Origin: Bacteroidota bacterium
GTDB lineage: Bacteria > Bacteroidota > Bacteroidia > Chitinophagales > Saprospiraceae
Direction: 5' to 3'
Assembly: GCA_003045895.1 (NCBI GenBank)
Contig: PZPC01000013.1
Location: 1 to 64,000, forward strand
DNA: 64,000 nt
Below, one piece after another: positions 1-64,000 of this stretch. Numbering within the stretch: position 1 is the stretch's first letter; each line of letters starts with the position of its first letter. A program made the translations under genes and the position numbers. The notes under the pieces were generated by a model, which did not search any database, was not told the origin of the DNA, and saw nothing but the letters and a program-made list of their open reading frames with translations.

Positions 1-30
1 AAAACGGATACGCCTGATGTTGGTCTCGCC

Positions 31-145
31 CTACTTTTACACGTTTACACTTTTACACCTTTACACGGTCTAAAACCTCCGACCTCCCACCTCCCACTTC
101 CGACCTCCCACTGCTCACTTCCAATTTCCCACTTCCCACTTCCAT
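31..145 (+). repeat. Intergenic repeat: four TTTACAC units followed by ten C/T-rich heptanucleotide units
   Basis: 31-67 reads ctacttttacacgtttacacttttacacctttacac. 76-145 parses into consecutive 7-mers CCTCCGA CCTCCCA CCTCCCA CTTCCGA CCTCCCA CTGCTCA CTTCCAA TTTCCCA CTTCCCA CTTCCAT. Confidence 0.85.
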
Positions 146-176
146 AATATTCTCTTACCTTGCCAAGAAAAACAAA

Positions 177-935
177 ATGAGACAATTTTCTTATGTGCTT
201 TGTCTGCTGTTAGCCGTAGCGACCAGTGGCTGTTTTGAGATGCTGGAAGACATTTACGTCAATGCCGATGGTTCGGGGCAGTACCAACTTACAATGGACA
301 TGAGTTCCATGTTGGAAGAAGGTTTTATGGGCGACATGATGAAGCAGGGTATGAAGGATGAAATGGGGGTAGATAAGTTAGAGATCGACTCCTTAATTTC
401 GCTCACCGATTTCCAGGAGGGGGCATTGCCGCCCTCCCTTACCGAAAAAGATCGGGACATTCTCGATCGTACAGAAGTACGTTTGCGCATGAGCGAATCC
501 GATGCAGTCGGCAGCGTGGTGATCAAATTCCTTTTTGCTAGTCTGGGTGAACTCAACGATTTCCAGCGAACATTTGCCAAACTTAACGAAAACGGTGGAG
601 AAGCTTCAGGTATGGGCGGGCTGATGAGCAGTAGCACCATGACGGGAAGCAACTCCTTGTGGAGCCTCTCCGGACGTACGCTGAAGCGGGAAGTAGACAG
701 CTCGGAGAGCAAAAGCATGATGGACGGTATGGATGATGAAACCATGAGCATGATGAAGATGTTTATGGCGGACGCTACCTTCACCACCGTTTACCACTTG
801 CCGGGTGCGGTGAAAAAATGTACCATTGAGCAGGCCAAGGTGGATGGTAAAACGGTTACCGTATCTTACGGCTTTCTCGATATGTTGGAGAAAACGCCCA
901 ATACTGGCGGAGAGATTAAATTTAAGCAAAAATAA
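177..935 (+). CDS. Hypothetical lipoprotein
   Basis: 252-aa ORF with lipoprotein-type signal (LLLAVATSGC). Confidence 0.8.
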   Translation: MRQFSYVLCLLLAVATSGCFEMLEDIYVNADGSGQYQLTMDMSSMLEEGFMGDMMKQGMKDEMGVDKLEIDSLISLTDFQEGALPPSLTEKDRDILDRTEVRLRMSESDAVGSVVIKFLFASLGELNDFQRTFAKLNENGGEASGMGGLMSSSTMTGSNSLWSLSGRTLKREVDSSESKSMMDGMDDETMSMMKMFMADATFTTVYHLPGAVKKCTIEQAKVDGKTVTVSYGFLDMLEKTPNTGGEIKFKQK

Positions 936-1022
936 TAGCGAACTTCCGGTGCGCCGTGCCAGGTACCGCGCACCGGAGGTCTTGTTGGCTACCAACCGAT
1001 TCGATCACTTAACCCTTGCGTC

Positions 1023-1448
1023 ATGATTGACAAATTGCTAAAAACCTTCCAGGATGCCGGTGATACCATTCGCGATCAGGCCAGTAACCTGAGCACCGGT
1101 GCTAAAGACAAGGCTTACGCGGTCATCGAAGATTGGCTACAGATTTTTCCCCAGCTGAAAGCCTACGGACTGCACGTGGAAAGTTTTGCGCTGGGAGTTG
1201 CCCTGAGCCCTTCCCTGGAAGTGGATATGAAAGGTACCCACGCGGATTTCTCGATGGACAAGTTGGACGAAATCCTTGCTGATGAGGCTACTAATACGGC
1301 GTTGCGCAGTGTTATGTCTACTATCCGGACGACTTACGCTTTGCACCGCAAGATCAATGCGGAGTTGCAGGAACCGCTGATTGTAAAAATACGAATAAAG
1401 CTATCGCCCGAAGTGAAGGTTTTTATCGGCGAACCGCTGATCCAGTAA
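1023..1448 (+). CDS. Conserved hypothetical protein
   Basis: 141-aa ORF packed between same-strand neighbours; no recognised domain. Confidence 0.7.
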   Translation: MIDKLLKTFQDAGDTIRDQASNLSTGAKDKAYAVIEDWLQIFPQLKAYGLHVESFALGVALSPSLEVDMKGTHADFSMDKLDEILADEATNTALRSVMSTIRTTYALHRKINAELQEPLIVKIRIKLSPEVKVFIGEPLIQ

Positions 1449-1457
1449 CTTACAGCT

Positions 1458-1967
1458 ATGAACCGATTTTTTGTTTTTCTCTTGTTTTTCTTCAGCCTTA
1501 CGACCTGGCAGTGTGGCAACAATGGCTACTCTTTTCGGGGCATTAGCATTCCTGCCGACGTCAGGACCTACTACGTGGGGCAGTTCAAGAACAATGCGCT
1601 TAACGCACCACCAACCATTGCCACCGATTTTTCGGAAGCACTCAAGGAAAAAATTCGCCGCGAAAGCCGACTCATCCTGAACGAAACCAGCCCCGACGTA
1701 GAGTTTCAGGGAACCATTGTCGATTTCCGGGTAACGGCCGAAGCTCCTCAGCCTGGTGCTACCAGTGCCATCAACCGACTAACCATCATCACGGCAGTAC
1801 AGTACAGCAGCAACAAAGACGAAACAGCTGGGTTTAAGAAGAATTTTTCCTTTTTCTTCGATTTTCCTGCTTCCGTTGATCTGGCCTCGGTTCAGACCGA
1901 TGCCATCGAGGCTATTTTTACCCAGCTTACGGAAGATATCTTCAACGCTGCATTCACAAACTGGTAG
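1458..1967 (+). CDS. lptE: LptE family LPS-assembly lipoprotein
   Basis: 169 aa; Cys after signal (WQCGNNGYSFRGISIPADVRTYYVGQFKNNA...), pattern typical of Bacteroidota LptE. Confidence 0.8.
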   Translation: MNRFFVFLLFFFSLTTWQCGNNGYSFRGISIPADVRTYYVGQFKNNALNAPPTIATDFSEALKEKIRRESRLILNETSPDVEFQGTIVDFRVTAEAPQPGATSAINRLTIITAVQYSSNKDETAGFKKNFSFFFDFPASVDLASVQTDAIEAIFTQLTEDIFNAAFTNW

Positions 1968-2076
1968 CGTAAGCAGGGGGGGAGCCGCCGGAAAGCTAGC
2001 TTATGGGCAAAGCTGGATGGAATTAGCTGGCAAGAGAGGTTGCTTCGGTGGGGTAAAAGAGAACCCGCCCTAAAAC

Positions 2077-2108
2077 AAAAAAAAGCCGGCTCCGAAGGAA
2101 CCGACTTT
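2077..2108 (-). terminator. Intrinsic terminator downstream of tRNA-His
   Basis: On the minus strand AAAGTCGGTTCC-TTC-GGAGCCGGCTTT followed by a T-run. Confidence 0.75.
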
Positions 2109-2115
2109 AGGTTTG

Positions 2116-2190
2116 GGTGACTAACCGGATTTGAACCGGCGACCTCTGGAATCACAATCCAGCGCTCTAACCAACTGAGCTATAATCACC
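2116..2190 (-). tRNA. tRNA-His (anticodon GTG)
   Basis: Minus strand GGTGATTATAGCTCAGTTGGTTAGAGCGCTGGATTGTGATTCCAGAGGTCGCCGGTTCAAATCCGGTTAGTCACC folds as a cloverleaf; encoded G-1 opposite C73 as expected for tRNA-His; CCA not encoded. Confidence 0.95.
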
Positions 2191-2315
2191 AGGTTGGAAA
2201 TTTATTTACGCTTTTCAGCGCTAATAAACTGCTTTTCTTATAAAGCGCTGCAAATATAGATTTTGTTCCTTTAACAGTCAATTTTTTCAAGAAATATTGT
2301 CCTAATTTTTTTACT

Positions 2316-3077
2316 ATGAGACATACAATCCTTTTCAGCCTGTTCGTATTACTGGTCAGTTGTCGGTCCGAAAACAATGCGGTCAACGACGAATCGGCCG
2401 CTTTAGCCAAGGTCCAACTCCAATGTGAAACCCTGGAGGAAGTGGATGGCGTACCTCGTTCGGCTGTGTATGCCCTGCTTAACGACAGCAAAATCAAACT
2501 GGCCGAGTTGACCATTTGCGAAACGATTCTTCCGGCAGACTATGCCGACAAGGGCATTCCTGCTGATGCCCTCACTGCCGTTGGTGGCTGGTGGGCTGGT
2601 TTGGGCGACTACGTTTACGCGCGCCTGGAGAGCGGGCAATTGCAACTTTTTATTGGGGGAATTGGGGAAGGGGAAGAAGGCGTAGAGCCGGTTGCCCAGT
2701 ACGCCCCTTTAGCAACTTACCAGAAGGGGCAGTTTCAGCTGTTGCGCCCATTGCACCTTGCCGATCTGGCAGGCTACTACATGCACCAGAGTGCCGACAC
2801 CAGTTACGTCTTGTTCCTGGGACTTAAAGGTCCGGCCCTGATCAGCAAAGTCTTTGCTACTGGCGAACCGATGCCTGCCCAAAAAGTACTGCAAAGGGCC
2901 CTGCCCGAATTTGCTACTGGTCCTGAAACCGATTTTATTTGTGACCTCAACTCCCTTAATTTTGTGTCTGAGGCAGGATATGGCCACGTCTACTGGAGCC
3001 CTGATTCGGCGGCTCTGACGTTCTACCAGTTCCTCGGGAAACCGGATACGGTGGTTTTTGAACTGCTGACGTATTAG
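2316..3077 (+). CDS. Hypothetical lipoprotein
   Basis: 253-aa ORF, signal LFVLLVSC. Confidence 0.75.
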   Translation: MRHTILFSLFVLLVSCRSENNAVNDESAALAKVQLQCETLEEVDGVPRSAVYALLNDSKIKLAELTICETILPADYADKGIPADALTAVGGWWAGLGDYVYARLESGQLQLFIGGIGEGEEGVEPVAQYAPLATYQKGQFQLLRPLHLADLAGYYMHQSADTSYVLFLGLKGPALISKVFATGEPMPAQKVLQRALPEFATGPETDFICDLNSLNFVSEAGYGHVYWSPDSAALTFYQFLGKPDTVVFELLTY

Positions 3078-3117
3078 CGGGCTTTCCCGAGAGGGGGATT
3101 TTGCTGGCCAGACTGCA

Positions 3118-3903
3118 TTACCCCAAATCGTGCTTTATCCCTGCGGTCAGAATGGTATAAATGTCCGCCCACTGCGGATGATCGTGTAGCATCGCCAGGT
3201 GTCGTTCAATCGTTGCCTGGTCTTCGCGGATGGCCGGGCCGGTTTGGGCTTCCCGGGGGGTAAGGTCTTGTAGCTTTAGAATGGTTTCCATGAGGAGGGG
3301 TTGGACCAATTCCTCAGGCAGATTGTGTTCCCGCAGGAGGGACCGACTGATGTGTTGCAAATAATTAGTAAAATTATTAACAAATATGGCGGCCAGATGC
3401 AACTGGGCGCGTTGCTCGTCGGAGACAGCGTATACTTTGGTGGAAAGTAGCCGGGCCAGATTGGCCACGGCGGGGTAATCGGCCTGCTGCGCTGTGAACA
3501 GACAAAGGGGGATGGTCTTGAAATCTACTTCCCGGTCGCGGGAGAAGGTTTGCAAGGGATAGAAGACCCCGTAGTGCGAAAAATAGGGTGAAAGCACCGT
3601 GCTGGGTGTAGCACCTGCCGTGTGTAGGACCAATGCCCCGGGGGCGATAACCTGTGCCAATGTTGCCGCTACTGCAGCAATAGCATCGTCTTTTACGGCG
3701 ATCAGGTAGAGGGCTGCCCGGGGCGGGATGTCCTGCAAGGTGTTCCCGCCGGGACAACCTAAATGATTGGCTAAAGCAGTTGCCTTTTCGGCACTTCTGC
3801 TCCAGACGTAGCTTACGCACAGGCCACAATGGGCCAATTGCCGCCCCAGGTGCCAGGCCACGTTGCCGGCACCCACCAGCACGATATCCTTAGGCCAGGA
3901 CAC
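3118..3903 (-). CDS. Rossmann-like / DUF2520 domain protein
   Basis: N-terminal VLVGAGNVAWHLGRQL nucleotide-binding motif and DUF2520-like C-terminus (LHTAGATPSTVL, GVFYPLQTFS, FVNNFTNYL). Confidence 0.85.
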   Translation of the reverse strand: MSWPKDIVLVGAGNVAWHLGRQLAHCGLCVSYVWSRSAEKATALANHLGCPGGNTLQDIPPRAALYLIAVKDDAIAAVAATLAQVIAPGALVLHTAGATPSTVLSPYFSHYGVFYPLQTFSRDREVDFKTIPLCLFTAQQADYPAVANLARLLSTKVYAVSDEQRAQLHLAAIFVNNFTNYLQHISRSLLREHNLPEELVQPLLMETILKLQDLTPREAQTGPAIREDQATIERHLAMLHDHPQWADIYTILTAGIKHDLG

Positions 3904-6757
3904 GCTGGGTGCGTATGCGATGAACCATGCTCAGGGTCAGACCGAACATCATAAAGGTAGCGCCGATCCAGAAATAATTGATCCCTGGAAATTCAATCGC
4001 CTGGAGAGCAACCCAGTCGGTCCGGTAGGCTTTGGTAGCTACCGAAAATGCAGCCTGGGGAACGCGGGGAGGTGCTTTGGCCAGGAATATTTTAGCTTTT
4101 CCTGTTTGGGGGTCAAGGGAAACAAAGCGACTGTGAATACCTGCTTCCGTGACCTCGTCCTTGAGGTTCAGCGGGCGGCTGTCGCGAATAAAAAATACGG
4201 GTTCCGAGGTAAATTTCTGGCCGGAAGCAGCCTTGACCTGGAGGGTGGCACCTACCGCAATGTCACCCGTTGCAGGGGTGTAATTGGGGTGGGTGGGGGT
4301 TCGGTTGAAACCGGTAAAGGTAACGGTTACGTCATCCACCCGGACACTGTCGCCCGCGGCAAGGTCATACTCCTGATAGCCGAGCTTACCCTCGGGCGTA
4401 TAAACCAGGTCGAAAATTTCCTCGTTGAGTTTGACCCGGGTATTGATGGGGTTGATTTGTGCCGGAAAGCTGTAAAGTACCTGACCCCGCAGAACAATGA
4501 CCGGATGGGCAATGAAACTGGTATCGAGTTCCGAGTTGTGTACCCGTATCTCCGCACCCACGGCAAGATCGCCCTCTTCGGGCAAGTAGTCGGGGTGAGC
4601 AGCATTGCGGCTCAGGCTGAGCAACTCCAGGTCTACCGTGCGCACGCTGAAAGTATCGCGATCTTCGATGGGGACGGTATCCAACAGGGTAACCTTTTCA
4701 CCAACGGCCAGGGTGAACGGGAGGTAATTGAGGCTATCTTCCTTCGCCTTTTTGGCGTCGATGTCCATTTCCTCCGGCGGCAAGGCGGCAATGTGGGTGA
4801 AAATATCGCGGTTCCAATATTGCTTGGTACTGGGGTTGGAGGCTGCTACTTTGGTAAAGGTTTTGTCGTAAAGGATATTAGGTGATAACTGGAATTGCTC
4901 GATCACCTCCCCCGTAGGGCTCAGCCGTTTGTAGTCGATAAAGTACGTGCGGGTGAGGTAGTCCATGGTGTCTTTGCGCAGGGTCAACTCGTAATCGGCC
5001 ATTATCATGGGCGAATCCTGGATCAGTAAGACCGTATTGCGCTTGGCTTCCTCGTTGGCGGTTAGCCCTTCCATTAAGAATGGATTGCGGGAGATCACTT
5101 TCTGGTTCAAACCACTGAAAAGCACCCCCACGATCATGAGCCCAAACCCGATGTGCGAAATAGCTGAACCACCTACTTTGATGTTCCCCCGTAGGAAGAA
5201 GATGAGGTGGTCCAGGTTGGTCACTACGCCAAACCAACCAGTAAACATAAGGAGTTGGTATTGCCAGGCCTGTAATTGAATGGCCCGTGTGGTGAGGTAG
5301 GTGAAAACTGCGGCGAGTACTACGCTAACGCCCAGGTGCAGCCAAAACTGCTTCTGGTACTGCGGGAAATTGCTTTCGCGCCAGCGCAGAAACTGGCTGA
5401 AACCGGATAGCAAACCGATGAAAACGCCAATCCAGAGTTGGTACTTATTGAAGTGGGGGATGGGATCGGTGATTACATGACCGACGAATCCGGGGTCGAA
5501 GAACTCCCGGATTTTGTTGTAAACGGGCAAGGAGGTCGAGACCGTGATCAACACCGCGGAAAAAAGCAAGACCAAACTGCCGATGAACAACCAGAATTCC
5601 TTGCTGCTGGTGGTTTCTTCTTTGGCGACAACGGGAATCCCCTTCAGCCGGGAGAAGAACAGGTACGTAGACAAGAAGAGGTAGATAAAAATAAAACTGA
5701 CCAGCTGCCATTCCAGCCCCATTTCGGTAAACGCGTGAACCGAAGTTTCGCCCAGTACACCACTGCGGGTGAGGAAGGTAGAATAGATAATGAGGAGAAA
5801 AGACAACGCGTAGAAGATATAGCTGGCGCGGATGCTGTGGTCGGTATTCCGTGCGATCAGGTTGGTATGGATACCCGCAATTAGGGCAATCCAGGGGACC
5901 AACGACATGTTTTCCACCGGATCCCAGGCCCAGTAGCCACCAAAACTGAGGGCTTCGTAGGCCCAGGCACCGCCCATGAGGATGCCCGTTCCGAGAATAG
6001 CGCCACTAAACAAGGCCCACGGTAAGACCGGCTTTAACCAGCCCCGGTGATCGCGCACCCACAAACCTGCCATCGCAAAAGAAAAAGGTACCACCGTGGA
6101 GGCAAAGCCCAGAAAGAGGGTAGGGGGGTGGACGGTCATCCACCAGTTCTGGAGCAAGGGATTCAGCCCCGTACCTTCCAGCAAGCTGACGTATTCCGCA
6201 TTAGCGAACAACGGAATATTCATGGTGTCGCGCAAGAGTAACATGGGGTTGCTACCGATGCGATATGCTTCCTCACCAAAACCCAGGTATACGCCTAGCA
6301 GCATACTGCCAATAATTACCTGTACCGACGACACAATGGACAGCACAGGGGCCTCCCACTGCCGGGCGGAAAGAATCAGCAACCCACCCAGCACCACGTG
6401 CCAGAACATCCACAGCAAAAAACTGCCTTCCTGCCCTTCCCAAAAGGCCGAAAAAATGTAGCGGAAAGCCAGATCGTCATTAACGTGAGCCTGTACGTAC
6501 TGGTACTCGTAATAATTATTGATCATGACAAAGAAGATGCACCCAATAACGGTGAGCACCGCTGCGCCATGGATCCCAAATGCAATACGCCCTAACCTGC
6601 GCCAACTGGTCGCCAAGGGTTCGTTGGCCCGCTTTTGGGTGGCAAAATAAAAGGCCAGTGCACTCAACAAGGCACTGCAAAAGGCAAGAAATACGGCTGG
6701 CTGACCAATGCGGCCGGGCCACAGGTGTTCGCCAACGTACTGGATTTGGTCGGTCAT
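3890..6757 (-). CDS. ccsA: Cytochrome c biogenesis protein CcmF/CcsA family
   Basis: 955 aa multi-TM with WAYEALSFGGYWAWDPVENMSLVPWI (WWD-type heme-handling motif). Confidence 0.92.
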   Translation of the reverse strand: MTDQIQYVGEHLWPGRIGQPAVFLAFCSALLSALAFYFATQKRANEPLATSWRRLGRIAFGIHGAAVLTVIGCIFFVMINNYYEYQYVQAHVNDDLAFRYIFSAFWEGQEGSFLLWMFWHVVLGGLLILSARQWEAPVLSIVSSVQVIIGSMLLGVYLGFGEEAYRIGSNPMLLLRDTMNIPLFANAEYVSLLEGTGLNPLLQNWWMTVHPPTLFLGFASTVVPFSFAMAGLWVRDHRGWLKPVLPWALFSGAILGTGILMGGAWAYEALSFGGYWAWDPVENMSLVPWIALIAGIHTNLIARNTDHSIRASYIFYALSFLLIIYSTFLTRSGVLGETSVHAFTEMGLEWQLVSFIFIYLFLSTYLFFSRLKGIPVVAKEETTSSKEFWLFIGSLVLLFSAVLITVSTSLPVYNKIREFFDPGFVGHVITDPIPHFNKYQLWIGVFIGLLSGFSQFLRWRESNFPQYQKQFWLHLGVSVVLAAVFTYLTTRAIQLQAWQYQLLMFTGWFGVVTNLDHLIFFLRGNIKVGGSAISHIGFGLMIVGVLFSGLNQKVISRNPFLMEGLTANEEAKRNTVLLIQDSPMIMADYELTLRKDTMDYLTRTYFIDYKRLSPTGEVIEQFQLSPNILYDKTFTKVAASNPSTKQYWNRDIFTHIAALPPEEMDIDAKKAKEDSLNYLPFTLAVGEKVTLLDTVPIEDRDTFSVRTVDLELLSLSRNAAHPDYLPEEGDLAVGAEIRVHNSELDTSFIAHPVIVLRGQVLYSFPAQINPINTRVKLNEEIFDLVYTPEGKLGYQEYDLAAGDSVRVDDVTVTFTGFNRTPTHPNYTPATGDIAVGATLQVKAASGQKFTSEPVFFIRDSRPLNLKDEVTEAGIHSRFVSLDPQTGKAKIFLAKAPPRVPQAAFSVATKAYRTDWVALQAIEFPGINYFWIGATFMMFGLTLSMVHRIRTQRVLA

Positions 6758-6832
6758 AAGTTGAAAACTCAGCAGGCGTTAAAAGCGACTTTCGTCATTT
6801 TGGCCCAATCACAAATATGGCTCAGGTGAAAT

Positions 6833-7228
6833 TTACCCCTGCTTTTCTTTAATATTAATCTCTTCGTCTTTGTACTTCGACGGGCATTTCAGGAGCACGT
6901 CAGTAGCAACAAAAGTGTCGTCTTGCATCCTTCCGGTCAGTACGACCTGCTCCGAAAGCTCAAAATCCTGGGGCTTGGGTTGTAGCAAAACTACTTTCTG
7001 AATAGCCTCGGAAGCGTCGCGAATATAGAAGGTGAAGTGATTCGGATCTTTTTGCGGATCGTAGGTCATTTCCTTGTCTTTGGCCAGTTGACCCGCAATT
7101 TTTACCCGCTTGCCCGTCGTTATCGCATCCGAAATGGAAGCGTAGGTACTCAGGTCATCTTTGGCCATTACAAAAAGGGAAACCGCCAGGGCGATCATAA
7201 TTCCCGCTATGATATATACCTTTTTCAT
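6833..7228 (-). CDS. ccmE: Cytochrome c maturation protein CcmE
   Basis: 131 aa, N-terminal TM plus OB-fold-like segment (KRVKIAGQLAKDKEMTYDPQKDPNHFTFYIRD); adjacent to ccmF/ccsA. Confidence 0.85.
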   Translation of the reverse strand: MKKVYIIAGIMIALAVSLFVMAKDDLSTYASISDAITTGKRVKIAGQLAKDKEMTYDPQKDPNHFTFYIRDASEAIQKVVLLQPKPQDFELSEQVVLTGRMQDDTFVATDVLLKCPSKYKDEEINIKEKQG

Positions 7229-7374
7229 TGGTAAGGGATTTTAAAACATTGCAAAGGTACAATACCCACCACCAAGATGGGTAATTCCACTGTCAAATTA
7301 TCAGGCTCTCCCGGCAACGCGGCCGGGTGTGCGAAGGTACAGCAACCCAGGCTGGTGCCTGTACCGGTGGCAGG

Positions 7375-8916
7375 TCACAACTCATTGACGTGTTTTTTAA
7401 CCTGGTCAGCCCGTTGCAGGATGGCCGCCTTTTGTTCCCCGTCGTAGCGATCCCAGGTACGGTAGGCCATCCCAATGCGGGGATTGTTGCTCAGCTTACT
7501 GCGGTGGCGATCCATGAAGTCCCAGTAAAGGCTATTAAAAGGGCAGGCATTTTCACCGGTTTTTTCTTTGTAGTTGTAGCGGCACTTGGTGCAGTAGTCG
7601 CCCATTTTATGCATATAGTTGGCACTGGCGACGTAGGGTTTGGTGGCCAACAAACCACCGTCGGCAAACTGGCTCATCCCCCGGGTATTGGTAATTTCAA
7701 CCCATTCGATGGCATCCATATAGATGCCCAGGTACCACTCGTCCAGCTGATCGGGATCTACGCCCAGCAACAGGGCGAAATTACCCGTCACCATCAGGCG
7801 CTGAATGTGGTGGGCATAGGCGTGCTCCAGCGACTGACCGATAGCGTGTTGAAGGCACTTCATGTTCGTGTTGCCCGTCCAGAACCAGGCCGGTAAGTCG
7901 GCTTGATGAGCGAAAAAGTTTTTGCTGGCGTAGTTGGGCATCTGTGCCCAGTAGACCCCTCGCATGTATTCCCGCCAGCCGATGATCTGCCTGACAAAAC
8001 CCTCTACTTGTGCCAGGTTGATGGTATCCTGGTTTTTTTGCCAGTGCGCAATAACGGATTCAACGACTTCGAGGGGGTGGAGCAGTTTGGTATTTAAAAC
8101 AAAAGAAAGCAAGGAATGAAACAACAGCGGATGGCGATCCGTCATGGCATCCTGGTAGGTGCCGAAAAAAGGCAGCCGATTTTCACAAAAATCCTGGAGT
8201 ACCGCCAGGCCTTCGGTGCGGGTGACCGGCCAGGAAAATTCGTCGGCATTAATTTCACCAATGGTGGCCACCCCTTGAGCGGCCACCATGCCCACCAGGT
8301 CGTGTACCTGTCGCGGAAACCGTGGGATGGGTGGAATGGTTAACTGAGCGGGCAGTTTCTTGCGGTTTTCGGCGTCAAAATTCCAGCGCCCCGCGAGTGG
8401 ACTGGCACCATCATCTTCCATCAGCAACTGGTAGCGAACACGGATTTTGCGGTAGAAGGTCTCCATGAGATAGGTCTTCTTGCCGGCAAAAAGGTCGGCC
8501 AGGAAGTTGCGTGGTACTAAAAAGTGCGCACTGTCGACAACTACCGTAGGGACCGGAAGTTCTGTTTGTAGTTGTTGCAGCGCCTGATCCAGCCGGTATT
8601 CGTCCGGTAATTGGTAGGAAAAAGCAGTGTATACACCGGTGGCGATGATGGCTTTAATCTGCTCCGTAAGAGCGCCTCGATTCTCGGGGTCGTCCAGGGT
8701 CACGTAGATGACCTGGTGGCCTTGCTCTTCCAGCCAGGTTTTGAAATGGCGCATGGCCAGAAAGAAGCCAACGATCTTCTGAATGTGATGACGGACATAA
8801 TCGGTTTCCGAACGTGCCTCGATAAGCAAGTACGTAACGGAAGCCGTTTTTTGGTTAAACCAGTTGTGCTGTTGGTTGAGCTGGTCACCAAGGATTAACC
8901 GGAGGGTAGCGGGCAT
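7375..8916 (-). CDS. Cryptochrome/photolyase family protein, FeS-BCP ((6-4) PhrB-like) class
   Basis: LRLILGDQLNQQHNWF N-terminus and C-terminal CTKCRYNYKEKTGENACPFNSLYWDFMDRH with Fe-S-type cysteines; start placed at MPATLRL. Confidence 0.9.
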   Translation of the reverse strand: MPATLRLILGDQLNQQHNWFNQKTASVTYLLIEARSETDYVRHHIQKIVGFFLAMRHFKTWLEEQGHQVIYVTLDDPENRGALTEQIKAIIATGVYTAFSYQLPDEYRLDQALQQLQTELPVPTVVVDSAHFLVPRNFLADLFAGKKTYLMETFYRKIRVRYQLLMEDDGASPLAGRWNFDAENRKKLPAQLTIPPIPRFPRQVHDLVGMVAAQGVATIGEINADEFSWPVTRTEGLAVLQDFCENRLPFFGTYQDAMTDRHPLLFHSLLSFVLNTKLLHPLEVVESVIAHWQKNQDTINLAQVEGFVRQIIGWREYMRGVYWAQMPNYASKNFFAHQADLPAWFWTGNTNMKCLQHAIGQSLEHAYAHHIQRLMVTGNFALLLGVDPDQLDEWYLGIYMDAIEWVEITNTRGMSQFADGGLLATKPYVASANYMHKMGDYCTKCRYNYKEKTGENACPFNSLYWDFMDRHRSKLSNNPRIGMAYRTWDRYDGEQKAAILQRADQVKKHVNEL

Positions 8917-9067
8917 AATGAATAATTGTTCCCGCTTTAACAGAACGAAACAATTTTGGTTGGGCTTTTTCACCAATTCTGTGGTGGAAAAGAACAGGTT
9001 TATTCAGATTTGTCCAACTATTATCTTTCGTTCTGGAGGCAGACCATTAGCCAGGGGAGTGCCAACT

Positions 9068-10315
9068 TTAATGACGCATGGCTTCTACAGGGTCCAGCTT
9101 ACTGGCTTGTAAGGCCGGCACAAACCCCGCAATAACGCCGATAATGACAGACATGCCTGCTCCGAGCAACACATTTGTGAAACTGATAAAAATCGGGAAA
9201 TCCAAAGCCGCCGTGAGTACTTGGGTAATCAGAAAGACCAGACCCAACCCAATGATCCCCCCGAGTAGACAAAGGATAATGGCTTCGATCAGGAATTCGA
9301 GTAAAATGACGTGTCTTTTGGCTCCCAATGCCTTTTTAACACCAATTTGCCCCGTACGTTCTTTGACGGAAACAAACATGATATTGGCTACGGAGACCCC
9401 GCCCACCAGGATCGAGAAAAAACCGATAACACCACCGAGGAGGTGCAAAACACCGAAAAATTGGTCAAATTGCTGCGAGACAATGGTTAACTCATTGAAA
9501 GAAAAAGAATCATCCTGGCGGGGTTTAAGTCGGCGCTGCGCGCGCACCAGGGCCCGCAATTCACCCTTCATTTGTTCGAGATCGATATCGGGTTTGGCCT
9601 TTACCGCGATAAATGTGTTGTCTTGCCGGGCATTGACGTTGGTCAGGCTACGCAGCTTATTGTAGGTAACCATAATAGCTTCATCGAAATCCAAGGGGTT
9701 GATTAATGCGTCTCCAGACCCTTCCAGCACCCCAATAACTTCGTAGGTGCCACCCTGAAGTTTGATCGCTTTGCCTACGGGCTCTACTTCACCGAAGAGT
9801 TCCTGAGCGACCTTGTAGCCCAAGACTACTTTGTTGCTGCTGTAGAACGACTCGGACGCAGAAAAGAAACGGCCGCGGGAGAAGTTCATCCCAAAAACGG
9901 CGGGAAATTCGGTCGTAACGCCACACAGGAAAACCCGTTCTACACTGTTGGACTTCCACTTCAGCGTTCGGTTGCCAGCACCCATGAAAAAAGTACTCAT
10001 CTTGGCTGAACGGGCCTTGTCACGAATGATCTCGTATTCATTGTACTTGGGGCTGGGCCGCTTGAGCAAGTCCCACCAATTGTCACTGTTATTCCCCCAG
10101 GGCCATTTTTGGATATAAACCACGTCATTGCCCAGCTTTTCCATACTTCCCCGGATGTTGTATTCCAGAGAATCCACGGCGGAAAGCACCCCGATGATAC
10201 AGAAGATACCGATGGAAATGCCAAGCAACGACAAAAAGCTACGCAGCTTGTTGCCGGTAAGCTGTTGTAAAGCCTGACGGATACTTTCCGTAATTATTTT
10301 TATAAAAATTCGCAT
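9068..10315 (-). CDS. ABC transporter permease, MacB/FtsX family
   Basis: 415 aa; MacB-like periplasmic domain and C-terminal IGVKKALGAKRHVILLEFLIEAIILCLLGG. Confidence 0.9.
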   Translation of the reverse strand: MRIFIKIITESIRQALQQLTGNKLRSFLSLLGISIGIFCIIGVLSAVDSLEYNIRGSMEKLGNDVVYIQKWPWGNNSDNWWDLLKRPSPKYNEYEIIRDKARSAKMSTFFMGAGNRTLKWKSNSVERVFLCGVTTEFPAVFGMNFSRGRFFSASESFYSSNKVVLGYKVAQELFGEVEPVGKAIKLQGGTYEVIGVLEGSGDALINPLDFDEAIMVTYNKLRSLTNVNARQDNTFIAVKAKPDIDLEQMKGELRALVRAQRRLKPRQDDSFSFNELTIVSQQFDQFFGVLHLLGGVIGFFSILVGGVSVANIMFVSVKERTGQIGVKKALGAKRHVILLEFLIEAIILCLLGGIIGLGLVFLITQVLTAALDFPIFISFTNVLLGAGMSVIIGVIAGFVPALQASKLDPVEAMRH

Positions 10316-10549
10316 ATAAGTCAGGTATTTGCGCTAAGCTAGTGTTTTCTGTTAGTAGCAATCTCGCTTTTCCGATCAAGCGGTTATAAAATTCTGCCAA
10401 CAACAATAAATGGCAGGTGAATCCACCTTCTTTTTATACAGACCAGCCGGAACCGGAATTTTATATTTTAAATATATCGCCTGGAAAGCGGATAGTGGTG
10501 AAATAATGGTTAATTTTGCGCTCTTATTTAAAAAGGTAAAAAACTGCAG

Positions 10550-11614
10550 ATGAGAACCAAACTTTCTCATTTTAATTACAATCTTCCCGAAACACTCATA
10601 GCCAAGTATCCAAAGCCCGAGCGGCACGATTCTCGCTTAATGGTCGTTCACCGCGATTCAGGTGAAATCGAGCACCGAGACTTTAAAGATATTCTTGAGT
10701 TTTTTGATGATGAAGATGTTCTTATTTTCAACAATACCAAGGTTTTTCCTGCCCGTATGTACGGCCGCAAGGAAAAGACGGGTGCCAAGATCGAAGTATT
10801 CCTGCTCCGGGAGTTGAATACGGATGCGCGCTTGTGGGATGTGCTCGTTGATCCCGCCCGGAAGATCAGGGTAGGCAACAAGCTGTATTTTAGCGACGAG
10901 CATGACAACGATCGACTGGTTGCTGAGGTAGTGGATAATACCACGTCGCGGGGGCGAACCATTCGTTTCCTCTACGACGGTTCGGACGAAGAATTCCGCA
11001 AGGAACTCACCTATTTGGGAACGACCCCGCTGCCTAAGCGGATTGGTCGGGAAGCCGAAGAAAGTGACAAGGAGCGTTTCCAAACGGTTTTTGCCAAAGA
11101 AGAAGGTGCCGTTGCGGCGCCTACTGCCGGCCTGCATTTTAGCCGCGAGCTAATGAAGCGGTTGGAAATCAAAGGCATCGAGTTTGCTGAACTGACCCTT
11201 CATATTGGGTTGGGGACTTTCCGGAGTATCGACGTGGAAGATTTGTCGAAGCACAAGATGGATGCCGAATATTTTCGGGTTGCGCAGAAAGCGGTGGAAA
11301 CCGTGAACCGGGCCAAGCTTGCTGAAAAGAAGATCTGTGCCGTCGGTACAACAGTTATGCGAGCCGTTGAGACTTCTGTTTCGGCAGAATCGCTGCTCAA
11401 AGCTGCCGAAGGTTGGACCAACAAATTTATTTATCCGCCCTACGACTTCAAGATTGCCGATTCGATGGTGTCCAACTTCCATTTACCCAAATCCAGCTTG
11501 CTGATTATGGTAAGTGCTTTTGGTGGACCCGAACTCATCCGGCACGCTTACGAGGAGGCCATCAAAGAGAAGTATCGGTTTTTTACCTATGGTGACGCGA
11601 TGCTGATTATTTAA
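10550..11614 (+). CDS. queA: S-adenosylmethionine:tRNA ribosyltransferase-isomerase QueA
   Basis: [47 protein letters not shown] motifs. Confidence 0.97.
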
Positions 11615-11654
11615 TTCTGCCTTTTGCGCGCTATCAAAGCAATACTTCGGCTAC

Positions 11655-11689
11655 AGAAAGCGTATCCTTTGTCAAAGGATACGCTTTCT
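11655..11689. terminator. Perfect 16-bp hairpin downstream of queA
   Basis: agaaagcgtatccttt-gtc-aaaggatacgctttct, both arms exact reverse complements. Confidence 0.7.
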
Positions 11690-12913
11690 ATGTTTTATAC
11701 CAATCCAAGGGGGATTATCGCTCCTGCTAAATTGTGGTTGATTCTGTTCTGCTTGCCAGTAATGGCCAGTGCTGCTCCCATTGATCCCGTCCGGGAGTTG
11801 GTGGTGAACTTTTACGAACAGGATATCACTTTGTCTTACCAGGAAGAGATGCTGTTTAAGCAGCCTGTTCGCATCGAAGAATTAGCGCTGCGTCGGGCTT
11901 TTGACCAGTTGGAAAACCGACCCTACCAAATGCTGCTGGCCACCTTACAGGCCCGGGTGGTTGAATGGGGGCTGAATGATTGGCTCTACGGGCAACTGAT
12001 CCGCCAGTGCCTGCATCGCCTTTACGGGGCTGGTACCAACGACCCGGCGGTGGAACTAACCACGTATTTCCTTTTGGCAAAAAGCGGGTTTGATGTGCGC
12101 CTCACTTACCGCTCCAAGCTGGTACAGGTAAATGTATATACCCTGGATGTGTTGTACGAAATTCCACTGATCCAGGAGAATAACCGACAATACGCCAATT
12201 TGTCAAATAAAGAAAAAGGTACGCCGTTAAATAATTCGATGTACCTGCTCGACCATCGGCCGAATCCGACGGGTAAGCCTTTCTCATTTACGGTCAATCA
12301 ATGGCCGGTTTTTTGTGCATCCACCCAGCAACGAATGGTCGCTTTTGCCTATGCAGGAGAGAATCATGAGGTGGCGGTAACCTACCATACAGGAATCGCC
12401 CGGCTATTACAAGACTACCCCCTGGTGGATGAATATTGGTACCTGGATGCACCACTCTCCAATGGCTTATTGCAATCGCTGGTGCCGGAATTAAATGAAC
12501 TAATGGCTGGTCGAAGTCAGGTGGACGCCCTGGCCTTACTGGCTGCTTTTACCCGATCTGCTTTTAATTACAAAGACGATAAGCAGGTTTTCGGAAGTAA
12601 CAAGCCGTTGGTGGCTGATGAGTTGTTTTTTTACCCCTTTTCAGATTGCGAGGACCGTTGTGCCTTGTTTTTTGCTTTGGCTAAAGTGTTACTTGATCTC
12701 CCCATGATCGTCATAGCTTATGACGATCACCTGAGTATAGCCGTAGCACTGGAGGGGCGTGTTGGAAATACGGTAAGCTACCAGGGAGCGAATTATACCT
12801 TTTGCGATCCTACCGGTCCGAAGTATTCTTCGGAAATCGGAGAAATCCCACAAGGCTACGAAGGCAAGTCATTTGAGATTATCGGCCAATATCCCAAACG
12901 TGCGAAGCCGTGA
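11690..12913 (+). CDS. Secreted protein with transglutaminase-like domain
   Basis: Signal-like KLWLILFCLPVMASAA; C-terminal SDCEDRCALFFALAKVL / DDHLSIAV / CDPTG resembles a Cys-His-Asp triad. Tracked start 11624 would read through the hairpin, so the start is placed at 11690. Confidence 0.65.
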   Translation: MFYTNPRGIIAPAKLWLILFCLPVMASAAPIDPVRELVVNFYEQDITLSYQEEMLFKQPVRIEELALRRAFDQLENRPYQMLLATLQARVVEWGLNDWLYGQLIRQCLHRLYGAGTNDPAVELTTYFLLAKSGFDVRLTYRSKLVQVNVYTLDVLYEIPLIQENNRQYANLSNKEKGTPLNNSMYLLDHRPNPTGKPFSFTVNQWPVFCASTQQRMVAFAYAGENHEVAVTYHTGIARLLQDYPLVDEYWYLDAPLSNGLLQSLVPELNELMAGRSQVDALALLAAFTRSAFNYKDDKQVFGSNKPLVADELFFYPFSDCEDRCALFFALAKVLLDLPMIVIAYDDHLSIAVALEGRVGNTVSYQGANYTFCDPTGPKYSSEIGEIPQGYEGKSFEIIGQYPKRAKP

Positions 12914-13101
12914 GTTGGAAATAGCATTACTACACCGGCATTTTGCCGGGGAATTGTCAGATTTTTTTGATGTTAATAACTTGATTTACAGTGATATAGG
13001 TTTTTAAGGGAGTGTTTGTTTAAAACTTCCGTTAGTACTTAATCGTTCTGTTTATTACTTTTGCCGGATTATCTTTTGCAATCAGATAAAAATGTCTTAA
13101 T

Positions 13102-13323
13102 ATGTATTGGACGCTAGAATTAGCAACCTATTTGGAGGATGCACCTTGGCCCGCCACCCGTGATGAACTCATCGATTTTGCGATTCGTTCAGGATCCCCG
13201 TTGGAGGTTATCGAGAACCTGCAAGGGATGGAAGATGAAGGAGAAATGTACGAATCTATTGAGGATATCTGGCCTGACTATCCGCGAAAAGATGACTTTC
13301 TTTTTAACGAGGATGAGTATTAA
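13102..13323 (+). CDS. DUF2795 domain protein
   Basis: 73 aa: LEDAPWPATRDELIDFAIRSGSPLEVIENLQGMEDEGEMYESIEDIWPDYP. Confidence 0.85.
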   Translation: MYWTLELATYLEDAPWPATRDELIDFAIRSGSPLEVIENLQGMEDEGEMYESIEDIWPDYPRKDDFLFNEDEY

Positions 13324-13365
13324 AACAGCTTATTCCCGGTAAACAACCTGCCTACTGGCAGGACG

Positions 13366-13398
13366 AAAGGTTTTTCGCATGGATGCGGGAAACCTTTT
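13366..13398 (+). terminator. Intrinsic terminator after the DUF2795 gene
   Basis: aaaggtttttcgca-tgga-tgcgggaaaccttt followed by T-run. Confidence 0.8.
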
Positions 13399-13513
13399 TT
13401 TTATTTTGGTAAAACGAAGTTACATTTTACTGTTAAATGTAACTATTTTGTGACAAGGTTAATGGACTTGTTTCGGGCACTTTACCCGATTTTTCACCAG
13501 TTAGGGAAGCAGC

Positions 13514-15028
13514 ATGAAGAACCTTTTGGAAATAGCAGCAGTAGTCACCAAAAAGAAGGTTAAAAAAATTGAAATATTCGATGAATACAGCTTGCGCAAC
13601 AAAAGCAGCAAATTCAATGAATTTTACGATGACCTCACCTCGGGGCAGTACAAGAACGACCGGGACGCAGCAGCGAAGTTGTACAGTTGTAGCCCGAAAG
13701 ATGCCCGTTATCGGCAGTTGAAATCCCGGTTTCGGAAACGCTTACTCAATACCCTCTTTTTTCTGGATGTCAATAAGCCCGCTGCTTCTAATTATGATCG
13801 TGCGCACTTCAGTTGCCACAAAGAGTGGACCCTGGTAAAAATTCTTCAAGATAACAATGCCAATAATTCGGCAATTGGTCTGGCCCGCAGTATCCTAACG
13901 ACGGCCCAGAAGTTCTATCTTTCGGAAATTATTGTGAATTGTTCACGAATCCTTCGGGAAGATGCGGCCCGGGAAGGCAACAGCAAGGATTTTGAAATGT
14001 ACGATGACTTACTGAAGGGTCACAGCCTTATCCTGTCGGCGGAAATGCGCTCAGAGGAACTGTATCAACGAGTGGTAATGGACTACTACCGCCCGCTACA
14101 CAAGGACAACGACCTGGAAGAGCGGATGGAAGCTTATTGTAACACCTTGTTGAGTTTATCAGAAACTTATGATTCCCCACTGATTTTCTACAATATGTTT
14201 TTGGTGTGGGCCATGCGCTACGAAATGATCCGGGAGTACGAGGCGCTCCTCGAGGTTTGTGAGCGAGCGGAAAATTACATCAGAGAAAACCCTGAATTTT
14301 ACCAAGAGGATCGGCTGATTGATTTTTATACCAAAAAAATGTCGGCCTATTTGCATCTGGGCAATTACAGCAAAGGACAGATCAATGCCGAGCAGTGTCT
14401 GAAGCGTTTTCCTCAGGGAACACGTCCCTGGTTTACCTTCATGGAATATTACCTTTTGCTGGCTTTACATACCAATCACAATATCCAGGCCCTGGCTATC
14501 TACAATCAAACGGTTTCCAACAAAGGGTTCGCTAAACAAGATTACCTAACCAAGGAGAAGTGGGAACTCTTTGAGGCGGTCATTTATTTTCTGTTACAGA
14601 AAAGTGGTATGTCCCGGCGGATTGTCACCACCAGGCGACGCCAGCCTTTCGTGCCTGATGAGTTCATTGAAAAAACGTTGAATTATAGTTCTGACGAAAA
14701 AATTTTGGCGGTTTTCATGCTCATCATGCAGGTCTTTTTTGCCATTCAGAAAAAGCGCATCAACAAAGCGGATGAGTTGATTGACCAGCTGCAAAATATG
14801 GCCAACCGCAATTTGCATAAAGAGGAATATTTTCGACCTATTCAGTTTATTCGGGCGTTGCTTCAGGTGCGTAAAGCCAATTACCAGTTGGAGGACGTGC
14901 GCAATACCGAGAAATACCTGGAACGTATGCAGCAGCAACCTTTTAACTACCGGGGGGTACTCACCCAGGTAGAACCTTTGCGGTTGGAAAATCTCTGGCA
15001 ATTGTTCCTCGAACAATTGGAAGCTTAG
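13514..15028 (+). CDS. Conserved hypothetical protein (helical, TPR-like)
   Basis: 504-aa ORF in an otherwise empty interval. Confidence 0.8.
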   Translation: MKNLLEIAAVVTKKKVKKIEIFDEYSLRNKSSKFNEFYDDLTSGQYKNDRDAAAKLYSCSPKDARYRQLKSRFRKRLLNTLFFLDVNKPAASNYDRAHFSCHKEWTLVKILQDNNANNSAIGLARSILTTAQKFYLSEIIVNCSRILREDAAREGNSKDFEMYDDLLKGHSLILSAEMRSEELYQRVVMDYYRPLHKDNDLEERMEAYCNTLLSLSETYDSPLIFYNMFLVWAMRYEMIREYEALLEVCERAENYIRENPEFYQEDRLIDFYTKKMSAYLHLGNYSKGQINAEQCLKRFPQGTRPWFTFMEYYLLLALHTNHNIQALAIYNQTVSNKGFAKQDYLTKEKWELFEAVIYFLLQKSGMSRRIVTTRRRQPFVPDEFIEKTLNYSSDEKILAVFMLIMQVFFAIQKKRINKADELIDQLQNMANRNLHKEEYFRPIQFIRALLQVRKANYQLEDVRNTEKYLERMQQQPFNYRGVLTQVEPLRLENLWQLFLEQLEA

Positions 15029-15073
15029 GGAATTGAACCCAACTGCCAACGAAGAATTGTTATCTTTGCAGCC

Positions 15074-15748
15074 ATGGAAAAGGGAATAATAATTGCCATT
15101 GATGGGTTCTCCGCTTGTGGGAAAAGTACATTAGCCAGGGCCTTAGCAAGCACCTTGGATTACCTCTACATCGACTCGGGAGCCATGTACCGGGCCGTAA
15201 CGTTATTCTTCCTGCGGGCGGGTATAGCAGCAACCGATGAAACCGCGGTGAAAGCCGCTTTGGGCCAGATCCAGATTTCATTCGAGACAGTGGATGGCAA
15301 AGTCGTTACCTACCTCAATGGGGAGCGGGTGGAAGAGGAGATCCGACAAATGAGGGTCTCCCGGCGAGTTAGCGAAGTCGCAACTATTTCGGCTGTCCGG
15401 CGTGCGCTCGTTGCCCAACAGCAGGCATTGGGACGGAAGAAGCGTTGTGTCATGGACGGGCGTGACATCGGTACCGTGGTTTTTCCAGCCGCTGAGCTGA
15501 AAATATTCCTCACGGCTGATCCCCAGGTACGTGCTCGCCGGCGCCTGTCCGAAATGCTGGCCAATGGTCACCAAATAACCCTGGAAGCCGTCACGGAAAA
15601 CCTGCTTTCCCGTGACCAAATTGACAGCAGCCGGGAAGATAGCCCCTTGCGGCAAGCTCCGGATGCGGTTGTCATTGACAATACCGTACTCAGCCCCGCC
15701 GAACAATTGGCCATGGTGGCCGTATTGGCCCGGATGCGAGGAGCCTAA
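15074..15748 (+). CDS. cmk: Cytidylate kinase
   Basis: IIIAIDGFSACGKSTLARALA P-loop, YIDSGAMYRAVTL, CVMDGRDIGTVVFP. Confidence 0.96.
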   Translation: MEKGIIIAIDGFSACGKSTLARALASTLDYLYIDSGAMYRAVTLFFLRAGIAATDETAVKAALGQIQISFETVDGKVVTYLNGERVEEEIRQMRVSRRVSEVATISAVRRALVAQQQALGRKKRCVMDGRDIGTVVFPAAELKIFLTADPQVRARRRLSEMLANGHQITLEAVTENLLSRDQIDSSREDSPLRQAPDAVVIDNTVLSPAEQLAMVAVLARMRGA

Positions 15749-15751
15749 ATA

Positions 15752-15786
15752 AGAAAAGCCGATGATGGAACATCATCGGCTTTTCT
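15752..15786. terminator. Perfect 16-bp terminator hairpin after cmk
   Basis: agaaaagccgatgatg-gaa-catcatcggcttttct; flanked by convergent CDSs, likely bidirectional. Confidence 0.85.
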
Positions 15787-15802
15787 GCTAAGCACAATAG
15801 CC

Positions 15803-16213
15803 TTACAGGTCGCGCAACGAATTGCGGTCGCGGAGAATATCTTTCAATTCTTTCAAAAAAGCATATTGGTGAGGAACGGCTTCCCGTAGCGCATCTTTAA
15901 TAGATACAAACGCACCCTGTTCCAGTGACTTCAGTTTTTCTTTCAACTGAACGGCATCCTGATAGATCATGTTCTTCAGGCTGGGAATTTCGTGCCAGTC
16001 TCCTTCTACGGCATAAGCTTCTTCGGTGCTGCCGTCCTGTTCTTCTACCGGATCCAGGGAAATATAATTGTAATGGTCAGCAGTAGTGGTCTGGTCCATT
16101 TCTCCCTGTGGAAAACTACGGCCTTCCTGTTGTTCATCATGGAGAAAGAAGACTTCCAGTCCTCTTTCCCGAAAGCGGTAAATGATGAGATTGACTTTTT
16201 TTCGAAGGCTCAT
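15803..16213 (-). CDS. Hypothetical protein, possibly degenerate Nudix-like
   Basis: 136 aa; KVNLIIYRFRERGLEVFFLH resembles a Nudix beta-strand start, but no Nudix box is present. Confidence 0.6.
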   Translation of the reverse strand: MSLRKKVNLIIYRFRERGLEVFFLHDEQQEGRSFPQGEMDQTTTADHYNYISLDPVEEQDGSTEEAYAVEGDWHEIPSLKNMIYQDAVQLKEKLKSLEQGAFVSIKDALREAVPHQYAFLKELKDILRDRNSLRDL

Positions 16214-16304
16214 TTGCCTGGATTTTACTTTTTCTGGCCTGAAAAGACCGGAAAATTGATTTTTATTGCAATTAGAACAGCATGGAAGAACAATGGTTCA
16301 CGAA

Positions 16305-16979
16305 TCAGGAATTCACGGATCTGCTCACCAGTTCTTTTAATACCAGCGCAAGGAACAATTGTTCCTCTTTGTCGTTGATTTCGGGTTGCAAGTATTCAAA
16401 GGCGCGTTCGTAAAGCCCTTTGTCTCCTTTGGAGACTTTTCGGGTGAGATTACCAATTTCTTTTCCGCCTACTTCAACCGGGAGGAGGGAAGGGTTGGAC
16501 TGTTTCATGCTGGCAATGGGCTTCCCGGTGCGTTTCCCCTGGAGCACACCCTCGCGCGAAAGGGTACCTACTTCCTGTCCATCAATGAATAGGGTACCTA
16601 TTCCCTTTTGAATATAATAGATGTATTCGTGTTCGGCACTACGGGCGTACAGCAAGGCGTTGGGCTTGTCGCTATTGCTGAGGTACTCGCGGTAATTATA
16701 GGCTAAAACAGGTTCATGGTAGATGGTGGTGAAAATGCCCTTTGCCGTTGTGGTGATTCCTTTGCGCAGCACCTGCTTGTCTTGCCCCAGGCTAAAAAGT
16801 TCCAGTTCTTCCTTGTTGATGGGAACGAGGTCTTTGGCCCAAAGATCCATATCTTCTTTCATGCGGGCGGTTTCCAGTGCCAGCCTTTTGCTTCCAGGTG
16901 CGATGTTTTTGGCAATCAGACTCGTGAGCGCAAGGCCACCGAAAATCAAGGTGGCAGCCAAAATGGCTAGATAAATCAT
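16305..16979 (-). CDS. Hypothetical membrane-anchored protein
   Basis: 224 aa with N-terminal TM; no recognised domain. Confidence 0.7.
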   Translation of the reverse strand: MIYLAILAATLIFGGLALTSLIAKNIAPGSKRLALETARMKEDMDLWAKDLVPINKEELELFSLGQDKQVLRKGITTTAKGIFTTIYHEPVLAYNYREYLSNSDKPNALLYARSAEHEYIYYIQKGIGTLFIDGQEVGTLSREGVLQGKRTGKPIASMKQSNPSLLPVEVGGKEIGNLTRKVSKGDKGLYERAFEYLQPEINDKEEQLFLALVLKELVSRSVNS

Positions 16980-17027
16980 AAATAGCGTTTAAGTTATGCT
17001 ACCGGCAAAGGTAAGGCTTTATTGTGA

Positions 17028-18092
17028 TTACCGCTCGCGAAAATTGACCCTTTTGCTTTGTTGTGCTGGGTTGGCCAGGTTTTCCAGGCAGTGAGCCAGG
17101 TAACGGCGTTGTTCGGGAAGCAGCAGTGTTCCGGGGAATTTGATGAGTGCCTGTAGTTCCGTACGGATAAGTGGGAAGTCTTCCCAGAAAGTAGTTTGTG
17201 GGTTGGCGCTATCATCAACCAGCAGTTCGCACAGGTACTGCCATTCGGTCGTGGCCAGCGGATACTGCTGGTTGAGGCTATCGAGTTGTTGCAGGATACG
17301 CAGGTGAATACCCCGCCCCAGGAGACTGTGGGCCTGGGTGGAGGAAACGGGAAAGGACCAGGCAGGGAAGCGGTATTCGATACCGTCGGGCGGATAAATG
17401 CGCGTTCGGTAAAAATGGAAGAGCGCATCATCGTCGGGGGCTGCGGTTGCCGCACTGCGTGTTTGCCAGGCATTAAAATCGATCCACCAGGACAGGTGGC
17501 GGTGATCCTGATAGGCGAGGCACCCCGGCAAGAGATCCTGCGCCTCCGTCAGGGAGAGGGTAGGGTAATCCGCCAGCGCTTTGGTCAGTTCATTGCGCAG
17601 GCTCCGGGTAGCCTGGAAAGCCAGTAGCAAAACACTGGCCTGGTCTTCCTGGCGCCAAACAGTAGCCAGTTCCTGGTACCGGTTAAAAGCTTCCGTAGGC
17701 ATAACCGCCTGCAAACGGTTGTTCCATTGCCAGGTCAGGGGGTTTTCCTGAACGGAAAAATAAGCGGGGTGACCAAAGACCCAGGCGGTTTGCTGGGGGC
17801 TGAGTTGAATTTGCAGGTAAGGTTGGGTCAGGGTGTCTTGTTGGTAGTAACTGGTGTAGAGCCGGGAGGATACCAACCCGGTAAATAGCAGTTGGGTTCC
17901 CGGAGGCAGTTGGGCCAAAGGTTCCTCATGCGGGCGGGCGTAGGCGGTCACGTTAGTGAGGGTCGTCCGTTTTTTGCCGAGAAAGACGGGTAGGTTGTTG
18001 TTCGCCTGATCTATCGGTGCCTCGGCCTGGCAATTGGATAATAGCACCACCAGGAGTAAACAGCAATAAAAAATCAGGCTGGGATTGCGCAT
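17028..18092 (-). CDS. Hypothetical lipoprotein, possible SH3-like N-terminal domain
   Basis: 354 aa; signal LLVVLLSNC; TNVTAYARPHEEPLAQLPPGTQLLFTG is SH3-like. Confidence 0.7.
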   Translation of the reverse strand: MRNPSLIFYCCLLLVVLLSNCQAEAPIDQANNNLPVFLGKKRTTLTNVTAYARPHEEPLAQLPPGTQLLFTGLVSSRLYTSYYQQDTLTQPYLQIQLSPQQTAWVFGHPAYFSVQENPLTWQWNNRLQAVMPTEAFNRYQELATVWRQEDQASVLLLAFQATRSLRNELTKALADYPTLSLTEAQDLLPGCLAYQDHRHLSWWIDFNAWQTRSAATAAPDDDALFHFYRTRIYPPDGIEYRFPAWSFPVSSTQAHSLLGRGIHLRILQQLDSLNQQYPLATTEWQYLCELLVDDSANPQTTFWEDFPLIRTELQALIKFPGTLLLPEQRRYLAHCLENLANPAQQSKRVNFRER

Positions 18093-18110
18093 GGAAAGTC
18101 GGGCAGTTCC

Positions 18111-18749
18111 TTACCGAAAAAGGTAGTTGATGAAGAAAAAGAGCACCAGGTAAACCCACAGGGCATCCAGGAAATGCCAGTAGATGGTAAGCAGCCGTAG
18201 TTTGAGCCGTTTTTCCGGATCACTAAAATAAACCAATACACTGACGGGTTCCTTCATTTTTTGGTAAGCTTGCCAGAGGAAATAACCCAGAAAAGGAATA
18301 CCACCAATAACGTGGGCGAAGTGCAGGCCGGAAATGACGTAGAGGTAGCCGGCAGAGTTGCCACTATTGATGAATATTTTTTGGTGAAACAACTGGTTCC
18401 AGGCCATGATTTGCATACCCAAAAAAAAGATGGATAAGCCCAGTGTAATACCCAGCGCCAGTTTATAGGTACTGGTGTTGTCGGCGAGGTAGGCGCGTTT
18501 GGCCCACAACATGGTACCGCTGCTGGCGATCAGGATGAGCGTATTGAACAAAAAGAGGGTGGGCAATTTAATGGGGGGCAACTGGTTCTGTACCCGCGAA
18601 TAAACAAAGGCCAGGCTTAGGGAAAGAAAAAGCATACACAAGCTGAAGATCAGCAGAATGAGCAACACATTGTAGGGGTGAAAGGCAAAGGAACCGTACT
18701 CATCTCCGTCGGCCCGGAATTGTTGGCTAAGGGGTATTTTTTCTGGCAT
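18111..18749 (-). CDS. Heme-copper oxidase subunit III family protein
   Basis: Multi-[18 protein letters not shown] and [18 protein letters not shown] typical of COX3; start placed at MPEKIPL. Confidence 0.88.
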
Positions 18750-18903
18750 GATTTTTATTTTTACGACTTTCTTGCCGGCAGCGATCACTGCAGAACTTCA
18801 CTTCCTCCCACACGCGCTCCCATTTTTTACGCCAGGTGAACGGCCGTTGGCAATGCTGGCATTTTTTTTGGGGCAAGTCGGATTTTTGCTTGGCTCGTGG
18901 CAT
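18727..18903 (-). CDS. DUF2256 zinc-ribbon protein, 58 aa (absent from the supplied ORF track)
   Basis: Manual minus-strand translation: [58 protein letters not shown]. Two CxxC-type pairs and [22 protein letters not shown] match the DUF2256 pattern. Confidence 0.88.
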
Positions 18904-18949
18904 GCCTATCTAACTTCGTTCCGACGGAAAAGTTGGTAAAGTGGCGACC

Positions 18950-20674
18950 TTATTTTTGTAAATCTGCTTCTAACTGATTCAATCGCGTATTGATCTCGCG
19001 GTGTTGGGATTCCAGGTCGACCAGGTGTTTACCTTCTTTGGCCAGGTGTTCATCAAAACGCAGGAAGTTAGCTGCAATCCGCTGCTTGAGGTGCTGAATA
19101 TAGGTCTTCAGGGTGTCCGTTACTTCACCCAGTAGCCGTTCCCGGCCCCGGTCGATTTCCAGCTGAAAGCCTTCCGTTACTTTGCGCCGCTTGGAACGGG
19201 TACTGAAACCGGCAAAGAGGATGCCGATGGCCGTTAAAATGCCTCCCGTGACGTCGAGCATCCCGATTTGGCTAACGGTCATCAGGATGACGCCAATTGC
19301 CGCAATTCCGGAGCCGGCCGCCAGGTTCGGCGACAAATTGGTGCGTTCCGGAAACAAGGATTCGTCGGTAAAATTTTCGGTCCGGCTGATGAACCGGGAA
19401 AACTGGTCTTGCAAGTCGCGCAGGACATTCTCCCGGCGCTCGGCAATATCGCTGAAGATCTCGTGGTCGTTGCTGAGAATGGTTTTACTGGAACGGATTT
19501 GCAGGTCGATCATTTTGGCCATTTGCTGGATGCTGCCAGCCAGGTCTATCATTCCTTCGTTGAGGCGTTTTTGGAGGGCCGTATTGAGTTCGTCTTCCAG
19601 TTCTTTGGCCAACTGGGTCAGCCATTCCTGGGCACCCGGCGTTTTGGTAAAAATGCTGCTCACCGAGCGTTTGAGCAAGCCGAAAAGACTCAATCCTGCT
19701 TCTAATTCCAGGTATTTTTTGGTCGTAATCCGATCGTATGCTCCGAGCAAGGCATCCGACAACAGTTCCACTTGCTTGTAACTTTTGCGCTCCTGCTCGT
19801 TCAGGGTTTCGTCAATTTGATCCCGGAATGCTTCGTCGGCATGAAACTGTTGGCGGCGTAGCACCAGCCCCTCGGTAATCCGGGCATTGATATTTTGGGC
19901 GGTTTGCACGCTGTTGAAAAGCTTCAGGGCCGGTGCCTGGCCCCCGGTGATATTGTCGGTGATGTAATTGCGCAGGGGAAGAAAGCCACTGTCTGCTACC
20001 AGTCCTTCCTGTTCCTGCTTGGCCGATACCGCGAAGATGTGTGGTTCGGTCATGCCTTTCTTCAGCGCGAAGTCCCGCACGCCCTGGATGTTGATAGCCA
20101 GGTCTTCGGCGGGCATTAAGTCTTTTTGCTGAAGGACAAAAATGACCTTCTTGCGCCATTCGCCCTGGATGAAATCGAAAAAGGACCAGGCAGACTGGCG
20201 GTAGGGGTTTTTGGCTTCAAAAACGAAGACGATCAAATCCGAAGCCGGCACAAAGCGTTCGGTAATCTCCTGGTGGTGCTCCACAATGGTGTTGGTTCCC
20301 GGGGTATCGACAATGGCGATATCGCGGAGAATATCAACCGGAAGAATGATCTTTTTGAGGTATTCATTGACTTGTACCTCCGCCCGCTCTTCACCGTAGA
20401 GGATCTGTTGGATGGTGTCGGTCATCGGTTGAGGAGCCACTTTGGTGATCTCCTCACCGGTGGCGAGCAAAGCATTGATAAAGCTACTTTTGCCCGCTTT
20501 AACTTCACCTACAATGACGAACATAAAGGGTTCGTGCAGCCGGTTGCGCAGTTCACTCAGGGTGGCACTCAATTCTTCGTGACCGATGCGAATGGTCAAC
20601 TCATGCAGGTCTTTGATACTTTCCTCCAACTGAGCACGCTGGGCTTGCAATTGTTGATTGAGCAGTTTGGCCAC
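18950..20674 (-). CDS. Dynamin-family GTPase
   Basis: P-loop GEVKAGKSSFINALL, AIVDTPGTNTI, QQKDL; TM pair near the C-terminus; coiled-coil ends. Confidence 0.88.
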   Translation of the reverse strand: MAKLLNQQLQAQRAQLEESIKDLHELTIRIGHEELSATLSELRNRLHEPFMFVIVGEVKAGKSSFINALLATGEEITKVAPQPMTDTIQQILYGEERAEVQVNEYLKKIILPVDILRDIAIVDTPGTNTIVEHHQEITERFVPASDLIVFVFEAKNPYRQSAWSFFDFIQGEWRKKVIFVLQQKDLMPAEDLAINIQGVRDFALKKGMTEPHIFAVSAKQEQEGLVADSGFLPLRNYITDNITGGQAPALKLFNSVQTAQNINARITEGLVLRRQQFHADEAFRDQIDETLNEQERKSYKQVELLSDALLGAYDRITTKKYLELEAGLSLFGLLKRSVSSIFTKTPGAQEWLTQLAKELEDELNTALQKRLNEGMIDLAGSIQQMAKMIDLQIRSSKTILSNDHEIFSDIAERRENVLRDLQDQFSRFISRTENFTDESLFPERTNLSPNLAAGSGIAAIGVILMTVSQIGMLDVTGGILTAIGILFAGFSTRSKRRKVTEGFQLEIDRGRERLLGEVTDTLKTYIQHLKQRIAANFLRFDEHLAKEGKHLVDLESQHREINTRLNQLEADLQK

Positions 20675-20759
20675 ACTTAACGGGTTTGATGAATAAAACG
20701 AAACTTACCCTGCGCAAGCTAATGAATCAGGGTGGGTTGCTGACCCCTTAAATCTTTTG

Positions 20760-21404
20760 TTAAGACGCAGAAACGCTGCTAAGATACAGATTGGATTGGG
20801 GTCCCTGACAAAAGATAAGGTCTAAAATACTCAAATTGGGAATAAAGCCATGTTTTTCACCAAAGACCTGGGGGTAGGCCGGGAAGATCGTCCCGGTTGA
20901 TCCTTCACTAAAGGTAGCGGGCGGTAAGGTGTTTCTGATATCCACGGTGGATGGGGGCAAGTCCTGGGCGTAGGCCGTCGTTGGTTGAATGGTTTTGTCG
21001 GCCCAATGCAGGAACCCGAAGACCGTCGTGAGGAGCGCCAGGTTGAAATCCCAAAGATGAGCATACTGCTTCGTTAAAAAATGCGGTGCCAACGCATCGG
21101 CATAGTAGGCGAAAAAAGGGGAATTACCGTAAGCCGATTGAATACTTTGCCAATGTTGCCGGTGCCAGGGCTCGTGGTAGGTTAGTGCAACTTGCTGAAT
21201 GGGTTGTTGGTTGTTTTTGCCTTTGGCCAACGGAATACTCAACCGCTGAACCCCATTGGCACCTAACAAGTGGCAACGGTTGCGATAACTCCCTTTTTGG
21301 TAGTTTTCACAAGCTTCCACCAATACCAGATCAGCCTTTTTGAAATGATGAAATGCATCAATACAAGGCAGATAATGCAATTCGGATAGCACGGTGGAAG
21401 GCAT
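20760..21404 (-). CDS. WbqC family protein
   Basis: ELHYLPCIDAFHHFKKADLVLVEACENYQKGSYRNRCHLLGANGVQRLSIPL; start placed at MPSTVLSEL. Confidence 0.88.
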   Translation of the reverse strand: MPSTVLSELHYLPCIDAFHHFKKADLVLVEACENYQKGSYRNRCHLLGANGVQRLSIPLAKGKNNQQPIQQVALTYHEPWHRQHWQSIQSAYGNSPFFAYYADALAPHFLTKQYAHLWDFNLALLTTVFGFLHWADKTIQPTTAYAQDLPPSTVDIRNTLPPATFSEGSTGTIFPAYPQVFGEKHGFIPNLSILDLIFCQGPQSNLYLSSVSAS

Positions 21405-21450
21405 GGGCAGTGGAAAGGACGAGGTATTAATTAAAATGAAAATAGGAAAC

Positions 21451-21511
21451 CGGAGGTGGGCGGTCGGAAGCAAGACCTTCTCACTTCCGACCGCCCACCT
21501 CCGACTTCCGA
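21451..21511. repeat. Palindromic heptad repeat / hairpin between S8 peptidase and WbqC genes
   Basis: Perfect 20-bp arms cggaggtgggcggtcggaag (21451-21470) and cttccgaccgcccacctccg (21484-21503); plus strand from 21477 parses as CTTCTCA CTTCCGA CCGCCCA CCTCCGA CTTCCGA. Confidence 0.85.
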
Positions 21512-21516
21512 TTTCG

Positions 21517-23169
21517 TTACGCTTTCGGCGTCAGACCAGGATCGCGGGCGGGTGCTTTCTTCTTGGCACCTTTCGTTTGAATGGCCATTTCTACTGCGCG
21601 GAAGGTGTTGGCTATGCCACCGCTTACCGACAGTTTGCTCAACGTGGCTTTACCGTCTTCACCCGGAACATTAACCATTTGCTGGGGCTTCACCGAAGAA
21701 TCCATGATGATCTGCTTCACCTGCTCAGCGGTCAGGTCGGGGAAGTAGGAGCGCAATAGTGCGGCGAGGCCAGCAACCATTGGAGCAGCCATACTCGTAC
21801 CCTGCAGGTCTTCGTATTCGTTGTTGGGGACGGTAGAGTAGATTTCTACCCCTGGCGCGAAGACGTCTACTTTATCGGCACTCCAGTTGGAGAAGTCAGC
21901 CGTCAGGTTTTCGTCATTAGCAGGGCCCATGGCACCGATTTCTATCCAATTGTCGGCGTACTTGGGCTTTAAAAAGCCTTTTTTGGCAAATTTGTCATTG
22001 GGGTAATTGTTGTCAAACTGGTTCTCCTTGCCGTCGTTGCCAGCTGCGTGTACCAGTAAAACATCTTTGGAGCGGGCGTAACGCACCGCATCATCAACGG
22101 CAGCTTTGTAGGGCGACTCGCCTTTGCCAAAACTCATGTTGATCACAGTGGCGCCGTTATCTACGGCGTAGCGAATGGCGTTGGCCACGTCTTTGTCGCG
22201 TTCATCACCATTGGGTACCGCGCGTACCGACATGATGCGGACGTTGCTGGCTACCCCGTCCATACCAATACCGTTGCCACGGATAGCGGCAACAATACCG
22301 GCTACGTGGGTACCGTGTCGGGCATCAGGGCCTTCCACGTCGTTGTTGCCATAGTTGCGGTCATTCAAATTGGCCGGATCATCACCCACAATAGCGCGGG
22401 CATCGTATTCCGGGTTCCAGTTGAAGTTGTACGATTCGCCGAAGTAATCAGCGGCACCTTTCACCTGGCCATAAACGTCGGCGAAGTCTTCGCCTTTGTC
22501 GAGGATACCATTCATAAATTGGGCGGCTTTGCCTACATTGCCAGCATCTTCAACATGCTTTTCAACATCCGCCTGTTTGATATTGCCCGGTTTTTTACCA
22601 ATGGCCTCCACAAGGTCGTCCATCATTTCCAGTGTCCGGCCGTACAGCAGGGCATTGGGCTCCAGGCTACTCCGCTTTTCTTCAATGGTTTTTTCGTATT
22701 CCTTGAACTGGTTGTAGTCCTTGCGGGCAGATTTTGACAACTTGGCCACGTCCACGCCGTCAAAACGAGTCTTGTACTGACGGTACATGCGGATGATTTC
22801 CAGGTTTTCAGCATTGATGTTCTGACCGTCTTTGCCACCAATGAAATTCCAACCATGGATATCATCGATGTAGCCGTTTTGGTCGTCGTCAATGCCGTTG
22901 CCGGGGATTTCGTTTTTGTTGACCCACATGATGTCGGCCAGATCTTCGTGCTCGGCATCTACGCCCGAGTCAATGATGGCAACAATCACCGTCTGCCCGC
23001 CCTTGCCCGCGAGTAATTCAGCGTAAGCCTTGTCGGTACTCATGCCAGGGAAACCGTCCTTTGTGAGGTCCAGTTGGGGCCAATTCTTGGGCGTTGGCGT
23101 TTCTGATTGGGCGCTTAGCAGGGAGAATCCAAGTAGGAATATAAATCCTAAAAATTGATGCAGTTTCAT
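21517..23169 (-). CDS. S8 family serine peptidase (subtilase)
   Basis: VIVAIIDSGVDAEHEDL, DARHGTHVAGIVAA, GTSMAAPMVAGLAALL; signal peptide from MKLHQFLGF. Confidence 0.95.
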   Translation of the reverse strand: MKLHQFLGFIFLLGFSLLSAQSETPTPKNWPQLDLTKDGFPGMSTDKAYAELLAGKGGQTVIVAIIDSGVDAEHEDLADIMWVNKNEIPGNGIDDDQNGYIDDIHGWNFIGGKDGQNINAENLEIIRMYRQYKTRFDGVDVAKLSKSARKDYNQFKEYEKTIEEKRSSLEPNALLYGRTLEMMDDLVEAIGKKPGNIKQADVEKHVEDAGNVGKAAQFMNGILDKGEDFADVYGQVKGAADYFGESYNFNWNPEYDARAIVGDDPANLNDRNYGNNDVEGPDARHGTHVAGIVAAIRGNGIGMDGVASNVRIMSVRAVPNGDERDKDVANAIRYAVDNGATVINMSFGKGESPYKAAVDDAVRYARSKDVLLVHAAGNDGKENQFDNNYPNDKFAKKGFLKPKYADNWIEIGAMGPANDENLTADFSNWSADKVDVFAPGVEIYSTVPNNEYEDLQGTSMAAPMVAGLAALLRSYFPDLTAEQVKQIIMDSSVKPQQMVNVPGEDGKATLSKLSVSGGIANTFRAVEMAIQTKGAKKKAPARDPGLTPKA

Positions 23170-23385
23170 GAAAATAGTTGATGTTTGAGAAAAAGCAGCT
23201 ACCCACTTCAACCTATAAAACAGGCTACGCAGATGCCACTGTAATTACTTCTATGTATTATAAACGTTCAAAATTAGAAAACGAACGCATTGTTTAGACC
23301 TTAAAATATCATATTAGTAACCAATTGTTACCTATTGGCAGTGAATGAACGATTTTTGACTATTAAATGATATTTGTGCCGCGAA

Positions 23386-24186
23386 TTATTCCCCGGCCAG
23401 GTGCAGCATCCGATCCTCGACCAGGCGCACCAGGTCGGTAAATTTGGGATCCCTTTTCATTTCCCGTTGCCGGTGGAGGGGCAGGTCAACGTGGATGTGT
23501 TCGACAAATTTCGAAGGCGCCTTTTTCATGATATAAATATCATCGGCCAGGTAGACGGCTTCGCTGATGTCGTGGGTGACAAAAATGACGGTCGGGTGGA
23601 TTTCTCGCCATAGTTCAGCAAGTAGGTCCTGCATTTGCAGGCGGGTATTGATGTCGAGGGCACCAAAGGGCTCGTCCATTAAGAGGATTTCCTGGTTGGC
23701 GAGCAAGCTACGGGCAATAGCTACCCGTTGTAGTTGCCCCCCGGACAGGGTAGGGTACTGGGCAAATTTTTGCTCGTGCCCGGCCAGCCCTACCTTATGG
23801 ATCATTTCCATGGCCACGCTGGTTCGTTCTTTTTCCGTAGCTCCCCGATAGTCCAGTGCCAGTGCTACGTTTTCCAACACCGTCAGCCACGGTAAGCTGG
23901 AATATTGCTGGAAAACCATCCCGACCCGGTTGTCAGGACCAATCGGCTGCTCGTGCATAAGAACTTCCCCGGAAGTCGGTGCCTGCAAGCCGGCAATGTA
24001 GCGCAGCACCGTAGATTTCCCACAGCCGCTGGGGCCGAGAATAACGACGAACTGCCCTTGGGCGGGTTTATCTTCCACCAGGAAGTCCATCTCCTGGATA
24101 ATGAAGCTTTGGCCGCCGTCGTAGCTTTGTGACACCTGGCGCAGCTCGATGATGTTTTTGTAGGACGAATCGTTAAATACGGACAT
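23386..24186 (-). CDS. ABC transporter ATP-binding protein, NitT/TauT type
   Basis: GPSGCGKSTVLRYIAGL, LSGGQLQRVAIARSL, LLMDEPFGALD. Confidence 0.92.
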   Translation of the reverse strand: MSVFNDSSYKNIIELRQVSQSYDGGQSFIIQEMDFLVEDKPAQGQFVVILGPSGCGKSTVLRYIAGLQAPTSGEVLMHEQPIGPDNRVGMVFQQYSSLPWLTVLENVALALDYRGATEKERTSVAMEMIHKVGLAGHEQKFAQYPTLSGGQLQRVAIARSLLANQEILLMDEPFGALDINTRLQMQDLLAELWREIHPTVIFVTHDISEAVYLADDIYIMKKAPSKFVEHIHVDLPLHRQREMKRDPKFTDLVRLVEDRMLHLAGE

Positions 24187-24188
24187 AA

Positions 24189-25307
24189 TTAGGAAATATA
24201 GGAACGTTGAAAACGGATTTCACCGTAAATAACAGCAATCAAACCCGTAATAACCGTGATGTACAGTAAGCTTTGGAGGGGTTGGGCCCAGTTTGGGAAA
24301 ATACTGCTGAGCAGTAAAAACAGCATTACGCTACCCAGCATCATCCAGAACCCGTACCGCACCTCTTTCAAGCCCGTAAAAACGGTCTTGTAGTATTTGT
24401 GGGGAAACAAGCGCTTGTCGAGGTAGACAAAGAGTCGGTCCTGCAGAAAACCCACCAAAATGATGACCAACAACCAGGCAAAAACCTTGTCTACTTTGCC
24501 GTATTTACCATTGAGCCAGATCATGGCGCCGACGCCACCTTCCCGGTTGAGCAGCTCGGCGATGATGATATAGGTCCAACTGATGGCCGTAAGTACCCGG
24601 ATGTCATCCATCAATTTACTGAGGACCGCTGGAAAATACACCGACTTGATCATTTGCCAGTTGGTAGCGCCCAGGGTAAAGACGGTGGTGAGGTATACAT
24701 CTTCTACTTCTTTGATCCGTTGAATAACCACCGGCAATAAATACACCAGGATACCAAAGGCCAAAAAAGCGATCTTCATGCTATCGCCCACGCCAAACCA
24801 GAGGATAAACAAACCGGTGACGGCCGTTAGTGGTAAGTAACGCAAGGCATCAACCTGCTTGCTGAACAAGCCCCGCAGAATGGGCAATAAACCAATGGGG
24901 AAACCAATAAAAATGGCTAAAAAGACGGCCCAAAAGTAGCCTTGCAGGTTGCGCCACACCGAAATCCAGGTGTTTTTCGCCAGTTGATCATCCCGTTGCA
25001 ACAGCGGAAATGCTTGCAACACTTCGTTGGGTGGCGGGAGCAAGGGGTAGATTTTTTCAAATTCAGTAGCATTCGCCAGATTGATAGAGTCGACCTGGAG
25101 AATACTGTCCAGGTTAATCGCAAAATCATCCTTCTCCTGGTCCAGCATAGAAGGAAGGTGGGTGTTGTAGTCAATGACGGGGCGCTCAATAGACAACATT
25201 TCTGCCAGCCCCCACCAGATTAGAACAACAATGACCAGCCCAGCCAGCGCCAGCAGCAATTGTTGCCGGCCGTTGTAACGGTCTCTTAAATGTAATAGTG
25301 AAGCCAT
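24189..25307 (-). CDS. ABC transporter permease, NitT/TauT type
   Basis: Multi-TM; LPLTAVTGLFILWFGVGDSMKIAFLAFGI; pairs with the adjacent ATPase. Confidence 0.87.
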   Translation of the reverse strand: MASLLHLRDRYNGRQQLLLALAGLVIVVLIWWGLAEMLSIERPVIDYNTHLPSMLDQEKDDFAINLDSILQVDSINLANATEFEKIYPLLPPPNEVLQAFPLLQRDDQLAKNTWISVWRNLQGYFWAVFLAIFIGFPIGLLPILRGLFSKQVDALRYLPLTAVTGLFILWFGVGDSMKIAFLAFGILVYLLPVVIQRIKEVEDVYLTTVFTLGATNWQMIKSVYFPAVLSKLMDDIRVLTAISWTYIIIAELLNREGGVGAMIWLNGKYGKVDKVFAWLLVIILVGFLQDRLFVYLDKRLFPHKYYKTVFTGLKEVRYGFWMMLGSVMLFLLLSSIFPNWAQPLQSLLYITVITGLIAVIYGEIRFQRSYIS

Positions 25308-25398
25308 ATTGGGTTTGCCTGTTAAAGAAGCTACCAAGGTACTAAGTCTGCGCGAATTGCTGAAATTAATCCTCATTCCGGCTAATAACACTTTTTCC

Positions 25399-25460
25399 TA
25401 CCTTTACACGCTTAAGCATTTGGACAATAATAAATTTACATTTTTACACTCTTCCCCTCC
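25399..25460 (+). repeat. Composite dispersed repeat, copy 1
   Basis: ctacctttacacgcttaagcatttggacaataataaatttacatttttacactcttcccctcc; shares a ~38-nt core with 51039-51077. Confidence 0.88.
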
Positions 25461-26300
25461 ATGCCCGTACCTTGGTCTACCCATTTTCACTGGTTGGGTG
25501 TAGCTTGTCGCTACTACCTACGGGCGCGTACCCGCTACGATGTGCATTCCCCTTTTCTGGCCAACTGGGTCGCGAAAGTATTGGAAGATCGGCGCGAATT
25601 TTATGCCTTTGACGATATTGCTGCCGTTCGCCGCTTCTGGCGACAATCCCCCCAGCGGGTTGATTATGCCCATGATCTGGGTGCCGGGAGCCGGGCGGGG
25701 CAGGGGCGGCAGCGGCGCGTGCGCGATCTGGTTCGTTGGAGCGCTATCGACCAATTTAGTGGTCAATTACTTTTTCGGATGGTTTTGCAAGCTCAGCCAA
25801 AAACGATCCTGGAATTGGGTACCAATCTCGGTTTTTCGGCCATGTACTTGCGGGCGGCGGCCCGTGGCGCCCAATTTATTACGATCGAAGGCAACGAAAC
25901 GGTGGCGCGTCTGGCTGCTCACTCCCTTGAGCGGGCCAATTTGCCGCCCGTTGAAATTCGGACAGGTGCCTTCGCGGCGGTCTTGCCCGGCGCTTTACGC
26001 GATTTGCAGCAGGTAGATTTTGCCTGGCTCGATGGTGACCACCGCGGAGACGCTACCCTCGCGTATTACGAACAAATTTTACCTGCGTTGCAACAGGACA
26101 GCGTCTTGGTCGTCGGCGATATCCATTGGTCGGCAGATATGGAACAGGCCTGGAACCAGCTGAAGGCCCGGCCTGAGGTTACGTTGAGTATAGACCTGTT
26201 GCACCTCGGGGTTCTTTTCTTTCGCCCGCAGCAGAAAGCCAAAGAAGATTACACGCTGATTCAGGCCAGATGGAAGCCCTGGCGGCTGGGGTTTTGGTAG
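25461..26300 (+). CDS. Class I SAM-dependent methyltransferase (O-methyltransferase-like)
   Basis: TILELGTNLGFSAMYLRAAA, FITIEGNE, VDFAWLDGDHRGDATLAYYEQILPAL. Confidence 0.85.
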   Translation: MPVPWSTHFHWLGVACRYYLRARTRYDVHSPFLANWVAKVLEDRREFYAFDDIAAVRRFWRQSPQRVDYAHDLGAGSRAGQGRQRRVRDLVRWSAIDQFSGQLLFRMVLQAQPKTILELGTNLGFSAMYLRAAARGAQFITIEGNETVARLAAHSLERANLPPVEIRTGAFAAVLPGALRDLQQVDFAWLDGDHRGDATLAYYEQILPALQQDSVLVVGDIHWSADMEQAWNQLKARPEVTLSIDLLHLGVLFFRPQQKAKEDYTLIQARWKPWRLGFW

Positions 26301-26621
26301 CATTACGGATAAACCGGACTACAACCAGGCCAATAAATAAGGGTAGCTAAACGAGATGCTGAGTTATTTATTTTTGCGGGATGGCTTATTTTTTAGAAAT
26401 CAGTGGATGGCCCATTTGGCCGAATATTGTTCAGTGAGGCCGTTAAACAGGAACGCATAATCGGGGAAGAAGAATTACTGGTAGACAATTATTTTATAAT
26501 CAGGAGGTTGCTATTGCTACGTGAAGCACTTTGGTAGCAATTAATTAAGATTCGCTTAACATTGAGTGTGTAATTTTACGGATATTTGTGCAAACAACTT
26601 ATTCATTAAAATCACTAATTT

Positions 26622-29600
26622 ATGAACTTTTTACGGTTAATGCGAGCCACGTTAGCAATTGCTGCCCTGTTCTTGCTCCCAGGTTCTGTCTTCGCACAAG
26701 GGGTAACTACCTCTTCCATGCAAGGGCGAATCACCGATAGCAATGGGGAACCATTGATCGGTGCGAATATCGTTGCCGTTCACCTGCCCTCTGGAACGGT
26801 AATCGGTACGGCTACGGAAATTGACGGTAGTTACCGTATGCCTGGTATGCGGGTTGGCGGTCCTTACAAAGTGACGATCACTTACACCGGCTATGGCGAA
26901 CAAACCATTGAAGGTATTTACCTGCGCCTGGGCGAAAACTTCAAGCGCGATTACACGCTCGAAGATGCGGCCATTGCACTGGGAATCATCGAAGTGACGG
27001 GAACCCGCGGAACGGTTGGTACCAACTCTGGCGCCAGTACCCAAATCACCGAAGAGGACATCAACAATGTGCCCACGTTGAATCGCGACCTGAGCGACTA
27101 CGTCCGCCTTACCCCCCAGTCAACGGGTTTTGGTGGTGGAACCTCTTTCGGAGGTGTCAACAACCGCTACAACGCCATCTACGTAGATGGTGCAGTAAAC
27201 AACGACGTATTTGGCTTGTCTTCACAAGGAACCAACGGTGGCCAGACGGGTACTTCACCTTTCTCGATCGATATCATCGATCAGTTGCAGGTGGTCCTGT
27301 CTCCCTATGATGTTTCCCTGGGTGGTTTCGCTGGTGGTGGTATCAACGCCGTTACCAAGTCGGGTACCAACGAGTTCAAAGGAACAGCCTACTACTTTAC
27401 GCAAAACGAAAATTTTGTGGGCAAAACCAATGAATCTCAGACGGAACGCACCGGTAGCGAGCGCACCGAAGTGGCACCTTTTACCCAGAAAACTTACGGT
27501 GCTTCCCTGGGTGGCCCCATTATGAAGGACAAGGCCTTCTTTTTTGTGAACGCCGAAATCCAGGACGATGTAACGCCTTCACCATTTGACTTTGGCATCT
27601 ATAATGGTGATGCTACCCTGGCTCAGTTGCAGCAGGTTCGCGACTACACGCGCGACAACTTCAACTACGACCCCGGTACCTTTGCCGATGGCTCCAACAA
27701 GTTGGAAGGTATCAAATTGTTCGCCAAGTTGGACGTTAACCTCAACGATAACAATCGTCTGACGCTGCGCCACAACTACACCAAAGCGGATAACACCAGC
27801 ACTTTTGCTTCTAGTGCAAGCCGGATTAACTATTCCAACAACGGTATTTTCTTCCCCAGTACCACCAATTCTTCGGCACTGGAGTTGAACTCTCGTTTTG
27901 GCAATAAATTCAGCAACAACCTGATCGTCGGTTTCACCACGGTTCGCGATGACCGCGACCCCATTGGCGGTGACTTCCCCTACGTATTCATCAACGACGG
28001 TGCGGGTGAGCTTGCTTTTGGTTCGGAACAATTTTCTACGGGTAATATCCTGAACCAGGATATCTTTACCCTTACCGACAATTTCAAGATCTACAAGAAC
28101 AACCACACCATTACCATTGGTACCCACAACGAGTTTTACCACGCGTACAACTTGTTCATTGGCCAGAACTATGGTACCTACCGTTTTGGTAGTGTGGCCG
28201 ACTACCTTGCTGGCGCGCCTGCCACCGAGTACGACCGTGCCTATTCATTGGTGGATGACATAACCGGTGACGGTTCGGCTGCTGGTGCTACTTTCGATGC
28301 CATCCAGTTGGGCCTTTATGCCCAGGACGAATGGTCGGTTTCACCCCAGTTCACGTTGAGCTACGGTTTGCGTATCGACGTGCCGATCATCACGACCGAT
28401 CCGGCCATCGATCCTTCTTTCAACACGACGACCCTGCCCCTGGTAGCCCAGTCTTATCCGATTGCCAAAGACGTAGAAGGTGGCAAAGCGCCTGATGGAC
28501 AGATCATGTTCTCGCCCCGCGCGGGTTTCACCTACGATTTTGCCAGTGCCCGTCGCACCATTCTGCGTGGTGGTGTAGGTATCTTCACCAGCCGTATTCC
28601 TTTCGTGTGGCCCGGTGCCATGTTCAGCAACAACGGTCTGACCCTCGGCCGCGTAGACGAACGCAACATCACGGGTGATGTGGTTTTCAACCCAAGCATC
28701 AAAGAGCAGTATACCAACCCTGATTTCACGGTTCCTTCTGGTCAGGTCGACTTGTTCACCACCGACTTTAAGTTCCCACAAGTACTGCGCGGTAACCTGG
28801 CTGTGGATACCGAATTGCCAGGTGGCATCTCTGCTACCCTGGAAGGTATTTACACCAAGACGTTGAACAACATCGTGTATACGCAAGTAAACAACGACCC
28901 TACGGTGAATTTCAACTGGACGGGCAATGGTGGTGATGACCGGCCGGTTTTCAACCGCAGAAACCTGGACAATACCTACAGCGCCATCTACCTGGCTTCC
29001 AACACCAACGAAGGTTACACGTATAGTGTAACGGCTGCGTTGGCTAAGGAATTCGACTTTGGTTTGAATGCAACCCTGGCCTACACCTACGGTGATGCCG
29101 AGGCCGTTAACGAAGGAACGTCTTCTCAGAACTCTTCCCAGTGGCGTGGCCAGGTGAATACGGATGGCCGTAACTCGCCTGTATTGGGTCGTTCAGACTT
29201 CGCTTTGGGTAGCCGCATCCTGTCTACCCTGACTTATCAGTTCGACTGGAACAAGAGCAAGAATGCCACCACGGCTATTACCTTGTTCTACGAAGGCGCC
29301 AAAGGTAGCCCTTACTCTTACGTCATTGGTGGTTCCAACGCCCGGAACATCAACAACGAAGCCGGTAGCACCAGTGCCAACCGGAGCTTGATTTGGGTTC
29401 CTGCCAACGAGTCTGAGATCAATTTGGTCGATAAGAATGGTGTTTCTGCGGCCGAGCAGTGGAACAACTTGAACGCTTTCATCGAAAATGATCCTTACCT
29501 GAGCGAAAACCGCGGTGGTTACGCCGAGAAGAACTCCAACTGGTCGCCTTACACCAGCTTCCTGGATGTGTCTTTGCGCCAGGATTTCGGTGTTAAAGTG

Positions 29601-29861
29601 GGTGGCAAAACGCACAAGCTCCAGGTCAGTTGGGATGTGTTCAACTTTGCCAACTTGTTGAACCCTTCCTGGGGTGTCCGTTACAACGTACCGGGTAACT
29701 TCAACAACTACTTCCTGTACACCTTCGAAGGTTACGAGGCCGACGGCACCACGCCTAAGTTCTCTTACCTGGAAGATAAAACGGGTAACGATGCCCTGAA
29801 CATCAGCGACTTCAGCTCACGCTGGCGCATGCGTTTGGGTCTTCGCTACATCTTTAACTAA
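26622..29861 (+). CDS. TonB-dependent receptor with carboxypeptidase-regulatory-like N-terminus (Oar-like)
   Basis: 1079 aa; GRITDSNGEPLIGANIVAVH, plug-like segment, C-terminal RLGLRYIFN. Confidence 0.92.
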   Translation: MNFLRLMRATLAIAALFLLPGSVFAQGVTTSSMQGRITDSNGEPLIGANIVAVHLPSGTVIGTATEIDGSYRMPGMRVGGPYKVTITYTGYGEQTIEGIYLRLGENFKRDYTLEDAAIALGIIEVTGTRGTVGTNSGASTQITEEDINNVPTLNRDLSDYVRLTPQSTGFGGGTSFGGVNNRYNAIYVDGAVNNDVFGLSSQGTNGGQTGTSPFSIDIIDQLQVVLSPYDVSLGGFAGGGINAVTKSGTNEFKGTAYYFTQNENFVGKTNESQTERTGSERTEVAPFTQKTYGASLGGPIMKDKAFFFVNAEIQDDVTPSPFDFGIYNGDATLAQLQQVRDYTRDNFNYDPGTFADGSNKLEGIKLFAKLDVNLNDNNRLTLRHNYTKADNTSTFASSASRINYSNNGIFFPSTTNSSALELNSRFGNKFSNNLIVGFTTVRDDRDPIGGDFPYVFINDGAGELAFGSEQFSTGNILNQDIFTLTDNFKIYKNNHTITIGTHNEFYHAYNLFIGQNYGTYRFGSVADYLAGAPATEYDRAYSLVDDITGDGSAAGATFDAIQLGLYAQDEWSVSPQFTLSYGLRIDVPIITTDPAIDPSFNTTTLPLVAQSYPIAKDVEGGKAPDGQIMFSPRAGFTYDFASARRTILRGGVGIFTSRIPFVWPGAMFSNNGLTLGRVDERNITGDVVFNPSIKEQYTNPDFTVPSGQVDLFTTDFKFPQVLRGNLAVDTELPGGISATLEGIYTKTLNNIVYTQVNNDPTVNFNWTGNGGDDRPVFNRRNLDNTYSAIYLASNTNEGYTYSVTAALAKEFDFGLNATLAYTYGDAEAVNEGTSSQNSSQWRGQVNTDGRNSPVLGRSDFALGSRILSTLTYQFDWNKSKNATTAITLFYEGAKGSPYSYVIGGSNARNINNEAGSTSANRSLIWVPANESEINLVDKNGVSAAEQWNNLNAFIENDPYLSENRGGYAEKNSNWSPYTSFLDVSLRQDFGVKVGGKTHKLQVSWDVFNFANLLNPSWGVRYNVPGNFNNYFLYTFEGYEADGTTPKFSYLEDKTGNDALNISDFSSRWRMRLGLRYIFN

Positions 29862-29905
29862 AGTGCCTCGCGTTTGAAACGCTTAGCCATTTAGTAATAA
29901 GCCGG

Positions 29906-29938
29906 ACGGGCAACTGTGATCCTATCACGGTTGCCCGT
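29906..29938 (+). terminator. Intrinsic terminator-like hairpin after the TonB-dependent receptor gene
   Basis: acgggcaactgtgat-cct-atcacggttgcccgt (one mismatch), then ttgctttt. Confidence 0.75.
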
Positions 29939-30101
29939 TTGCTTTTAGCAATACTGAAATAACTACGGCCTATCCTGCAATAACAATACCTGGAAAGATT
30001 GCCGGGCAACCATATTTTCCGTAATTTTCCACCCAATTATTCCATTAGTAGTGGGGCAAAAGCTGATTTTTTTAACGCCCCTTACCCAAAACCACTCCTT
30101 G

Positions 30102-32693
30102 ATGCGAAATTTTACCGTTTTCATTACCCTATTATTGTTAACGACCTCCCTGGCCTGGTCCCAAACCAGCCACCTGGTGGTCACGAGCGGGCTCACCTTT
30201 GTGCCCGCGCAGCTGACGATCAACGTTGGTGATACGGTCATTTGGCGGAATGAGGGCCTGGATCTCCACAACGTCAACGGCAGTACGGCTACTTATCCCA
30301 ACAACCCCGCCGGGTTTTCCAATGGTGCGCCTTCCAGCAGCTTATGGGAGTTCCGGCACGTCTTCACGCTGCCCGGCACCTACACCTACCAGTGCGACCC
30401 CCACGTTTCGGCCAACATGTTCGGTTTTATCACCGTCAATGGCAACACCGGCGGCGGCGTAGACCTGGTCATTTCCGAGATCATGTACAACCCGCCGGAG
30501 AGTGGGGTAGATACCTACGAATACATTGAGTTGTACAACAATGGCAGCAATGCCGTTAATTTGCTCAATTACGGCTTCACGGCGGGCGTTGAATACACCT
30601 TCAACTCGGGCTACAACCTGGGCGCCGGCGACTACGTACTTTTTGCCGTCGACAGCGTGGCTTTCGCCGCTGCTTTTGGTATCAATGCGTTCCAGTTTAC
30701 GGCGGGTAGTCTCTCCAATGGGGGGGAATTGATCGCCTTTGCCGACCCCACCGGGAATATCGTAGACTCGGTTGATTTCGACGACAGCTTTCCCTGGCCA
30801 ATCGCCGCCGATGGCTTCGGCGCCAGCCTGGTGCTTTGTGATGTCAACAGCGACAACAATGACGGCGCCAACTGGGCCGCTGCTAATACCGGAACCGGCG
30901 TTATCTCCGGTGGCATAGAAATTTTTGGCAACCCAGGCAGCGCTTCGGCCTGCCCCGAAGGTGCTACGGTCCGCTTCCTGGACACCGCCCTGGAAGTAGC
31001 AGAAGACCAGGGAACAGCCACCGTGCGGGTCGAAATCCGTGACGCTGGCGACCAGGATTATACCGTTGCTATCGAAGCCGATGCGGCTTCTACAGCTACG
31101 GTGGGTACGGACATTGCCTTTAGCCCCACCAGCCTGACCTTCCTGGCGAGCGCCGGTGCCGTCGACACCCTGGAAATTACCCTAACCATTACCGACGACC
31201 TGGCACCGGAGACGCTGGAATTGCTGCGCCTCAATTTGGTCAACGCCAGCATGGGCCTCACCATCAATGGTATTGCCAGCACATCCAACATCACGATTAC
31301 GGACAACGATACCGATATTCCCAACGTGGTAATCACCGAGATCATGTACAGCCCCCCAGGAACCGACACCGAAAGTGAATACCTGGAATTGTACAACAAC
31401 GGCAATACGCCCGTGGAACTGGCCGGTTTTTATTTTTCTGCCGGTATCGTAGACACCTTGCCAGCTTACACCCTGGCTGCTGGCGGCTACCTGCTGCTCT
31501 CCGTGGATTCGGCTAATGTAGAAGCCCTCTACGGCGTTCCCGCTCTGCAGTGGGAGAGTGGTTCGCTCAACAACAGCGGCGAATTGATCGAATTGCGCGA
31601 CGCTTCTGGCAACGTGGTCGATGCGGTCCAGTACGGCGTTGCGGGTGACTGGCCCAGTGCGGCCAATGGCAGTGGCCCAGCCCTAATCCTCTGTGACGCC
31701 AATGCCGACAACAGCCTGGCGGCCAGTTGGATTGCCGGGGTACAACCCACCGGGGTGTTCATTAGCGGTATTCAAATCCTGGGTAGCCCCGGTGCCAGCA
31801 ACAATTGTACCCCTCCCGAACCAATGGGCTATACCCCTTACCCTGTCGGAACGGTTACCAGTATCAACGCCAACGGGGTGATTGACTCGCTGGGTGTGCA
31901 AGCCGAACTGACGGGTATTGTCTATGGGGTCAACCTGCGCCCCAATGGTCTGCAATTCACTATCATCGATGCAGCCGGTGACGGTATTGGGGCATTTAGC
32001 AGCAGCGCTACCTTTGGCTACACCGTAACCGAAGGCGACGAAGTGACCCTGCAGGGCACCGTCAGCCAATTCAGTGGCCTGGCCCAGATGAACCTGGATA
32101 CCGTTATCCTGAACAGTATGGGGAATGCACTGGTGAATCCTACGCCCGTGACTGTACTCAACGAGGACACCGAATCGCAGCTGGTCGAATTAACGGGGGT
32201 CACTATTACCGATGTCGTTACGGCCGGTGGCCTGAATGTCACCCTCGACGATGGTCAGGGAAATACTTACCTGATGCGCATTGATTTTGATACCGACATC
32301 ACCGAAGCCTTCATCACGGGGCTGGGCGGCAATACGCTCAAAGTGGTGGGTATTGGTGGCCAGTTCGATGGCTCAGAACCCTACGACGAAGGTTACCAGA
32401 TTCTGCCCCGCTACCAGGCGGATATTACGGTCATCAACCGGGTAGAAGAACCCGTCTGGGGTGCCGGCGTCGCTGTTTTCCCGAATCCCGTGCGCAACCA
32501 GCTGACCATCACGTCGGCTGTTGACCTGGAACAGGTCGTGGTGAAAAACGGTTTGGGCCAACCCGTACTGCGTATCGCGGCAGGAACGAGCAACCGCCAC
32601 GTGTTTTCAGTAGCTACGCTGGCGGCTGGCGTATACTTTGTCGAAATGTACAGCGGTGGCGAGCGCGTAGTTCGTCGCCTGGTCAAACAATAG
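30102..32693 (+). CDS. Secreted protein: cupredoxin-like + two lamin-tail domains + Calx-beta-like + OB-fold-like + T9SS type A C-terminal domain
   Basis: NVGDTVIWRNEGLDLHNV...TYQCDPHVSANMFG; two VISEIMYNPP / VITEIMYSPP repeats; C-terminal VAVFPNPVRNQLTITS...VYFVEMYSGGERVVRRLVKQ. Confidence 0.88.
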   Translation: MRNFTVFITLLLLTTSLAWSQTSHLVVTSGLTFVPAQLTINVGDTVIWRNEGLDLHNVNGSTATYPNNPAGFSNGAPSSSLWEFRHVFTLPGTYTYQCDPHVSANMFGFITVNGNTGGGVDLVISEIMYNPPESGVDTYEYIELYNNGSNAVNLLNYGFTAGVEYTFNSGYNLGAGDYVLFAVDSVAFAAAFGINAFQFTAGSLSNGGELIAFADPTGNIVDSVDFDDSFPWPIAADGFGASLVLCDVNSDNNDGANWAAANTGTGVISGGIEIFGNPGSASACPEGATVRFLDTALEVAEDQGTATVRVEIRDAGDQDYTVAIEADAASTATVGTDIAFSPTSLTFLASAGAVDTLEITLTITDDLAPETLELLRLNLVNASMGLTINGIASTSNITITDNDTDIPNVVITEIMYSPPGTDTESEYLELYNNGNTPVELAGFYFSAGIVDTLPAYTLAAGGYLLLSVDSANVEALYGVPALQWESGSLNNSGELIELRDASGNVVDAVQYGVAGDWPSAANGSGPALILCDANADNSLAASWIAGVQPTGVFISGIQILGSPGASNNCTPPEPMGYTPYPVGTVTSINANGVIDSLGVQAELTGIVYGVNLRPNGLQFTIIDAAGDGIGAFSSSATFGYTVTEGDEVTLQGTVSQFSGLAQMNLDTVILNSMGNALVNPTPVTVLNEDTESQLVELTGVTITDVVTAGGLNVTLDDGQGNTYLMRIDFDTDITEAFITGLGGNTLKVVGIGGQFDGSEPYDEGYQILPRYQADITVINRVEEPVWGAGVAVFPNPVRNQLTITSAVDLEQVVVKNGLGQPVLRIAAGTSNRHVFSVATLAAGVYFVEMYSGGERVVRRLVKQ

Positions 32694-32720
32694 ACCCACT
32701 GGGTTGTTTTTTAACAGAAA

Positions 32721-32754
32721 ACATGGGCTGTTCCGTTTTCGGGACAGCCCATGT
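32721..32754 (+). terminator. Terminator-like hairpin after the T9SS protein gene
   Basis: acatgggctgttccg-tttt-cgggacagcccatgt. Confidence 0.7.
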
Positions 32755-32780
32755 GCTGTTTCGTTCTTACTTTTGTAGCT

Positions 32781-33593
32781 ATGGCAGTAAGTAAATTAAA
32801 GATTGGGTTGTGCCTGTCCGGCGGCGCCGCCCGGGGGATTGCCCACGTAGGGGTTATCCAGGCCTTGTTGGAAGCAGGCATTGAGCCTGCCGTCACGGCC
32901 GGTTCCAGTGCGGGGTCCGTTGTCGGGGTGCTGTACGCAGCGGGTCTTTCCCCCTCCGAAATGCTGGATTTTATTGAACAAAGCAACTTTCTGAAATTGG
33001 TGAAATTCGGCCTGCCCAGCGGCGGCCTGTCCCGGCTGACGTTCATCAACGAGCGTTTGGCTGCCGTCATTCCTGAGAATGATTTTGCCAGGCTCAAGAA
33101 GCCCCTTTTCGTGACCATGACCAACCTGAACAGTGGCCAGCTGGAAGTGCGGAATTCGGGGCAATTGTTTGAAGTCATTACGGCTTCCTGCTGCATTCCC
33201 CTGGTTTTTAAACCCGTGGAAATTGATGGCCACCTGTACGTCGATGGCGGTCTGCTGTCCAATCTGCCGGTGGAACCCTTGCTCACCGAGGCCGACTTTA
33301 TCATTGGCGTTAACGTGATTCCGCAGGTGGTGCTGGAAAACAAAGCCCTGAATGGCGTTATCGACATTGCCAATCGCTGTTTTGACCTTTCGATACTGGC
33401 CAATTCCCGACCCCAGGTGAGCCTCTGCGACTACCTGGTCCGCATGGAAGGGATCGGTGAGTTCGGCGTTTTTCAGTTCAACCGCTACCAGGAAATCTAC
33501 GAGTTGGGCTACGCAGAGGCCGTGCGCCAAATGCCCGAAATTTTAGCGACCCTCAAGGCGCAGGAGGTGGTGGTGGCTTCTTCGAGTTTGTAG
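32781..33593 (+). CDS. Patatin-like phospholipase
   Basis: GLCLSGGAARGIAHVG, GSSAGSVVG (GxSxG), DGGLLSNLP. Confidence 0.95.
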   Translation: MAVSKLKIGLCLSGGAARGIAHVGVIQALLEAGIEPAVTAGSSAGSVVGVLYAAGLSPSEMLDFIEQSNFLKLVKFGLPSGGLSRLTFINERLAAVIPENDFARLKKPLFVTMTNLNSGQLEVRNSGQLFEVITASCCIPLVFKPVEIDGHLYVDGGLLSNLPVEPLLTEADFIIGVNVIPQVVLENKALNGVIDIANRCFDLSILANSRPQVSLCDYLVRMEGIGEFGVFQFNRYQEIYELGYAEAVRQMPEILATLKAQEVVVASSSL

Positions 33594-33604
33594 GTCAGCT
33601 TTCG

Positions 33605-34099
33605 CTACCGCAGGTACGCCGATCGTTCTCCTTCGCTGGGCAATTCTACCTCAATGTGCTCCCGCATGGTGGTCGCTAGCGAGAGACCGTAATAATTTAC
33701 TTTTATTGGAAAGTTCTTGTGGGTGCGATCCACCAATACCGCTATTTCAATCTGTTTGGGCAGAATATCCAGGAGGGGCTTACAAGCGTAGAATAAAGTG
33801 CGACCGGTATTGGCTACATCATCCACTACCAGGATAGGTTTGCCCGCCAGATCGGCCAGTGGCATACCAATGGTAATGGGGGTGGCCAGTGGATTGGCCG
33901 GATTGATCTGGATATTGGTCAGGTTGATCGGTGCTTTAGCCAGCCGGCGGAGTTCGGCCACCAGCAACTCGGCAAAGCGCATGCCGTTGCGGTTGATGCC
34001 CGCTACGATCAGTTCCTTTTCGGCGGTGTTGTGTTCCATGATCTCGATGGCCAACCGCCTGATTTTTTGTTCTATTTGCCGGTGATTCAGTATCTGCAT
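33605..34099 (-). CDS. Phosphoribosyltransferase (PyrR-like)
   Basis: KPILVVDDVANTGRTLFYA PRPP-binding motif. Confidence 0.88.
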   Translation of the reverse strand: MQILNHRQIEQKIRRLAIEIMEHNTAEKELIVAGINRNGMRFAELLVAELRRLAKAPINLTNIQINPANPLATPITIGMPLADLAGKPILVVDDVANTGRTLFYACKPLLDILPKQIEIAVLVDRTHKNFPIKVNYYGLSLATTMREHIEVELPSEGERSAYLR

Positions 34100-34351
34100 G
34101 GTCGTTTGTTGTGGAGCACTCAAAGTTAGGTAATCTCTGCTTAGGGCAAACACATCTTTTGGGTTTGATTGCTACAAAAACACCAAAGCCCCTGGATTTT
34201 ACCCTGGCGCGCTACTTTTGTCCAGGTTGCTACCGCAACAAAAGCGATAGACTTTACGGCCATATGACGAATTAGCGAAAATTCGCTGGAGATTCTATTC
34301 CCATTGCCAATACTTTTATTTACTTTGCAGTAAAGTTGAGTAACAAGAATT

Positions 34352-35692
34352 ATGGTGCAGCAAATTTTATTTTTGATCCTTGCCGGCGGCGCTTCGGCCT
34401 ACGCCTGGACACAGTTCATGGCCATCCGGAAGACCATTCTACTGGGGCAAGACGAAGTAATAACGGGAGACACGAGTGCCCGCTGGCGCAATGTGCTGTT
34501 GATCGCCTTTGGGCAAAAGAAGATGTTCAAGCGCTGGATACCTGCGGTGTTCCACCTGTTTATCTACGTGGCATTTTTGTTTACGCAAGTGGAGCTGATT
34601 GAGATTTTCATCGATGGCGTCTTCGGCGTACACCGGTTCTTTGCCAGTTTGCTGGGTGGTTTTTACACCCTGATTATTAATACGATCGAAATTCTTTCCG
34701 TGTTGGCCTTCGTCGCCACGTTTATCTTTTTGGCGCGGCGCAATTTGCTGAAAGTACCCCGCCTGGTAAAATCGGAACTGAATGGTTGGCCCAAACTGGA
34801 TGCCAATCTAATCCTGATCTTCGAGGTCATTCTTTTGGTGGCTATTTTTAGTATGAACGGCGCCGACGTGGTGCTGCAGGGCCGTGACCCGCTGCACTAC
34901 CACGACACGGGCTTTCTGGCCGTCAGTTCCTGGCTGGGACCAGCTTTGTTTGGCGGCCTGAGTGACGGTGCGCTGGTGCTGGTCGAACGCGCGGGCTGGT
35001 GGCTGCACCTGGGCATGGTCTTGTTGTTCCTGAACTACCTGCCCAAATCGAAGCACCTGCACATCCTGCTGGCTTTCCCGAACACGTTTTTTGCGCGGCA
35101 ACGCCCCCGCGGAGAAATGGAAAATATGCCCGCCATCATGAACGAAGTTAAAAGCATGATGGGCCTGGCTGAAGATACGGGCGCCGCCGACGAAGAACTA
35201 CCCGAATTCGGCGCCAATGATATTACGACCCTCAGTTGGATCGACGTGTTGGGGGCCTACACCTGTACCGAATGTGGGCGCTGTAGCTCGGTGTGTCCGG
35301 CCAATGCCACGGGCAAGCAACTCTCGCCCCGCAAGATCATGATGGATATCCGTGACCGGGCCGATGAGGTCTACACCAAGATCCAAAGTGGCAAGCCCGA
35401 GTATGCCGTGGACGCTGAAAAACCACTGGACAAAACCAATTTCAACGACGGTAAATCCCTTTTTGATTACATCACCCGGGAAGAGCTGCACGCCTGCACG
35501 ACCTGTAATGCCTGTGTGGAGGCTTGTCCGGTGTTGATCAACCCCCTGGAGCCGATCCTGAAAATGCGGCGCTACGAAATCCTGACCGAATCGGCGGGAC
35601 CCGGTTCCTGGCTGCCGATGTTCAATTCAATTGAAAACAGCGGCGCTGCCTGGAGCATGACGATCGACCGGGAAGAGTGGACGAAAGCCTAG
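34352..35692 (+). CDS. (Fe-S)-binding membrane protein, heterodisulfide-reductase-related
   Basis: N-terminal TMs, then CTECGRCSSVCPAN and CTTCNACVEACPV 4Fe-4S motifs. Confidence 0.93.
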   Translation: MVQQILFLILAGGASAYAWTQFMAIRKTILLGQDEVITGDTSARWRNVLLIAFGQKKMFKRWIPAVFHLFIYVAFLFTQVELIEIFIDGVFGVHRFFASLLGGFYTLIINTIEILSVLAFVATFIFLARRNLLKVPRLVKSELNGWPKLDANLILIFEVILLVAIFSMNGADVVLQGRDPLHYHDTGFLAVSSWLGPALFGGLSDGALVLVERAGWWLHLGMVLLFLNYLPKSKHLHILLAFPNTFFARQRPRGEMENMPAIMNEVKSMMGLAEDTGAADEELPEFGANDITTLSWIDVLGAYTCTECGRCSSVCPANATGKQLSPRKIMMDIRDRADEVYTKIQSGKPEYAVDAEKPLDKTNFNDGKSLFDYITREELHACTTCNACVEACPVLINPLEPILKMRRYEILTESAGPGSWLPMFNSIENSGAAWSMTIDREEWTKA

Positions 35693-35743
35693 TTAATTAA
35701 AAATCTTCTCCGCCCCACAAAGGTCGGAGGGCCATTAGATAGT

Positions 35744-36526
35744 GTGATGAAGATCAAAACCATGGCGGCCTACGCGGCCGAAGGAAAAGAACCGGAAATA
35801 TTGTTCTGGGTAGGTTGTGCCGGTAGTTTCGACGACCGTGCCCAAAAGGTGACCCGGGCCTTTGCGGAAATCCTAACGGCTGCCGAAATGGAATTCGCTA
35901 TCCTGGGCAACGAAGAGCAGTGCACCGGTGATCCTGCCCGCCGTGCGGGCAATGAGTTCATTTTCCAAATGGTGGCCCTGCAAAATATTGAAACCCTCAA
36001 TATGTACCAGGTCAAGAAGATCGTGACGGCTTGTCCGCACTGCTTCAATACCATTAAAAACGAGTACCCCGCGTTGGGCGGTACTTACGAAGTGGTGCAC
36101 CATACGCAGTTGCTCCAGCAGCTGATCGACGAAGGCCGCATCAAGCTAAAGGAAGGTGGCACTTTCCAGGGTAAGCGAATCACTTATCACGACAGCTGCT
36201 ACCTGGGGCGGATCAACGGCGTTTACGAAGCGCCCCGTGCCGTACTGGCTTCGCTCGACAGCCAGCTGGTAGAACTCAAACGCAGCAAGCAGAACGGCCT
36301 GTGCTGCGGCGCTGGCGGTGCCCAGATGTGGAAAGAAGACGAACCCGGTGACAAGCGCATCAACATCGAACGGTCCGAAGAAGCGCTGGCGACCGGCGCG
36401 TCGGTCATCGCCGTCAATTGTCCTTTCTGCCTGACGATGATGAGCGACGGCGTCAAAGCCAAAGAAAAGCAAGACGAAGTCATGGTCCTCGATCTGAGCG
36501 AACTGATTGTACAAAACCTCGCTTAA
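35744..36526 (+). CDS. (Fe-S)-binding protein with CCG cysteine-rich domains
   Basis: WVGCAGSFDDRAQKV, TACPHCFNTIKNEYP, HDSCYLGR, GLCCGAGGAQMW. Confidence 0.93.
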   Translation: MMKIKTMAAYAAEGKEPEILFWVGCAGSFDDRAQKVTRAFAEILTAAEMEFAILGNEEQCTGDPARRAGNEFIFQMVALQNIETLNMYQVKKIVTACPHCFNTIKNEYPALGGTYEVVHHTQLLQQLIDEGRIKLKEGGTFQGKRITYHDSCYLGRINGVYEAPRAVLASLDSQLVELKRSKQNGLCCGAGGAQMWKEDEPGDKRINIERSEEALATGASVIAVNCPFCLTMMSDGVKAKEKQDEVMVLDLSELIVQNLA

Positions 36527-36535
36527 CTTATACCT

Positions 36536-37012
36536 ATGCTACCTACCGATCTATCACCCACCTCCCGCGTGTGGGTTTACCAGGCCAACGTGCCTTTTGC
36601 CAGCAGTGAGGTGGAAGCAGTAACCACCCACCTGGCGGCTTTTGCCCAGCAGTGGGTGAGCCACAACAACCAGTTGCGCGCCGGGGCCACCGTTTTGCAC
36701 GATCGCTTTGTGGTACTGGCCGTCGACGAGTCCCAGTCGGGTGCCAGCGGTTGCAGCATCGACAGCTCCGTCAACTTCCTCAAAAAGCTAGGTTCCCATT
36801 ACGAGCGCGACCTCTTCGATCGGCTGCGCTTTTCCTACGAAAAGGACGGTGAGGTGCATACCGTCGGGAAAGAGGAGTTCGTCGAATTGTACGCCCAGGG
36901 TGAGATCAACGACGAAACGATTGTTTTTGACCCCCTGGTGAAAACACTGGGCGAATTGTCGTCGGCTTTTCGGAAACCGCTGAAAGACAGTTGGCACGTG
37001 CGGTTCGTCTGA
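36536..37012 (+). CDS. Conserved Bacteroidota protein (often labelled 'ABC transporter ATPase', no P-loop here)
   Basis: 158 aa immediately downstream of the Fe-S pair. Confidence 0.8.
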   Translation: MLPTDLSPTSRVWVYQANVPFASSEVEAVTTHLAAFAQQWVSHNNQLRAGATVLHDRFVVLAVDESQSGASGCSIDSSVNFLKKLGSHYERDLFDRLRFSYEKDGEVHTVGKEEFVELYAQGEINDETIVFDPLVKTLGELSSAFRKPLKDSWHVRFV

Positions 37013-37173
37013 GCACTTGTTTGGTGCGAACCGCTGGCTAGACATTCCGTGGGGTAGGCACTCAACGATGGTCGTCTTGTTTTTTTATCGCTACTTTCCT
37101 ATCTTTAGTAGATTAAAGACAAGCCCTTTCCCGGGGGAAGGCGATACTTGTATTCAAGTACAAAGACAACATC

Positions 37174-37641
37174 ATGATCGGTAAGGTAAAACAGTGGCTG
37201 GGAATTGAAGGCGTTAAGTTGGAACTACGCATTCCAGAGGGGCAGTTGCTGGGTAGTGGTCGTCTAGAGGGCACTATTCATTTTCAATCCATGAATCCGC
37301 AAACCGTGACGGGTATTCGCGTCGTCCTGATCGAACGCTATGGTCGGGGTAGGGGAGAAGAACGCCTGGTGGACGAATACGAACTAGGCGCAACAGAACT
37401 CAACGAAACGTTTAATGTGGAACCCGGCGAAGAAGTTGTTAAGTCGTTTGACTTGCGCTTTCATGTTTTGCGTTCGGCAGTCGACGATTGGGGTTCGCGC
37501 AACCTGGTCAACCAACAGCTGGCTAAAGCAGCCCGCTGGGTGCGCAACGCAGCATCGCAATACCGGGTGGAAGCCGAAGCCAAAGTAAAAGGTGTAGCCC
37601 TCAATCCCTTCGACAAAAAGGTGGTTAAATTGGGGCGCTAG
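37174..37641 (+). CDS. Hypothetical protein, possibly Spo0M/arrestin-like fold
   Basis: 155 aa; VKLELRIPEGQLLGSGRLEGTIHFQSMNPQTVTGIRVVLIERYGR resembles arrestin-like N-termini. Confidence 0.65.
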   Translation: MIGKVKQWLGIEGVKLELRIPEGQLLGSGRLEGTIHFQSMNPQTVTGIRVVLIERYGRGRGEERLVDEYELGATELNETFNVEPGEEVVKSFDLRFHVLRSAVDDWGSRNLVNQQLAKAARWVRNAASQYRVEAEAKVKGVALNPFDKKVVKLGR

Positions 37642-37646
37642 CGCGA

Positions 37647-39008
37647 TTATCTTTTCCGGAATCCTTTCTTTTTTGCGGCACCTACGCCCGGTGCACCAGC
37701 GCCACCCATCATACCCGGGTTTTTGCTCATTTGGTGCATCATCTTGCGCATCTGATCAAACTGTTTGATGAAGCGGTTGATGTCGTCCATTTGCTGGCCA
37801 CAGCCGCGGGCAATGCGCTTCTTCCGACTCAGGTCCAGCACCTCGGGGTTTTCTCGTTCCAGCGGAGTCATCGAGAAGATGATGGCTTCCACCTTATTGA
37901 AAGCATTGTTGTCGATATTCAGGTCGCGGGTCATCTTGCCGATGCCGGGAATCATGTTCAGGAGGCTCTTCAAGTCGCCCATGCGGCGCAACTGGGCAAT
38001 CTGACTGAGGAAGTCGTTGAAATCAAACTTGTTCTTTTTGATTTTCTTTTCCAGGCGCTTGGCCTCTTCTTCGTCAAACTGGTCCTGGGCTCTCTCCACA
38101 AAGGATACGATATCTCCCATGCCCAAAATCCGTTGAGCCATGCGCTCGGGGTGAAAGACATCGAGGGTATCCATCTTTTCGCCGGTAGAGACGAATTTGA
38201 TGGGTTTACCTACCGTATATTTAACCGACAGGGCGGCTCCGCCACGGGTGTCGCCATCGAGTTTGGTCAGTACGACACCATCGTAATTGATGCGGTCGTT
38301 GAAAGCTTTGGCGGTATTAACGGCATCCTGGCCGGTCATGGAGTCGACGACAAAAAGCGTTTCGTTGGGGGAGATCGCATCTTTGACCTGCGCGATCTCA
38401 TTCATCATGGCTTCGTCGACCGACAAACGGCCTGCGGTGTCCACGATGACGGCATCGTACTTGTTTTTTTGGGCAAAGGCAATGGCGTTGAGGGCGATCT
38501 CTACCGGATTCTTGTTTTCCGGTTCCTTGTAGATGCTGGCACCGACTTGCTCGGCAATGACGGTCAGCTGGTCAATGGCCGCCGGACGGTAGACGTCGCA
38601 AGCACAAACCAGGACTTTCTTGTTGCGTTTTTCTTTTAGGAACAACGCGAGCTTGCCGGTAAAGGTCGTTTTTCCCGATCCTTGCAAGCCTGCGATCAGG
38701 ATGACAGCCGGATCCCCTTTGATGTTGATACCCGCAGCTTGTCCTCCCATCAACTCGGTGAGTTCGTCCTGGACGATCTTCACCATAAGCTCACCCGGTT
38801 TGATATTCTTCAGGAGGTTTTCCTGGCCGAGTGCTTTGTCTTTTACCCGGTCGGTAAATTCCTTGGCGATCTTGTAGTTAACATCCGCGGCAACCAGGGC
38901 CCGTCGGATCTCTTTGACCGAATGGGCAATATTTATATCTGTCAGTTTAGCGTCACCACTTAAACTTTTAAAAACACCGTCGAGTCGATCACTTAAACTA
39001 TTAAACAT
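37647..39008 (-). CDS. ffh: Signal recognition particle protein Ffh
   Basis: GLQGSGKTTFTGKLA, VDTAGR, TKLDGDTRGGAALS, C-terminal Met-rich M domain; start at MFNSLSDRL. Confidence 0.98.
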   Translation of the reverse strand: MFNSLSDRLDGVFKSLSGDAKLTDINIAHSVKEIRRALVAADVNYKIAKEFTDRVKDKALGQENLLKNIKPGELMVKIVQDELTELMGGQAAGINIKGDPAVILIAGLQGSGKTTFTGKLALFLKEKRNKKVLVCACDVYRPAAIDQLTVIAEQVGASIYKEPENKNPVEIALNAIAFAQKNKYDAVIVDTAGRLSVDEAMMNEIAQVKDAISPNETLFVVDSMTGQDAVNTAKAFNDRINYDGVVLTKLDGDTRGGAALSVKYTVGKPIKFVSTGEKMDTLDVFHPERMAQRILGMGDIVSFVERAQDQFDEEEAKRLEKKIKKNKFDFNDFLSQIAQLRRMGDLKSLLNMIPGIGKMTRDLNIDNNAFNKVEAIIFSMTPLERENPEVLDLSRKKRIARGCGQQMDDINRFIKQFDQMRKMMHQMSKNPGMMGGAGAPGVGAAKKKGFRKR

Positions 39009-39475
39009 AAAAATGAGCATTATTTGGGGCTGCAAATATACAGAATATTCTGTTTGCGAGGGGTAATGTAGGTGAGGAATACCAATATGCGGAGAAAATT
39101 AAATTTTTCGTTTGATATCCATTTAATACTTGTCCTGTTAAAAGTGGCCAGATTCCCGGGACGGTGTTTAAAATCAGGGCTTCGGTCCATTATGTTAGAA
39201 AAAAAACATCCAATTTTTCGTTTTTTTTGTTGGTAGCGATTAAATTTACCATGATTATATTAGGTTGTATTGGTATTCTTTCAAATAATAGTCTGTAGTT
39301 GTCTTTAAACGCCGTACTAACGTTGATTAGGCGATAGTAGCTTTTTCCAACAAGGTAGTCCCCAAATAGCGTTTTGCCCAAGACCGTTGGTTGTAGAATT
39401 TCCCTTAACGGGGGATGTTCGAGTTAGCCCAACGACTTGTATTTTCATACTATTCACTTACTAACTACCACACTT

Positions 39476-40312
39476 ATGTCCACATTTATGAAGTGGCTGG
39501 TGATGTTACTAATCTGGTTAGCGTTTTCGCTTGCTACTTTTCGCATGTGCGTAAAAGAAGCGTGTTGTGATGAATGCGTACAAACAGAGGCCGTGACAGC
39601 CGTACCAGCCGAAACTTCGGTGCAACGTTACCCTATTGACTTTCAGTGGAACGACGCCCAAGCCTACACCAATGCTGGTTTCGCTGCAATCCGCGATCGA
39701 TTAGTCGCTGAGATGGGAGACAACAATTCACTGGTGATTACGGGCAAGTATTTTACCTCCGAAAAAGCGCCGGATGGCTTCTCCTCCATGGGACTGGCCA
39801 GGGCTACACAACTGAGGGATATGCTGGCACCGTACATTTCTCCCGACCGGATCAAACTGGCCGACCTACGACTTGATGACACCGAATCGGTGAAAACCGG
39901 GTATTTCGAAGCCGTCGATTTTGAATGGCGGGCCAATGATGCCAAAGAAACGACCGAGGTGATTGAATTGGCCAACAAAGTCATCATCCGCTTCCCCTAC
40001 AGCTCAGCCGTTAAAGAAGCAGATCCTACGGTCGACGAGTACCTCGACAAGCTGGCTAAACGGCTGCAACAAACAACCGAAAGGATAAAGATTACCGGCC
40101 ATACGGATGATCGTGGTCCTGAAGCAGGCAACCTTAAACTGAGTGAACGACGCGCCCGGTTTATTCGTGATGTATTGGTCAAAAAAGGCGTGGCCACCGA
40201 CCGGATGGATATCGAGTGGAAAGGGGAATCCGATCCTACCTCCAGTAACGATACGGAAGAAGGCCGTCACAACAACCGTCGTGTTGAACTGCAAGTCCTG
40301 AAGGCTAATTAA
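39476..40312 (+). CDS. OmpA family protein
   Basis: C-terminal ITGHTDDRGPEAGNLKLSERRARFIRDVL...GRHNNRRVEL. Confidence 0.9.
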   Translation: MSTFMKWLVMLLIWLAFSLATFRMCVKEACCDECVQTEAVTAVPAETSVQRYPIDFQWNDAQAYTNAGFAAIRDRLVAEMGDNNSLVITGKYFTSEKAPDGFSSMGLARATQLRDMLAPYISPDRIKLADLRLDDTESVKTGYFEAVDFEWRANDAKETTEVIELANKVIIRFPYSSAVKEADPTVDEYLDKLAKRLQQTTERIKITGHTDDRGPEAGNLKLSERRARFIRDVLVKKGVATDRMDIEWKGESDPTSSNDTEEGRHNNRRVELQVLKAN

Positions 40313-40342
40313 TTTTTTGCTGTCCTAAAAAAACAATCTATT

Positions 40343-41344
40343 ATGTCAAACATATTATTATTCGATACCGGCTGCTGTCATTTTATTTGTCCTTGGTGGC
40401 TGTTGTGGACTTTGGTTGCTTTCTTGTTGGGAGCGCTATTGCACCATTTGCTTTTCTGCAAAGGCAAGCAGGATGAAATAGATAAACTCATCCTTGAGCG
40501 CGATGGCTATCACGCGCAGTACATCAATGCGGAAAAAGATTTGGCTAGCATAAAGTACCAACTCGATCAGGCTAATAAAGAAGTGCGTTCGCTGAAATCG
40601 GCGCTGCACAAGTGCGAGGCCGATGTGGCTGGTCTTAAGGCACACGCCAGTATGGAGTCGGGTGCGGGTGGTGCTGCCCTTGGTTTTGCCGCTGGCGCAG
40701 CGAGCCGCGGCCTGGGCGCTGCGCCTGCCAGCCGGGGAACGACCAACTTCGCTACTATTTTGGGTAGCGATAACCTGCAAATAGTAGAAGGAATTGGCCC
40801 CAAGATTGACGGTTTGCTCAAAGCAGACGGGATCAATACCTGGGGTGAACTGGCAGCTTCTTCTCCCGAGCGCTTAAAGGGTATTCTGGATGTCGCTGGC
40901 TCCCGCTACCGCCTGGCTGATCCCAAAACCTGGCCCCAGCAGGCAAAACTCGCGCACGAAAACAAGTGGGATGAGCTGATTGAATACCAGAAATTTCTCG
41001 ATACTGGTACGGAGACCAAGGGCGACTTCGAAAATCCTTCGAAAGTTGAAAAGTTGATCGCCAAGCTAATGGGCTACTCTACCAACCCCAATGACTTGAA
41101 AGTAGTGGAAGGTATCGGCCCTAAAATCGAAGGCCTGTTGAAAGATGCCGGGATCAAAACCTGGTCGGATTTGGCGGCCGCCAGCATGGATCGTTTGCAA
41201 GGAATTTTAAACGATGCCGGCGACCGCTATCGCCTGGCTGATCCCTCTACCTGGCCCAAGCAGGCTGGTTTAGCAGCTGCCGGAAATTGGGACGAGCTGA
41301 AAACGTACCAGGAATTTCTTGACGGTGGCAAAACACCAGGTTAA
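40343..41344 (+). CDS. Membrane-anchored coiled-coil protein with two helix-hairpin-helix-like repeats
   Basis: N-terminal TM, coiled coil, then tandem units LQIVEGIGPKIDGLLK... and LKVVEGIGPKIEGLLK.... Confidence 0.85.
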   Translation: MSNILLFDTGCCHFICPWWLLWTLVAFLLGALLHHLLFCKGKQDEIDKLILERDGYHAQYINAEKDLASIKYQLDQANKEVRSLKSALHKCEADVAGLKAHASMESGAGGAALGFAAGAASRGLGAAPASRGTTNFATILGSDNLQIVEGIGPKIDGLLKADGINTWGELAASSPERLKGILDVAGSRYRLADPKTWPQQAKLAHENKWDELIEYQKFLDTGTETKGDFENPSKVEKLIAKLMGYSTNPNDLKVVEGIGPKIEGLLKDAGIKTWSDLAAASMDRLQGILNDAGDRYRLADPSTWPKQAGLAAAGNWDELKTYQEFLDGGKTPG

Positions 41345-41372
41345 ATGATTATGGAGTAAGTTGCTTTTCTTT

Positions 41373-41404
41373 CCCCCACCTCCTGTAATGAATGGAGGTG
41401 GGGG
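41373..41404. terminator. Terminator hairpin
   Basis: cccccacctcc-tgtaatgaat-ggaggtggggg then attttgttttttt. Confidence 0.85.
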
Positions 41405-41516
41405 ATTTTGTTTTTTTAAGATCAAGCCGAACGCCTTTTGCACCGGTTCGCAAACTTCCTGAACTTAATGTTCGTGCTGTTGTTGAAACTAACCAATAAG
41501 AAAGTTACACCGTATT

Positions 41517-42275
41517 ATGATTATGAGACCAATCCTTTCTTTCCTCTTACTTTTGGCTTTTTTTACCCTTACCGGGCAGACGTCCGATAATCCAGCCGCT
41601 GAGGGCTTCCGGGCCAGCGCTTCCGATCCACAGGCTATCCAGTTGGCTGATGAGGTCATGCAAGCTATGGGCGGACGTACGGCCTGGGACAATACCCACT
41701 TTATCCGTTGGACTTTCTTTGGCCGCCGTACCCTGCTGTGGGACAAATGGACGGGTAAGGTGCGAATAGATTTCCCCGACAAGGAGGACGTTTTTATCGT
41801 TGATATCAATACGGGCGAAGGTAAGATCTGGCTAAACGGGGAAGAACAAACACAGCCCGATACCCTGGCTAAATATACGGCTCAGGCCAGGAGCATTTGG
41901 ATCAACGATGCCTACTGGTTGGTGATGCCCTACAAGCTCAAGGACACTGGCGTAACCCTGCGCTATCTGGGCCAGCAGCAACAAGGGGACACCATTCGTC
42001 ATCAGCTGCAACTGACCTTCGAAAATGTGGGCGATACCCCCGAGAATAAGTACTGGGTGTTTGTCGACGACCAAACCAAATTGGTAGATGAATGGCAATT
42101 CTTTCCGCAGTTCGACGATGCAACACCGCGCTTCAGCACCCCCTGGGCTGACTATAAACCGTACGGCGCTATTCTGCTCTCCGGTAACCGTGGGCGCGGA
42201 CAATTGACCGATATTGCCGTTTACGACGAACTCCCTGCCAGCGTTTTTTTGGTGAAAGATCCCTACGAAAGGTAG
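41517..42275 (+). CDS. Hypothetical secreted protein (LolA/outer-membrane lipoprotein-sorting-like)
   Basis: 252 aa with signal peptide; beta-rich pattern. Confidence 0.7.
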   Translation: MIMRPILSFLLLLAFFTLTGQTSDNPAAEGFRASASDPQAIQLADEVMQAMGGRTAWDNTHFIRWTFFGRRTLLWDKWTGKVRIDFPDKEDVFIVDINTGEGKIWLNGEEQTQPDTLAKYTAQARSIWINDAYWLVMPYKLKDTGVTLRYLGQQQQGDTIRHQLQLTFENVGDTPENKYWVFVDDQTKLVDEWQFFPQFDDATPRFSTPWADYKPYGAILLSGNRGRGQLTDIAVYDELPASVFLVKDPYER

Positions 42276-43426
42276 GCTTCGGAACGCAGCCAGTCAACCA
42301 CCGCGCTGACGGCGTGGGGACCGTAATGGGTATCGAAAAAGCTTGCGGGGGTAGGATGATTCCCCCGGGGTAGGACCTGGATAATCGCTTCGGCAAAGGC
42401 CGCTACATCCCCATCGGGAACCTGAACCAGTTTTTCGCCGTAGACCGCCGCTGAAACACCCAAGGCACCGGTTGCGTAAGAAATGACCGTCTTCCCATAG
42501 GCCACTGCTTCTACCAGTTTGGTTTTTACGCCACCACCGCTTTGAATCGGGTTGAGCACCAGGTCGCAGGCTGCTACGTATGTTTCGATGTCGGGCACAA
42601 AGCCCAGGTAGTGGATGCCTTCGGATTGCCGGTTGCTAAAATCCTGGTATGTGGCAGGTAATCCACCTCCGCAGATAAGGATATGATAAGTGAAGTGGGC
42701 CCGTTGGCGGAGTAAGGGATTGATCTTGGTCACAATCGCGATTACGGCCTCCAGGTTGGGGCCATAGTTTTGGGGCCCAAAAAACAGGAGTAATTTGTCT
42801 TCCATTTTCCAACCGTGGCGCTGCACTACAGCCTGCCGTTTGGCCATTGAGACGGTAGGGTGCGGACTTTCCTGTTGATCAACCGGGTACGGGATCGCCA
42901 GGCATTTTTTGGGGTCGAGCCCGAATAAGTGGGGAGCCGCTGCTTGTTCCTGTACGGAAATAAAAGCTACCGCTGCGGCCCACCGGTAGACAAAGCGTTC
43001 GCTGAGCCACATGAGTGGCCACCACCACTTTCCTAAACTGCGCCAACGTTGGTATTCCAGATTATGGCTAATGACGAGCACCCTGACGGGTAATCCCCAC
43101 AGAAAGGGCCAGAGCAATAAGCCAAAATAATGGTGCTGGAGAACCAGAAATTGGATGTTATTGGTTTGCAGAAAACGCCTGACGCGCCAGCCGACCCGCG
43201 GATCGACGTATTTGCGCTTTTTATCATCGAACAGTTCAACCCCATTTACGCCAGGGAGTGATTCGTTGCCAGCCGTAGTTATGCAAAAGGTGCCGGGCCA
43301 CGCTTGTGCCAGGTATTTGACGTAGGCAAAAACGGCCCGGTGGCCACCGCTGCGCGGTGGCGAAAAAGGGTAGGGGGCAAGAATCGCCAGCTTGCTGGAG
43401 GACGTATTTTGTGGGTTCGTATTCAA
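42263..43426 (-). CDS. Glycosyltransferase (family 4-like)
   Basis: ILAPYPFSPPRSGGHRAVFAYVKYLAQ; LVLNPIQSGGGVKTKLVEAVAYGKTVISY. Confidence 0.88.
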   Translation of the reverse strand: MNTNPQNTSSSKLAILAPYPFSPPRSGGHRAVFAYVKYLAQAWPGTFCITTAGNESLPGVNGVELFDDKKRKYVDPRVGWRVRRFLQTNNIQFLVLQHHYFGLLLWPFLWGLPVRVLVISHNLEYQRWRSLGKWWWPLMWLSERFVYRWAAAVAFISVQEQAAAPHLFGLDPKKCLAIPYPVDQQESPHPTVSMAKRQAVVQRHGWKMEDKLLLFFGPQNYGPNLEAVIAIVTKINPLLRQRAHFTYHILICGGGLPATYQDFSNRQSEGIHYLGFVPDIETYVAACDLVLNPIQSGGGVKTKLVEAVAYGKTVISYATGALGVSAAVYGEKLVQVPDGDVAAFAEAIIQVLPRGNHPTPASFFDTHYGPHAVSAVVDWLRSEAYLS

Positions 43427-43429
43427 CAG

Positions 43430-45946
43430 TTAGCGCTTCTTTTTTGCCTTAGAAACAGGGGCTGGCTCCGTTGCAACCGTTGTTGGCCTTGCCAATTCTC
43501 TTTTCACCGCCCAACCCATGTAGCCCAATAAAGCCAGCAGCAGGATGAGGGAAGAAATAGCAGAAACTGTTTTGCCCAGGTAATAGGAGCGGGGTTCGAA
43601 TTTGAAGACGATCTCGTGCTGACCAGCGGGAATTTTCAACGCCCGGAGGACGTAATCAACCCGGATGTGTGCTACGGGCTGCCCGTCGACGTAGGCTTGC
43701 CAACCTTTATTCGGCCCGTACCAGATTTCGGAAAAGACGGCCAGCTCTTCCTGGTCGGTACTGCTGCGGTAGGTTAAGCGATTGGGGCGATATTCGGCGA
43801 GTTGGATGGTGCCGGCACCACTGGGGCGCAATCCGTTTACATAGGCTGCAAACTCGTCGTTGACGACCGCCGCCTTGCGTAAGTTAACTTGTCCCAGGGC
43901 ATCAATTTCGGCATTGGCGGTAGGCACCAACGCAACAGAGTCCACGAGCCAGGCATTGCCCAGGGCACCGGGGTTTTGTTGCACGGTGGCCGCGCCGTCC
44001 TGGCCGGGCACGATGAAATACTTGGTGTTCAGCATATTAAACACCGCCTGGTTACCTTGGGATAAGTAGCGGTCGATCAAGTCCTGGTAGCGCTGTAGTT
44101 TGGCGGCGTGGTAGCCGCCCACCATTTTGTGGAAATAAGAAGGTCTGGACGACTGGAAGGGATCAACCGTGGTGTCGAATACCCGGAAGTTCGGGTCTTG
44201 GTCGGCCAGTATTTGGGTGTCGGCGGGGCGGGGCGTGAAAACCTGGTTGACAGCAGTAGGTCGTTCGAAATCATCTTTGTTCAGGTAGCGCATGCCCACG
44301 CCGAAAAGGTCAAAAACCGTAAGTAATCCCAGGCCAATGAGCACGGGCATTGCCTTGATTTTTTCCTGAACAAAGAAATAGACACCGCCCAGCGCCAGGG
44401 CAGCCAGTATGAAAGTCCGGAAAGCATCCGCGCGCATCATGTCGGCGCGGGTTTCCTGCAGGCTCTTCAGGATTGGTTGCAGGATTTCTGGTTGCAATTG
44501 ACCCCCAAACATGCGGTTGATTTTGCTCGCTTCACCGGGGGTGGTGAAGTCAAACATGCCAGGGCCTACGACCGCAAAAAACAAGGCAATACTAAGCGCA
44601 ATGCCCCCACCGATAGCCAGACTACGGATAATTCTGGCTTTGGGTTGGGCGCCCGAAAAGATCGAATGGAGGGCCAGAATCGCCAGCGCCGGCACTAAAA
44701 AAGAAGTAACACTCAGAATGGAATTGGGCGTCCGGAATTTATTGTAGAGGGGGAAATAATCAAAAAACAGCCGGCTCAGTCCCTCAAAATTACTGCCCAT
44801 AGATAAGAGCAAGGTGAGTAAGGTACCCAGTCCGAGCCACCATTTTACGGGCCCATCCACCAGGAAAAGCCCCACCAGGAAGAATAGTACCATAATGGCC
44901 CCGAAGTAAATGGGTCCACTGGTAAAGGGCAAGGCACCCCAGTAGAGTGGTGCGCTGAAATTTTTACCCTGGCCAGCTCCCAGCCGGGTCATGGTCTTGC
45001 CGTACGGAGAATCATCGGTAGTTGGTTCCGCAGAACCGCCACCCACTACGCCCGGGATGTAAGCTGAAAACAGGTCGAGGGGACCGTTGCTCCACTGCAT
45101 GGCATAGTCCCAGTTTAAGCCGTCGACGCTGCTGCTGGAGGAATTATCCTGAGCGGTGGCTTGTTGCTCCAGGATGGGTTTTCCACGCATGGTATCCTGT
45201 GCGTATTCGTAGGTGATCCAGAGATTAGACGCTGCTGCCCCCAGGGCCAGCACGCCACCAATAGCCAGGGCACCGGCAGCTTTGGCAAAATGCGGAAGGG
45301 TGCCATTTTTAATGTTACTGACCAGCTCCGCGATGCCCCAAATAAGCACCGTCAGGAAAAAATAATAAGTCATTTGCACGTGGTTGGCGGCCAGGTCCAT
45401 ACCCATGCCGATTCCAAACAACAACCCACCCAACAGGTACCTTTGGCGGAAAGCCAGCAGTAAACCACTGGCCACCAGCGGGAGGTAGGAAATGGTTCGC
45501 AGCTTGGTCTCATGCCCGGCTTCGAATAACACCAGGTTATTGGTGGCAAAGCCAAAGGCCAGGGCACCAATGATACTTAGCCAGGGGCTAACGCCCAGCA
45601 GAACCATCAAAATATAGAAGCAAATCATAGCAGCGATGAACTGCCCGGCGGGCGGCTGGATGTACAAACGAGCTACATTTTCCAGCTTTTTGACGTAGTT
45701 GCCGCTACTGACCGTGTTGATCTGGTAGGAAGGCATACCGCCAAACATAGCGTTGGTCCAGAGCGATTCTTCGCCCGTGGCGGCCTTGAACTGACGCAAT
45801 TCTTCCGACATCCCCCGGTAGCCAATAATATCGCCCTGACTGACGATTTTACCGGAAAATTGCGGAGAAAAATAAAAAACTGCGGCGGTAATAAAGATGG
45901 CCAACGCAGCCAGGTGGGGCAAAAAGGATTTGATCTGGAGTTGCAT
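43430..45946 (-). CDS. YfhO family membrane protein
   Basis: 838-aa multi-TM; C-terminal EIWYGPNKGWQAYVDGQPVAHIRVDYVLRALKIPAGQHEIVFKFEPRSYYLG. Confidence 0.88.
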   Translation of the reverse strand: MQLQIKSFLPHLAALAIFITAAVFYFSPQFSGKIVSQGDIIGYRGMSEELRQFKAATGEESLWTNAMFGGMPSYQINTVSSGNYVKKLENVARLYIQPPAGQFIAAMICFYILMVLLGVSPWLSIIGALAFGFATNNLVLFEAGHETKLRTISYLPLVASGLLLAFRQRYLLGGLLFGIGMGMDLAANHVQMTYYFFLTVLIWGIAELVSNIKNGTLPHFAKAAGALAIGGVLALGAAASNLWITYEYAQDTMRGKPILEQQATAQDNSSSSSVDGLNWDYAMQWSNGPLDLFSAYIPGVVGGGSAEPTTDDSPYGKTMTRLGAGQGKNFSAPLYWGALPFTSGPIYFGAIMVLFFLVGLFLVDGPVKWWLGLGTLLTLLLSMGSNFEGLSRLFFDYFPLYNKFRTPNSILSVTSFLVPALAILALHSIFSGAQPKARIIRSLAIGGGIALSIALFFAVVGPGMFDFTTPGEASKINRMFGGQLQPEILQPILKSLQETRADMMRADAFRTFILAALALGGVYFFVQEKIKAMPVLIGLGLLTVFDLFGVGMRYLNKDDFERPTAVNQVFTPRPADTQILADQDPNFRVFDTTVDPFQSSRPSYFHKMVGGYHAAKLQRYQDLIDRYLSQGNQAVFNMLNTKYFIVPGQDGAATVQQNPGALGNAWLVDSVALVPTANAEIDALGQVNLRKAAVVNDEFAAYVNGLRPSGAGTIQLAEYRPNRLTYRSSTDQEELAVFSEIWYGPNKGWQAYVDGQPVAHIRVDYVLRALKIPAGQHEIVFKFEPRSYYLGKTVSAISSLILLLALLGYMGWAVKRELARPTTVATEPAPVSKAKKKR

Positions 45947-45974
45947 GCTTAAGGTTTTCGGTCAAGATAAGAAG

Positions 45975-47021
45975 TTATAAGAAATCTACATCTACATCGT
46001 AGGGATAGGTCATCAGGTAGTTCATGGCATCTTGAACTGGAAACCCCTGGAAGACAATACGGTACAACATTTCCGTAATGGGCACCCTCAATTTATAGTA
46101 ACGGGCCAGGTAGCGCGTTATTTTAAGGGTCCGAACGCCTTCGGCCAGTTCGGGCATACTGTCCGCAATCGTCTCAAAGGTTTCGCCACGGCCGAGCCGA
46201 TAACCAAAAGTGTAATTGCGGCTTTTCTTGCTGGTGGCGGTGGCGATCAGGTCACCGATTCCTGCAGTCCCAAAAAAAGCCTCCGTATCGGAACCCATGG
46301 CTTTGCCAAAGTAGACCATTTCCATAAGCCCACGCGTAAGTAGCATCGCCTGGATGTTTTTGCCTAAACCATAGCCTTTGAGTATGCCAGAACCCAGTGC
46401 AATCGTATTTTTTAAGGCTCCGGCCAATTCTGCTCCCAGCAAATCGTGGGAGCCAAAAACGTGGAACAACGGGCTACTCAATACGGCTTTCCCCGCGCTA
46501 ATCACTTCCGTGAACTTGCTCGCGATGAGGGTCGCGGTTGGTTGTCCTTCCAGGATTTCCTGGGCCAGGTTGGGCCCCGACAGGCAACCAATTCGGACCA
46601 CCACACTTTCCTGGCGAATGACTTCTGAAATGGTGCTAAGGTTCGAACGCATCACGCCTTTCTCTTCTATTTCCCGCTCCAGCACACCATTCAGATCAAA
46701 TCCTTTGGTGGCGTGGATCAAAATATGGTAGGGATGCAAATACGGCGCCATGTCTTGCATCATGGACCGGAAAGAAATAGAAGGTACAACCGGAAAGAGC
46801 AATTGACAGGCACCCACGACTTCTGCCAGGTCGTTGGTAGCCCGCACCCGTTCGGGAAGAACAATACCGTGTCGTTCCTGCCGGGTATTGATGAGATCGA
46901 CTACCTCTTGCTTGCGGGCATAAATGAGGACATCGGTGTTGTAAGCTAGCAGGTTTGCAATAGCGGTGCCAAAGCTGCCGCCACCGATTACGCCTACTGG
47001 TTTTCCATTTGCTGTTGGCAT
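45975..47021 (-). CDS. gpsA: NAD(P)-dependent glycerol-3-phosphate dehydrogenase
   Basis: VGVIGGGSFGTAIANLLA, LSGPNLAQEI, KNTIALGSGI; start at MPTANGK. Confidence 0.95.
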   Translation of the reverse strand: MPTANGKPVGVIGGGSFGTAIANLLAYNTDVLIYARKQEVVDLINTRQERHGIVLPERVRATNDLAEVVGACQLLFPVVPSISFRSMMQDMAPYLHPYHILIHATKGFDLNGVLEREIEEKGVMRSNLSTISEVIRQESVVVRIGCLSGPNLAQEILEGQPTATLIASKFTEVISAGKAVLSSPLFHVFGSHDLLGAELAGALKNTIALGSGILKGYGLGKNIQAMLLTRGLMEMVYFGKAMGSDTEAFFGTAGIGDLIATATSKKSRNYTFGYRLGRGETFETIADSMPELAEGVRTLKITRYLARYYKLRVPITEMLYRIVFQGFPVQDAMNYLMTYPYDVDVDFL

Positions 47022-47191
47022 ATCAATTGAATCTGCTGACCGTTTAAATGAATGGCCAACCAAGGATTAATTATCTTCAGGGCAAAATAACGCTAAATAT
47101 GGCAAAAAAGGGCACTTCCATTTTCCTAATTCGTCCGGGTACTTTTCAATTCGCCCAGGATGTGCTACTTTTGGCGTAAAGAAATATATTT

Positions 47192-48085
47192 ATGCCGAAG
47201 TACATGGTTTCCTTCGTAATGCTTTTATCTGTTTTTACGCTGCGGGCGCAATTGCCTCAATCTAATATTTATTTATTTGATGTTAAGCAGGTTTCAGACA
47301 GCCTTTTCGAGTTTACCCATCCGCAGTTTCTAACGGGCTTTAACCCGAATGGATACAACAACCAACCAGCGTTCTTCTCCAACGATGAGCTCTATATCTC
47401 CGCCCAGCTGCCTGCTATGCAGCAACCGGAATTATACCTCCTTAACCTCAAGGAAAAGACCAAGTTGCGGGTGACGGAAACCCAGGAAGGAGAATTTTCT
47501 GCTATGCGAATGCCAGATTACTACAACTTTTCTGCCATTCGTCAGGAATACATCAATCGGGATACCGTCATCCGTTTGTGGCAGTTTCCGCTGGATCGAT
47601 TGACCAACGGAAAGCCGGTTTTTAAATACTTACAAGGTATTGGCTACTACACCTGGGTCAATAGCAAGGAAGTAGCCGTATTCGTACTCGACAACCCCAA
47701 TTACCTGGCCCTGGCCAATGTGGATACCGATGAATTGTTGCCGCTGGCGACCAACGTGGGGCGCTGTATCAAAAAGTTGCCCAATGGCAACCTGACTTTC
47801 GTGCAGAAAAATGAACAGGGGATTTGGCAGATTATGGAGTTGTCTTTGTACCGCCGTACCAACCTGACTCCCCAGCCCATCATTACCAGCCTGGTAGGTG
47901 CCGAAGATTTTGCCCTGCTACCCGACGGTAGTTACATTATGGGAAAAGGCAGCAAATTGTACAAGTTTAATCGTTTCCGCGATGAAGACTGGGTTGAAAT
48001 TGCTGATTTGCGGTTCTATAACATCACCAATATCTTCCGATTGGCCATAAGCCCAGATATGAAAATTGCTATTGTGGCGAACTAG
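47192..48085 (+). CDS. Hypothetical secreted protein, TolB/beta-propeller-like
   Basis: 297 aa with signal-like N-terminus and repeated WD/PD40-like strands. Confidence 0.75.
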   Translation: MPKYMVSFVMLLSVFTLRAQLPQSNIYLFDVKQVSDSLFEFTHPQFLTGFNPNGYNNQPAFFSNDELYISAQLPAMQQPELYLLNLKEKTKLRVTETQEGEFSAMRMPDYYNFSAIRQEYINRDTVIRLWQFPLDRLTNGKPVFKYLQGIGYYTWVNSKEVAVFVLDNPNYLALANVDTDELLPLATNVGRCIKKLPNGNLTFVQKNEQGIWQIMELSLYRRTNLTPQPIITSLVGAEDFALLPDGSYIMGKGSKLYKFNRFRDEDWVEIADLRFYNITNIFRLAISPDMKIAIVAN

Positions 48086-48704
48086 TATGGGTGGTCAAAT
48101 GGTGGTCTAAGAAGCCTTGCACGACCCGCAATCCCATATGCAACTGCTGGTTGTTGTTGATGATGAGGTCCGCTTCGTCCATATAGGGCTTGATGTACTT
48201 CTCAAAAGCAGGGAGAACGTGGTTTTCGTAGCGGTAGAGGACATCTTCGAGGGGGTAGTTGCGCTCCACCCGGTCCCGTTTGATTCGCCGAATAACTTTC
48301 AGATTCTCCTTGGCGTGCAGGTATATTTTCAGATCCAGCAGTTCGCACATTTTTTTAAAGTGAAAGACAAAGAGCCCTTCCACAATAATAATAGGAGTGG
48401 GATTGAAAACCAGTAGCCTGGAGGAAGCCTTTTCGTTGTTGAAGGTGTATTCTTGTCGTTCTACGATTTGACCCTGTACCAGTTGACCAACATCGTGGAT
48501 AAAAGCTTTTTTATCAATCGATCGGGGTAGATCAAAATTAGTGATTCCCTGGTTGTCGCTTCTTTGCTCTTCCCGGGGGCGGTAATAATCGTCTTGCGAA
48601 ATTACGCAAAGCTGCGTCTCCGAAAAACTGTCCTTTAAGCTTTTGATGAAAGTTGTCTTGCCGGAGCCGCTGCCGCCGGTAATGCCAATGATGAATGGTC
48701 GCAT
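48069..48704 (-). CDS. udk: Uridine kinase
   Basis: IIGITGGSGSGKTTFIKSL, ISQDDYYRP, IIIVEGLFVFHF. Confidence 0.93.
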   Translation of the reverse strand: MRPFIIGITGGSGSGKTTFIKSLKDSFSETQLCVISQDDYYRPREEQRSDNQGITNFDLPRSIDKKAFIHDVGQLVQGQIVERQEYTFNNEKASSRLLVFNPTPIIIVEGLFVFHFKKMCELLDLKIYLHAKENLKVIRRIKRDRVERNYPLEDVLYRYENHVLPAFEKYIKPYMDEADLIINNNQQLHMGLRVVQGFLDHHLTTHTSSPQ

Positions 48705-48873
48705 AGCCCAATATAGGTTTGGGCAAAAGTAGACTTTTAAATAGTGTTAGAAAAATAATTGTCGACCTTATTGGCGCGGGCTAGCGGACCGTTTGAGTAG
48801 CTGCCTCAAAAAGGATAGACCTTGTTCCAAATACTTTACTTACTTTTGGCCGGTTGGACAAAAGTAAGGGATT

Positions 48874-50211
48874 ATGGATTTTATTATTGATTTATTGCGT
48901 GCTGGTTTGGGGATTACCATCTTATTGGGGATCTGTTATTTGCTTAGTAGTAACCGCAAGGCCATCAATTGGCGACTGGTCGCCATTGGGATGGGATTAC
49001 AGTTTTTCCTTGCTTTTTTCATCCTTATCGTGCCTGGCGTAAGCAATGTTTTCGACCTCATCTCCCGCGGCTTTACCAGTGTTATCGCTTTTACGGCTGC
49101 TGGATCTCAGTTTATGTTTGGGAATATTGTCAAGGACATGAGTTCCTTCGGCTACATTTTTGCCTTTCAGGTACTACCAACGATTGTTTTTTTTAGTGCC
49201 CTTACGGCCATCCTCTATTATTTTGGAATCCTGCAAAAGATCGTTTACGGCTTAGCCTGGCTGCTCTCCCGGACCATGGGCCTATCGGGGCCGGAAAGCT
49301 TAGCTGCTGCCGCTAATGTCTTCATCGGACAAACGGAAGCACCGCTCGTCATCAGGCCCTACCTGGAAAACATGACCAAGTCAGAGATTTTATGCCTGAT
49401 GACCGGCGGTATGGCCACGATCGCGGGTAGTGTCTTTGTTGCCTACGTCGGGTATCTGGGGGGGACGGATGAAGTTGCGCGCTTGTTTTTTGCCAAACAT
49501 TTGCTGACGGCTTCTATTATTTCGGCGCCGGCAGCGATCGTGGCGGCGAAAATGCTCTATCCGGAAACCGAGCGCGATGGTGATATCGACAAACAAATGG
49601 AAATGGCTGAAGACGAGGCTACCAATGTCCTTGATGCTATTTCCCGTGGCACCACCGACGGCTTGAAATTAGCGGTTAACGTAGGTGCCATGTTGCTCGT
49701 ATTTACGGCGCTCATCTTTATGATGAACTCCATTTTCCTCAACCTCACCGATTTGGTGAACTGGGGTTTTGCCCAGGTTTTTTCCAGTGTGGGCGACTGG
49801 AATGAGCAAATTGCCCTGTCTACCAATAACCGCTTCGAAGGGTTTAGCTTTACGTATTTACTGGCAATGGTTTTCGCCCCTTTTGCCTGGATTCTGGGTG
49901 TTCCTTTTGAGGATATTACCGTGGTGGGTCAGCTGCTGGGACTCAAGACTGTCATCAATGAGTTTGTCGCTTACGAACAGTTCCAGGGGGTTTTAGCAGA
50001 AGGATTGCTTAAGAATCCCAAATCAGTAATTATCACTACTTATGCACTTTGTGGATTTTCCAATTTTGCTTCTATTGGCATCCAAATTGGAGGGATTGGC
50101 AGTTTGGCTCCGGGGCAGCGCCCGACCTTGACCCAGTTTGGGATAAAAGCGTTGATTGGAGGTACCATTGCTTGTTTTCTAACCGGCACCATTGCTGCCC
50201 TGTTCGTCTGA
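48874..50211 (+). CDS. Concentrative nucleoside transporter (CNT/NupC family)
   Basis: FVFGNIV-type motif (QFMFGNIVKDM), ANVFIGQTEAPLVIRPYL, CGFSNFASIGIQIGGIGSLAP. Confidence 0.94.
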   Translation: MDFIIDLLRAGLGITILLGICYLLSSNRKAINWRLVAIGMGLQFFLAFFILIVPGVSNVFDLISRGFTSVIAFTAAGSQFMFGNIVKDMSSFGYIFAFQVLPTIVFFSALTAILYYFGILQKIVYGLAWLLSRTMGLSGPESLAAAANVFIGQTEAPLVIRPYLENMTKSEILCLMTGGMATIAGSVFVAYVGYLGGTDEVARLFFAKHLLTASIISAPAAIVAAKMLYPETERDGDIDKQMEMAEDEATNVLDAISRGTTDGLKLAVNVGAMLLVFTALIFMMNSIFLNLTDLVNWGFAQVFSSVGDWNEQIALSTNNRFEGFSFTYLLAMVFAPFAWILGVPFEDITVVGQLLGLKTVINEFVAYEQFQGVLAEGLLKNPKSVIITTYALCGFSNFASIGIQIGGIGSLAPGQRPTLTQFGIKALIGGTIACFLTGTIAALFV

Positions 50212-50215
50212 TTTT

Positions 50216-51010
50216 TCAGAATTTCTTGGTGGTGAAATGAAAACAGGCACCTGCTCCCACGGTGCTCTCTACCCAGATTTTACCGCCGTGGCTTTCGACA
50301 ATGCGTTTACACAAAGCTAAACCGATTCCGGTGCCTTGGTCACCAACTTCCCGGGCGTGCAGCCGGGTAAACAACTCGAATATCTTTTGGTGATGGACGG
50401 GGTCAATACCGATTCCCTGGTCTTGAATCGTAAACTCCCAGCAGGCCTGCCGGTCATGGGCCGTAATAGTGATGTGGTTTTCACGACCAGGCTGGCCATA
50501 ATGGATGGCATTGGCCAACAGGTTTTGAAAAAGCTGGGAAATCCGCATCCGGTTGCCCTGGAATTGAGCAGGTAAATTGATTTCCTCAATCGTTATACCC
50601 TGTTGTTCTAAACTGTGGCGTAGATCATACTTGACGAGCATCAACATGTGCTTGGTCTGGATGGTCTCTTCGACAAAGATTCGGCCAGCACGGGAATACT
50701 CCAGGAGATCAAAAATGAGCTTTTGTAACCGGATAACGCCGTTGGTCACGTGTTCAAAATACTCCTCCAGTTCGGGGCTGAGTTGCTCTGGCGGAAGCTT
50801 TTTTCGGATAATGCCCAGGAATCCTTCCACGGAGCGGAGCGGATCCTGAAGATCGTGGCTAGCTACGTAGGCAAAGTACTCCAGATCCTGGTTACTTTGC
50901 TGTAAATCAACGATTTGTTGCCGTAACTGTTGGATCAGCTCGCGCTGATCCTGAGTTTCGGAATTTAGGTCTTTAGTCATCTTTTCATGTTGTCTTTCGT
51001 AAAAACGCAT
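50216..51010 (-). CDS. Sensor histidine kinase (HisKA + HATPase)
   Basis: YVASHDLQDPLRSVEGFLG H-box; IQDQGIGIDPVHHQKIFELFTRLH; GTGIGLALCKRIVESHGGKIW. Tracked N-terminus (51085) is translated from a repeat, so the start is trimmed. Confidence 0.92.
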   Translation of the reverse strand: MRFYERQHEKMTKDLNSETQDQRELIQQLRQQIVDLQQSNQDLEYFAYVASHDLQDPLRSVEGFLGIIRKKLPPEQLSPELEEYFEHVTNGVIRLQKLIFDLLEYSRAGRIFVEETIQTKHMLMLVKYDLRHSLEQQGITIEEINLPAQFQGNRMRISQLFQNLLANAIHYGQPGRENHITITAHDRQACWEFTIQDQGIGIDPVHHQKIFELFTRLHAREVGDQGTGIGLALCKRIVESHGGKIWVESTVGAGACFHFTTKKF

Positions 51011-51038
51011 CTTTACGAACTTTTTAAGGGTGCCCCGC

Positions 51039-51099
51039 CTTAAGTATTTGGACAATAATAAATTTACATTTTTACACCTTCCCACCTTCCCACTTACCC
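51039..51099 (+). repeat. Composite dispersed repeat, copy 2
   Basis: ccttaagtatttggacaataataaatttacatttttacaccttcccaccttcccacttaccc; core identical to 25411-25449 apart from one C/T in the CTTAAGY position. Confidence 0.9.
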
Positions 51100-53247
51100 C
51101 CGAATATATTTTACCGCTGCATCGGTGTTGTAGAAAAAGAAAGACCAGATATCAGCTTGTTCTTCGATGATTTTATTGATGGGCTTACCCGCACCGTGTC
51201 CGGCATCGGTATCAATGCGGATGAGCACGGGATTGTCTCCGGCCTGGCATTTTTGCAGCTGGGCCGCAAACTTGAAACTGTGGGCAGGAACAACCCGGTC
51301 GTCGTGGTCGGCCGTTGTGATCAGCGTAGCCGGATAAGCAGTACCGGGTTTGAGGTTATGGAGCGGACTGTAAGCCAGCAGGTTGGGGAAATCCGCCGGA
51401 TTGTCACTGGAACCATATTCTGGTATCCAGCCTTTGCCCACCGTAAACTTATGGTAGCGCAGCATATCCATCACCCCAACGGCTGGGAAAGCGACTGCAA
51501 ACAGATCCGGGCGCTGGGTCATAGCAGCCCCTACCAGCAAGCCGCCGTTGCTGCCGCCGGCGATAGCCAGCTTTTCTTTGCGGGTATAGCCTTGGTCCAT
51601 CAGGTATTCGGCCGCCGCAATAAAGTCGTCGAAGACATTTTGCTTTTTATCCAGCATACCTGCCTGGTGCCATTCTTCGCCGTATTCGCCACCTCCGCGC
51701 AGGTTGGGCATGGCGAAAACACCACCATTTTCCAGTAATACCAGTCGGGAGGCGCTGAAACCAGGTGTTAAATTGACGTTGAAGCCACCGTAGCCGTAGA
51801 GGTAGGTGGGATTGTTGCCATCCAGCTCCAGGCCTTTTTTGTGAACGATAAACATACTCACCGGCGTACCATCCTTGCTTTTGTAGAAAACCTGCTTCTC
51901 TTCGTAATCAGCCGGATTAAACTTCAGTTCGGTCTGGTAGAAGGGGGAAGATTTTCCACTGGCCACGTCGTACTTGAAGATCGTGGGCGGGTAGATGAAA
52001 GAGGTAAAAGAATAGAACAGTACCGTGTCATCTTCGTCGCCACCAAGGCCGCCAGCAGTACCTGTTCCCGGTAGTACAATAGCTTGTGTATCAGTGCCAT
52101 CGTAGTTGAGTCGGTAATACCGGTCCGTAGCCTTTTCCAGGTAGTTGGCAAACAAATAACCCCCTCCACTCGCCACGTTTTGCAGCAGGTTACTGGTTTC
52201 AGGAATAATTTCTTTCCAGTTTTCGGGTTCGGGCGTGCGGATATCCACCTCTACCAGCCGGTAGTTAGGCGCCCCAATGTCCGTCAGCACCAGGAAACGC
52301 TCACCGATGGTATGCACCACGGTACTCTTGTTTTGGTAGCCCGCAAAAAGCGGTACAAATGCACTGCTGTCTACTTGCAAATCCTTGTAGTAGGTGGCAA
52401 AGCCATTGGTGCCCGGCGCGTCAAACAGGATGAAGTAGTTGCCGTCTTCCGTCACGTAACCATAGTGGTAATTGGCGGGGTTTTCGTCGTCGCGAAAAAC
52501 AAGTTCATCGGCGTCCTGCGGCTGACCCAACTGGTGGTAATAGACACTGTGGTAGAGGTTGTTGCCGGATAGTTTTTTACTGGGCTCCGGCGAGGGGTAA
52601 CGGCTGTAGAAGAAGCCATTGCCAGACCAGCCCGCACCACTGAATTTGACCCATTCCAACTGGTCGGGTAGTTCCTTTTTCGTCGCTACCTCCATCACCC
52701 GAATCTGCTGCCAGTCGCTACCACCGTGGGCCACCGAAAAGGCTACGTAGCGGTCATCTTCCGAAAAACCGACGAGGTTGATGGAAGTGGTTCCATCTTT
52801 GGACCAGACATTGGGATCGATAAACACACTGGGCTCTCCTTCCAGGCCTTTTTGTACGTAAATCACCGCCTGGTTTTGCAACCCGTCATTTTTGGAAAAA
52901 AAGTAATATTCACCCGCCCGCTGCGGAGAACTTAGCCGCGGGTAGTTCAAGAGTTCTGTCAGCCGGTCTTCAATTTGGCGGCGAAAAGGGATGTTTTCTA
53001 AATAGCCGAAGGTCACGTCGTTTTCTGCTGTTACCCATTCCTTGACTTCCTTGGAGGTATCCACTTCGAGCCAGCGGAAGGGGTCATGTATGAGGGTCCC
53101 GTGGTAATCATCTTGCTGGTCTGTTTCCCGGGTTACTGGGTAGACAACTGGCATCTTGGTATAGTTTGTTGTTGATCCTTGATTTTGCCTGGTAGTACAC
53201 GCTAGCAATAACAATAAACTAGCCCAGCAAAGGGTACGAATAAACAT
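51094..53247 (-). CDS. Prolyl oligopeptidase family (S9) lipoprotein
   Basis: AIAGGSNGGLLVGAAMTQRPDLF (GxSxGG), DHDDRVVPAHSFKFAA, lipobox LLLLAC. Confidence 0.95.
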   Translation of the reverse strand: MFIRTLCWASLLLLLACTTRQNQGSTTNYTKMPVVYPVTRETDQQDDYHGTLIHDPFRWLEVDTSKEVKEWVTAENDVTFGYLENIPFRRQIEDRLTELLNYPRLSSPQRAGEYYFFSKNDGLQNQAVIYVQKGLEGEPSVFIDPNVWSKDGTTSINLVGFSEDDRYVAFSVAHGGSDWQQIRVMEVATKKELPDQLEWVKFSGAGWSGNGFFYSRYPSPEPSKKLSGNNLYHSVYYHQLGQPQDADELVFRDDENPANYHYGYVTEDGNYFILFDAPGTNGFATYYKDLQVDSSAFVPLFAGYQNKSTVVHTIGERFLVLTDIGAPNYRLVEVDIRTPEPENWKEIIPETSNLLQNVASGGGYLFANYLEKATDRYYRLNYDGTDTQAIVLPGTGTAGGLGGDEDDTVLFYSFTSFIYPPTIFKYDVASGKSSPFYQTELKFNPADYEEKQVFYKSKDGTPVSMFIVHKKGLELDGNNPTYLYGYGGFNVNLTPGFSASRLVLLENGGVFAMPNLRGGGEYGEEWHQAGMLDKKQNVFDDFIAAAEYLMDQGYTRKEKLAIAGGSNGGLLVGAAMTQRPDLFAVAFPAVGVMDMLRYHKFTVGKGWIPEYGSSDNPADFPNLLAYSPLHNLKPGTAYPATLITTADHDDRVVPAHSFKFAAQLQKCQAGDNPVLIRIDTDAGHGAGKPINKIIEEQADIWSFFFYNTDAAVKYIRG

Positions 53248-53435
53248 AGTTTGTATTTTTGAGCCCACCAGCACTGCTGGCGAGGCAGTAGAATTCGGAC
53301 ACATTAATTGAATCCTAAAAATAGCTATTTTTTTTGAGAAGAAAAGATTTGGACGCTAACAGCTACTCCCTCTCCACTACTTTCTGGAATTCAAAAAATA
53401 GGCTATCTTGGCCCGGAGCAAAATATAAAACGCTA

Positions 53436-56400
53436 ATGCATCAACTAATAGTCACGATTGTTCTTCTTTTGTCAACAAGCTTAACTTTTGGTCAAGGGGC
53501 AGGAAAACCCGAAAAATGGGACGTCAATAACCCACCGGGGGAATGGAACTGGCAATCGGTACAGTTTACCACCGACGAAGGTACCTGGATGAACCTGGAC
53601 GTGAGCCCCGATGGCAAAACCATTGTTTTTGACCTCCTGGGAGACATTTACGCCATGCCCATTGCGGGCGGCCCGGCTCGCGTACTGCGCAGTGGGCTGG
53701 CCTGGGAAGTGCAGCCCCGGTTTAGCCCTTCTGGCAAGCAGATCCTGTTTACCAGCGACGCCGGCGGCGGAGACAATATCTGGGTCATGAATGCCGATGG
53801 CAGCGATGGCAAACAGGTCACCAAAGAAGATTTTCGCCTGCTCAACAATGCCGCCTGGACACCCGACGGCCAGTACTTCGTGGCGCGTAAGCACTTCACC
53901 TCCCAGCGTTCGCTCGGAGCCGGAGAAATGTGGCTGTACCACCTCAGCGGCGGCAGCGGGATTCAACTGACCGAACGCAAAAATGACCAACAGGATGTCA
54001 ACGAACCTTCGGTTTCGCCCGATGGCCGCTACGTCTACTTCAGCGAAGACATGTACCCGGGCGGGTATTTCCAGTACAACAAAGACCCCAACAGCCAGAT
54101 CTACGTCATTCGCCGCTACGATCGCCAGGAAAACAAGATCGAAGACCTCATCACGGGTGCTGGTGGCGCCTGCCGGCCACAAATTTCCAACGATGGGAAA
54201 AAGCTGGCTTTTGTCCGCCGGGTACGTACAAAAACGACCCTGTTGGTCTACGACCTGGAAACGGGGGAAGCATTTTCGCTCTACGATAACCTGAGCAAAG
54301 ACCAACAAGAAGCCTGGGCGGTTTTTGGCGCTTATACCGGTTTCGACTGGACCCCGGACGATGCCGCCATCGTCATCTGGGCCGGCGGAAAAATCTGGCG
54401 GATCCCCAGTGATCCCCTCAGTAAAGCCAAGCCCGTCGTGATTCCTTTTAGTGCTACCGTGGATACCAAAGTAGCGGAAACCCGGCGCCAGCAAAACGAT
54501 GCCTTTACCAAGGATTTTGACGTTAAGGTGATTCGCCACCTCGTGACCGCTCCCGATGGTAAGTCGGTAATCTTCCATGCCGTTGGCCACCTCTGGCAAA
54601 TGGCGCTGGCAACCGCCAAACCAACCCGCCTGACCAAAACTACTCAACTGGAATTTGAACCCGCTTTTTCGCCCGATGGCCAGCAACTGGCCTACGTCAG
54701 TTGGGATGACGAAGAAATGGGCGCCCTGGTTGTCCGCAACCTGGCAACGGGCATCGAGCGCACCCTTACTACGGAGAAAGGCATCTTTCGTACCCCTTCC
54801 TTTTCGCCTGATGGGCAATCGTTGGTGTACCAAAAAGAAGAAGGCAACGGCCACCAGGGCTATACCCATTGCACCGAACCGGGCATCTACTTAATCTCCG
54901 TAAAGAGTGGCACGCCCACGCTGGTTACTCCGCGCGGCGATTTTCCGGTTTTCAGCGCCGACGGGCAACGGATTTTTTACCAAACCGGCGGCTTCCTCTT
55001 CGGTAGCCTCACCAAAGGTTTCTACAGTTGCAAGCTCGATGGCAGCGACGAAAAGAAACACTTCGATGGCCAGTACGCCCAACGCTTCAGCATCAGCCCC
55101 GACAACAACTGGATTGCCTGGTCGGAGTTGTTTAAAGTCTACGTAGCTCCTTTCCCAAAGTCGGGAAAAGCCGTAGGCATCAACGCCCAAACCAAAGCCG
55201 TCCCCGTGGCACAGGTGGCCAAAGATGCGGGGATTAACATCCACTGGTCTGCCGACAGCAAAAGCTTGCATTGGACCCTGGGTAACGAATATTTTTCGGA
55301 TAACCTCAACGAGCGTTTCGCCTTTTTGCTGGGCGCCGGCGATAGTATTCCACCGCTTGACTCAACCGGATTGCGCATCCCCCTGCGCCTGCCCATGGAC
55401 CAACCCACGGGCATCGTAGCTTTTACGAATGCGCGCCTGATTACCATGGAAGGCGACGCCGTAATCGAAAACGGTACCCTGATTGTAGAAGGTAATGTGA
55501 TTAAAACCATGGGCCCCGGCGCCAGCACGCCAGTTCCGGCTGCCGCCAAGGTCATCGACTGCACGGGTAAGTCCATCATGCCCGGCATTGTGGATGTACA
55601 CGGCCACCTGGGCGATTTTCGCTACGGCATAAGCCCGCAAAAAAGCTGGTACTACTACGCCAACCTCGCCTACGGAGTCACCACGGCCCACGACCCCAGC
55701 TCCAACTCGGAGATGATCTTCAGCCAGAGTGAGATGATCAAAGCGGGTGAAATGGTAGGTCCGCGCCTGTTCAGCACCGGAACCATCATCTACGGTGCCG
55801 ATGGCGACTTCAAAGCGGTGATCAACAACCTGGACGACGCGCGCTCGGCGCTGCGCCGCACCCAGGCCTACGGGGCTTTTAGTGTGAAAAGCTACAACCA
55901 GCCCCGCCGCGAGCAGCGCCAGATGGTGATGCGGGCGGCCAAGGAATTGGGCTTGCTGGTCGTGCCGGAAGGGGGCTCGTTCTTCTACCACAATATGACC
56001 ATGCTGGCAGATGGACACACCGGGGTGGAGCACAATATTCCAGTGGCGCCGCTCTACCGGGATGTGACCACTTTTTGGGCGGCCACCGAAGCCCACAATA
56101 CGCCTACGCTCATCGTCAACTACGGCGGCGTGAACGGGGAATACTACTGGTACCAAAATACCAACGTCTGGGAAAAAGACCGCCTGCTCACCTTTACGCC
56201 GCGCCCGGTTGTCGACAGTCGGGCCCGCCACCGTACCATGATTCCGGCAGAGGAGTATGAAAATGGCCACATCCTCACCAGTCGTTCGCTCAAGAAACTG
56301 ACGGACGTGGGGGTAGAGATCAACCTCGGCTCGCACGGACAACTTCAGGGCTTAGGCGCTCACTGGGAACTCTGGATGCTACAGCAAGGCGGTATGACCA

Positions 56401-56723
56401 ACCAGGAAGCCCTCTCCGCAGCTACCATCAATGGGGCCCGCTACCTGGGTATGGACCACCAGATCGGTAGCCTCAAAACAGGCAAACTCGCCGACCTCAT
56501 CGTCATCGATGGCAATCCGTTGGCGGACATCCGCGCCAGCGAAAAGGTGGATATGACGATGGTCAATGGCCGCTTGTACGATGCCGCAACCATGAACGAA
56601 GTGGGCAATTACCAGCGCAACCGGACCAAATTCTACTTCGAGCAACCGGGCAGTGGCAACGTCTGGCCCGTAATGACCGAAACCGGTAGTGCCATGCCCA
56701 CCCAGTGTGCGTGCCAGCGGTAA
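53436..56723 (+). CDS. TolB/PD40 beta-propeller fused to amidohydrolase
   Basis: Repeated FSPDGQ/VSPDGR strands, then VDVHGHLGDF, GSHGQLQGLGAHWELWM, GSLKTGKLADLIVIDGNPL. Confidence 0.92.
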   Translation: MHQLIVTIVLLLSTSLTFGQGAGKPEKWDVNNPPGEWNWQSVQFTTDEGTWMNLDVSPDGKTIVFDLLGDIYAMPIAGGPARVLRSGLAWEVQPRFSPSGKQILFTSDAGGGDNIWVMNADGSDGKQVTKEDFRLLNNAAWTPDGQYFVARKHFTSQRSLGAGEMWLYHLSGGSGIQLTERKNDQQDVNEPSVSPDGRYVYFSEDMYPGGYFQYNKDPNSQIYVIRRYDRQENKIEDLITGAGGACRPQISNDGKKLAFVRRVRTKTTLLVYDLETGEAFSLYDNLSKDQQEAWAVFGAYTGFDWTPDDAAIVIWAGGKIWRIPSDPLSKAKPVVIPFSATVDTKVAETRRQQNDAFTKDFDVKVIRHLVTAPDGKSVIFHAVGHLWQMALATAKPTRLTKTTQLEFEPAFSPDGQQLAYVSWDDEEMGALVVRNLATGIERTLTTEKGIFRTPSFSPDGQSLVYQKEEGNGHQGYTHCTEPGIYLISVKSGTPTLVTPRGDFPVFSADGQRIFYQTGGFLFGSLTKGFYSCKLDGSDEKKHFDGQYAQRFSISPDNNWIAWSELFKVYVAPFPKSGKAVGINAQTKAVPVAQVAKDAGINIHWSADSKSLHWTLGNEYFSDNLNERFAFLLGAGDSIPPLDSTGLRIPLRLPMDQPTGIVAFTNARLITMEGDAVIENGTLIVEGNVIKTMGPGASTPVPAAAKVIDCTGKSIMPGIVDVHGHLGDFRYGISPQKSWYYYANLAYGVTTAHDPSSNSEMIFSQSEMIKAGEMVGPRLFSTGTIIYGADGDFKAVINNLDDARSALRRTQAYGAFSVKSYNQPRREQRQMVMRAAKELGLLVVPEGGSFFYHNMTMLADGHTGVEHNIPVAPLYRDVTTFWAATEAHNTPTLIVNYGGVNGEYYWYQNTNVWEKDRLLTFTPRPVVDSRARHRTMIPAEEYENGHILTSRSLKKLTDVGVEINLGSHGQLQGLGAHWELWMLQQGGMTNQEALSAATINGARYLGMDHQIGSLKTGKLADLIVIDGNPLADIRASEKVDMTMVNGRLYDAATMNEVGNYQRNRTKFYFEQPGSGNVWPVMTETGSAMPTQCACQR

Positions 56724-56747
56724 GTGCGGGTTCGGTTCGTTGAACGA

Positions 56748-56784
56748 GTCATCCAACCGGTGCTAATGGCACCGGTTGGATGAC
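56748..56784. repeat. Perfect 16-bp intergenic hairpin
   Basis: gtcatccaaccggtgc-taatg-gcaccggttggatgac; no T-run follows. Confidence 0.8.
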
Positions 56785-56842
56785 AACGCCAGAAAATTGT
56801 ACGGCTTAACAATCTTTTTCTATCGCTTGTGAATAGACCTAT

Positions 56843-58435
56843 ATGAAAACCAACTTCCTCCTTTTTCTTTTTCTTGGAATCGCTTCTCTCACCTTCGCCC
56901 AGGTCGATGCATCTCCCAACCGCAAGGCGGGCGAGGGGAGTGGGCCACATACCCAACTCATCATTCGGGGGGTGACCCTCATCAACGGCAACGGCGCACC
57001 ACCGCGGGGCCCCATTGATATTGTGGTCGAAAACAACCGCATTGTGGGTATTAAGGTAGTGGGTAATCCGGGTGTTCCGATTGCCGCCGACGACCGACCG
57101 ACCCTGAAAGAAGGTGGAGTCGAACTGGACGCCGAAGGCATGTACCTGCTGCCCGGTTTTGTGGATATGCACGGACACATCGGCGGCCAGGCACAAGGTG
57201 CTGATGCCGAGTACGTCTTTAAATTGTGGCTCGGCCACGGGGTCACTACCTTACGGGATCCTTCTTGTGGCAATGGCCTCGACTGGGTGCTGGCCCACAA
57301 AACGCGCAGCGCGGCCAATGAGATCGTTGCCCCGCGGATTGCGGCCTACACGGTTTTCGGACAGGGTAATTACGACCTGATCAACACCGCCGAAGGTGCC
57401 CGCGAGTGGGTACGTGCCAATGCCAAAAAAGGCGCTGATGGCATCAAGTTTTTCGGTGCGGCGCCCGAAATCATGGCTGCTGGACTCGAGGAAAACAAAA
57501 AGCTCGGCCTCCGCTCGGCTTGCCATCACGCCCAGATGGACGTGGGCCGGTGGAACGTGCTCAACAGCGCCCGCGCCGGGCTAACGTCAATGGAACACTG
57601 GTACGGCTTGCCCGAAGCGCTTTTTGCCGACCGAACGGTGCAAAACTATCCGGTCGACTACAATTACCAAAACGAACAAGACCGCTTTACCGAAGCGGGG
57701 CGACTCTGGAAACAGGCTGCACCGCCGTACAGCGACCACTGGAACAAGGTAATGGACGAACTGCTGGCCCTGGATTTTACCCTGGACCCTACCTTCAATA
57801 TTTACGAAGCCAACCGCGACCTCATGCGGGCCCGCCGGGCCGACTGGCACGAAGAATACACCCTGCCCAGCTTGTGGCGCTTTTACCAACCCAGCCGCAT
57901 CAGCCACGGGTCGTACTGGCATGCCTGGGGAACCGAACAGGAGGTGGCCTGGCGCGAAAATTACCGCCTCTGGATGGCTTTCATCAATGAATACAAAAAC
58001 CGCGGCGGGCGCGTGACTGCCGGCTCCGATTCTGGCTATATTTACCAACTCTACGGTTTCGCCTACATCCGCGAGCTGGAGCTCTTGCGCGAAGCAGGCT
58101 TCCATCCCCTGGAGGTAATCCGTGCGGCCACGCTTGCCGGCGCGGAGGCGCTGGGCCTGGATCGTGAAATTGGAACGGTGGAAGTGGGCAAAAAGGCCGA
58201 TTTTGTAATCGTCCGGGAAAACCCCCTCGCCGACCTTAAAGTGTTGTACGGTACGGGAGCGATCCGGCTGGACGAAAACAACGAAGTGGTACGTACCGAG
58301 GGCATCAAGTATACCGTCAAGGACGGTATTGTCTACGATGCGCAGGCGCTTTTGGAAGACGTCAAAGCCATGGTGCGTGCGGCCAAATCATCAGAAGGGG
58401 TAGAAATTCGCCAACCCGGCAGTAAAGACTACTAG
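56843..58435 (+). CDS. Amidohydrolase family protein
   Basis: LLPGFVDMHGHIGG, VTAGSDSG, GTVEVGKKADFVIVRENPL; signal peptide. Confidence 0.92.
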   Translation: MKTNFLLFLFLGIASLTFAQVDASPNRKAGEGSGPHTQLIIRGVTLINGNGAPPRGPIDIVVENNRIVGIKVVGNPGVPIAADDRPTLKEGGVELDAEGMYLLPGFVDMHGHIGGQAQGADAEYVFKLWLGHGVTTLRDPSCGNGLDWVLAHKTRSAANEIVAPRIAAYTVFGQGNYDLINTAEGAREWVRANAKKGADGIKFFGAAPEIMAAGLEENKKLGLRSACHHAQMDVGRWNVLNSARAGLTSMEHWYGLPEALFADRTVQNYPVDYNYQNEQDRFTEAGRLWKQAAPPYSDHWNKVMDELLALDFTLDPTFNIYEANRDLMRARRADWHEEYTLPSLWRFYQPSRISHGSYWHAWGTEQEVAWRENYRLWMAFINEYKNRGGRVTAGSDSGYIYQLYGFAYIRELELLREAGFHPLEVIRAATLAGAEALGLDREIGTVEVGKKADFVIVRENPLADLKVLYGTGAIRLDENNEVVRTEGIKYTVKDGIVYDAQALLEDVKAMVRAAKSSEGVEIRQPGSKDY

Positions 58436-58536
58436 CCAATTGGGTCCTTTGCTTAACATTAACACCCAAAGGTTTGCTGGTTCGTGCATGTTTTGACAAT
58501 TTTGCGGGGAATTTTCCATGAACTAAATTTTTTTCC

Positions 58537-59094
58537 ATGAACCGTATTAAATCACTAACCCTTTGCCTGGTGATGGGACTGGCCTTTTCGGCCTGTAAAC
58601 ACGATGCGCCGGAGCAAGCTGGCGAAATGCCCGCAACCGTAGCTACCACGACACCTGCCGGGGAACCCGGTAAAACGGGTGGAAGTTATGCCTCACCCGT
58701 TTTGCCCGATCAGAACAATCCCCGGATACAACTATTGTTGCGTACCTTTTGGGTAGCTGAATACTGGGTCAATCACGCGGATAACAGCCAAAACAAACCC
58801 AACAAAGGCCGCTGGTGGCGGTTCAATCCGGATGGCACCTTCACCACCGGGCAGTGGGAACAAACCTTCTCCAATGGCAGTTGGGTTGTTTTCCGGGATG
58901 GAGAAAAGGAACTGCTGCACCTGGATGCCGCAGACGACAACCTGGATATGGAATTTGAATTACAGGCTATTTCCCAGTTGCAGGATTATATGTCGTGGGT
59001 AGGTACCAAAACGTATAAGATGAATAGTATTGCCGTGAAGGCGACCAGCCTGCTGACCATGCCTACCAAGGCACAGTTTGGGGTGACCGATTAG
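58537..59094 (+). CDS. Hypothetical lipoprotein
   Basis: 185 aa; lipobox LAFSAC. Confidence 0.75.
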   Translation: MNRIKSLTLCLVMGLAFSACKHDAPEQAGEMPATVATTTPAGEPGKTGGSYASPVLPDQNNPRIQLLLRTFWVAEYWVNHADNSQNKPNKGRWWRFNPDGTFTTGQWEQTFSNGSWVVFRDGEKELLHLDAADDNLDMEFELQAISQLQDYMSWVGTKTYKMNSIAVKATSLLTMPTKAQFGVTD

Positions 59095-59173
59095 GCTACC
59101 AGCGTTGGTGAAAAAGCAGTCACAAACATAAACGTTTCAGGCGGCTCAGGTGGCTCGCCGCTGGAGCGTATAG

Positions 59174-59216
59174 TAAGCGCTTGTTGGGATGGATTATTCC
59201 CCCCAACAAGCGCTTA
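59174..59216. repeat. 15-bp perfect intergenic hairpin
   Basis: taagcgcttgttggg ... cccaacaagcgctta. Confidence 0.75.
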
Positions 59217-59294
59217 ATTTATGGGATAAATCCGTCTTTTAATATTATATTGTCTTGCTGTGGCCATTCCTTTTTACTTTTAATTTTCTCCCTT

Positions 59295-61238
59295 ATGCGT
59301 TTCCCTATACTGTTGTGGTTCACCTTTACTGGCGCGATAGCATTTGCTCAGCCCAAAACCATCTATAACGATGATCCTTTTCAGAAGCTGCCGCTCGGGA
59401 CGCACGAGTCTGAGTATTACTACCGACCAGCAAACGGGGCTCATTTTGGGGAGCCACGGGTAGAACCACCCTTTTGGTGGACAGATATGGCTGAAACGAC
59501 CCTGGAGGTAATGATTTATGACCAGGGTATTCGCGATTGGGAACCACAACTTGACTATCCCGGCGTGAAATTGTTGACCGCCACCCGGTTGGACAATCCC
59601 AATTATTTGTTCCTGTTGCTGGAAATTGAACCGGGTACCAACCCCGGTACCCTGACGATTGCTTTGCGTGAATCTGCGCAGGGACCCGTCCGAAACTACC
59701 CCTACGAACTCAAGGCCCGCACACCCCAGCAGACCAAAGCCCAGGGCGTGACGGCGCAGGACTTGATTTACCTTATTATGCCCGACCGTTTTGCCAATGG
59801 CGACACCGGCAATGACAGTGTCGCGGGGATGAAGCAGCAAGGAACCAACCGCGATAAGGTGTACTTCCGCCACGGTGGCGACCTGATTGGCATCATGGAA
59901 CACCTGGATTACCTGGAATCTCTGGGGGTGACCACGCTGTGGTTGAATCCTGTACTGGAAAACGACCAGCCTTACGAAAGTTACCACGGCTACGCCATCA
60001 CCGATCATTACCGCATCGATCGTCGGTTGGGGACCAATGAGCAATACCGGCAGTTGGTGCAGCTGGCCCACGAGCGGGGCCTGAAAGTGATCATGGACGT
60101 CGTCTTTAACCAAACCGGTGACGAACACTGGTTTATGCATGACCTGCCAGCCCGCGACTGGATTCACCAGTGGTAGGAAGGCTTTCCCCGTATTTCTTAC
60201 CGAGCGCCCGTACAACTGGACCCTTACCGGTCGAAAAGCGACCTGGCCCAAGTGACAGAAAGTTGGTTCGACCAACACATGCCCGACCTCAATCAGCAGC
60301 AACCTCAATTGGCCAACTACCTCATCCAAAACAGCATTTGGTGGACGGAGTACAGTGGTCAGGACGGATTCCGGATAGATACCTACGCCTATTGTGACCA
60401 GGAATTTATGGCCCGCTGGAACCAGCGCATCCTGCGGGAATATCCCCAGATGGGCATCTTTGCCGAAACTTATGTGCACGGCCCCGGCATCCAGTCGTGG
60501 TTTACCGAAGGCACCCGGGCCAATGCCCACAACAGCCACTTGCCCGGGGTGACGGATTTTCAACTGTACTACGCCATCACCGAGTCCCTGATGGCCGAAC
60601 AAGGTTGGACGAGTGGGGTCGCCCGGCTCTACTATACCCTCGCCCAGGATTACTTGTACCAGGATCCTTACCGCAATGTGTTATTCCTGGACAACCACGA
60701 CCTCGGGCGTATCTACGGCGTACTGGGGGAGGATCTGGAAAGATTCAAATCGGGCATCGCGCTGCTGCTCACCCTGCGGGGTATTCCCATGTTGTATTAC
60801 GGTACCGAACTGCTCCTTACGGGTACCGGTGGAAGTTTCAGTGAGGGAGGCCGCAAAGATTTTCCCGGCGGCTTTCCGCGTGACAAACCCAATAAATTTA
60901 AGGAGCGAGGCCGTACCGACGCCGAACAGGAAGCCTTTGCGTATATTCAAACCCTGGCCAACTACCGCAAAGCGCAGCAGGTGTTGCAAGATGGGCAACT
61001 GATGCAGTTTGTTCCCGAGGATGGGGTATACGTGTATTTTCGCTACAACGCGAATCAAACGGTCATGGTCGCCTACAATTCCAATGCACGGGAAACAACA
61101 ATCCGTACCGCTCGCTTTGCCGAGCAGCTGGCCGGGTTCTCGGTGGCGAAAAATATTGTCAGTGGGGTGATCTTGCCAGATCTCAGTCAGTTGGTATTAC
61201 CGGCACACGGGACTTTGGTGCTAGAATTGCAGGAGTGA
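59295..61238 (+). pseudogene. GH13 alpha-amylase-family (cyclomaltodextrinase/neopullulanase-like) gene with in-frame TAG at 60174-60176
   Basis: Two track ORFs in the same frame join as ...LPARDWIHQW*EGFPRISYRAPVQLDPYRSKSDLAQVTESWFDQHMPDLN...; GH13 motifs lie on both sides of the stop (VIMDVVFNQ upstream; DGFRIDTYAYCD, GIFAETYV and FLDNHD downstream). Confidence 0.88.
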
Positions 61239-61332
61239 CCACAACAACTTAATATTGGCCTTATTAATTATCAAATCAGTATTGGCGCTGAAGTGCAAAT
61301 TGGCAGCTTAATTAAGCTATAATATTTATTCC

Positions 61333-61361
61333 CCCCCACTAGCATAAATTGCTAGTGGGGG
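61333..61361. terminator. Hairpin after the GH13 gene
   Basis: cccccactagca-taaat-tgctagtggggg. Confidence 0.7.
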
Positions 61362-61375
61362 TATAAATTAATCCC

Positions 61376-64000
61376 ATGAACAATTTTCAATTACTCTTCA
61401 TCTGCCTGCTATTGAGCAATGCAGGCACTACACAAAGTATCCTCCCCAGCTATGATGCCCAACCACAATGGATAGTGGGAATGGGTGGAGCATTTACTTC
61501 ACCCACGACCTGGGTCTATTCCTATGGCGATAAGACACAAATTTGCGACCAAGAATGGATAGAAATTTTGTTGCTACCCGATCAGGAGTGTGGCTTGCAA
61601 CGCGTAGGGTTTTATCGGGAAGAAGCATTGAAGGGTTGGTTTAGGAGGGATACTACCTGCACTGAAAATGCCTACCTGATTTACGATTTTACTTTGGAAG
61701 TTGGCGATACTTTTAACCTTCCACTCCTAAGATTTACAAGTAATGTCTATTCCGATGCAATAGTCTACCATCGAGATACTTTACCCGACGGGAATATTGA
61801 ACTTTTTTTAGAGGAACCTGCTGATTTTGATACAGAAATAACTTGGCAAACGGGCTGGGGATCTTCACGCGATCCTTTTCGTTTACTATCATTTTGTGCA
61901 CAATATGGAGCTGCATGTGAGTTAGGAACTAATACCGTCTGTGTGCAGGACAGCAGCGGTAAATTGTACCCTACTTTTGGAAACGATGCTATTTGTGATC
62001 CAGCCTGGCAACGCTGGTACGTGAACCAATCTGCTGGCTCAGGAGCACAAAGCGGCAAAAGTTGGAACGATGCCTTCTTGCGACTAGAACAAGCCTTGGC
62101 CGTAGCCAGTTGTGGGGACGAAATTTGGGTAGCAACAGGCAGCTATTATCCTGCGGCAGACCACAACAATCGCGAACTCAGTTTTAATATTCCTCCAGGT
62201 GTGCGCGTATTTGGAGGCTTTGCTGGAACAGAAACCAACCGTTACAACAGAGCCCTAGCCGATCATCCAACTATTCTGAGTGGTGAAATTGGCGATCCGT
62301 TGCTTACTTCCGATAACAGCCTGCATGTGGTGTATTTTTATGGTGCAGATACCACCACGGTTTTGGATGGATTTACCATAGAAAAAGGGCATGCCTTTGA
62401 CAGCCAGACAGCTGTGTTTTTCTATGGCGGTGGCATTCTATTGCAAACCGATGCCACGGCGCCCATCTGTGATCCTGTGATCAGAAATTGCATTATCCAA
62501 AACAACTATGCACAAAATGGCGCTGGCTTGGCCGCCATGGGCAGTGATTTTCGCAGAGCTTATCCCCGTATACAAAACTGTTCTTTTATCCGCAACCGTT
62601 GCTTCTCCTTCGGGGCAGGGCTGTACCTGCGCTGGCGAGGGCATCCAGAAGCAGGTATTCCCTTGTTGGAAGATTGTGAGTTTATTGAAAACTATGCCCG
62701 CATTCATGGGGGAGGGGTGTATTTTGAAGAACTCCATGACCAGCTATTGATCAAAAATACAATTTTCCAGAGAGATTCAGCACAATTTGAAGGTGGAGGT
62801 TTAGCAGGTGTTCACATAACAGGGTTAAAGACCAGCTTGAACTTAATGAATTGTAAGTTTATAGAAGGCTATGCGAAAACCGGTGCTGGAATAGCTTTTT
62901 CGAATATAGCAAGTACACCACTACCTGTTACAACGGAGTTCTCCGTTGATATAACTATTGATTTCACTGATTTTATCAATAATTATGGCCAGCAGGAAGG
63001 AGGAGGTATAATTATTGCCAATGCGGGTGGTTTTTTGAATTTTACCATCACCAATTCCTTGTTCGAAGGCAACTATGTGAACTCGCAAGATGTGGCGGTA
63101 GGGCTGGGAATTGAATGCGCCGTTGGAGGTATTCTTAACGCGAGGGTAGACAAATGCCGCTTTATTAACAATAGACATAATTTTCCCAACCTGGGCGATG
63201 GCGCACTTACCTTGAATGGTTTTTTAAACGGTGCCACCATACATTCGGTTATTACCAATTCGTTGTTCAAAGATAATGTGAGGGCGCTAAGATTATCTTC
63301 TGGTACTGGTGGAGGCTATGGCCGCCACACGGTTGCCAATTGTACGTTCACGAACAATGGAAATTATCCTATTGGAGGAGGATATGGCTCTAATACAGAA
63401 ATTGTAGATAACGAAATATACTTCTACAACAATATCGTCTGGGAGCCACAATCGGTGTATGCCATTCGTACTGGTGAAGCCAATGTTTTGAACGGGCTTT
63501 TTATCAGTCATTCCCTTTTCAATGCACTGGATTGCAATCGACCAGGCGGGAACCTGGCTTGTGGCGAAGGCATTATTGTGGGCGAAGACCCGCTTTTTAT
63601 TGATCCCGTACAAAATGACCTGCACACGGCTGCTTGCTCACCTGCTCGTAATGTAGGCAACAATGGTGGCTTGGATTCATTAGGCTTGCTGACAGACTTT
63701 GATGGGCAGCCTCGTGTACTGGAAGGTATTGTGGATTTGGGAGCTTTTGAATGGCCTGCTGCCTATATCAGCCTCACGGCTCAAATTACACCTGCCACTG
63801 GACCTGGCACAGCAGACGGAGCAGCAGTCGTTGAAGTTGTTGATGGCGTTGCGCCCTACACGTTTTTGTGGGATACAGGAGTTACTGATAGCATTGCTTC
63901 GGAGTTACTACCAGGAACATATAACGTTACTGTAACCGATGCCCATGGGTGTCGCAGCGCTCTTGCGCTAGTTGTTTCTTTTGTAACCTCCGTGTCAAAT
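61376..64000 (+). CDS. Partial secreted right-handed beta-helix protein with C-terminal SprB-like repeat (runs off window)
   Basis: Manual translation MNNFQLLFICLLLSNAGTTQS... is open to 64000 (875 codons); repeated C.F..N.....GGG segments; LGAFEW; VDGVAPYTFLWDTGVTDSIASELLPGTYNVTVTDAHGC. Absent from the track because no stop occurs in the window. Confidence 0.9.
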   Translation, partial: MNNFQLLFICLLLSNAGTTQSILPSYDAQPQWIVGMGGAFTSPTTWVYSYGDKTQICDQEWIEILLLPDQECGLQRVGFYREEALKGWFRRDTTCTENAYLIYDFTLEVGDTFNLPLLRFTSNVYSDAIVYHRDTLPDGNIELFLEEPADFDTEITWQTGWGSSRDPFRLLSFCAQYGAACELGTNTVCVQDSSGKLYPTFGNDAICDPAWQRWYVNQSAGSGAQSGKSWNDAFLRLEQALAVASCGDEIWVATGSYYPAADHNNRELSFNIPPGVRVFGGFAGTETNRYNRALADHPTILSGEIGDPLLTSDNSLHVVYFYGADTTTVLDGFTIEKGHAFDSQTAVFFYGGGILLQTDATAPICDPVIRNCIIQNNYAQNGAGLAAMGSDFRRAYPRIQNCSFIRNRCFSFGAGLYLRWRGHPEAGIPLLEDCEFIENYARIHGGGVYFEELHDQLLIKNTIFQRDSAQFEGGGLAGVHITGLKTSLNLMNCKFIEGYAKTGAGIAFSNIASTPLPVTTEFSVDITIDFTDFINNYGQQEGGGIIIANAGGFLNFTITNSLFEGNYVNSQDVAVGLGIECAVGGILNARVDKCRFINNRHNFPNLGDGALTLNGFLNGATIHSVITNSLFKDNVRALRLSSGTGGGYGRHTVANCTFTNNGNYPIGGGYGSNTEIVDNEIYFYNNIVWEPQSVYAIRTGEANVLNGLFISHSLFNALDCNRPGGNLACGEGIIVGEDPLFIDPVQNDLHTAACSPARNVGNNGGLDSLGLLTDFDGQPRVLEGIVDLGAFEWPAAYISLTAQITPATGPGTADGAAVVEVVDGVAPYTFLWDTGVTDSIASELLPGTYNVTVTDAHGCRSALALVVSFVTSVSN

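Follow-up and report, generated by a model that had tools for sequence, protein, structure and literature searches.

The window analysed here, i.e., the whole stretch of 64,000 nucleotides (G000:C27:1-64000), begins with the first base of an assembly contig, and the left neighbour of the heptamer array under study is thus out of view. The features of the window which are needed below are the following:

1-32, no strand assigned: dispersed module GGATACGCC(G)GATGTTGGTCTCGCCCTA, which precedes the period-8 array in many copies and is here also the contig start
33-66, minus strand: period-8 array, TTTTACAC on the plus strand and GTGTAAAA on the G-rich strand
67-75, minus strand: linker GGTCTAAAA (TTTTAGACC on the G-rich strand), which joins both arrays and recurs in copies genome-wide
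76-145, minus strand: heptamer array; its GAAGTGG-like units, i.e., the G-rich strand, are on the minus strand and read away from the lipoprotein gene, into which the C-rich strand reads
156-163, plus strand: TACCTTGC box about 10 bp downstream of the array end, a putative -7-like promoter element of the Bacteroidota type
177-935, plus strand: predicted lipoprotein gene, 252 amino acids, with a lipobox-like SGC and no Pfam match
21440-21515, minus strand: second copy, a heptamer array with an inverted copy directly after the stop of a minus-strand gene, forming a near-perfect hairpin followed by a U-rich stretch

Bases 76-145 can be read as ten gapless 7-mers (CCTCCGA, CCTCCCA, CCTCCCA, CTTCCGA, CCTCCCA, CTGCTCA, CTTCCAA, TTTCCCA, CTTCCCA and CTTCCAT), with CYTCCSA as the unit and GARRTSG as its form on the G-rich strand. 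This parse, which had been given in a preliminary description of the sequence, was borne out both by TRF, which reported a period of 7 at 75-143 (9.9 copies, 77% matches, score 54) and a better scoring period of 21 at 78-143 (score 90), and by the lag-7 self-match of the array, which was 47 of 63 in comparison to a mean of 23.8 and a maximum of 38 in 5000 dinucleotide shuffles. The runner-up lag-7 stretch in the 64 kb window scored 35 and was located at 21445, in the second copy. The array is thus confirmed as real and well beyond chance, and the shuffles, together with the Markov and reversed controls described below, rule out chance or base composition as its source. TRF also gave two rows, 33-66 and 36-67, for the period-8 array. 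No ORF of at least 60 amino acids overlaps 1-145, which excludes a coding repeat, and the single match of an Rfam scan of the window was a tRNA, with none over the array, which excludes a known RNA family. Upon folding, 76-145 formed no stable hairpin. Between the array end and the ATG at 177 are 31 bp, in agreement with the spacing of about 30 bp first noted.

Orthologues of the lipoprotein with 61-67% identity were found in the three congeners (G001-G003), none of which carries an array upstream, so that an ancestral array at this locus is rejected. Ahead of the orthologue, a block of TTACCTTG-CAAAAA is conserved in both G002 and G003, and it is also present upstream in G001. In G002 and G003 the lipoprotein gene and a gene for a MoxR-like ATPase (family assigned by eye) are divergently arranged; in the genome from which the window comes, hereafter the source genome, this ATPase gene is on another contig (C45; L206), beside a thymidylate synthase-like gene, and the array is therefore at or near a synteny break. 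The lipoprotein as query against genome contigs gave no orthologue, and the large ORF at 3890-6757 gave one named relative, an uncultured Lewinella, at 74% protein identity. An LptE-family gene (PF04390) was also observed at 1458-1967, two genes downstream of the lipoprotein.

The heptamer array is the gene-proximal half of a composite, in which the period-8 array at 33-66 is followed by the linker and then by the heptamers, and bases 1-75 of the window are likewise dispersed repeat sequence; the module at 1-32 is found beside copies L003, L004, L008, L009, L013 and others. Read on the G-rich strand, the composite runs from an array of GAAGTCG, GAAATCG, GAGGTGG or GAAGTGG units through GAAGTTTTAGACCGTG to GTGTAAA-type octamers and on to more dispersed modules, as seen when the copies are read next to each other. 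The linker pattern GACCGTG[TG]AAA had 16 matches in 836 kb, and GKGKAAA octamers were present within 60 nt of heptamer arrays on the distal side in 71 of 109 cases and on the proximal side in 41 of 109. When positions 30-150 of the window were searched against the source genome, 71 places were returned at E<=10, many of which span both arrays with 80-90% identity. Many contigs of the draft assembly end in such repeat islands; the repeats have probably broken the assembly, and the copy counts given here are for that reason lower bounds. No terminal inverted repeats were seen by eye around the composite. Two Y1 transposase genes are present in the source genome.

To describe the wider family, we used the 5.57 Mb source genome together with an 836-kb sample of it, made up of whole contigs and contig stretches, the contigs being known from repeat matches. 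The preliminary description would have been refuted by a lack of period-7 enrichment in other intergenic regions of this genome. The results showed the opposite, since the exact pattern (GARRTSG)x3 had 297 overlapping matches in comparison to 0 for the reversed control, and the array at 76-145 belongs to a set of related heptamer arrays, well over a hundred in number, which are scattered between genes. The 836-kb sample contained 63 arrays of at least three units, 32 with exactly four, in comparison to 0 in a second-order Markov control. Genome-wide, four units is likewise the mode (56 of 122 distinct arrays), and 5 of the 122 are inside called ORFs. This genome-wide family rules out a lone promoter array. 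The general kind first suggested, a heptanucleotide repeat resembling the short tandem repeats (STRR) of filamentous cyanobacteria, fits; the array is, however, not an isolated one at a lipoprotein promoter but forms one half of a dispersed composite of 7-mers and 8-mers, which is found mostly after stop codons. An assembly artefact is also ruled out, as arrays are present in relatives, including a genome of one contig. DNA matches were obtained in 8 of 61 genomes, namely the source genome and seven relatives, of which three are the congeners and four represent further genera of the family. In a phylum-wide draw of 396 genomes, the exact three-unit array was found in only 8, and in more than a handful of copies in the source genome alone; outside the three congeners and a small number of further genera of the family, few members of the phylum carry the unit. 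Searches gave no match among phages and viral contigs and one weak match among plasmids, on which basis a phage, plasmid or viral origin is rejected. The earlier statement that no equivalent described family is known in Saprospiria agrees with our literature search, whose incomplete coverage contained no paper describing one.

Gene calls for the positional analysis came from a simple home-made codon-usage caller, so that single distances are approximate; one genome per species was used, and the context samples were selected around arrays in part for the source genome and entirely for the relatives. Of the gaps in the 836-kb sample, 8 of 61 between convergent genes, 11 of 263 between co-directional genes and 2 of 89 between divergent genes contained arrays. 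Copies are found mostly after stop codons rather than before starts, with the array beginning a median of a few tens of nucleotides past the stop, and about 4-7% of 3' ends bear one. When the array nearest to a gene end was scored in each gap, its G-rich strand was directed away from that gene in 91 of 106 cases from five genomes (p=2e-14). The away to toward counts were 39:4 for the source genome, 35:11 for the closed congener G002, 12:0 for G004 of another genus, and 5:0 for G023 and G017 together. The rule is also obeyed within convergent gaps alone (29:6, p=1e-4), and the avoidance of polar effects on a downstream gene therefore cannot explain it there. Gaps with both orientations have G-sense first and G-antisense second in a ratio of 17:0, one convergent gap of the source genome reading -+- being left out of this count. 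The polarity is not accounted for by replication strand, as the G strand in G002 is leading in 24 and lagging in 32 cases. The array at 76-145 belongs to the minority class, i.e., upstream of a start and on the antisense side; arrays of at least seven units in the source genome and G002 are mostly of this class (5 of 6, Fisher p=0.004), and in G004 most arrays are long and mostly after stops. Array-free gaps of the source-genome sample have a slight excess of G over C on the strand reading away from genes (+0.066 after stops and +0.104 before starts).

In comparison to this polarity, the positions themselves turn over almost completely between congeners. The genes flanking 63 islands of the source genome and 48 islands of G002 have one clear common orthologue (83% identity), which we estimate to be about the chance expectation. 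The polarity rule is therefore kept although individual arrays are gained and lost.

The closest known kin are the GGGNATC, or GGGGA(C/T)T, heptamers of Xanthomonas and Nostoc, whose G-strand points away from the nearest ORF, in sense up to 50 bp past stops or in antisense up to 50 bp ahead of starts, and which are rare between divergent genes; about 90% are intergenic in Xanthomonas, with a modal four units and inverted pairs close together, and no function was assigned by the authors (PMC4692102). The present arrays share with them the dispersed heptamers, a mode of four units, the inverted pairs and the polarity. The differences are that the unit GARRTSG has no conserved G triplet, that the arrays are joined to a period-8 array and other modules, and that positions are barely common to congeners, in comparison to mostly common positions in two xanthomonads, the species compared here being more distant.

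There is no accepted explanation for the abundance of heptamer arrays at the gene borders of some bacteria. That the positional rule of Xanthomonas and Nostoc recurs in an unrelated lineage, with a unit in which the G triplets are not kept, makes the G-quadruplex account less convincing and directs attention to the composition of the strands and the direction of transcription as what matters. The C-rich strand at 82-159 (78 nt) has a C/G ratio in the top 0.013% of all 78-nt windows, and across the family the C/G of this strand is above the 99th percentile in 95% of arrays. The 7-mer and 8-mer units, which are unrelated to each other, are both G-depleted on one and the same strand, and the C-strand RNA is essentially unstructured (MFE -4.2 kcal/mol for 116 nt). 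The stretch 82-159 accordingly has the composition of a rut site, i.e., 70-80 nt of unstructured RNA with C well above G, and Rho is encoded in the source genome. Classical rut sites are 70-80 nt long (PMC6407284), and about 80% of the mapped Rut sites of B. subtilis are antisense to genes (PMC12350095).

Based on these observations, the array at 76-145 is a copy of a lineage-specific, fast-turnover family of intergenic composites (heptamer GARRTSG array, linker and period-8 GTGTAAA array), which in our tentative reading act as a one-way border together with Rho. Copies would spread via local duplication, slippage and recombination, and would persist mainly where the G-rich strand is directed away from the gene next to it; a C-rich, G-poor and unstructured RNA would then be made only by transcripts running into the gene. 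At 3' ends such RNA would come from antisense read-through, and at 5' ends, as at 76-145, from read-through from upstream; in either case it would serve as a loading site for Rho and make the element a one-way transcription border. Since the C-strand nearly always reads into the gene, a Rho-loading border would account for arrays of the 3' as well as the 5' class, and it would be the one known mechanism that could be named for both. The anatomy, dispersal, polarity, turnover and strand composition of the family and the presence of Rho are observed here, and what is presumed is the loading of Rho, the termination and that the polarity is due to selection. Several observations argue against it. 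The arrays are dispensable, because only about 4-7% of 3' ends bear one, and their positions turn over almost fully between congeners. A four-unit array is 28 nt, below the rut length which the composite approximately reaches, and array-free gaps are already weakly skewed with the same sign. Cyanobacteria are not known to have Rho. Because the same rule holds in Nostoc (PMC4692102), Rho thus cannot be its general cause there.

About as likely as the Rho border is a non-adaptive origin, in which slippage or recombination would make the arrays grow where transcription exposes the G-rich non-template strand, with R-loops over rG:dC just past stops, and the polarity would be a footprint of how the arrays form and not of a function. 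The near-complete positional turnover, the prevalence of G-sense arrays after stops, the few lineages with arrays and the missing tie to phages or plasmids all agree with such an origin, as do whole segments tandemly duplicated in gaps, e.g., at 328117-328450 and 3860847-3861244 of G002 and on C13 of the source genome. The arrays of at least seven units in the source genome and G002 argue against it, as they are mostly upstream-antisense, where sense transcription leaves the G strand unexposed; in G004, by contrast, long arrays often follow stops.

Quite unlikely in our view is an RNA-level 3' element, in which the sense RNA with its G-rich sequence, either by itself or paired with an inverted copy, would end or protect the mRNA as a terminator-like structure or a 3'-UTR stabiliser. 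As the short distance from stop to array leaves little room for a prior terminator, the arrays should be transcribed in sense. G-then-C pairs occur in 13 gaps of G002, and some copies are near-perfect hairpins and look like terminators in the folding model right after a stop, e.g., 21440-21515 (MFE -61.8 kcal/mol, z = -11.2), whose U-rich tail is imperfect. However, most arrays of the source genome are without an inverted partner, the one tested (L015) folds no better than shuffles, and the upstream-antisense class, including 76-145, is left unexplained.

A G-quadruplex element, as proposed for the Xanthomonas and Nostoc heptamers, is very unlikely here, even though unit length, polarity rule and modal four units of the source genome are as in those bacteria and the mostly GAAGTGG-like units of G004 give GGG every 7 nt. 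The base deciding on GGG is C in 52% of the units of the source genome and 63% of those of G002, and a three-tetrad quadruplex is therefore not supported as the maintained property, while the polarity is kept. In addition, four-unit arrays have a position-specific pattern (GAARTCG in units 1-2 and GAGGTGG in unit 3), which from the sequences looks like copying of one ancestral module. Highly improbable is a phase-variable promoter array controlling the lipoprotein by a change in unit number: the array is of the long class and close to the conserved putative -7-like box, but its diverged units (77% matches) slow slippage, the family adjoins many different genes, mostly after stop codons, and the congeners are without an array at this locus.

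A broader proposal, to which we give little weight, is that heptamer arrays in at least three phyla would be one-way transcription borders which evolved repeatedly, the selected trait being the strand (C-rich RNA only in transcripts entering the gene) and not G-quadruplexes; the present lineage is taken to suggest such strand selection because its polarity persists without G triplets in about half of the units. The fast turnover also provides many natural comparisons between congeners with and without an array.

Similar to the STRR of cyanobacteria, the present repeats are short tandem C-rich/G-rich heptamers dispersed between genes. The STRR unit is of CCCCRRT type. The complementary units in the Xanthomonas and Nostoc study agree with this type (PMC4692102), which the CYTCCSA/GARRTSG unit does not match, and the phylum and the period-8 composite also differ, with no evidence of common descent. 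The TAACTGA repeats of Beggiatoaceae, also found in a few Bacteroidetes, are mostly just before start codons in the main genome and in forward orientation, with CsrA as one proposed binder (PMC4679880); they resemble the present arrays as intergenic, lineage-restricted, patchy heptamer direct repeats of variable copy number, and differ in unit, in that most copies here follow stops and in that the source genome has no CsrA gene, which excludes a CsrA-binding array.

In Porphyromonas gingivalis a MITE-borne minisatellite has been described, which is similar in being a tandem repeat inside a dispersed element of a Bacteroidota member (PMC4596501). It differs in that no terminal inverted repeats were seen here and a MITE-like palindrome (GGACAATAATAAATTTACAT...ATGTAAATTTATTATTGTCC) is instead inserted within some period-8 arrays (L017 1501-1831, L025 1501-1831 and L146 at about 3986). 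The ends of this palindrome have 12 matches in 836 kb, and one of them is in the window at about 51042-51070, beside degenerate 8-mers and 7-mers. These islands also contain another dispersed repeat, ACGCTGAAGACGTGGC(AGGCA), frequently as tandem copies (L004, L005, L008, L013, L153 and others; 32 matches in 836 kb), and additional common island modules, GGTCAAAAGTCCTCCTTTGGAGGAGG, GGCACGCCCGGGCGTGCC and CTTGCGCAGCAAGC, are short hairpins (L002, L010, L161, L162 and others). Array-plus-linker segments of about 104, 128 and 259 bp were tandemly duplicated within single gaps (G002:C1:328117-328450 and 3860847-3861244; G000:C13:4119-4671).
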